Shown: positions 1 to 26,372 of the stretch, in pieces
Numbering within the stretch: the first letter of the stretch is position 1
How the letters are laid out: each line of letters opens with the position of its first letter
DNA from: a virus
IMG/VR virus record: IMGVR_UViG_3300005664_000067
Location: 1-26,372 of that record
Strand: one strand, 5' to 3'
Length of the DNA stretch: 26,372 nucleotides
The notes under the pieces: generated by a model
What the model was told of the DNA's origin: nothing
The model's input: only the letters and a program-made list of their open reading frames with translations
Database searches by the model: none
Program-made: the position numbers and the translations under genes

Positions 1-1
1 A

Positions 2-340
2 ACTAAATGGCATCCAATCTATAAAGAAGCTATAGAAAAATTTTACTATGATCCAGTTTATATAAGATTTTTTGCTGATTATGATGATAAAAATACAACA
101 ACAACAAAATATGGAAAAGATAGAAAATCAGAAGTTGTATTTCATTTTCATAAACGACGTATAAATGAAGATTTAAATCTTGTTGTAACAGAAGGTGATT
201 TAATCTATTATAATGAGGAATATCATGAGATAAAAAAACTTGCAGAACCGGAAGGTTTATGGGATCAAGTTCAATTTAAAAATGGTGTTACAGCTTATTG
301 TGAAAAGAGTAGAAATGTTCCCTTGTTTGAAACTAAATAA
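2..340 (+). CDS. Probable neck / head-tail connector protein, C-terminal part
   Basis: An open frame enters from the left edge and ends at TAA 338-340, giving about 112 residues with no start inside the window. It is mixed alpha/beta in character and contains the stretch TEGDLIYYNEEYHEIKKL. That pattern, an acid-Gly-Asp turn followed by a Tyr-rich beta strand, reminds me of neck and head-closure proteins of T4-like phages. Its position just upstream of the tail sheath gene agrees, because neck genes precede sheath genes in many myoviruses. The family call is inference from position and a weak pattern. It could equally be another small virion protein. The 54 bases before the next gene hold the sheath ribosome binding site and no clear terminator. 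Confidence 0.4.
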   Translation, partial: TKWHPIYKEAIEKFYYDPVYIRFFADYDDKNTTTTKYGKDRKSEVVFHFHKRRINEDLNLVVTEGDLIYYNEEYHEIKKLAEPEGLWDQVQFKNGVTAYCEKSRNVPLFETK

Positions 341-394
341 GAGCTTTGAGGAAAAAATTCCTAATTATAGATGTATAAATTGGAGATAACTTAG

Positions 395-3340
395 ATGTCA
401 GAAAAACAATATAAAGCAGTTAGCCCGGGAGTAGAGATTAGAGAAATTGATCAGTCTCAACTTCCTGCCGTTTTTGATGAGCAAGGTCCAGTTGTAATTG
501 GACGTGCGGAACGTGGACCGGCAATGGTTCCCGTTAAAGTCAATTCTTATTCAGAATTTGTTGAATTTTTCGGCAATCCTAATGGAAATCTTGCTCTAAC
601 GGACGTATGGAGAGAGAAAGTAACTATTGGTCCTTCTTATGGAGCTTTAGCTGCGCAAGCATCTTTAGCAAATAAAAGCGCTTTAACTTTCGTTCGTTTG
701 TTAGGAACACAAAATGATGAAGCAACTTCTGCGGGTAGAGCAGGATGGGGAGTTGGTGGAGATGGAGATGCAGAAAACCTTTCTTATAACGTAAGAGAAG
801 GTGGAGCATATGGTCTATATCTGATTCCTTCTGTTACATTGCCTGCAACAGTTGCAACAGGGACACTTGCAGCAGTATTTTACCTAAATACTGGTTCTAT
901 AATGCTTAAAGGACAATTATATGGAGCATCTGGCGCATATAGTTCAATTTCTGGGTCTGCTGTATTAATTGAATCCGATACCAATAAACAATTCAGAGCC
1001 TTGATAAAGAATGCTTCTGGTGTAACCGTTGAAGACGTTACATTTGGTATGGATAAATCTGGCGATAAATTCATCCGTAAAGTATTCAATACGAATCCTA
1101 CAAAAATTAACTCTGCTTTGTATACTTCCCCTAAGACATACTTTTTAGGAGAAACCTTCGAAGACTTTATTTATAATGCTGATGAAATGTCAGGTATGCG
1201 TGATTCTACAAGATGGGTAGGTGTTATCTTAGGATTGAAGAACAATTCTACAGGAGATACTCTGTCTAGCAGAAGAATTCCTTCTCAACACGGTAGAACA
1301 GGATGGTTCTTCTCTCAACACTTAGGAAATAACGCAAACTTTGAAATCGATAACGTTCAAAAATTATTCAAAATACACTCTCGTGATTCTGGAGAATGGA
1401 ATCAAGCTCATATCAAAATTTCTATAAGAAATGTAGAAGCAAGTACAAATGTCTACAATCCTTACGGAACCTTTGACGTTGTTATAAGAAAAATTGACGA
1501 CTCTGATCAAAACATTGTAATCATTGAACAATTCAATGGATGCGATTTGAATCCTCAATCTGAAAATTATCTAGCAAAGAAAATTGGTGACAAATATATT
1601 GTATACAGCACTTCTGATCGTAGAAATATAGAATATGGAGATTATGATAATCAATCAAGATATATCAGAGTTGAAATAAATGAAGATGTAGCAGTTGGAG
1701 CAACTGTTCCTGAATTGCTTCCATTCGGTGTATATGGACCTGTGAAATTTAGAGATTTCTCTTTCTCATCGGGATCTATTGGAAACGATTTGGGTATGTC
1801 TGGTTCTATGTTTGGAGAATATGAAAGAGCTGCAACTGGTGCAACTTATCCGAACTATGCTGCGGCATTCGTTATAGGTGGAACTTCTATTGCAGATTCT
1901 GCTGTAAATGCATTATCTGGAACTGGTCCTGTAGTATTCGGTGCTGGACCATCTGGTGCTGTTTCAACAACAATCAAGACTGCTGCTATTCTAATGCCTT
2001 TCCCAAGACTTAGAGTTTCAACACTTACAGGTGCATTAGGTAATCCTAAGAATGCATACTTCGGAGTATTCACAGATAATACATCTGATACTTTCCAAAA
2101 ATCTGTAAGAGATTTAACAAATGTTATGCCAAGAGGTGTAGATTCTTTTGCACCTGATTCTGCGGAAGGAACAGCTTATTCATGGAAGTTCACTTTAGAT
2201 GATTTGAAGTATGTATCTGGTGGAGAAACTGATGTTCAATGGTCATCTGGTTCTAGATTAGCTGGAACATCAATAACATCTATCGGTTCAAATGGATGGA
2301 ACTCTGTACTGACAGGTGGTTGGGATTCTTTCACAACATTATTAGCAGGTGGATTTGACGGATGGGATATTACTGAAATCGAACCATTGAGAAATGATGC
2401 GATGGCAGGAGCAACCGAAAAGACAAATTATGCATATAATACAATAAACAGAGCTATAGAGCTTCTACAATATCCTGAGTTAGTAGAATTCAACGTTGCT
2501 GCAATCCCTGGTGTAAATAAAGCAGGGTTGACAAGAAGACTGATTGAAGTCTGCTCACAAAGAGGAGACGCCTTAGCGGTTATAGATTTGGAAAATGATT
2601 ATAAGCCACGTTCAGAAAATTCTCTTCCAGAATCGTCTAGAAGACCTATTGTGTCAACTGCAATTAGTGCATTGAAAGATAGAGCATTCAATACGAACTA
2701 TGGTTGTGCATATTTCCCATGGGTACAAGGTATTGATCCAAACTCTAACATTCTTACATATCTTCCTCCTTCGGTTATTGCATTAGGAGCATTTGCTTAT
2801 ACAGATAGAGTAGCTGGTTCACACCATGCTCCTGCTGGATTTAGTAGAGGTTCGTTGTCCCAAGGACACGGTGGAATACCTGTAAAAGATGTAACATTGA
2901 AATTATTGCAAAAAGATCGTGATGATCTATATAAAGCAAATATCAATCCCATCTCTTTCCTTGAAAGAGAAGTGGTTATCATGGGACAAAAAACTCTACA
3001 AGTTATTCCATCTGCATTGGATCGTATAAGTGTAAGAAGAGGTCTATTAGATCTTAGAAAGAAATTCTCTAAGATTGCGTCTAGACTTATCTTTGAACCT
3101 AACGTCCAAGATACTTGGAACAGATTCAAAAATCAAGCAGAACCTGTATTGAGAGATATGGTTACTAAATTAGGATTAGATGACTGGAGACTTATATTGG
3201 ATAGTAGAACAACTACTCCTGATTTGATAGATAGAAATATCATCTATGCAAAAGTTTACTTAAAACCAACTCGCGCAGCAGAATTCTTCTATCTTGACTT
3301 TAATATAAGTAATTCAGGTGCCGCTTTTGCGGAAGTGTAA
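395..3340 (+). CDS. Tail sheath protein (gp18-like), unusually large
   Basis: Contractile tail sheath subunit that polymerises around the tail tube and contracts on infection. The N-terminus contains SPGVEIREID followed by GPVVIGRAERGP, the usual opening of phage sheath proteins. The C-terminal part (about residues 690-981) carries the conserved core, ending in a beta strand region near YLDFNISNSG. The start is set by GGAG about 9 bases upstream of ATG 395. The protein is 981 residues; T4 gp18 is 659. The extra length lies in the middle (roughly residues 115-640), which is rich in Gly, Ser and Thr and probably forms surface-exposed insertion domains. The tail tube gene follows after 26 bases, the normal sheath-tube order. 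Confidence 0.93.
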   Translation: MSEKQYKAVSPGVEIREIDQSQLPAVFDEQGPVVIGRAERGPAMVPVKVNSYSEFVEFFGNPNGNLALTDVWREKVTIGPSYGALAAQASLANKSALTFVRLLGTQNDEATSAGRAGWGVGGDGDAENLSYNVREGGAYGLYLIPSVTLPATVATGTLAAVFYLNTGSIMLKGQLYGASGAYSSISGSAVLIESDTNKQFRALIKNASGVTVEDVTFGMDKSGDKFIRKVFNTNPTKINSALYTSPKTYFLGETFEDFIYNADEMSGMRDSTRWVGVILGLKNNSTGDTLSSRRIPSQHGRTGWFFSQHLGNNANFEIDNVQKLFKIHSRDSGEWNQAHIKISIRNVEASTNVYNPYGTFDVVIRKIDDSDQNIVIIEQFNGCDLNPQSENYLAKKIGDKYIVYSTSDRRNIEYGDYDNQSRYIRVEINEDVAVGATVPELLPFGVYGPVKFRDFSFSSGSIGNDLGMSGSMFGEYERAATGATYPNYAAAFVIGGTSIADSAVNALSGTGPVVFGAGPSGAVSTTIKTAAILMPFPRLRVSTLTGALGNPKNAYFGVFTDNTSDTFQKSVRDLTNVMPRGVDSFAPDSAEGTAYSWKFTLDDLKYVSGGETDVQWSSGSRLAGTSITSIGSNGWNSVLTGGWDSFTTLLAGGFDGWDITEIEPLRNDAMAGATEKTNYAYNTINRAIELLQYPELVEFNVAAIPGVNKAGLTRRLIEVCSQRGDALAVIDLENDYKPRSENSLPESSRRPIVSTAISALKDRAFNTNYGCAYFPWVQGIDPNSNILTYLPPSVIALGAFAYTDRVAGSHHAPAGFSRGSLSQGHGGIPVKDVTLKLLQKDRDDLYKANINPISFLEREVVIMGQKTLQVIPSALDRISVRRGLLDLRKKFSKIASRLIFEPNVQDTWNRFKNQAEPVLRDMVTKLGLDDWRLILDSRTTTPDLIDRNIIYAKVYLKPTRAAEFFYLDFNISNSGAAFAEV

Positions 3341-3366
3341 TAGTTATGACAGGAGAAATATAAAAC

Positions 3367-3954
3367 ATGGCAGCACCTAATGTATTCTGGGCAAGTCCAG
3401 TAAATGAACCAAAAAGATCGTACAAATATCTTGTACAATGGGGTAACGGAGATATTCCTTGGTATCTCGTATCGTCTATTGATCTTCCAAAATTAGAAGT
3501 TGGGGAAGCGCAAACTCATGCTCTTAATCATACCTTCAAATGGACCGGAAGACCTACTTGGCAAGATGTTACCATGGAAGTAACAGATTCTGAGTCTCTA
3601 AATGCTATGAAAGTTGTTATGAATAAGTTCAAACAAGCTGGGTATGTTTATCCTGATAGACCTACTCAATATAGAACTATCTCTAAACAAGGATTTATAA
3701 ATGCATTTGGACAATTGGTTATTCAAGAAATAAGTTGGGATGAAAAGATCATAGGAGAATGGAAATTTCTCAATGCTTGGATTAAGAGTATTGATCCAGG
3801 TAAGAAAGCTTATGAATCTGATGATCCTCAAAAAATATCAATTGGTGTTACGTTCGATTGGGCGGAATACGATACAGAAAATGCAGGAACCTTTATAGGG
3901 GAAAATCCATTGCAAGGAGATGTTCCTGGTGGCGGAAATCCTAACGCAGCTTAA
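3367..3954 (+). CDS. Tail tube protein (gp19-like)
   Basis: Major tail tube subunit, 195 residues, stacking as hexameric rings inside the sheath. The protein begins MAAPNVFWASPVNEPKRSY and contains the typical order of gp19-family proteins: a Trp-rich N-terminal strand, a central ITF-like stretch (residues about 55-75, with TWQDVTMEVTDSE) and a C-terminal strand region near ISIGVTFDWAEYD. Its length is close to T4 gp19 (163) with a short Gly/Asn-rich tail. The start follows AGGAGAAA. Immediate downstream position to the sheath gene and upstream position to the chaperone and tape measure genes fits tail-gene order. The name is strong from context, while the sequence match is by pattern only. 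Confidence 0.88.
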   Translation: MAAPNVFWASPVNEPKRSYKYLVQWGNGDIPWYLVSSIDLPKLEVGEAQTHALNHTFKWTGRPTWQDVTMEVTDSESLNAMKVVMNKFKQAGYVYPDRPTQYRTISKQGFINAFGQLVIQEISWDEKIIGEWKFLNAWIKSIDPGKKAYESDDPQKISIGVTFDWAEYDTENAGTFIGENPLQGDVPGGGNPNAA

Positions 3955-3968
3955 TAATTGAGGTATAA

Positions 3969-4793
3969 ATGAGTTCAAATAATAAATTTCCAGAATTGGT
4001 ATTTCCATCATATACAGATATGGTGGATTTACCCTCTGGAGGAAAATTTTATCCTAAAGATCATCCTCTTTACGGTCAAACTTGTGTTGAAATAAAACAA
4101 ATTAGAGGGCCAGAAGAAGATATTTTAACAAATAAGGATTATCTTAGACGAGATATAGCAGTTGATAAACTACTATTATCTCTTATTAAAAATGATAATC
4201 TTAAACAAGATTATGCATATAATAATTTGCTTATTGCGGACCAACTAATGTTGGTCAATCAAGCAAGAATGACAGCATATACATATGATTATTCATGTTC
4301 TATTCGTTGTCCAGCATGCAAAGTGGTATCTAATTTCAAATTTGATCTTAGAAAGCATAAGATTATTTTACCAGATTTATCAAATGATAAAGATGTAAAG
4401 TATGACGAAGACACTAACCAATTTGTGGTTACTATTCCTGATACTAAAATTGTGTTACGATTATTGCCATATACTGTGGGTACACAACGAAAGATAAAGA
4501 ATAAGCTCTTAGCGAAAAAAGATAAAAGTCTTTCCAAAAAAGAGCGCTATGAAGATGTCATATATTCTATAAACGATGAAACGGATAGAAAATACATTTC
4601 AGAATTTTTCAACGTGGTGCCTGCTTTCTATCTAAAGTGGTTAGAAGCTGTAATAGAGGATATCAATATTACTGTTTCTTTTGAACAACAATTCGTATGT
4701 AGTTCTTGTCAATATGATGAAGATCTGGAGCCGCCGTTTACAGTTGATTTTTTATATACACCGAAGATCCAAAGGAAGAAGCTACAAGAGTAA
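3969..4793 (+). CDS. Tail assembly / baseplate hub protein (T4 gp26 family), short form
   Basis: Protein of 274 residues read in the zero frame. The N-terminus has VDLPSGGKFYPKDHPLY, the LPS-x-G-x-x-Y opening I associate with the T4 gp26 baseplate-hub family. Two CxxC pairs (C114/C117 and C244/C247) could bind one zinc ion. It sits between the tail tube and tape measure genes, the place where lambda G-like tail assembly chaperones lie, so it probably handles the tape measure protein during tail assembly. The frame ends at TAA 4791-4793, but a U UUU UUA heptamer at 4748-4754 would move some ribosomes into the -1 frame to make a longer product. The hub-family name and the chaperone role are compatible but not proven. 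Confidence 0.7.
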   Translation: MSSNNKFPELVFPSYTDMVDLPSGGKFYPKDHPLYGQTCVEIKQIRGPEEDILTNKDYLRRDIAVDKLLLSLIKNDNLKQDYAYNNLLIADQLMLVNQARMTAYTYDYSCSIRCPACKVVSNFKFDLRKHKIILPDLSNDKDVKYDEDTNQFVVTIPDTKIVLRLLPYTVGTQRKIKNKLLAKKDKSLSKKERYEDVIYSINDETDRKYISEFFNVVPAFYLKWLEAVIEDINITVSFEQQFVCSSCQYDEDLEPPFTVDFLYTPKIQRKKLQE

Positions 4794-5029
4794 ATAATAA
4801 TGTCTATTTAGGTGTTAATAATTTATTCTTTTCTTTACATGATGCTGATGAGAAAAAGTTGGCATTACATACAGAAATAGCAAATATGCAAGCGCATAAT
4901 TGGGATATAATGTATGCGTATTCTCTCCCTGTTGGTCTTAGAATATTCTATATAAAACAAATAGTAGAGCGATTAAATGCGGAACATGAAGCAAGAAATC
5001 AATCTGCAAGAGAAAGTGCTAAAGTCTAA
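3969..5029 (+). CDS. Tail assembly chaperone, long form by predicted -1 frameshift
   Basis: Predicted fusion made when ribosomes slip one base back at 4748-4754. The first 262 residues (to Leu262, codon 4752-4754) match the short form; reading then resumes at ATA 4754 and runs to TAA 5027-5029, adding 91 residues for a total of 353. The extension begins IYTEDPKEEATRVNNNVYLG and ends in a charged helix (VERLNAEHEARNQSARESA). It has no plausible own start: the first in-frame ATG is at 4886, well inside the open stretch, while the -1 frame is open from 4748. The same arrangement (short G protein, -1 fused GT protein, then tape measure) is known in many tailed phages. Seen: the frames and heptamer. 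Inferred: that slippage occurs. Confidence 0.7.
4748..4754 (+). promoter_or_regulatory. Slippery heptamer T TTT TTA for -1 ribosomal frameshifting
   Basis: In the zero frame the codons are GAT TTT TTA, so the last T of GAT with the next two codons forms X XXY YYZ with X=T, Y=T, Z=A. This is a classical -1 slippery sequence. It lies 39 bases before the zero-frame stop and within six bases of the start of the open stretch in the -1 frame (which opens after TGA 4745-4747). A GGAG at 4727-4730 lies 17 bases upstream; it is somewhat far to act as the stimulatory Shine-Dalgarno element known in dnaX. No obvious strong hairpin follows. Confidence 0.75.
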
Positions 5030-5057
5030 ACTGTGATATAAACTATCACAGTTTTTT
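5028..5057 (+). terminator. Intrinsic terminator after the chaperone gene
   Basis: A perfect stem, ACTGTGATA at 5030-5038 with TATCACAGT at 5044-5052 around a five-base loop, is followed by a run of T (5052-5057). It begins right at the TAA that ends the frameshift extension and precedes the tape measure gene by about 35 bases. This supports 5029 as a true gene end and suggests that chaperone and tape measure genes are in separate or attenuated transcripts. Confidence 0.85.
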
Positions 5058-5092
5058 CATTTAAGCATAATTAAAGCCAGGAATACTAATAA

Positions 5093-7681
5093 ATGGCAGA
5101 TAATATATCAGTAGATATTGATCGTTTAGTTGATGAGCTTACTAAAAGAAGTTCTCTATCGCGTGTGCTTAATGAAGAACAAGCAGACGTCAGCAAGTAT
5201 TTAACTGAATTTATTGAGGCTATAAAAGCTGCGAGCAAAGAACTAAAGACAGCTTCTGATAAATTTGATTCTGCGGGTAAAGCAGTTTCTGATCGTCAAA
5301 AAGAAGACGAAAAGATTTATGCTGAATTCAAAGAGAAATTTGAAGAGGCAATGAAGCTTGATAAAGTAGAAGAAGTTCAATCTGCTTTTGATAAATTAGT
5401 TGAATCTATTGAAGAAGCTGTTAAAGCAAAACGTTTAGAAGCAGATAATGGTGAGCTATTAAAAAATGCATTAAATGCAAAAAAAGAATTTATAGAAGCT
5501 GCGTCTAATCTACAAAAAGCTAAAATAGAAGAAGAAAAGCATAAAAATATGCTTGAACGTATAAAATCTTCTAGTCAATCAAATGTGAGTTCTTTATTCG
5601 GAGCATTAGGCTTATCTTATGAGGGTGATCCTAAAAATGCTAACGCTTTGTTTATGGGTCTATCTCTTATAAGAGATGGTAAAACTCAACAAGGTATGTC
5701 ATTATTAGCTGCATACGCAGATATGGCACAAAAAGCATATTCTAATATGATCGATCCGTTAAACGTATTTGTCAATATTCTTGGTCTGTTGAAATCTAAA
5801 ACTATAGAAGTCTTCACCATGGCGGATCAAGTAACAGCTAATTTTCTACGAGCAACAGGTGCTACAACTGCGTATAGAGATGTTGTAATGGAAGCATGGG
5901 ATGGAACTAGAGGAGTAGGTGTTTCTTTAGAAGAAATGTCTGATATAGTTCAAGGGTTGATTAATGATTTTAGAGGTTTCTCTAGAGAAACCGAAGATTC
6001 TAAAATTCAAACTGCTGAATATGTTTCACTTGTATCTAGATTAGGAGTTGGATCGTCTAGCGCAATCAAATTACTCACTTATTTTACAGATTCTTTAAAA
6101 CAAAGTGTTACACAAGCAAAAGGGAATTATTCCCAATTATTAGGATTAGTGAAAACAACTGGTGAAACTCTTAAGAAAGTAACAGATGATTTTATTCAAT
6201 CTATTCCAGTTGTATCTAGATATGGTTCACAAGCATCGTCTGTGTTTAGACAGATGTTTGCAACAGCAAAAGCATTGCGCATTGAAACTTCTCAGCTATT
6301 AGAAGTTTCAAGTCATTTTGATACTTTTGAAGATGCTGCAACTTCTGTTGGTAAATTAAATGCAATTATGGGAGGACCTTATCTAAATGCCATTCAGCTA
6401 ATGAATCAAAACGAAGCAGAACGTATTACAACTCTTAACAGAGCATTTAAAGCAACTGGAAAAACATGGGAATCTCTAAGCAAATATAGCAGACTTGCTT
6501 TCGCCGCTGCTGCGAATATTACAGATATGGATGTGGCTCAAAAAGTATTTAATGGATCTACACAAGATGCTGCGCGTTATATGCGTCAAGCATCTTTGGA
6601 ACAAGAAGAATTAGCGGAAAAGAATCAACGTGCAACTAGTATTGCAGATAAATGGAAAAATGTTCTTATGCAAATTGGAGCTGTTTTAACTCCTATTATT
6701 GATCTTGTACATGGTGTTGTTGATGTATTTTTAGATTTCTCAGATACATTAGGTAAAATTTGGGGACCATTGCGTGTATTGGCTGTTCCTTTATTGTTCA
6801 TGATGATATCTGGTTTTAAAGGTCTATTTTCTATGATGTTAAGTTTTGGACCAAAAGCCATAACAAAGATAAGTTCTCTATTATCTAAATTTAGTGGAAT
6901 AGCTTCTACTGTAGCGCCTGCTACAGAAGCTGCTGCTGCTGGAATAGGTGCAGCGGGAAGTGCATCGGCTGCTGCTGCTCCTTCTGTTGGAGGATTAGGA
7001 AAAGTATTGTCAGGAATTGCACAAGAAGCGCCTGCTATAGCAAAAGCTATATTATATATAGGTGGAGCAATTGCAATTGTTGTTGCGTCATTCATGGCTT
7101 TAAAACAAATAGCTTCTGGTATTGGTTCTTTGTTTGAAGGAGTTGGTAAAGGAGTTGGAAAATTTGTTGAAGGAATAGGTCAAGGATTTTACGATTGGGT
7201 AACAGAATCTCCTCTTGAAGAGTTAGAGGATTTGATCGATACATTAGCAGATGCTGGTCCAGATATTGGAACTAAAATGATGGGAATTGGTAATGGATTG
7301 AAACAAATGGTCGAAAGTTTTAATTCAAGTATATCACAATCTACGCTAGAAAGTTTTACAGATTTAATAGAAATTTTAGCAGATAACTCAAGTAAATTCT
7401 CTAATACAGTTGGTTTAGGAATTTTAGATTCCTATGCTAGATTAATGGAAGCATCTAGTGATTTAGCAATTACTCCTACAAAAATACAAGATATGAAACA
7501 GTTTACAGAAAACCTAGTTACCATAAGTAAAACTAATGGAGATGGTGGATTGTCTAAAATTGCATCTTCTAATCAAAATGTGGAAGTTAAAGTATATATT
7601 GACGGAACAGAGCTAACCTCCAAAATTGTAAAAGTTGTAAAAAGTGATTTAAATAATTCATTACAACCAAGAACAGGATAA
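5093..7681 (+). CDS. Tail tape measure protein
   Basis: Protein of 862 residues that probably sets tail length and occupies the tail lumen. The first 165 residues are highly charged and helical, with long Lys/Glu/Ala coiled-coil stretches. The central part is helical and Ala/Gln-rich. Hydrophobic segments follow at about residues 560-590 (VLAVPLLFMMISGFKG) and 650-675 (ILYIGGAIAIVVASFMA), separated by an Ala/Gly-rich stretch; such membrane-active helices are common in tape measure proteins. A Gly-rich segment leads to a short beta-type C-terminus. AGGA lies 10 bases before ATG 5093. The position directly after the chaperone pair and before baseplate genes supports the role. No lytic (peptidoglycan-cutting) domain is evident. 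Confidence 0.85.
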   Translation: MADNISVDIDRLVDELTKRSSLSRVLNEEQADVSKYLTEFIEAIKAASKELKTASDKFDSAGKAVSDRQKEDEKIYAEFKEKFEEAMKLDKVEEVQSAFDKLVESIEEAVKAKRLEADNGELLKNALNAKKEFIEAASNLQKAKIEEEKHKNMLERIKSSSQSNVSSLFGALGLSYEGDPKNANALFMGLSLIRDGKTQQGMSLLAAYADMAQKAYSNMIDPLNVFVNILGLLKSKTIEVFTMADQVTANFLRATGATTAYRDVVMEAWDGTRGVGVSLEEMSDIVQGLINDFRGFSRETEDSKIQTAEYVSLVSRLGVGSSSAIKLLTYFTDSLKQSVTQAKGNYSQLLGLVKTTGETLKKVTDDFIQSIPVVSRYGSQASSVFRQMFATAKALRIETSQLLEVSSHFDTFEDAATSVGKLNAIMGGPYLNAIQLMNQNEAERITTLNRAFKATGKTWESLSKYSRLAFAAAANITDMDVAQKVFNGSTQDAARYMRQASLEQEELAEKNQRATSIADKWKNVLMQIGAVLTPIIDLVHGVVDVFLDFSDTLGKIWGPLRVLAVPLLFMMISGFKGLFSMMLSFGPKAITKISSLLSKFSGIASTVAPATEAAAAGIGAAGSASAAAAPSVGGLGKVLSGIAQEAPAIAKAILYIGGAIAIVVASFMALKQIASGIGSLFEGVGKGVGKFVEGIGQGFYDWVTESPLEELEDLIDTLADAGPDIGTKMMGIGNGLKQMVESFNSSISQSTLESFTDLIEILADNSSKFSNTVGLGILDSYARLMEASSDLAITPTKIQDMKQFTENLVTISKTNGDGGLSKIASSNQNVEVKVYIDGTELTSKIVKVVKSDLNNSLQPRTG

Positions 7682-7687
7682 TATAAT

Positions 7688-8668
7688 ATGCCATTAATGA
7701 ATTATGAAAAACAAATGAAAAATGCGGGACATATGTTTCGCATTGAAGCTATGCATATCAAAGATATAAATGGTAAACCTGATTATGTTGAATTTTTTCC
7801 TTATATTGAAGGATATACTGAGAATTATGATTCTTCATGGAATGAAGAAGATGTATTTGCTAGAATGGATGGAATAGCGAATTTTGTTTCTGTTAAAAGA
7901 AGTTTTACTCTTTCTCTAAGAGTTGCGGCAGGATCAGAAGAACAAGCTCGTGAAAATCAATTTAGAATTTCAAAAATGATTAGATTTCTTTATCCAGCTA
8001 TTACTCCGGGTCCAGGCGATGGTTCTTTTTATTTCAGAGGCGCACCTATTTTACGTCTAAAATTAGGAAACGTTATATCAGACACTGCAACAAATGGAGG
8101 ACTTTTTGGATACGTTCAAGGAGGATTTAGTATAACTCCTTCTCATAAAGATGGTTGGTTTGCTCCTCAAAAAGAAATAATTATACGAAATAATTCTAAC
8201 ATTTTTGCATCCCCTTTAAATGAACAACGACAAGATTCTCCAGATAAAGGACAATCTGAAAAAGCTGTTACATTATTTTTTAAATATTTCGATATAAATT
8301 TTACCTTCAAAGTTTTACATAATCATCCATTAGGTACTAATGCTGAATCGAATAATCAGGGATCATTTACATATTTTCCTTATGGTGTAAACAATCAAGA
8401 TTTTTCAAATGGATCAGAATTAAATCCGGCAGATTTAACAACAAGACATGAATGGGATGATTCAAGTATGTCAGCCGATGATAGACATCAAAGATTTTTG
8501 GATAATGATTCTAGAACACCAATTGAAGATGAAATTGGAGATGATGGTTATACAGAATATGGCAGACAAATAAAGGCTCAAAATGAAAGATATATACAGC
8601 AATATGAAGAGAATCAACGTATAATAAATCAAAAGAAATTAGACCAACTCTTTGGAAGAAGTAAATAA
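7688..8668 (+). CDS. Tail tube-baseplate junction protein (gp48/gp54-type)
   Basis: Protein of 326 residues. The first 200 residues contain patterns I associate with baseplate-proximal tube proteins of T4-like and jumbo phages: FFPYIEGYTENYDSSWNEED, then a strand-rich SFTLSLRV and helical EEQARENQFRISKMIRFLYP, and later ILRLKLGNVI, GYVQGGFSITP and INFTFKVLHNHPLG. The C-terminal 110 residues are polar and charged and look disordered. It starts six bases after the tape measure gene and overlaps the next start by one base, so it is part of one tail operon. A role in starting tube assembly on the baseplate is inferred from family resemblance and place. Confidence 0.6.
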   Translation: MPLMNYEKQMKNAGHMFRIEAMHIKDINGKPDYVEFFPYIEGYTENYDSSWNEEDVFARMDGIANFVSVKRSFTLSLRVAAGSEEQARENQFRISKMIRFLYPAITPGPGDGSFYFRGAPILRLKLGNVISDTATNGGLFGYVQGGFSITPSHKDGWFAPQKEIIIRNNSNIFASPLNEQRQDSPDKGQSEKAVTLFFKYFDINFTFKVLHNHPLGTNAESNNQGSFTYFPYGVNNQDFSNGSELNPADLTTRHEWDDSSMSADDRHQRFLDNDSRTPIEDEIGDDGYTEYGRQIKAQNERYIQQYEENQRIINQKKLDQLFGRSK

Positions 8669-9006
8669 TGACTATAAGATACTCTAAAAATAAAATATTC
8701 ACTAATGATTATATAGAATACAAACCTTTGTTTGAAGCTAGAGGGCTAAAGTATATAAGACAATATGCTACAAATACACTGTTGACTCCTACGGCCGAAG
8801 ATATAAGTGAGATGAGAATAGATAAGTTCTCATGGAAGCTTGGGGATGCAATGTGGAGATATGCTGCGCAACATTACGGCAGAGCTAATTTATGGTGGGT
8901 TATCGCGCATTTTAATCAAAAACCGACTGACCACCATTTTCAATACGGCGATATAGTATATATACCCTCTCCTTTAGATAGAGTGTTCAGGAGTTATGGC
9001 TTATGA
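8668..9006 (+). CDS. LysM-like baseplate protein (gp53-type)
   Basis: Protein of 112 residues. The C-terminal half reads like a LysM fold: a helix with KLGDAMWRYAAQHYG, then LWWVIAHFNQK, and finally YGDIVYIPSPLD, matching the usual 'W-x-I-A-x-x-N ... x-G-D-x-L-x-I-P' order. Small LysM-like proteins such as T4 gp53 link baseplate wedges around the hub. The start codon overlaps the preceding stop by one base and GGAAGAAG lies upstream. The end overlaps the next start. The fold is visible; the exact baseplate role is inferred. Confidence 0.7.
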   Translation: MTIRYSKNKIFTNDYIEYKPLFEARGLKYIRQYATNTLLTPTAEDISEMRIDKFSWKLGDAMWRYAAQHYGRANLWWVIAHFNQKPTDHHFQYGDIVYIPSPLDRVFRSYGL

Positions 9007-11339
9007 TGGAGTTTGGGGAATTAGATCAATTTCTTTTGATAAGATATCTAGAAAAAATTGTTTCTTGGCATAAAAATTTCGAAGGGACTAACAATCCGTA
9101 TAACAATCTAATAATGGTTCAAGGCAACAGACCAGATGTTACTTTTAACAGAATACTAAATTGTGATAAAGATGTTTATACATTTTTCAATAATTTAAAT
9201 TCTATACAAAAAGCTACAATGATGCCTAAGTTAGAATTGTATTATATGACAAAGGAAGGATATAAACTGATAAATTTTAGAAATTTTCCTGATTTTGATG
9301 AATTTAGAAATTTTGCAACTAATACTAAAAAAGAATTTTCTTTTAAAGAAGGACAAGAGAAAGAAGATGGTGTAGGATTAAAAAAGATTACAATATCTGA
9401 TAAAAATCAAAATCCCGGATCTGTTAATTTGGAATGTACTGTAGAATTATTTTTCGACAATATTTTAGCATTAACTAATAGTTCTATATTACAATTGATT
9501 CGTGTACCTGAAACACGCTCTAGTAAATCGGAGAGAGATTTTAGACTTAAGTTAGTAGCTGGTTGGCATACTCCGGTAGATGTTAGTAATGAAATATTCT
9601 CAACTAAACAACTTGAGTATATAGAAAGATCAAATGTTGTGTATCTATTGTCTCTTGTTAAACATGATTTATCTTTTAATCAGAATGGATCAATAACTTT
9701 AACAATTCATTATCAAGGAGCTTTAGAAAAATATTTAGCTTCATCATCAGAGATGGATATATTCAGTGTATCATCTGAAGCACAAATGTATAAATTTTTA
9801 TTAGATATTTCAAAAGCAGATACAGCAAACATAAAATATCTGCAAGATTATATAACTCAAACTCATAATAAAATCTTGTATGAAGCACAGTTGGAAACAA
9901 TTTCTAAACAAAGATTAACAGCAACTGAAAAGGCTAGAATAGATTTAGGAGAAAATTTATCTGGAGATAGAAATCAAACATCAGAAGCATTTAAATTAAA
10001 CGCAGAAGCCGAAAAAGAAATTGAAGCTAAATTATCAGAAACTCTAAAAAGAATTTCGGAATATGAATTGTATATTATAAAAACAAAATATTCTAGATTT
10101 TTAACTGCTTTAGAAAATTCTCAAAGATTATTCTTTTTGCCAATATTATCGGATACATACTCTGGTTTACATAAAGATTTATTAACAAATAATGCAAAGT
10201 TTTGGGAACCTGTTTTGGATATAACTCCTATTAATCCTGAAAATTTTGCAAAAACAGAAAATAGAGATGCTTTGTATACATTGCAAAGAAAGAAAAATAT
10301 AGCATATCAAACAATTATAGAACAGATCTATGCGGCAAATGGAGATGAATCAAAATTATCAGAAATAACTGCCAATGCTTTTACATTTGGTTTAGATCAA
10401 CTTGCTCCTAGTTTTAGACAAACTCCTGGGCCTTCTAATAAATATATCGTATATACAACTTTAGGAGATATTGTCAATATTGCTAGAGGATTTGTTGAGA
10501 TTCCAGAAGCTGATCATACTGAGATACTTTTGGGGCCGTGTTTGGTAGGAAAAATATCTATTAATATTGCAAGCTTTCCTATCGCTCTTTCTACTTTTAT
10601 GACTTGGTTTGTTAATTCTGTAATACGAAAAGCTGTTAGAAAGTATCAATTTTGGGATTTCATTTACGATATCATAGGCGCGCTAATTGCTCCTGTTTTA
10701 TTGACAACAGGATTAATTCCTAATCAAGCTGTTAACTTAAATCTATCAACAGCTATCGTCATATCTGATCAACAATTAGAAAAAGGTAAATCTTATTTAG
10801 ATGAAAATATGTTTCATTTTCTTTCTAAAAATATTTTCAATACTCAACAAATTTATTCATATATGGTCTTATATATGAAAGATTATGAAATAGATAAAAG
10901 AGATGGAATACTAGAAGAAGATATGCAAAATGGTATATATCATTTCGGCATATTTAAAGATAGAGGAATTGTTAAAAGCATAGATTTCACTAAATTAGAT
11001 TTTCCTAGATTAAGAGATATGCGTTTAGTAACAGAAGGATTTAACAATGCAGGAGATTTATTGAGAGAACATTACCAAATGACTTTGAAAACTATAGGTT
11101 CTCCTTTATTTATTGTTGGTTCTCAGGTTTATTTTGATGGATCGTATTTAGGAGAGACTGGTAGAAATATAACAGAATTAATAGGTTTAGGTGGATATTA
11201 TATAATCACAAATATAGAGACGACAATTTCTAAGGAATTATATGAAACAGAAGTAAAATGTTTGTGGACAAGTATGCGTAAAACTAGTGCAGAAGGTTAT
11301 AGAATTGTGGATGTTGGAAAATTAGAGGCAGAAAAATGA
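9003..11339 (+). CDS. Large baseplate / virion structural protein
   Basis: Protein of 778 residues with no signature I can name. The N-terminal 270 residues are beta-rich and resemble baseplate or hub proteins (for example VNLECTVELFFDNI and GSITLTIHYQGALEKYL). A charged helical segment (about 290-380) follows, then a stretch with a hydrophobic run near FIYDIIGALIAPVLLTTGL, and a beta-rich C-terminus containing GSQVYFDGSYLGETG and YYIITNIETTI, as expected for a tail hub-like domain. AGGAG precedes the start at 9003; ATG 9006 is an alternative. It lies inside the baseplate operon and overlaps the next gene by four bases. A structural role is inferred from place and composition. Confidence 0.6.
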   Translation: MMEFGELDQFLLIRYLEKIVSWHKNFEGTNNPYNNLIMVQGNRPDVTFNRILNCDKDVYTFFNNLNSIQKATMMPKLELYYMTKEGYKLINFRNFPDFDEFRNFATNTKKEFSFKEGQEKEDGVGLKKITISDKNQNPGSVNLECTVELFFDNILALTNSSILQLIRVPETRSSKSERDFRLKLVAGWHTPVDVSNEIFSTKQLEYIERSNVVYLLSLVKHDLSFNQNGSITLTIHYQGALEKYLASSSEMDIFSVSSEAQMYKFLLDISKADTANIKYLQDYITQTHNKILYEAQLETISKQRLTATEKARIDLGENLSGDRNQTSEAFKLNAEAEKEIEAKLSETLKRISEYELYIIKTKYSRFLTALENSQRLFFLPILSDTYSGLHKDLLTNNAKFWEPVLDITPINPENFAKTENRDALYTLQRKKNIAYQTIIEQIYAANGDESKLSEITANAFTFGLDQLAPSFRQTPGPSNKYIVYTTLGDIVNIARGFVEIPEADHTEILLGPCLVGKISINIASFPIALSTFMTWFVNSVIRKAVRKYQFWDFIYDIIGALIAPVLLTTGLIPNQAVNLNLSTAIVISDQQLEKGKSYLDENMFHFLSKNIFNTQQIYSYMVLYMKDYEIDKRDGILEEDMQNGIYHFGIFKDRGIVKSIDFTKLDFPRLRDMRLVTEGFNNAGDLLREHYQMTLKTIGSPLFIVGSQVYFDGSYLGETGRNITELIGLGGYYIITNIETTISKELYETEVKCLWTSMRKTSAEGYRIVDVGKLEAEK

Positions 11340-12352
11340 TAAGAGAATTATTTGAAAATAATGATACATATGAATCTGCGGTAGTGAATGCTAATTTATT
11401 AGATTTTTCGCAAGTCAGAGAATATGGATTTATTTGTAAAGACAGATTGTATATTCCAAATAATTTATTCATTAAGCCAAGTATAAAACAGCCTGTGATC
11501 AATTTTGTAGATTCAAATGAGGCATTAGACAAGTTGTTGAGTCACATCCGTAACCACTGCACATTTGGTAGAATACCTACAACTTCTAAATTTCACATAA
11601 ACAATATTAAATTGACCAAATCGTACATAAATTCCGAAGATTTATACAAATCGTATATGTTTATATTATTATCCAATTTTTTGGATAAAATGCCGCAAAC
11701 AGACTTCACAACCTTTTCAGAATTTTTTAATAAATTTGTGTATGAAATGTACACAGATATAAAATTTATGAGTGATTTTATGAAGTCAGAAATAGTATCT
11801 ATATTTTCAACAGGATTAGCTTATCAAATATTTGATGAAAAAAAACCTGATATGGAAATTGCAAAATCTTATATACAAGATGATTTCTTCTATATATTCA
11901 AAAACATATGTTTACAATATAATTTCATAATTGACAAACATATGCCCTGGATTATAGTCTACCGTGTGTCGGAAGAATATTTGACCGACAATATCAATAG
12001 ATATAAGAGCGTATATGCATCAGATATGAGCATATTTTTCTCGGTAATGAAGATATTATATACGTATTATGTGCGTAATATTTTGAATCAAGATTTATAT
12101 AATAACGTAGATATAGACAACTTTTCATTGTCTAAAGATGCGATATTGAACTTATACATCGAAAAAAAATTAGAAATCCAGTATATTAAATATACAAAAG
12201 ATGATTTCCTTTCATTAAAGAATTTCTTTAAAACGAATACTCTGTATAACGGACTTGAAAGCAGTGCTCATAAACTCAACAATATTAAACAAGTCAGTGA
12301 TGCCGTTTATGATGATTGGCAACAAATATATCTCGGATTGGGGAATAACTGA
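11336..12352 (+). CDS. Protein of unknown function, likely virion-associated
   Basis: Protein of 338 residues, rich in Phe, Tyr, Ile, Asn and Lys and predicted mostly helical. The part around residues 190-215 (FKNICLQYNFIIDKHMPWIIVYRVS) looks like a stretch I have seen in uncharacterised structural proteins of T4-like phages. I cannot name the family. Its ATG lies in the stop of the baseplate gene (ATGA overlap), so it is co-translated with it. Its 3' end overlaps the next gene in a different frame. It carries none of the polymerase or 3'-5' exonuclease motifs I looked for, so it does not appear to be the missing half of the downstream polymerase. Confidence 0.5.
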   Translation: MIRELFENNDTYESAVVNANLLDFSQVREYGFICKDRLYIPNNLFIKPSIKQPVINFVDSNEALDKLLSHIRNHCTFGRIPTTSKFHINNIKLTKSYINSEDLYKSYMFILLSNFLDKMPQTDFTTFSEFFNKFVYEMYTDIKFMSDFMKSEIVSIFSTGLAYQIFDEKKPDMEIAKSYIQDDFFYIFKNICLQYNFIIDKHMPWIIVYRVSEEYLTDNINRYKSVYASDMSIFFSVMKILYTYYVRNILNQDLYNNVDIDNFSLSKDAILNLYIEKKLEIQYIKYTKDDFLSLKNFFKTNTLYNGLESSAHKLNNIKQVSDAVYDDWQQIYLGLGNN

Positions 12353-13439
12353 TACACTACCTGTAATAGATAATAATATTTACATTTCTGTTTATTTCGA
12401 AAAATCATTTTTATTTAGAGAAGATATTTTATATCTTCCGTGTTTGATTAATTCTTACAATTATCACATCTATTTAACCGGCTATTATAACTTTAACTCA
12501 TTCAAATCCTGTTATGAGAAGTTCAAAGCTGAACTTCGTTCACTATACGTTTGTCGTTTTAATATTTCTGACTTTACTAATTTTTTGAATGAGAAAGTTA
12601 TTCTATCCTTTTACAAAGAGTATAAAGAGGCAATTCTATTCTTATACGAAAAATTCAACTTTGTAGAAGATTATGAGCATAAAGCAAAAGCATTTATAAT
12701 TTCTGAGTATATCAGTTTTGGTAAACTATTATATGATGACAAATATGTGAAAATATCTTTCAATCCTTTTACAGATTATGGAAGATTTGGTTTAAATGCG
12801 AACTCTTTTAATATATTATCTTTAGCCAAAGATAAACGTTATAAATTGGATGCGGATAAAGACTTCGAATTTTTCGAATATGATTACAATGCATTTGAGA
12901 TAAGAGTATTGTTAGCTTTACTGAAAATCAATCAACCTAAAGGAGATTTATACGAAGTATTGCATAATATGTCAAACGATTATAGACAACGTTCTCAGTT
13001 TAAACAATTTCTAATATCTTCAATATATTCGAAAAACGAAGATAAAACAGTTCTCTATAATTTTATGAAAAATAGAGAGTTTTATAAACAATATCAAATT
13101 GTAGAAGGGCATGTAACAAATATCTTTGGAAAGAAGATGGAGTCTGATGAGTATCATATTTTGTCTAGAGTGCTGCAATCTTCGGCAGCGTATATATTAT
13201 ACCAACAAATGTACGAACTAGCTTTCTTTATAGAAACGAATAAATTGAAAACAAGGATAGCATTTTGTATACATGATTCAGTATGTTTGATGATTCATAA
13301 AGATGAACATCAATATATTGATCAATTTAAACAGATATTAGCCACAGTTAATATAAAAAAGTTAAATTATGAATCATTTTTTGAATTGAAAATAAAACGT
13401 GGAAAAAATTACGGAGAAATGAAAGCATATGAAACTTAA
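12300..13439 (+). CDS. Short family A DNA polymerase (polymerase domain only)
   Basis: Template-directed DNA synthesis. From ATG 12300 the protein is 379 residues. The conserved family A order is present: TDYGRFGLNANSFNILSL (about 158-175) matching the T-x-x-GR-L-S...NLQNIP region; motif A DYNAFEIRVL with D195 and E200; motif B with R231, K235 and Y243 (R-x3-K-x7-Y), where the residue matching Phe762 of E. coli Pol I is Ile; QSSAAYILYQQM matching QGTAAD; and motif C IHDS with D326, where Ser replaces the usual Glu. There is no room for a 3'-5' or 5'-3' exonuclease. The start is unsure: 12300, 12309 and 12312 are ATG without a clear ribosome binding site, and TTG 12255 is less likely. Confidence 0.8.
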   Translation: MPFMMIGNKYISDWGITDTLPVIDNNIYISVYFEKSFLFREDILYLPCLINSYNYHIYLTGYYNFNSFKSCYEKFKAELRSLYVCRFNISDFTNFLNEKVILSFYKEYKEAILFLYEKFNFVEDYEHKAKAFIISEYISFGKLLYDDKYVKISFNPFTDYGRFGLNANSFNILSLAKDKRYKLDADKDFEFFEYDYNAFEIRVLLALLKINQPKGDLYEVLHNMSNDYRQRSQFKQFLISSIYSKNEDKTVLYNFMKNREFYKQYQIVEGHVTNIFGKKMESDEYHILSRVLQSSAAYILYQQMYELAFFIETNKLKTRIAFCIHDSVCLMIHKDEHQYIDQFKQILATVNIKKLNYESFFELKIKRGKNYGEMKAYET

Positions 13440-14226
13440 TTTAGTAGGAATAGGTTCTTTTTCCTCACAAATAGTTGATCGATTACATGATGAAGATTGC
13501 CAAAGTATTATATATCGAGAAAACCTTGCGGATCTTGATTTAGAATCAAATGAGATGAGCTTTCAAGCATCTGACAGCCTGATCACGTACAATATGTCTA
13601 ATATACAAGAAACGTTTTGTTTCGTTGATTGTAAAGAAGGAATAGCGGGCATCACGCTTTCTCTATTGAAGAAATTTTCTGAAAAGGATATAACGGTATT
13701 TATGCTGGTATATAATTGCCAGTCAATAACTGAGAAAATGAATCAGAAAATAACCTATAACGTATTACAGGAATATGCGCGCAGTGGAGTGTTTAAGGGT
13801 GTATTCATATTGAATTATGATAACCTATTTGATCAGATTGTTAATGGTATGCCAGAAAATGAGGCTATATCTATAAATGATGTCAATATTAAAGTAATTG
13901 ACAAGTTAATATTTGGTGTGCATGTATACTGGAGATTGAATAACGAAACATATATGGAAGGCGAGCAGATTCGCTTCCAAGATACTATTTATAGAATCAA
14001 AACGTTCTTTGACCAAGTTGGAGAAACTGACTATACATATGGAGACATATTATATATAGGTAATCGAATTTTAGTCAAAGGACTTAAAGAGAAGATGCAA
14101 AAACAAGATCTTTTAGATTTGCAAAAATTTAAAAAAAGAATCAAAGAACGAGGAGATAGATATATTCTACTCAAATCAGAATTTGATTTCGTTCTTGGGA
14201 TTGCAGAATCAAAAATAGTACAATAA
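13429..14226 (+). CDS. Tubulin/FtsZ-like protein with a degenerate GTP site
   Basis: Protein of 265 residues. The N-terminus MKLNLVGIGSFSSQIVDRL has the place and spacing of the FtsZ opening (x-VxGVGGGGxNAVNRM). FCFVDCKEGIAGITLSLLKKF stands where FtsZ has its GGGTGTG loop but lacks the Gly/Thr pattern. Then come VFMLVYNCQ, a helix (MNQKITYNVLQEYA) and GVFILNYDNLFDQI, which match the FtsZ strand-helix-strand ending in IPNDKLL. The C-terminal part has KTFFDQVGETDYTYGDILY and a charged helix. The match is by pattern and order only, so the family call is moderate. If correct, GTP binding is probably lost. The gene overlaps the polymerase stop and precedes the SSB gene. Confidence 0.45.
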   Translation: MKLNLVGIGSFSSQIVDRLHDEDCQSIIYRENLADLDLESNEMSFQASDSLITYNMSNIQETFCFVDCKEGIAGITLSLLKKFSEKDITVFMLVYNCQSITEKMNQKITYNVLQEYARSGVFKGVFILNYDNLFDQIVNGMPENEAISINDVNIKVIDKLIFGVHVYWRLNNETYMEGEQIRFQDTIYRIKTFFDQVGETDYTYGDILYIGNRILVKGLKEKMQKQDLLDLQKFKKRIKERGDRYILLKSEFDFVLGIAESKIVQ

Positions 14227-14254
14227 ATAACAAACTAGAACAGAGGTAACATCA

Positions 14255-15118
14255 ATGACTGAACAATTAAACAAATTTCAAGAGCTATTAAACAAGAACA
14301 AATTTAATCCTGAAAGTGTGCTTCCCAAGCAGGATTTAAAAGAAGAAGATTTACGAAGATCATATAAACTGAAAAACGGTGCAAATGATTGGAGAATCAT
14401 AGCTTGGGACGATGGATCTATCATCCAAAAAAACTGGATTCATATGAATCTTGGTATTCCTTTCTTTTGCCCAAATAAGTTGGATAAAACTGAAAAATGC
14501 CCAGATTGTGATTTTGGTTGGAAATTGTATAACGATAATGGTAAGCAACATACCGAAGAATCTAGAAACTTTTTGGCACAAGAAAAGTGGACAATTCGAG
14601 GAATTGCAAGAGCAGAAGAAAAAGAAGATATCGAAAAATTCGGTTATCCAAGAATTCGTTTCTTAGATTTATCACCTACTAATGGTGCAACAGTAGAATC
14701 TTACTTTACTCCTCCACAGATTAAAAAGTGGGGAAATCTTTCTGATTATTTTACAGGTAGAGATATAGAATTAAATAAGGATGAGGCAAAAGCGAAAGCA
14801 AGACAGGCATCTACAGTAATAGAAAGAAGTGCTGTACAAACTCCTGTATTTGCAGAACTGGACCCTAAAGATCAAAAATTCGAAGATATGTTTGTTAAGA
14901 TGTTTGAAAATGCAACTCCTAACGAAGATAGATTTGAAAAGAAAACATATAAAGAAATTCTAGAATTAATGGAAAACTTTAGACGCAAGAATTCTTCTAA
15001 AGAAGAAAAAACTGAAACTGAAGATTTCTCTGTTACATCTTCTGGATTTTCGGCTGCATCTTCCTCATTAGCTGAACAATCTAATGAAGATATGGATGCG
15101 GTTGCAAAAAGATTCTAA
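14255..15118 (+). CDS. Single-stranded DNA-binding protein (gp32-like)
   Basis: Coats single-stranded DNA during replication and recombination. Protein of 287 residues (T4 gp32 is 301). Residues H63, C72, C82 and C85 give C-x9-C-x2-C, the same Cys spacing as the zinc site of T4 gp32. The core has Trp/Tyr-rich strands such as NDWRIIAWDDGS and KWTIRGIARAEE, followed by YPRIRFLDLSPTNG. The C-terminal 50 residues are Ser/Glu-rich and probably flexible, ending in NEDMDAVAKRF, comparable to the protein-contact tail of gp32. GAGG lies upstream of ATG 14255. Position before uvsX and helicase genes supports the call. Confidence 0.85.
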   Translation: MTEQLNKFQELLNKNKFNPESVLPKQDLKEEDLRRSYKLKNGANDWRIIAWDDGSIIQKNWIHMNLGIPFFCPNKLDKTEKCPDCDFGWKLYNDNGKQHTEESRNFLAQEKWTIRGIARAEEKEDIEKFGYPRIRFLDLSPTNGATVESYFTPPQIKKWGNLSDYFTGRDIELNKDEAKAKARQASTVIERSAVQTPVFAELDPKDQKFEDMFVKMFENATPNEDRFEKKTYKEILELMENFRRKNSSKEEKTETEDFSVTSSGFSAASSSLAEQSNEDMDAVAKRF

Positions 15119-15132
15119 ATAACGTAGACTTA

Positions 15133-15180
15133 GAAATCCCTATATGGATTAGTGCATGCATTAATTTGTATAGGGATTTC
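15133..15180 (+). terminator. Long perfect hairpin between SSB and recombinase genes
   Basis: GAAATCCCTATA at 15133-15144 pairs with TATAGGGATTTC at 15169-15180 (12 base pairs), and the inner sequence ATTAGTGCATGCATTAAT can also fold back on itself. The stem is followed by TTTGTCT, a weak T-run, so it could be a terminator, an RNA-processing signal or an RNA-stability element that raises SSB over UvsX. The uvsX ribosome binding site (GGAG, about 15187-15190) follows directly. Confidence 0.6.
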
Positions 15181-15200
15181 TTTGTCTGGAGCATAATAAA

Positions 15201-16352
15201 ATGTCTGATAAAGAAGAAAAACCAGAGAAAGTAAAGAAAGAAAATAAGTTTCTTAATGCAACCGACATTAAAGAAATGATTAATAAGTCTACAGGCAATA
15301 AAAATGCTTACAACCTATTAATGGATGATCCAACTGCCGTAACTGGTTGGATTAGATCTGGAAATAGGTTACTAGATTCCAACATCTGTGAAGGTAAAGT
15401 GGCAGGTCTTCCAGAAGGAAGAATAACAATGTATGCTGCCGAATCAGGTATTGGTAAATCTTTCATAGCAATTGAGCATTGTAAACATGCTATAGATGAA
15501 GGAATACATCCAGTCTATTTCTGTTCTGAGCCAGGTGGTATCGAATCTGATTTCTTGTTAAAAGTTCTTGGTGAAGAAAGAATGCAAAATTTCACATATG
15601 TTGAAATTACATTTATGGAAGAAATGTTTGAAACTATTGAAGCATTGATGGCAAATACAAAGAACAAATACTTATTTGTTTGGGATAGTCTTGCAGCAAC
15701 TCCTTCCAGAATGGAAACAGAAGGTGGATTTGATGCTTCCTCGTACTTTGCGGTTGCTGCAAAAGCGGCTGCATTGGGCTTGAAGAAAATATTAGTTCCA
15801 TTGTCTAGACGAAATTGTACATTATTGATTCTAAATCAAGTTAGAGAAAATATTGGCGCAACCAAATACGACTTAATGACACCAAGTAAACGATTCAAAA
15901 TTCCTGGTGGAAAAATGGTTGTATTCTGTTGCTCACTTGTTCTTTTGTTATTCGCAAAAGCAACTAAAGCCGCAGCATTGATAGATGAGAATGAGCAAAG
16001 AATCGGGAAAACAGGAGAAGCTTATTTCCTAAAATCTAGATTCAGAACAGAAGGACGTTCTATACCAATTGCTTTCACATGGGCGGGAGATAATCCACAT
16101 TTCCATGATGAAGAATTATGGGCCGAAGCTCTTAAGGAAAGAGGTATAATAAAAACATCTGGACCATCGACAAAGATTACTTTTAAAGATGGTACAGAAC
16201 ATAGAATAAAAATGGATAATTGGATGGAACATCTAAAAGATCCAATCTTTAAAAAGAAAGTAGAAGAAATCCTTGATGATGCCTTTATATATAACTATAA
16301 AGGTCCTACTCAAGAAAATGTTATAAATATATCAGAAATGATCGAGGAATAA
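15201..16352 (+). CDS. uvsX: RecA-type recombinase (UvsX)
   Basis: ATP-dependent strand exchange protein for recombination-dependent replication and repair, acting with the SSB encoded just upstream. Protein of 383 residues (T4 UvsX is 391). The Walker A motif AESGIGKS lies at about 80-87 and the Walker B strand YLFVWDS at about 157-163. LLILNQVREN (about 210-220) followed by PGGKMVVFCCSLVLLL resembles the RecA core strands with the Q of motif III. GKTGEAYFLKSRFRTEGRSIPIAF matches the C-terminal core of UvsX. The N-terminal 45 residues are Lys/Glu-rich. GGAG is nine bases upstream of ATG 15201. Confidence 0.9.
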   Translation: MSDKEEKPEKVKKENKFLNATDIKEMINKSTGNKNAYNLLMDDPTAVTGWIRSGNRLLDSNICEGKVAGLPEGRITMYAAESGIGKSFIAIEHCKHAIDEGIHPVYFCSEPGGIESDFLLKVLGEERMQNFTYVEITFMEEMFETIEALMANTKNKYLFVWDSLAATPSRMETEGGFDASSYFAVAAKAAALGLKKILVPLSRRNCTLLILNQVRENIGATKYDLMTPSKRFKIPGGKMVVFCCSLVLLLFAKATKAAALIDENEQRIGKTGEAYFLKSRFRTEGRSIPIAFTWAGDNPHFHDEELWAEALKERGIIKTSGPSTKITFKDGTEHRIKMDNWMEHLKDPIFKKKVEEILDDAFIYNYKGPTQENVINISEMIEE

Positions 16353-16353
16353 T

Positions 16354-16554
16354 ATGATATGTAACTGTACTGGAAATTGTATGAGAGTTTGCTCAGTTTG
16401 TTATAGACGATTGGGATGCTCTGGAGCATGCGATTGCATGTCTAGAATATTTAATTTGCGGATAATACAACCTATGCCGACTGTCATACAGTTTCCAGAC
16501 ACAGTTATATATGACGATGATATTAGATGGTATTATGCTCAAGAAGAAGATTAA
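16354..16554 (+). CDS. Small Cys-rich protein, probable metal binder
   Basis: Protein of 66 residues. Eight cysteines lie in the first 28 residues (positions 3, 5, 9, 13, 16, 22, 26, 28), a density that suggests one or two bound zinc ions. The second half has PMPTVIQFPDTVI and an acidic end. The gene begins one base after uvsX, with GAGG about six bases upstream, and ends 14 bases before the exonuclease start, so it is co-transcribed with both. I do not recognise the family. Confidence 0.65.
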   Translation: MICNCTGNCMRVCSVCYRRLGCSGACDCMSRIFNLRIIQPMPTVIQFPDTVIYDDDIRWYYAQEED

Positions 16555-16568
16555 ACTATTTGGAGAAT

Positions 16569-17579
16569 ATGCAGGACAAAAATCAAATGCATGATAAAAA
16601 GAAAGTATTGATCATAGATGCGAATAATATGCTCTTTAGATCATATTGCGCCAATCCTGCGTTAAGCGTAAAAGGACATCATGTTGGAGGAATTTTAGGA
16701 TTTTTCTATTCTTTGCAAAAAGCAATTAAAGATGTCAATCCTCATCGAATTTTTATAGTGTGGGATGGACGTGGTGGGTCTAAAAAGCGTAGAGAAATTG
16801 TACCAGAATATAAAGAAGGTAGAAAAGCGCCCAAACCAATGACGCTAAATAGAACACATGATATTCAATTAAGTCCAGATGAAGAAAAAATCTCTTTATA
16901 TTATCAGCAAGGGAAAGTAATAGAATTGCTCAACAATTTTCCATTTGTTCAATTATGTGAAAATGGGGTAGAGGCTGACGATTTCATATCGTACTTATGC
17001 AACAAATACTCAATAGCTGACAACTATATGAAGGTGATTATATCTAATGACAAGGATTTCATTCAATTAACTAATGAATCTACGATACTGTATAGACCTG
17101 CTACAGAAGAATATCTTACCTATAAAAGCTTTTTAAAATCGGAAGGAATACATCCTAACAACATGGCTTTAGCAAGAGCTGTTGAAGGGGATAAAGGAGA
17201 TAATCTCGAAGGTGTAAAAGGGGTAGGAAGAAAAACTTTAGTTAAAATATTTCCTGAATTATCTTTGCCTAAATTTGTAACAACTGATGAATTTTTTGAA
17301 ATGTGTGAACAACGAGATTGTAGACCTTCTAAATTGATTTTAGAATTCAAAGATAAAGTTAAAAGAAATTATGACGTTATGCAGTTATATATGCCAATGG
17401 TGCCTGCTATAACTGCGGTAAAGATAGATAATCAAATTGATAGTTATGTGCCAGATGTATCTGTTCCTACTTTTTATGAAACTATTTCACAAGAAGGAAT
17501 AGAAAAAGCATCTTTCGCAGCTATGACTAATCATGCATATAAAATGCTAAAGGATTACAACAATGAACGAAGCAACTGA
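16569..17579 (+). CDS. 5'-3' exonuclease / RNase H of the FEN family
   Basis: Structure-specific nuclease likely to remove RNA primers from Okazaki fragments, like T4 RNase H. From ATG 16569 the protein is 336 residues (T4 RNase H is 305). Acidic metal-binding motifs appear in order: IIDANNMLFRSY, IVWDGRGGSKKRREIVPEYK, GVEADDFISYLC, ISNDKDFIQL and VEGDKGDNLEGVKGVG (helix-hairpin-helix following the last aspartates). TTTGGAG precedes ATG 16569, so this start is preferred over the upstream ATG at 16527, which would overlap the Cys-rich gene. ATG 16587 is a further possibility. The gene overlaps the helicase start by 17 bases. Confidence 0.88.
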   Translation: MQDKNQMHDKKKVLIIDANNMLFRSYCANPALSVKGHHVGGILGFFYSLQKAIKDVNPHRIFIVWDGRGGSKKRREIVPEYKEGRKAPKPMTLNRTHDIQLSPDEEKISLYYQQGKVIELLNNFPFVQLCENGVEADDFISYLCNKYSIADNYMKVIISNDKDFIQLTNESTILYRPATEEYLTYKSFLKSEGIHPNNMALARAVEGDKGDNLEGVKGVGRKTLVKIFPELSLPKFVTTDEFFEMCEQRDCRPSKLILEFKDKVKRNYDVMQLYMPMVPAITAVKIDNQIDSYVPDVSVPTFYETISQEGIEKASFAAMTNHAYKMLKDYNNERSN

Positions 17580-18957
17580 TACCGCCGAAGAACTTAGCTT
17601 AAAATCTACAACTAAAGCATCTTTTTCTAAATATCCCGAACATTTTCAAGTTAATCTAGTTAAACTAATACTTGAAGACAGAGCATTTGCTGCACAAATG
17701 CAAGAAGTTTTAGATATATCATATTTTGATACAGATTATCTTAAAATAATAGTTGAAAATGTCTTCAATTATAAAGACAAATATGGAACACATCCTGCTA
17801 CTGAAACGATCGATATGATTTTTGCTACACAGTTGCGTTCTGTTGATCCGATTAAAAAAGATCAAGTTACGAAATTTTGGGATCATTTTAAGAAAAATAG
17901 AACCATAGAAGATCCAGAATATTACATGAAAATAGCGTTGGATTTTTGTCGTTCGGAAAAGGTTTTACAAGCGTTACAGAAATCTATTCCATATCTAAAA
18001 TCCAATGAAATTGATGTTTTCATGGATAACATGACTAAAGCGGCTGCGCTTGGTTCATCGCAAAACTTCGGACACGACTATTTCGAAGATTTCGAGAAAC
18101 GATATGAAAAGGATCATCGTGAGCCAGTTACAACAGGCTGGCCGGAATTAGATGAGGTTACAAAAGGCGGAATTGGTAAAGGCGAAATTTTCGTCTATGT
18201 TGCTCCTCAATCAATGGGTAAAAGTTCTAGAATGGTTTACACAGCTTGTAAAAATTTGCAAGCTGGACATAACGTTGTTTATTTTACATTAGAAATGCCG
18301 GAAGTAGAAATTGGACAGAAATTCGATTCTTGTTTGACAGAAATTCATTTAGAAAAATTAGTTGACAATAAAGAAGAAATTAGAAAATGTCTAGAAGAAT
18401 TACCTGGTAAACTAAAGATTATAGAAGAAGAATACTGTGCAACAACTCCTAGACGTATTTTCAATAAAGTCAAAAAATTGGAAGATACTGGATTCGCAGT
18501 TGATCTAGTTGTTATAGATTATGCAGACGTTTGCGCACCAACTAAATCTATAAAAGATGATGATGGTATCATCGGCGGCATACATGTGTATTCAGAAATG
18601 AAAACTCTTACTCAAAGACATCAAAAACGTACTTTGACTGCTGCTCAAACAAACAGAGAAGGTGCAGAAGCTGACGTTATTACACCTAAGCACTTTGAAG
18701 GAAGATTCCAAAGATTTAATCCTTGTCACTTCGTTGTTGGTTTTTCTAGATCAGGAAGAGTTAAAGATCTCAAAACTCGTTTAGGACCTGCATTCTTATT
18801 CTCAGAAGAAAGAGATTTCGGAAGAGTATGGACAAAACTGCACAAAGATAGTACAGATGATATGGACCATATGGCAAATAATGTTTCCAAAGCAAAAAGC
18901 TCAAAATCTATTCAGGAAGCATTAAGTCAATTCTTACATGCAAGAGGTGAAAAATGA
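17563..18957 (+). CDS. Replicative DNA helicase (DnaB/gp41 type)
   Basis: Hexameric 5'-3' helicase that unwinds the fork. Protein of 464 residues (T4 gp41 is 475). A helical N-terminal domain (about 25-165) is followed by the RecA-like core: GWPELDEVTKGGIGKGE, Walker A APQSMGKS at about 214-221, FTLEMP with the catalytic Glu near 244, Walker B LVVIDYAD at about 316-322, and AAQTNREG with the sensor Gln near 362. AAGGA precedes ATG 17563, which lies inside the end of the exonuclease gene, suggesting coupled translation. No primase gene is visible beside it. Confidence 0.9.
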   Translation: MNEATDTAEELSLKSTTKASFSKYPEHFQVNLVKLILEDRAFAAQMQEVLDISYFDTDYLKIIVENVFNYKDKYGTHPATETIDMIFATQLRSVDPIKKDQVTKFWDHFKKNRTIEDPEYYMKIALDFCRSEKVLQALQKSIPYLKSNEIDVFMDNMTKAAALGSSQNFGHDYFEDFEKRYEKDHREPVTTGWPELDEVTKGGIGKGEIFVYVAPQSMGKSSRMVYTACKNLQAGHNVVYFTLEMPEVEIGQKFDSCLTEIHLEKLVDNKEEIRKCLEELPGKLKIIEEEYCATTPRRIFNKVKKLEDTGFAVDLVVIDYADVCAPTKSIKDDDGIIGGIHVYSEMKTLTQRHQKRTLTAAQTNREGAEADVITPKHFEGRFQRFNPCHFVVGFSRSGRVKDLKTRLGPAFLFSEERDFGRVWTKLHKDSTDDMDHMANNVSKAKSSKSIQEALSQFLHARGEK

Positions 18958-19223
18958 TAAGTGCGTTAGAAGCTAGAGACTATGTGGAAAAAAAAGCTAA
19001 ACGTGATAAAGAATTATATGATTTAAATTTTCCTGCGGTATATGCTGCTGCCCAAACCAAATTAGAGCTTTCTATACAAACTGCTACAGAATATGGACAT
19101 ACCCAAACACATATAATGATTCATGATATCAACTTAGCAGAGCAGTTAGAAAGAGAATGTATCCAATTAGGATATAAAGTAAAATACAATCCTAAAGAAA
19201 AAACATTCAAAGTGGAGTGGTGA
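18954..19223 (+). CDS. Small protein of unknown function
   Basis: Protein of 89 residues, predicted helical at the N-terminus (ALEARDYVEKKAKRDKELYD) and ending in a beta pair (LGYKVKYNPKEKTFKVEW) with a THIMIHDIN strand between. The ATG overlaps the helicase stop (ATGA) and AGAGGTG lies upstream, so it is translated with the helicase. This order of helix, strand and C-terminal hairpin is common in small phage proteins but I cannot assign a family. Confidence 0.65.
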   Translation: MISALEARDYVEKKAKRDKELYDLNFPAVYAAAQTKLELSIQTATEYGHTQTHIMIHDINLAEQLERECIQLGYKVKYNPKEKTFKVEW

Positions 19224-19226
19224 TAT

Positions 19227-19913
19227 ATGGAATTAACAACTGCTATAGATGATAATTGGGGAACTCCTTATGATTTATTTCATTTTGCAGAATTCATGTT
19301 TGGGGAATTCAATTTAGATGCGGCTGCTGAACCAGATTGGAAAATGTGTGAAAATTATATTGGTGAGGAGCAAAATGCTTTAGATCCCAATGTAGAATGG
19401 AAAGGAGATAATATATGGATTAATCCTCCATATGATATCAAGAACATAACCGCTTTCATAAAGCGTTCCTTTGCAGAATCTGCAAATCATAAAAGTATAA
19501 CTTTGTTACTTCCAGTTAAATCTGACCAACAATGGTTTCATGATCTTGTTGAACAAGGTGCTATTTTCATTTTTATTAGAAAGCGCGTAAAGTTTAGAAG
19601 ACGTAATGGATTGCCTGCAATTGGTGCATCTTTTCCAGTTATGTTAGTAAGAATAAATTCGACTATATGTGAACCTAAGATTTTTTCATATGATGAACAT
19701 ATTAAATTGTTTGAACAAGCTAAAGAATTAAAGATGAGACGTTTACAAGAAACAATTAGTGAAGAAATTGACAGAGAAATTTTAAAGGAACTTATAGATA
19801 ATCTTCCTAAAGATTTTAAAGAAGGTATTTTTAATACTTATCCTGATAGAAGTGAGCTAATTTTACTATTATTTGCTAATCAACAAAGGATATTAAATGA
19901 ACTATCTACTTGA
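19227..19913 (+). CDS. Phage DNA N6-adenine methyltransferase (Dam type)
   Basis: Likely transfers a methyl group from S-adenosylmethionine to adenine in DNA, which can protect phage DNA from host restriction. Protein of 228 residues. The typical order of the phage Dam family is visible: WGTPYDLF near the N-terminus, FNLDAAAEPDW at about 28-38, then WKGDNIWINPPYD with the catalytic NPPY at 66-69, and later LLLPVKSDQQWFHD and FRRRNGLPAIGASFPVMLV. The C-terminal 60 residues are charged and helical. The recognition sequence cannot be read from this. Only a weak ribosome binding site (GGTGAT) lies before the start. Confidence 0.85.
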   Translation: MELTTAIDDNWGTPYDLFHFAEFMFGEFNLDAAAEPDWKMCENYIGEEQNALDPNVEWKGDNIWINPPYDIKNITAFIKRSFAESANHKSITLLLPVKSDQQWFHDLVEQGAIFIFIRKRVKFRRRNGLPAIGASFPVMLVRINSTICEPKIFSYDEHIKLFEQAKELKMRRLQETISEEIDREILKELIDNLPKDFKEGIFNTYPDRSELILLLFANQQRILNELST

Positions 19914-20103
19914 AGATAATATAATAGAAGTTGATTATTGTGTTCCAGTTCAAGGCGGATTGAGAATTTTTATGATGGGACAAACTTTTAAAGGTGAACC
20001 ATTTGGATTATGGAAAAAAATAGATTCAAATGGAAACATTATTAAAGAATTTTCGGAGAATCATAGAGAGCATATTTATGGAATCACAGAAAAGGAGACT
20101 TAG
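19897..20103 (+). CDS. Small protein of unknown function
   Basis: Protein of 68 residues, mainly beta in character (GGLRIFMMGQTFKGEPFGLW), with a charged C-terminus. It overlaps the end of the methyltransferase gene by 17 bases and has AAAGGA before its ATG. Its own 3' end contains the AAAGGAG that serves the following ribonucleotide reductase gene. No family recognised. Confidence 0.6.
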   Translation: MNYLLEDNIIEVDYCVPVQGGLRIFMMGQTFKGEPFGLWKKIDSNGNIIKEFSENHREHIYGITEKET

Positions 20104-20109
20104 ACTTTG
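20091..20109 (+). promoter_or_regulatory. Ribosome binding site fixing a TTG start for the reductase
   Basis: AAAGGAG at 20091-20097 lies nine bases before TTG 20107. No ATG occurs near it in the reductase frame, and the residues read from this TTG (NTYTQELSDFIF) match the normal N-terminal length of monomeric class II reductases. A TTG start is therefore the best choice. Confidence 0.75.
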
Positions 20110-22233
20110 AATACATATACACAAGAACTTTCGGATTTTATATTTACAAGTAAATATGCCAGATATGACGATTCCAAAAAACGTAGAGAGACATGGGAAG
20201 AATCTGTTGATAGACTCTTAAACATGCATTTAGATAGATTTACATGGTTAGATCCTGTAGATACAAATGAAATTATAGAAGCATTTGACGCTGTTAAGCG
20301 CAAAGAAAATGTTCCATCTATGCGCAGTTTACAATTTGGAGGAAAAGCCGTTGAAGCTCATAACTCTAGATTGTTCAATTGCGCCGTCAGACACGTTGAT
20401 TCAATTCGATCATTTTCAGAAATATTTTATTTATTGCTTTGTGGGTGTGGAGTGGGAATTGGCTTACAGAAGAAGTTTTTAAAGAGATTGCCCAATTTAG
20501 TTACAGCAGAAGATAAGACAGGTACTGTTTTAACATATGTTGTAGAAGATACAATAGAAGGATGGTCAGATTCCATCGAAGCTCTATTATCCTGTTATTT
20601 CAAAAATACTGCATGGACTGGACGAAAGATTGTCTTCGATTATTCTAGAATTAGAAAAAAAGGCGCTATATTGAAAACAGGTGGGGGCAAAGCTCCTGGG
20701 TATAGAGGATTAAAAAAAGCTCATATAAAAATCAAGAATATTCTTGATTTCATTATTGAAGAAATGGGACAGTTATCATTAGGATCTATAAATGCATATG
20801 ATATACTAATGCATTTAGCAGATGCTGTATTGTCTGGCGGAATTAGAAGATCAGCTTGCTCTATTGTCTTCTTAGAAGATGATATAGATTTGTTAAATTC
20901 TAAAATTTACTTTAATGTCTTAAAGAAAGGTAAATTTGAATTTAATGAAAAAACTTCTAAATATGAAGGATATGTTATTATTGATGATCCTTGTTATAAA
21001 AATTTGAAGATTGATGTAGAAATTTCTAATCAATATGGAGCTTATGATACCTTACTAAAAGATAATATCATAAGTTGGTTTGAAGTTTATCCACAAAGAG
21101 CAAGAAGTAACAACAGTGTTCTTCTTTTAAGAAATAAAATAGATTTTGAATCATTTACTAGAATATTTGATAGAACCAGACAATTCGGTGAACCAGGATT
21201 TGTGTTTGCTGATCATGAAGATACTTTATTCAATCCATGTTTTGAAATATCCTTTATACCTGTATATGAAGGAGTATGTGGTGTACAGTTTTGTAACCTT
21301 AGTAGTATAAATGGGGCTAAAATTAAAACAAGAGAAGATTTGTTAAAAGCTGCAAAGTATGCTTCTATAATAGGAACATTGCAAGCATCTTATACTGATT
21401 TTCCATATTTAAGCAAAGCAGCTAAATGGTTAACAGAAGAAGAAGCGTTATTAGGGGTATCTATTACAGGTATGATGGATAATCCTGAAATAAATCTGAA
21501 TCCTTCTATTCAAGAAGAAGCAGCTACTGTTGTAAAAGATACAAATGAAATTTGGGCTAAAAAGCTTTATATAAATCCTGCGGCAAGAACAACCTGTATA
21601 AAACCAGAAGGAACCTCTTCTCTTGTTTTGCAAAGTGCATCTGGTATACATCCTCATCATGGGCGAAGATATTTCCGAAGAGTGCAATGTAACAAAATTG
21701 ATCCAGTTTATATGCATTTCAAAAAATCCAATCCACATATGTGTGAAGAAGGTGTTTGGAGTGCAAATAAAACAGATGATGTTATTACATTTCCTGTTGA
21801 AGTATCAGATACAGCTTTAATCAAAGAAGATTTATCTGCTCTATCCCATTTGGATATCATAAAGAATACCCAACAATATTGGGTACAAACTGGTAAATCT
21901 AAATACAATAAGAAAAGTATAGACAATAATGTCTCTTGCACCGTAATTGTTGGACAAGAGGAATGGGATCAAGTTATTCAGTATCTATATGATAACAAAA
22001 ATTATTTTGCAGCAGTTTCTTTCATAGGAAAATCTGGTGATAAAGATTATGTGCAGGCTCCGTTAGAAAATATTACAACCAAAGAAGATGAAGAAAAATG
22101 GAACAATATTGTATCTAATTTTACCAAGGTAGATTATACTTTATTGAAAGAAGCAACGGATCAAACAGCTTTGCAAGCCGAATTGGTTTGCGCCGGAGCA
22201 AATGGGTGCGAATTGCCTATATTGACAAATTGA
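20107..22233 (+). CDS. Adenosylcobalamin-dependent (class II) ribonucleotide reductase
   Basis: Converts ribonucleotides to deoxyribonucleotides with a radical made from coenzyme B12, feeding phage DNA synthesis. Protein of 708 residues; the monomeric Lactobacillus enzyme is 739. The radical-site residues are present: C92 in SRLFNCAV, C378 and E380 in NPCFEIS, and C396 in QFCNLSSIN, matching C119, C408, E410 and C419 of that enzyme. CGCGVGIGLQKK and PAARTTCIKPEGTSSLVLQSASG (the phosphate loop) also fit. The C-terminal relay pair is C695 and C701 in VCAGANGCELPILTN. The enzyme needs no small subunit, and none is seen. It uses a TTG start. Confidence 0.93.
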   Translation: MNTYTQELSDFIFTSKYARYDDSKKRRETWEESVDRLLNMHLDRFTWLDPVDTNEIIEAFDAVKRKENVPSMRSLQFGGKAVEAHNSRLFNCAVRHVDSIRSFSEIFYLLLCGCGVGIGLQKKFLKRLPNLVTAEDKTGTVLTYVVEDTIEGWSDSIEALLSCYFKNTAWTGRKIVFDYSRIRKKGAILKTGGGKAPGYRGLKKAHIKIKNILDFIIEEMGQLSLGSINAYDILMHLADAVLSGGIRRSACSIVFLEDDIDLLNSKIYFNVLKKGKFEFNEKTSKYEGYVIIDDPCYKNLKIDVEISNQYGAYDTLLKDNIISWFEVYPQRARSNNSVLLLRNKIDFESFTRIFDRTRQFGEPGFVFADHEDTLFNPCFEISFIPVYEGVCGVQFCNLSSINGAKIKTREDLLKAAKYASIIGTLQASYTDFPYLSKAAKWLTEEEALLGVSITGMMDNPEINLNPSIQEEAATVVKDTNEIWAKKLYINPAARTTCIKPEGTSSLVLQSASGIHPHHGRRYFRRVQCNKIDPVYMHFKKSNPHMCEEGVWSANKTDDVITFPVEVSDTALIKEDLSALSHLDIIKNTQQYWVQTGKSKYNKKSIDNNVSCTVIVGQEEWDQVIQYLYDNKNYFAAVSFIGKSGDKDYVQAPLENITTKEDEEKWNNIVSNFTKVDYTLLKEATDQTALQAELVCAGANGCELPILTN

Positions 22234-22235
22234 CA

Positions 22236-22285
22236 GGGATATAGCCGTGCATATATAAGGGTATATCCCTTATTAACTTTAAGGG
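22236..22285 (+). promoter_or_regulatory. Overlapping alternative hairpins in the leader before the TIM-barrel gene
   Basis: Three stems compete for the same bases. GGGATATA (22236-22243) can pair with TATATCCC (22262-22269); ATAAGGG (22255-22261) can pair with CCCTTAT (22267-22273); and CCCTTA (22267-22272) can pair with TAAGGG (22280-22285), which would hide the ribosome binding site of the next gene. The second stem is not followed by a strong T-run. The layout suggests attenuation or translation control after the reductase gene, but no ligand or signal can be named. Confidence 0.5.
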
Positions 22286-22297
22286 AGAATGTGTATG
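22281..22297 (+). promoter_or_regulatory. Ribosome binding site deciding the start at ATG 22295
   Basis: AAGGGAG at 22281-22287 is followed seven bases later by ATG 22295. The in-frame ATG at 22289 is only one base from this site, too close for initiation, so 22295 is preferred. Confidence 0.75.
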
Positions 22298-23077
22298 AAC
22301 ACGATTACAGAGTTTGGAGCATGGGCAGGATACGCAGCTTTACAGAATCCAGATAAATATATAAAATTGATCAAACAGGTTGGCCTTGATCGTATTGATA
22401 TAATGATCAATGATGGAACGAAACCAGGAGGTTTTAGTTTATATTTTCCTGAGCAAAAACTTATAGATATATTGAAGAAATTTAGACAATCAGGTGTTAA
22501 AGTATCCATTTCAACTTGGGCAAAACCAGAAACAAGCTGGACAGTTGGAATGGCTCAAGTAGGAAAAATAGCTACTGAGGCAGGAGTTGATCAAGTAACA
22601 TTAGATTTAGAAGAACCTTGGATCACTCCATTAAAAAATAAATCTCCTGCTGAGATATTTACATGGAATACATCTTTAGTTGGAACATTACGTGTTCATT
22701 TTCAAGGTGTTATAAATTTGGCACCTATTGTATATGCTAACCGAAAAGTATTGGATGGTGCTTTGCAAATGGTGGACCAAATAATTCCACAATGTTATTC
22801 AACTGTAAAAAATGTTCCAGGCTCTGGACACGATGGAAGTTTAGAAAGAGCTACTGTGAATTTATATAAGGGATATGGAGCACCTATCGTGATGGGTGCT
22901 GCTGCATGGAATTTGGAGGGAGCTTATGGAAAAAATACATATGAAGCTGTTAGAACATCATTACAAGCTACACTCCAATTAGGAATAACAGAAGTTCGGT
23001 ATTGGAGATTTGAATTTCTCAACGGGGATGTTCTTAGAGCTATAAAAGAATTTCTGCCTTCAAATAATGTAGGCTAA
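22295..23077 (+). CDS. TIM-barrel protein, possible glycoside hydrolase or cell-wall hydrolase
   Basis: Protein of 260 residues. Successive strands of a (beta/alpha)8 barrel can be read: DRIDIMIND (about 32-40), VKVSISTWAKP (68-78), DQVTLDLEEPW (99-109), INLAPIVYAN (140-149), QIIPQCYS (162-169), APIVMGAAAWN (196-206) and EVRYWRFEFLN (233-243). The acidic cluster D104, E106, E107 at a strand end and W239/E240 late in the barrel resemble GH18- or GH25-like hydrolases, so an endolysin-type role is possible. No signal peptide, cell-wall binding domain or holin is seen nearby. The name is uncertain: the fold is a reading of strand order, not a match. It stands between nucleotide-metabolism genes. 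Confidence 0.5.
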   Translation: MNTITEFGAWAGYAALQNPDKYIKLIKQVGLDRIDIMINDGTKPGGFSLYFPEQKLIDILKKFRQSGVKVSISTWAKPETSWTVGMAQVGKIATEAGVDQVTLDLEEPWITPLKNKSPAEIFTWNTSLVGTLRVHFQGVINLAPIVYANRKVLDGALQMVDQIIPQCYSTVKNVPGSGHDGSLERATVNLYKGYGAPIVMGAAAWNLEGAYGKNTYEAVRTSLQATLQLGITEVRYWRFEFLNGDVLRAIKEFLPSNNVG

Positions 23078-23107
23078 CATTTCAAATAAACAAATACGGA
23101 GTAAAAG

Positions 23108-23158
23108 ATGATTAAGTTTATCGACATAATTCAAGATTTATCCTATGGAGATTGTGGT
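23108..23158 (+). repeat. Diverged direct repeat, copy 1 (synthetase codons 1-17)
   Basis: Compared with 23929-23979, 34 of 51 bases agree while 14 of 17 residues agree; most differences are at third codon positions. The copy lies 771 bases upstream of copy 2, with the endonuclease gene between them. Confidence 0.8.
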
Positions 23159-23182
23159 TTTGATAGACTATTTATTGCATGA
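23108..23182 (+). pseudogene. Remnant of the 5' end of purA/purZ, cut off by the endonuclease insertion
   Basis: A 24-codon open frame starts at ATG 23108 (with ACGGAG seven or so bases upstream) and stops at TGA 23180-23182. Its first 17 residues, read MIKFIDIIQDLSYGDCG, match the start of the intact synthetase at 23929 in 14 of 17 positions. Homology ends exactly inside the active-site loop GD-x-GKG; the next residues (FDRLFIA) are unrelated. Its stop overlaps the endonuclease ATG, so ribosomes loading here may pass to the endonuclease gene. Confidence 0.8.
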
Positions 23183-23928
23183 AATGTTTAATTTGTCCAA
23201 ATGAAACTAAAACTAAGAAAGCAATAACTTGTTCTAAAAAATGTGCCTATCAATATAGAAAACTTCTTTTACAAGAAAAACATGGAGTTGAAAATCCTTT
23301 TCAACTCCAGTCAGTGAAAGATAAATCCACAAACACTATCCTTAAAAAATATGGTGTCAGTAACGTATCTAAAAGTGATGAAATTAAGAAAAAGAAGATC
23401 AACACTTGTCATAAAAATTTCGGTGTAGATCATCCAGGTCAAAGTTTAAAAGTTAAAGAAAAAATTAAAGAAATATGTTTATCTAAATATGGTGTTGAGA
23501 ATCCCATGTTTGATGAAACTATAAAAAATAGGTCCGTAACTAATGGTGGAGGTCGAGCTGTTCCTAAAAGATATATAACTAAATATGGTAATGAGATAAT
23601 TGTTCAAGGATCTTATGAATTAGATTTTGTAAAAGAATGTGAACAATTAAATATACCCATTAAAAACGGACCATGTATAAATTATGTATTCAAAGGTAAC
23701 AATAGAAAATATTTTATAGATTTCACGATAGAACATACTGGTACAACAAAAATAGTTGAAATAAAAAGCACCTATTATTTCGAAAAATATAAAGAGGAGA
23801 TATTGTGTAAAAAATTATTTGCAGAAAAATATGCGTTAGAAAACAATATGCTTTATGAACTGATAGTTTTAGATAAAACTCGAAAAGAACGAAAATATTT
23901 ACTAGACGAATTAAATAAGGAGAAATAA
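23158..23928 (+). mobile_element. Endonuclease-encoding insertion in the synthetase gene
   Basis: The left limit is where the remnant stops matching the synthetase (after 23158). The right limit is the TAA at 23926-23928, directly before the intact gene. The incoming DNA probably also carried the new, recoded synthetase 5' end, so the real recombination border may lie within or beyond 23929-23979. There is no space for a self-splicing intron, so this looks like a free-standing homing gene. Confidence 0.6.
23179..23928 (+). CDS. Homing endonuclease, PD-(D/E)XK type with DNA-binding repeats
   Basis: Probable site-specific nuclease that spreads its own gene. Protein of 249 residues. The N-terminus has a zinc-finger-like C3-x2-C6...C18-x3-C22. 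Four short repeats with the core Y/H/F-GV-x-N/H-P follow at about 35, 58, 81 and 104, spaced about 23 residues; such repeats often bind DNA in phage endonucleases. The C-terminal half has a PD-(D/E)XK layout: E147 in GSYELDF, D181 in KYFIDFTI, and E194-x-K196 in VEIKS. It begins in the stop of the synthetase remnant, and its last codons (AAT AAG GAG AAA TAA) supply the ribosome binding site of the intact synthetase gene at 23929. Confidence 0.78.
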   Translation: MKCLICPNETKTKKAITCSKKCAYQYRKLLLQEKHGVENPFQLQSVKDKSTNTILKKYGVSNVSKSDEIKKKKINTCHKNFGVDHPGQSLKVKEKIKEICLSKYGVENPMFDETIKNRSVTNGGGRAVPKRYITKYGNEIIVQGSYELDFVKECEQLNIPIKNGPCINYVFKGNNRKYFIDFTIEHTGTTKIVEIKSTYYFEKYKEEILCKKLFAEKYALENNMLYELIVLDKTRKERKYLLDELNKEK

Positions 23929-23979
23929 ATGATAAAATTTGTGGACATTATACAGGATCTCGCATATGGCGACGCGGGA
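23929..23979 (+). repeat. Diverged direct repeat, copy 2 (synthetase codons 1-17)
   Basis: This is the working N-terminus of the synthetase gene. It encodes MIKFVDIIQDLAYGDAG and is recoded relative to copy 1 at 23108, with many synonymous changes. It continues without a break into the rest of the active-site loop (KGAVAYS). Confidence 0.8.
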
Positions 23980-25044
23980 AAAGGTGCTGTGGCATATTCT
24001 CTTTCTAAAAAACCTGAGTATGATATCTGTATGAGAGTAAATGGCGGGTCTAATGCGGGACATACAATTTACCATGAAGGTAAAAAATTCGTTACTCATC
24101 AAGTTCCAACTGGTATTTTTCACGGTAAAACATGTATAATTGGTAATGGATGTGTTGTTAACGTCTCAAAACTTTTAGATGAGATCAAAGAATTAGAAGA
24201 AGCAGGCATTTCTTGCAAAGGAAGGATTTTCATAGCGCATAATGCTCATATTGTCATGGCTGATCATGTAAAAGAAGAAGAGAACGAATCTGCAATTGGA
24301 ACAACCAAACAAGGGATTGGACCTTGTTATAGAGATAAATACGCTCGCAAAGGATGCAGAGCGATTGATCTTCTGTTTGAGCATATTTTTGAAGGCAAAG
24401 AAGAAGAAGGATATTCATTGATCTATTCAGAAAAATATGGTCCGTTGAGGGATCATGTTATAGATATGATCATTGAAGTGCACCCTGTCTTGTTTGTTTC
24501 AAATAAAAACTACGGTATTCTTGTAGAAGGTGCGCAAGGCTATTATCTAGATATCGATCATGGTGATTATCCATATGTTTCTTCTTCACATGCTTCTGTT
24601 GCAGGAGCATTGCTGAATGGGCTTCCGTTTAATAAAATCAGAAAGGTATATGGAGTTATTAAGGGCTACGAAACTTATGTTGGTGCAATGAAATTCCAAC
24701 CATTAGATCCTATATTTGATAAATTAGGAGACTTGGGACAAGAATTCGGGGCAACAACTGGAAGACGTAGACAGTGCAATTGGTTAAATTTGGATAGACT
24801 TGTAAAAGCTATGCAAGTCAATTGTGTGACTCATTTGATTGTATCTAAAATGGATATTCTTAGAGAATTGAATTTTCAAGAAAATAATCAATATTGGAAA
24901 GTGATCATAGGTTCTATAGAGTTGCCTCTTGTAAATGAAGAGGATTTTTATATGGTTCTTGAAAATACCATCACAACTTATCATTCTTTTGACTTGAAGA
25001 ATCTTCAATACAAGTACGGTCCCGATCAAGAGATAACTGTATGA
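23929..25044 (+). CDS. Adenylosuccinate synthetase homologue (PurA/PurZ type)
   Basis: Joins aspartate to a purine nucleotide at the 6 position with GTP or ATP. PurA acts on IMP; phage PurZ acts on dGMP to make the 2-aminoadenine precursor. The protein is 371 residues: bacterial PurA is about 430, phage PurZ and archaeal PurA about 340-350. Key parts are present: GDAGKG with D15 and K18, NAGHT with H45, IGTTKQGIGP (123-132), ARKGCR (139-144), EGAQG (200-204), DIDHGDYPYVSSS (208-220), ATTGRRR (275-281) and SKMD (306-309). D15 corresponds to the catalytic Asp of PurA; known PurZ has Ser there, favouring PurA chemistry. However, DLAYG resembles the PurZ DLQFG opening, and the PurA loop GPFPTE is replaced by a MKFQPLD stretch. 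AAGGAG precedes the start. Confidence 0.88.
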   Translation: MIKFVDIIQDLAYGDAGKGAVAYSLSKKPEYDICMRVNGGSNAGHTIYHEGKKFVTHQVPTGIFHGKTCIIGNGCVVNVSKLLDEIKELEEAGISCKGRIFIAHNAHIVMADHVKEEENESAIGTTKQGIGPCYRDKYARKGCRAIDLLFEHIFEGKEEEGYSLIYSEKYGPLRDHVIDMIIEVHPVLFVSNKNYGILVEGAQGYYLDIDHGDYPYVSSSHASVAGALLNGLPFNKIRKVYGVIKGYETYVGAMKFQPLDPIFDKLGDLGQEFGATTGRRRQCNWLNLDRLVKAMQVNCVTHLIVSKMDILRELNFQENNQYWKVIIGSIELPLVNEEDFYMVLENTITTYHSFDLKNLQYKYGPDQEITV

Positions 25045-25265
25045 GTGATTGGATAAGTGTACATGTACACGAAGATGATCCTATTTATATTTTTTGCATA
25101 AATAATGAAAAGCTAGCTATTGTATATTTCATTGGTGGACATGTAGAAAGACCTGATGAATGGGTTATTAAATTCAAAGAAGATATGCATTGTCAAGGAA
25201 ATCGCACAACATTCTCTTTAGAAAGAGCCAAACAAATTGTTGAAGAACACTTCGGAGTAATATGA
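25041..25265 (+). CDS. Small protein of unknown function
   Basis: Protein of 74 residues with a beta-rich N-terminal half (WISVHVHEDDPIYIFCIN, LAIVYFIGGHV) and a C-terminal helix (LERAKQIVEEHF). The ATG overlaps the synthetase stop (ATGA), and its own stop overlaps the next start, so translation of the three genes is probably coupled. Family not recognised. Confidence 0.6.
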   Translation: MSDWISVHVHEDDPIYIFCINNEKLAIVYFIGGHVERPDEWVIKFKEDMHCQGNRTTFSLERAKQIVEEHFGVI

Positions 25266-25504
25266 GTGACTTACGTAAAGTTGAAAAATTAGACCCAGAA
25301 GATCTTACATGGGCTACATTAAGAATGGCAGATTTACAAATTGGAGATATTTTTAGATTAAGTGAATCCGATACGAAATGTTTCGGAGAATTTAGAGCAG
25401 ATGGTGAACCTTATAAAAATGAAGAAGGTGTTTATACTATTGTAGCCATGCCATTTGATATAGAAACTTGGACAGAAATTCCAATGAAGAAAATAAATGA
25501 ATAA
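25262..25504 (+). CDS. Small acidic protein of unknown function
   Basis: Protein of 80 residues with DLQIGDIFRLSES in the middle and YTIVAMPFDIETWTEIP near the end, suggesting a small beta barrel. It is acidic overall. It overlaps its neighbours on both sides by a few bases (ATGA at the start, eight bases at the end), placing it in the synthetase-MazG operon. No family recognised. Confidence 0.6.
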   Translation: MSDLRKVEKLDPEDLTWATLRMADLQIGDIFRLSESDTKCFGEFRADGEPYKNEEGVYTIVAMPFDIETWTEIPMKKINE

Positions 25505-25808
25505 AATATATCCATACGAAATAATAGCCATATCAAAAGCTTATGATAAGAAAACTTCTATACAAAAAGTTTTAAAACTAGTAGAAGAAGTCGGTGAACT
25601 AGCTCAAGCAATTCTTATAAATGAAGAAGCTCATGGCACTCAGTATAGAGATAAATCACAATTTTCAATCGTAGAAGAACTTGCTGATGTTTATCTTTGT
25701 TTGTTCGCTATTTTTCCAGGATATGATATATCCGAAGAAGCTTTTAATGAAGAAGTTGGTAAAAAATTAAATAAATGGACAAACAAAATAGGATTAACAA
25801 ATGAGTAG
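25497..25808 (+). CDS. MazG-like nucleotide pyrophosphohydrolase
   Basis: Probably hydrolyses a nucleoside triphosphate to the monophosphate and pyrophosphate. Protein of 103 residues, all helical. The MazG metal site is visible: KLVEEVGELAQAI with E31 and E34, and VEELADVYLCLFAI with E61 and D64, matching the E-x2-E ... E-x2-D pattern. In known 2-aminoadenine phages a MazG-like enzyme turns dGTP into dGMP for PurZ, so its place three genes after the synthetase is suggestive. General house-cleaning of nucleotides is the simpler reading. The start at 25497 overlaps the preceding stop. Confidence 0.82.
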   Translation: MNKIYPYEIIAISKAYDKKTSIQKVLKLVEEVGELAQAILINEEAHGTQYRDKSQFSIVEELADVYLCLFAIFPGYDISEEAFNEEVGKKLNKWTNKIGLTNE

Positions 25809-26372
25809 AATAATAATTGGTTATCACAATAATTGCAACGATGGATTTGGTGCAGCGTATGTTGCATATTTGCATTACAAAAAATTAGGATTGTTAGATC
25901 AAGTTGAATTTGTTCCTATTAATCCTAGAGCAACTCCTGATATAGATGTTACTGGTTGTAATGTTGTAATTTTCGATGTCTGCTTAGATAAAGAAGCATT
26001 ACATAAATGGAAAGAAGTAGCAGTCTCGTTCAAGGTAATCGATCATCACGTATCAAATCAACGGGAATTTGGATATCTTGATTACTGCCATTTCGATATG
26101 ACTCACTCAGGAGTTGGACTTGCTTGGCGCCACTATAATCCTGATATAGCTCCTCCGTGGTGGGTTGATTATATAGAAGATAGAGATTTATGGACAAAGA
26201 AACTTCCTATGCATGAAGATGTTTGTGCATTATTGTTATCAACTGAACCTACTTTTGAAGCTTATGATGAGATTGCTTCTATGACAGTTGAAAAAGCTGC
26301 CGAGGCAGGCAAATATATTGCTAAAGCTGATATTGCAAAAATCAATAGAGCAGTTCATAGTTCATCGGCTAT
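25801..26372 (+). CDS. DHH-family phosphoesterase, N-terminal part (runs off the window)
   Basis: Likely metal-dependent phosphoesterase acting on small nucleic-acid or nucleotide substrates. The first 190 residues are present and the frame is still open at the right edge. DHH-family motifs appear in order: GYHNNCNDGFGAA (H9, D14), VIFDVC (D59), the name-giving VIDHHVS (D81-H82-H83), and YIEDRDLW with the fourth Asp. The usual HADADG of motif I is changed to HNNCNDG, which is common in phage and NrnB-like members. The ATG overlaps the MazG stop. The C-terminal DHHA1 domain would lie outside the window, so substrate type cannot be judged. Confidence 0.85.
   Translation, partial: MSRIIIGYHNNCNDGFGAAYVAYLHYKKLGLLDQVEFVPINPRATPDIDVTGCNVVIFDVCLDKEALHKWKEVAVSFKVIDHHVSNQREFGYLDYCHFDMTHSGVGLAWRHYNPDIAPPWWVDYIEDRDLWTKKLPMHEDVCALLLSTEPTFEAYDEIASMTVEKAAEAGKYIAKADIAKINRAVHSSSA

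Follow-up and report, generated by a model that had tools for sequence, protein, structure and literature searches.

The tail gene locus

The window, i.e. the whole stretch of DNA that was analysed, is a virus record of 26,372 bases (IMGVR_UViG_3300005664_000067), a fragment known from one contig. The gene order in the part of interest is sheath, tube, gp26-like gene, extension and a long open reading frame (ORF), with the following features:

395-3340, + strand: tail sheath protein (phrog_23, E 2.1e-54)
3367-3954, + strand: tail tube protein (phrog_4542, E 1.3e-18)
3969-4793, + strand: gp26-like short tail assembly chaperone (TAC), the zero-frame product of 274 aa, with a predicted frameshift exit after residue 262
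4727-4730, + strand: GGAG, Shine-Dalgarno (SD)-like, a putative stimulator in the same place as the GGAGGT of relatives
4748-4754, + strand: T TTT TTA, a canonical -1 slippery heptamer by its sequence; an in-frame heptamer is also present in the -1 relatives
4748-5029, + strand: -1 frame extension, the predicted C-terminal domain of a long form (91 residues, 4754 to 5026 post-slip; stop codon at 5027-5029)
5028-5054, + strand: terminator-like intrinsic hairpin at the boundary between the chaperone and the next gene (-11.9 kcal/mol, z -4.83)
5093-7681, + strand: probable tape measure protein of 862 aa, assigned by position only

The ORF at 5093-7681 gave no significant match in phrog or Pfam-type profile searches; in immuto, LIS04 and SP-15 a tape measure gene is annotated right after the homologous pair. 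The hairpin lies between the chaperone and the probable tape measure gene and could set their ratio.

Near its 3' end the gp26-like ORF reads ...GTT GAT TTT TTA TAT ACA CCG..., so that T TTT TTA stands in the zero frame in the X XXY YYZ register of a canonical bacterial -1 site. From 4748 on, the -1 frame runs without a stop for 93 codons, or 91 after a canonical tandem slip, as far as the TAA at 5027-5029, and the predicted fusion, with the junction VDFL/IYTEDPK, would comprise 262 + 91 = 353 aa. In these points the sequence agrees with a first-pass annotation of the same DNA, as it does in the claim of a terminator at the -1 frame stop, the stem of which overlaps the stop codon. That annotation also gave the -1 frame no proper start codon for its first 130 bases, a claim that is valid if TTG is excluded, since the first ATG lies ~138 nt in, and fails if TTG is counted, since the earliest start-like codon is a TTG ~111 nt in.

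The heptamer by itself is weak evidence, not beyond chance; there are 49 in-frame X XXY YYZ heptamers among the 8332 codons of the AT-rich window, three of which are of the T6 type. The -1 frame stays open in 3 of 20000 mononucleotide shuffles, and its codon usage scores +0.24 per codon, compared with -0.62 and -0.81 for the other forward frames. With the heptamer alone being weak, it is the homology of the extension that decides in favour of more than chance.

Family and predicted fold of the short protein

The window gp26-like protein matches PF12322 with E 9.4e-5 (22.6 bits, below the cut-off of 24.5) and phrog_150 with E 0.0058. Three relatives match phrog_150 at 4.7e-8 to 9e-12, and T4 gp26 and gp51 match it at 6.7e-71 and 2.6e-84, respectively; both T4 proteins also match PF12322 (8.8e-64 and 3.9e-52).

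A predicted structure of the short protein, made from 37 alignment rows, has pLDDT 92.6, with confidence that falls to 67 and 52 in its last two blocks, just past the slip site. Its best solved matches are the HK97, YqbN and RBSTP2171 TACs. The top Foldseek match among solved structures is the HK97 TAC 2OB9 (E 0.79, probability 0.66), and a second structural alignment gave 3FGX, 3KLU and 2OB9 at Z 6.6, 6.3 and 6.2, over 86-94 residues, with the next chain at 3.0, although fold matches at Z 6 may reflect common arrangements. All three are phage tail assembly chaperones, according to an excerpt of PMC9603447. The structural matches cover residues 3-113 only, and for this part the model suggests a TAC fold. 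A sequence search of solved structures gave no relevant match, and among predicted viral proteins there were 56 matches at E up to 0.001, many of the listed ones being named baseplate hub proteins. The extension, modelled with locus L005 as the first row, is predicted to form three helices (pLDDT 75.6); this model gave no useful structural match.

Homologous extensions in related phages

Relatives were gathered by tblastn and profile scans, one of which contributed the best 80 of 589 loci. The first set, of 91 loci, consists of these 80, the window, six loci and four further ones; L002 and L008, the contigs of which end inside gp26, were dropped. With a profile into which ten of the 91 loci had gone, all frames behind the gp26 stop were searched for the extension. 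It lies in the +1 frame in 89 and in the -1 frame in 2, i.e. the window and the huge phage LR756511 (L010); L051 was scored as +1 although just 21 bases remain at the stop. A further 12 isolate loci comprise seven of the -1 type, with T TTT TTC or T TTT TTT (XacN1, Atu_ph07, Phosso, RAS14, Vibrio 2.275, PA5oct and 121Q), four of the +1 type (Streptococcus GXN1, LIS04, SP-15 and LuckySocke) and one that was unplaced (L099, Alishewanella). For four of the seven -1 isolates (L098, L100, L102 and L104) the open -1 frame alone decided the placement, none of their extensions giving a significant match to the profile individually; taken together, the seven do match. Another 23 loci were reached via the window sheath or in bacterial genome contigs; 4 had no gp26 that was found, 2 ran off the contig, and the 17 with a complete gp26 are all +1. 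The total of +1 loci is at least 110, the first set drawing on the best 80 of 589, and homologous extensions are present in about 200 related loci.

The profile of the 87 +1-frame extensions, from which the window and LR756511 had been excluded, finds the -1 ORF of the window at E 1.6e-11, the runner-up among the 205 window ORFs being at 0.021. When compared by hhalign, the +1 clade family matches those of the jumbo phages, cyanophages and Gram-positive phages with probabilities of 91, 86 and 94, respectively, versus 0.3-0.4 for reversed controls; the cyanophage and jumbo extension families match each other with a probability of 38 only. Substitutions behind the gp26 stop are distributed over codon positions 1/2/3 as 217/111/503 of 831 in the +1 clade (19 pairs) and as 188/103/498 of 789 in the cyanophages (30 pairs). 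As judged at the sequence level, the extension is under coding constraint in the relatives. No close relatives of the window gp26 DNA, extension or tape measure gene were found in the collections searched.

In public genomes the extension is often split off or overlooked. It is annotated separately, often in truncated form, in L110 (5191-5364), L105 (3783-3992), L097 (3764-3883), L011 (4854-4964) and L012 (4737-4973), and is 'gp51' in S-PM2; in LIS04 (L096) and PA5oct (L104) it is unannotated.

Site sequence and direction of the proposed shift

The sequence of the site goes with the frame of the extension. All nine loci in which the extension was assigned to the -1 frame have T TTT TTN in frame at the gp26 3' end. 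Most of the +1 relatives have GAC-TTT-TTT-TGG-CCT as the putative slip site, and in +1 sites with TTT TTT a T precedes the run in 0 of 82 (61 have C, 13 G and 8 A). The Asp before the +1 run is encoded by GAC in 52 of 52 cases, and in the rest of these genes GAC accounts for 478 of 1446 Asp codons; the Fisher p-value for this bias (6e-25) is too small, because the rows are phylogenetically related and not independent.

A shift of -2 instead of +1 in the relatives is disfavoured by a pairing argument, since re-pairing of the Phe codon fits both in 99 of 110 sites, +1 only in 11 and -2 only in none. The run is broken in 11 of the 110 +1 sites (TTT CTT T, TTC TTT T, TTT C) with the frame retained. 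One of the +1 sites, TTC TTT CGT of L095, resembles UCC_UUU_CGU, at which an excerpt of PMC3498833 describes a +1 frameshift in a eukaryotic virus, shown by mass spectrometry; the P-site slip from UUU to UUC at that site is of the type proposed for the +1 relatives L095, L106 and L009, unlike the -1 slip of the window. No published description of the +1 clade was found in the literature searched, which excluded Vladimirov et al. 2022. Conservation of the heptamer and the -1 frame, to which the first-pass annotation had looked for support, is found in cyanophages and jumbo phages, but not in the nearest relatives, which have the extension in the +1 frame.

Trees were made from 82 of the 103 gp26 rows together with three T4-type rows, and then from 52 of the 82, leaving out L099, L106 and the T4-type rows. 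In the 52-row tree, the bootstrap of which had not settled, the window falls in a set with 35 +1 rows (100/95), itself nested in a set with 40 (99/96), and the -1/+1 label needs three changes. A tree that unites all nine -1 rows in a single clade is rejected (AU test, p 0.0014). It may be inferred that the direction probably switched from +1 to -1, because the window nests in a clade that reads the homologous extension in +1. An independent switch in the window lineage is likely on this sequence evidence, though short of proof, because a group of the window and the seven jumbo -1 phages is not rejected (AU test, p 0.109) and the window is a long branch.

In such a switch, GAC TTT TTT TGG would have become GAT TTT TTA in the window lineage, +1 being swapped for -1, and an insert of ~30 residues, which the window carries after the slip in the alignment, would have been gained. 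We consider it probable, with some reserve, that the direction of a programmed shift was flipped in this way at one orthologous codon, from an ancestral +1 TTT-TTT-TGG to the -1 T-TTT-TTA of the window, with the gp51-like long form kept. If so, the two-form chaperone of the T4 superfamily would be made in three ways, i.e. by -1 shift, by +1 shift and, in T4, from two genes.

The main rival to the direction switch is an indel error in the one contig, by which a base, e.g. a T in the run, was lost in the overlap; the true gene would then be an in-frame fusion like T4 gp51, with the short form encoded elsewhere. One added T would indeed join the gp26-like part and the extension in frame, T4 itself has separate genes, and the difference in frame from all near relatives has been seen only once, on one contig. 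However, the other main ORFs of the window are without an obvious break, and no other gp26-like gene lies in the 26 kb, a fragment. Moreover, at the aligned FF site the six-T run forms exactly a -1 heptamer of the canonical type, with a preceding T as in all the -1 sites, and this T is missing from the +1 TTT-TTT sites. We regard such an error as improbable.

Other origins of the second frame

The extension might be a small independent gene that has a start codon of its own and is translated by re-initiation after the gp26 stop. Several annotators have assumed so, including for S-PM2 (gp51), 121Q, Phosso and Vibrio 2.275, and in 72 of 103 loci an ATG, GTG or TTG occurs in the extension frame between 29 nt before and 45 nt after the gp26 stop. 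By contrast, 31 of the 103 loci have no start in that interval, the annotated starts differ, the open frame reaches upstream through the slippery site, which is conserved, and T4 gp51 carries the extension domain fused to a gp26-like part. The first-pass annotation held that relatives with the extension as an own-start gene, lacking a slippery site, would speak against a frameshift; the relatives in which it is separately annotated do have slippery sites, and their starts vary, so that this objection does not arise. A separate gene appears to be very improbable. Transcriptional slippage is the least probable origin, because, even though RNA polymerase too slips on T runs, six Ts are short for it, 11 of the 110 +1 sites break the run yet keep the frame, and the codon-phase features (-1 sites have a T ahead of the run, +1 sites do not) speak for tRNA re-pairing.

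Possible stimulators

In the programmed-frameshift reading, the GGAG of the window may act as a stimulator. It starts 22 nt 5' of the first TTT, counted from the start of the motif, with 18 bases in between. Of the 93 +1-side loci examined, 54 have an SD-like motif that starts at the same distance of 22 nt from the first TTT, and 16 lack one within the 36 nt read. The GGAGGT of the relatives L015-L094, ~22 nt 5' of their +1 slip site, is conserved with a strong codon bias and is a candidate stimulator; in a thinned set of 68 rows, the Glu of the Glu-Val-Pro site upstream of the slip is encoded by GAG in 42 of 42 sites, whereas elsewhere GAG is used for 48 of 105 Glu residues that precede a Val. 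Known stimulators are spaced 10-14 nt from -1 sites and 3 nt from the prfB +1 site, and the spacing from GGAG/GGAGGT to the slip exceeds both.

Internal initiation from the conserved GGAGGT is judged unlikely; the sites inspected by eye have no start codon at 5-10 nt downstream of the motif. There is no stable RNA structure downstream of the window slip site (folding z 0.30), so a stimulator of that kind is unsupported for the window.

Relationship to lambda, P2, T4 and cyanophage systems

Frameshifted tail assembly chaperones, lambda gpG/gpGT among them, were reportedly treated by Xu et al. 2004, a paper that PMC5009743 cites. As with lambda gpG/gpGT, the window appears to encode a short protein and a frameshift-extended long one, with the slippery site near the 3' end, before a (probable) tape measure gene, and, as for the lambda-type TACs, the model suggests a TAC-like fold. 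By contrast with the lambda-type TACs, the N-terminal part appears to belong to the T4 gp26 family and the tail is T4-like and contractile; this part is also more than twice the length of the matched HK97 chain (104 residues). Phage P2, which also has a contractile tail, reportedly (Christie 2002) makes gpE/E' by a -1 shift on T TTT TTG, likewise a T6 heptamer; its chaperone sequence is not known to be related to that of the window.

The S-PM2 gp26 gene has the 3' end TCT TTT TTC GCA TAA, and the annotated gp51 of this phage is the -1 extension. Of the best 80 of 276 S-PM2-like loci, 80 of 80 have an in-frame T6 heptamer followed by 35 or more codons of -1 extension, and the heptamer is T TTT TTC in every case. 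The cyanophage system is like that of the window in its T6 heptamer and -1 extension; unlike the window, S-PM2 gp26 stops one codon past the slip and is without the ~30-residue insert, and the sequences are distant.

A profile of the cyanophage -1 extensions matches the C terminus of RB49 gp51 at 1.5e-11 and residues 207-245 of T4 gp51 at 1.8e-8. With this profile alone, the window extension is absent among the matches listed; the link of the window extension to the gp51 type is stepwise, from the cyanophage profile to T4/RB49 gp51 and the +1-clade family, and from there to the window. T4 gene 26 (ending GAG TTC TTT GAG) has no T6 slippery heptamer and no following extension. Because the cyanophage -1 extension matches gp51, and T4 gene 26 is without heptamer or extension, T4 gp26 and gp51 look like a short/long pair carried as two genes, as far as sequence comparison goes. 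The window resembles T4 in having a gp26-like N-terminal part (PF12322/phrog_150, the former below its cut-off) and a gp51-like C-terminal extension; unlike the window, T4 encodes the short protein and the fused long one in separate genes. A second gp26-like gene was not found in the 26-kb fragment, in which there is only one gp26-like ORF, and the two-gene arrangement of T4 is accordingly not seen within it.

The locus very probably encodes the TAC of a T4-related contractile-tailed phage, with a short form of 274 aa and a -1 frameshift form of 353 aa, the shift itself being what we infer, along with its efficiency and the roles of the two forms. What the sequences show is the slip site with its open frame, homology for each part of the protein and, in relatives, coding constraint; the TAC-like fold comes from the model. 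Most ribosomes would read the gp26-like gene to its own stop, giving the short form, while some would slip back one base on T TTT TTA, with tRNA-Phe and tRNA-Leu re-pairing in the -1 frame, so producing the long form, whose helical C-terminal domain would be a homologue of the one in T4 gp51. If the division of labour is that of lambda gpG/gpGT, the short form, in many copies, would serve as a coat for the tape measure protein, and the long form, in a few, would bring in tail tube subunits. The system would thus be of a known kind, with a direction that is unusual for its clade.

The earlier proposal, in which a T4 gp26-like protein is extended by a -1 frameshift as in lambda G/GT, is supported by the ~200 homologous loci, the TAC-like fold and the link to gp51. 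The tie that it drew between the T4 hub chaperones and the lambda G/GT system is not new, T4-type TAC genes having reportedly been named already by Vladimirov et al. 2022. Poly-T slippery sites are likewise known in T4-like TAC genes, as stated in a passage of PMC12846349 that cites Vladimirov et al. 2022. Most long-tailed phages are known to have a frameshifted tail chaperone, and an excerpt of PMC5009743 describes the frameshift as widely conserved "except T4". The present comparison would place T4 gp26/gp51 at one end of a series, the relatives in which make both forms from one gene, by a -1 or a +1 shift. This suggests that selection maintains the long form, not the direction of the shift. 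The relatives also provide a large natural set of +1 sites.

Other genes in the window

A protein like PurA/PurZ adenylosuccinate synthetases is encoded at 23929-25044 (+ strand; phrog_1211, E 1.5e-69; NCBIfam PurZ, 129.7 bits, below the cut-off of 300), a MazG-like protein at 25497-25808 (+ strand) and a piece of a family A DNA polymerase at 12255-13439 (+ strand). Together they are possibly a 2-aminoadenine DNA set in a T4-related phage. A B12-dependent (class II) ribonucleotide reductase is encoded at 20107-22233 (+ strand), with a TTG start in the ORF list; its best match, RTPR at 4.1e-56, is under the cut-off. The gene at 23179-23928 (+ strand), which adjoins the PurA-like gene, encodes a DUF7487 protein (2e-24) with a weak match to TnsA-like endonucleases (5.2e-4), possibly a homing-type nuclease.

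Follow-up and report, generated by a model that had tools for sequence, protein, structure and literature searches.

How can a selfish nuclease gene lie within an essential gene and leave that gene with an intact reading frame? The question is raised by a purA-like locus in the window analyzed here, by which we mean the whole of a metagenomic contig of 26,372 nucleotides (IMGVR_UViG_3300005664_000067, positions 1 to 26,372). The window covers part of the genome of a tailed phage with a contractile tail and carries sheath, tube and replication genes, an RNR and a Dam-like methylase. Between 23108 and 25044 it holds, in this order, the remnant of a purA start (copy 1), an endonuclease gene, and a complete 371-codon synthetase gene that opens with a second version of the same start (copy 2). 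As we read the sequence, it is highly probable that a free-standing homing-endonuclease-like gene (HEG) inserted at purA codon 17/18 (GDxG/KGK), carrying a ribosome-binding site and a recoded start with it; cutting of the target, resistance of the rebuilt gene and homing would complete this picture.

Anatomy of the interrupted gene

The duplication described in an earlier note on this DNA proved exact: 17 synthetase codons are doubled around the endonuclease gene, with 14/17 residues and 34/51 bases identical, and copy 1 does break off inside the GD-x-GKG loop, after GDCG (Table 1). The remnant ORF encodes MIKFIDIIQDLSYGDCG and then FDRLFIA before its stop, homology ending at the break between the two, while the rebuilt protein begins MIKFVDIIQDLAYGDAG and continues with KGAV. 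Non-coding sequence amounts to ~20 bases between remnant and HEG and to none past copy 2, and the 3' end of the HEG supplies the ribosome-binding site of the rebuilt gene, as had been noted, through its last codons, AAG GAG. Translation of the HEG is itself probably coupled to the remnant, because the remnant stop and HEG start overlap in ATGA (23179-23182) and the sequence before the HEG shows no recognizable ribosome-binding site.

Table 1. Coordinates of the features of the interrupted purA locus in the window.
Feature	Position	Strand	Basis
Ribosome-binding site GGAG upstream of the remnant, presumably purA's original	23098..23101	+	sequence
Copy 1: remnant of the original purA-like gene, its first 17 codons	23108..23158	+	tblastn, codon comparison, motif search, relatives
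Remnant ORF, 24 codons; stop TGA overlaps HEG start codon (ATGA)	23108..23182	+	sequence
Putative inserted unit, 821 bp: short leader, HEG and 17 recoded codons	23159..23979	+	anatomy, L271/L287 comparison
HEG, 249 aa	23179..23928	+	family matches
Ribosome-binding site AAGGAG for the rebuilt gene, within the final HEG codons	23917..23922	+	sequence
Copy 2: rebuilt, recoded first 17 codons; phage-atypical codon usage	23929..23979	+	codon comparison, codon usage
Adenylosuccinate synthetase (PurA/PurZ family), 371 aa, reading frame intact	23929..25044	+	PF00709 E=5e-83
Codon 18 to end; usual phage codon usage; probable native part of the gene	23980..25044	+	codon usage

That the gene is kept whole without an intron or intein is borne out. 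The window has no Rfam match to an intron RNA, and so the HEG does not belong to a group I intron; stop codons flank the HEG at both ends, at odds with the in-frame fusion to both gene parts that marks an intein. The HEG is an endonuclease-family protein outside either kind of element and, in that sense, free-standing. One might still suppose that the interruption is removed in expression, by a self-splicing intron, an intein or ribosome bypass that joins copy 1 to the downstream sequence, with copy 2 incidental. Although group I introns often split phage genes, and short 5' exons are easily overlooked (as in a terminase case, PMC10448857), the sparse non-coding sequence, the Rfam result, and a downstream frame with its own start and ribosome-binding site make this reading extremely improbable.

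The surroundings of the locus also bear description. The purA-like gene forms a nucleotide-metabolism cluster with MazG-like and DHH phosphoesterase genes (23929-26370). Elsewhere in the window, at 11336-13439, two overlapping ORFs of 338 aa and 394 aa, the second of which matches the C-terminal part of DNA polymerase A, are possibly a split or frameshifted polymerase.

Which of the two starts is native

The two copies match at 13, 16 and 5 of 17 first, second and third codon positions, so that their differences fall mainly on the third. Their kinship is detectable by search: the full synthetase protein finds copy 1 in the window by tblastn at E=5e-4 (self-comparison, E=3e-6), and the window contains two instances of the motif pattern, against none in 100 shuffles. 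When 2.9 million viral contigs were searched for the motif, 67 distinct uninterrupted starts of such genes emerged. Immediately ahead of the final Gly at the break, 57 of them have Cys, 8 have Ser, 2 have Thr and 0 have Ala, and KGK follows the break in every one. Copy 1 (GDCG) agrees with these relatives, whereas copy 2 (GDAG, then KGA) does not. Both copies also carry a Gln that is present in no relative (66/67 have Val there), and because of this shared residue we take them to be sisters rather than a native start paired with one from a remote family.

Codon usage separates the two copies further. Given the amino acids encoded, copy 2 is atypical for this phage (P=0.0017), while copy 1 (P=0.19) and codons 18-34 (P=0.56) are not; copy 2 is also more extreme than any other segment of the gene and than all of 21 other gene starts. 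Atypical usage is confined to the 17 rebuilt codons and stops at the point that corresponds to the end of the remnant. This boundary involves one short segment and is supporting evidence rather than proof; it favors the proposal of the earlier note that the element brought a recoded replacement of the first codons.

Searches of IMG/VR with the RNR, the upstream gene and the HEG revealed no close uninterrupted relative of the window phage and returned one distant RNR only; the window DNA has no match among known phages and one chance match among bacterial genomes, and its best purA relatives are ~50% identical. Analogy with the loci described below, together with codon usage and the 17-codon comparison, supports copy 1 as the native start. 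Among the related loci, L071 (10001-13282) contains an RNR 63-66% identical to that of the window, with a ~1.2 kb interruption near residue 380 that may be an intron, an intein or a HEG insertion.

An uninterrupted near-twin and other purA cases

Because no close uninterrupted relative of the window phage came to light, the hypothesis was tried on related loci, all of them, like the window, known from metagenomic contigs. Scanning ~290 related viral purA loci for partial copies gave 3 further independent purA cases (L120, L271 and L258), whose nucleases are unrelated.

The clearest is L271, in which a 46-codon remnant ending HNAG/ is followed by a GIY-YIG gene with NUMOD3 and then by a full purA. 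The uninterrupted L287 belongs to the same phage type as L271, the two being 97-98% identical across >5 kb. Compared with the gene of L287, the L271 remnant is 97.1% identical, the rebuilt codons 1-46 77.4%, and codons 47 to the end 98.2%; remnant and rest of gene together make up the L287 gene with zero codons missing. Conversion also takes in about 15 bases past the break, after which the gene body is 98% native. By comparison with L287, therefore, the L271 insert is made up of the nuclease, a short leader and a rewritten start, all set in at a single point; the insertion is precise, and the boundary between native and foreign sequence lies at the break to within a few bases. The site is polymorphic for presence or absence, L271 being occupied and L287, L183 and L186 empty. 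Relative to L287, L271 has a second, related GIY-YIG gene, in a zinc-knuckle gene (reverse-strand coordinates 3549-4951), where the host gene is truncated at its C-terminus and a C-terminal remnant lies downstream.

In L120, a 56-codon remnant ending FVTHQ/ precedes an HNH/endonuclease VII-like gene and then a full gene with a different start, an arrangement also found in L153, the two assemblies agreeing exactly across 4.2 kb. Compared with the uninterrupted L105 at the protein level, the L120 remnant is 93-96% identical and the rebuilt start 72%, and the 3' half is closest to L105. In trees, remnant and 3' part are each sister to L105 (support 88.7 and 98.9), and a tree uniting the rebuilt start with L105 is rejected (AU p=0.011). 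The foreign tract in L120 probably extends ~50 codons past the break, and variable tract lengths of this kind would be expected after repair of a cut from a donor template. L258 is less tidy. Its remnant ends GDCGK/, practically at the site used in the window, and is followed by a GIY-YIG gene with helix-turn-helix repeats, different from that of L271, and by a full gene reading GDEAKGK. In its nearest 3' relative, L284, the residues read GDEG, as in the rebuilt copy, while part of the bases match the remnant; the site region of the rebuilt type is best matched by another phage type, L213. Uninterrupted relatives had been predicted to resemble copy 1 and not copy 2, and this holds for L271/L287 and L120/L105 and is mixed for L258, no close relative of the window having been found on which to judge it.

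These loci bear on the possibility that the nuclease came with a complete foreign synthetase gene, copy 1 being the last trace of the native one. The synonymous sites of the two copies are indeed very different, and the foreign tracts of L120 and L258 probably reach tens of codons past the break. But wholesale replacement fits poorly with the window, where codon usage returns to normal at codon 18, and with L271, where native sequence resumes so soon after the break, and we regard it as quite improbable.

Recurrence in other phage genes

At ~10 further places, in related and unrelated phages, a nuclease gene lies inside another gene whose start has been rewritten. L246 has this arrangement in nrdB, with an HNH-type gene and a short remnant. 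A second sample, of viral loci chosen for GIY-YIG genes and compared with itself, added L320 (primase), L324, L346, L353, L363 and L386, the last a helicase-like gene broken at LATG/VGKT. When the gap ORFs were read directly, GIY-YIG motifs were plain in L320, L346, L353, L363 and L386, while that of L324 resembles, by eye only, the HNH-type gene of L246. L353 is doubtful as a case, similar short ORFs occurring there in tandem. The primase-gene insert of L320 (77-1351) contains three ORFs, the GIY-YIG gene last, and passengers may thus be carried.

A directional control with identical thresholds upstream and downstream (459 loci, 4.4 Mb) found 13 N-terminal partial copies upstream of genes vs 2 downstream, and an opposite skew for C-terminal partial copies, 8 downstream vs 1 upstream; these counts are not population frequencies, because the loci were chosen for purA or endonucleases. 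An endonuclease is flanked by 11 of the 13 upstream N-terminal copies (in purA, nrdB, primase, a helicase-like gene and others), and 2 have none between. A fungal-type 3' arrangement is seen in L410 (reverse strand, 938-5077), where a GIY-YIG gene and a C-terminal remnant of 62 residues (90% identical) come after an SbcC/gp46-like gene. Upstream partial copies in L003, L005 and L230 (neighboring genes with similar starts), L208 (antisense) and L465 (a repeat) were rejected as cases, and 94 kb of T4 contained no rebuilt gene ends.

Could the start of the gene simply have been duplicated locally, with an endonuclease later landing between the copies, functionally unlinked? Partial duplications are known in phages, and the two upstream copies that flank no endonuclease are of the kind this would leave. 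The upstream excess and the endonucleases between nearly all of the copies argue against it, as does the coincidence, within a few bases, of insertion and recoding boundary in L271, and this reading, already disfavored, is very improbable.

Is the rewriting selected?

Remnant and rebuilt copy of L258 share 18/21 comparable codons upstream vs 2/8 in the last ten before the break, and those of L271 share 14/29 vs 1/7 near the break; such enrichment of recoding near the break is clear in these two only. The window copies, whose longest in-register exact run is 5, are less alike than random codon choice predicts (34 identical bases, median 38, P=0.017). In L271, L324 and L363, divergence equals random codon choice, that is, plain saturation. 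With six cases combined, recoding departs from random codon choice at P=0.02, and selection on recoding is, from these sequences, partly supported.

These results must be set against the idea that the remnant serves mainly as a short leader giving the nuclease the ribosome-binding site of its target gene, with the recoding of copy 2 due to unselected drift. The overlap of remnant stop and HEG start, and the missing ribosome-binding site before the window HEG, fit a leader role, and the saturated divergence in three of the loci fits drift. However, the HEGs of L120 and L258 each come with their own ribosome-binding site, so that a leader cannot be a general requirement, and drift does not predict the excess divergence in the window; overall we find this explanation unlikely. 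The recurrence of the arrangement with several nuclease families and target genes suggests a strategy rather than an accident. We lean, with some reservation, towards a widespread phage class of natural "recoded rescue" elements, with nucleases of DUF7487/PD-(D/E)XK-like, HNH and GIY-YIG types near the starts of essential genes, in which selection would maintain rewriting against self-cutting, short-circuit repair and excision. L271 and L287 offer a clean natural pair for asking how much recoding suffices and what force maintains it.

A model for insertion and its relation to known systems

We speculate that the nuclease cuts uninterrupted alleles at the junction, and that the broken ends are then repaired from an element-bearing phage, so that nuclease and new start are copied in together. 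Copying would be possible because each side of the cut has its counterpart in the donor, one in the remnant and the other in the downstream gene body. The gene would be restored by its new start and not by splicing, the old 17-codon start now leading into the nuclease gene. Divergence of the rebuilt start might serve in three ways: it would destroy the cut site and so prevent self-cutting; it would keep a broken end from pairing with the rebuilt copy, a repair that skips the nuclease; and it would prevent direct-repeat recombination from deleting the element. Whether the insertion point is also the cut site is uncertain, because the free-standing endonucleases of T4 usually make their cuts at a distance of hundreds of bases or more from the genes that encode them (PMC2988022).

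The closest published system is found in fungal mitochondria, where mobile ORFs with a foreign C-terminus interrupt atp6 of Allomyces macrogynus and atp6, atp9, cox2 and nad3 of Glomus sp.; compared with uninterrupted relatives, native ends are 91-98% identical and carried ends 64-81% (PMC3630166). There too a free-standing endonuclease gene brings a divergent copy of the severed gene part and the native end remains as a remnant, and in the window likewise a severed gene end is doubled around an endonuclease ORF, at the 5' rather than the 3' side. The phage arrangement appears to be the 5' mirror image: the fungal elements replace the C-terminus and leave the remnant downstream, whereas the phage elements replace the N-terminus, with ribosome-binding site and start, and leave the remnant upstream. 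The nucleases differ as well, being LAGLIDADG and GIY-YIG in the fungal elements and DUF7487/PD-(D/E)XK-like, HNH and GIY-YIG in phages.

In phages, the part of the T4 review cited here describes Seg and Mob endonucleases (intronless homing) that are likewise free-standing, co-oriented with essential nucleotide-metabolism genes and users of neighboring expression signals, and holds that host expression signals within endonuclease genes favor their retention; unlike the elements described here, they lie mostly between genes and cut at a distance, and that part describes no rebuilt gene end (PMC2988022). The split genes it lists are nrdA with mobE and gene 60 with mobA (PMC2988022). mobE in nrdA of Aeh1 and mobA between genes 39 and 60 of T4 resemble our case in placing an endonuclease gene in a critical gene without an intron, but there the gene is left in separate coding pieces, whereas the window gene is made whole by a duplicated, rewritten start. 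An engineered parallel is HomeR, a cassette with 22-27 re-coded codons at an essential-gene cut site, in which foreign sequence prevents gene conversion (PMC7968924). In HomeR a nuclease-guiding cassette sits at such a site and its re-coded severed part resists cutting and limits unwanted recombination (PMC7968924), features that the phage elements would share; HomeR is a man-made Cas9 system in Drosophila whose recoded end is the 3' one, where the phage elements are natural and recode the 5' end, and the likeness is one of logic only.

The earlier note had called the arrangement uncommon. We found no description of the phage 5' form in the open-access literature, where the fungal 3' version was found, and priority is accordingly not guaranteed. 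The word needs qualification: the same layout has turned up in several genes of phages, with nucleases of several families, and has its mirror image in fungal mitochondria. What it may offer is another solution for a selfish nuclease inside an essential gene, namely a rewritten replacement of the severed part instead of splicing out. If this is true, rewriting would play, in the DNA itself, the part that introns play in RNA and inteins in protein. There is also a caution for annotation: short N-terminal ORFs before HEGs may be gene remnants, and phage genes adjacent to HEGs can be chimeric.

The nuclease and synthetase of the window

The HEG matches the phage homing-endonuclease families phrog_3339 (E=4e-17), Pfam DUF7487 (E=2e-24) and phrog_12131. 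Its N-terminus is Cys-rich, it carries KYGV(E/S)N repeats (DUF7487), and an E / D / ExK pattern in the C-terminus resembles a PD-(D/E)XK nuclease; there is a weak TnsA_N-like (PD-(D/E)XK) match in this region (E=5e-4), the catalytic motif being judged by eye. A single-sequence structure model (pLDDT 42) was too poor to use. A homologue in Salmonella phage Mutine carries the annotation SSF52980, and those DUF7487 relatives in cultured phages that were checked are located between genes. The synthetase belongs to the PurA/PurZ family by its PF00709 match and GDxGKG loop. In the intact protein this loop reads GDAGKGA (23980-23990), Ala replacing the last Lys of GKGK just 3' of the break, a residue that is kept in 67/67 of the relatives compared.
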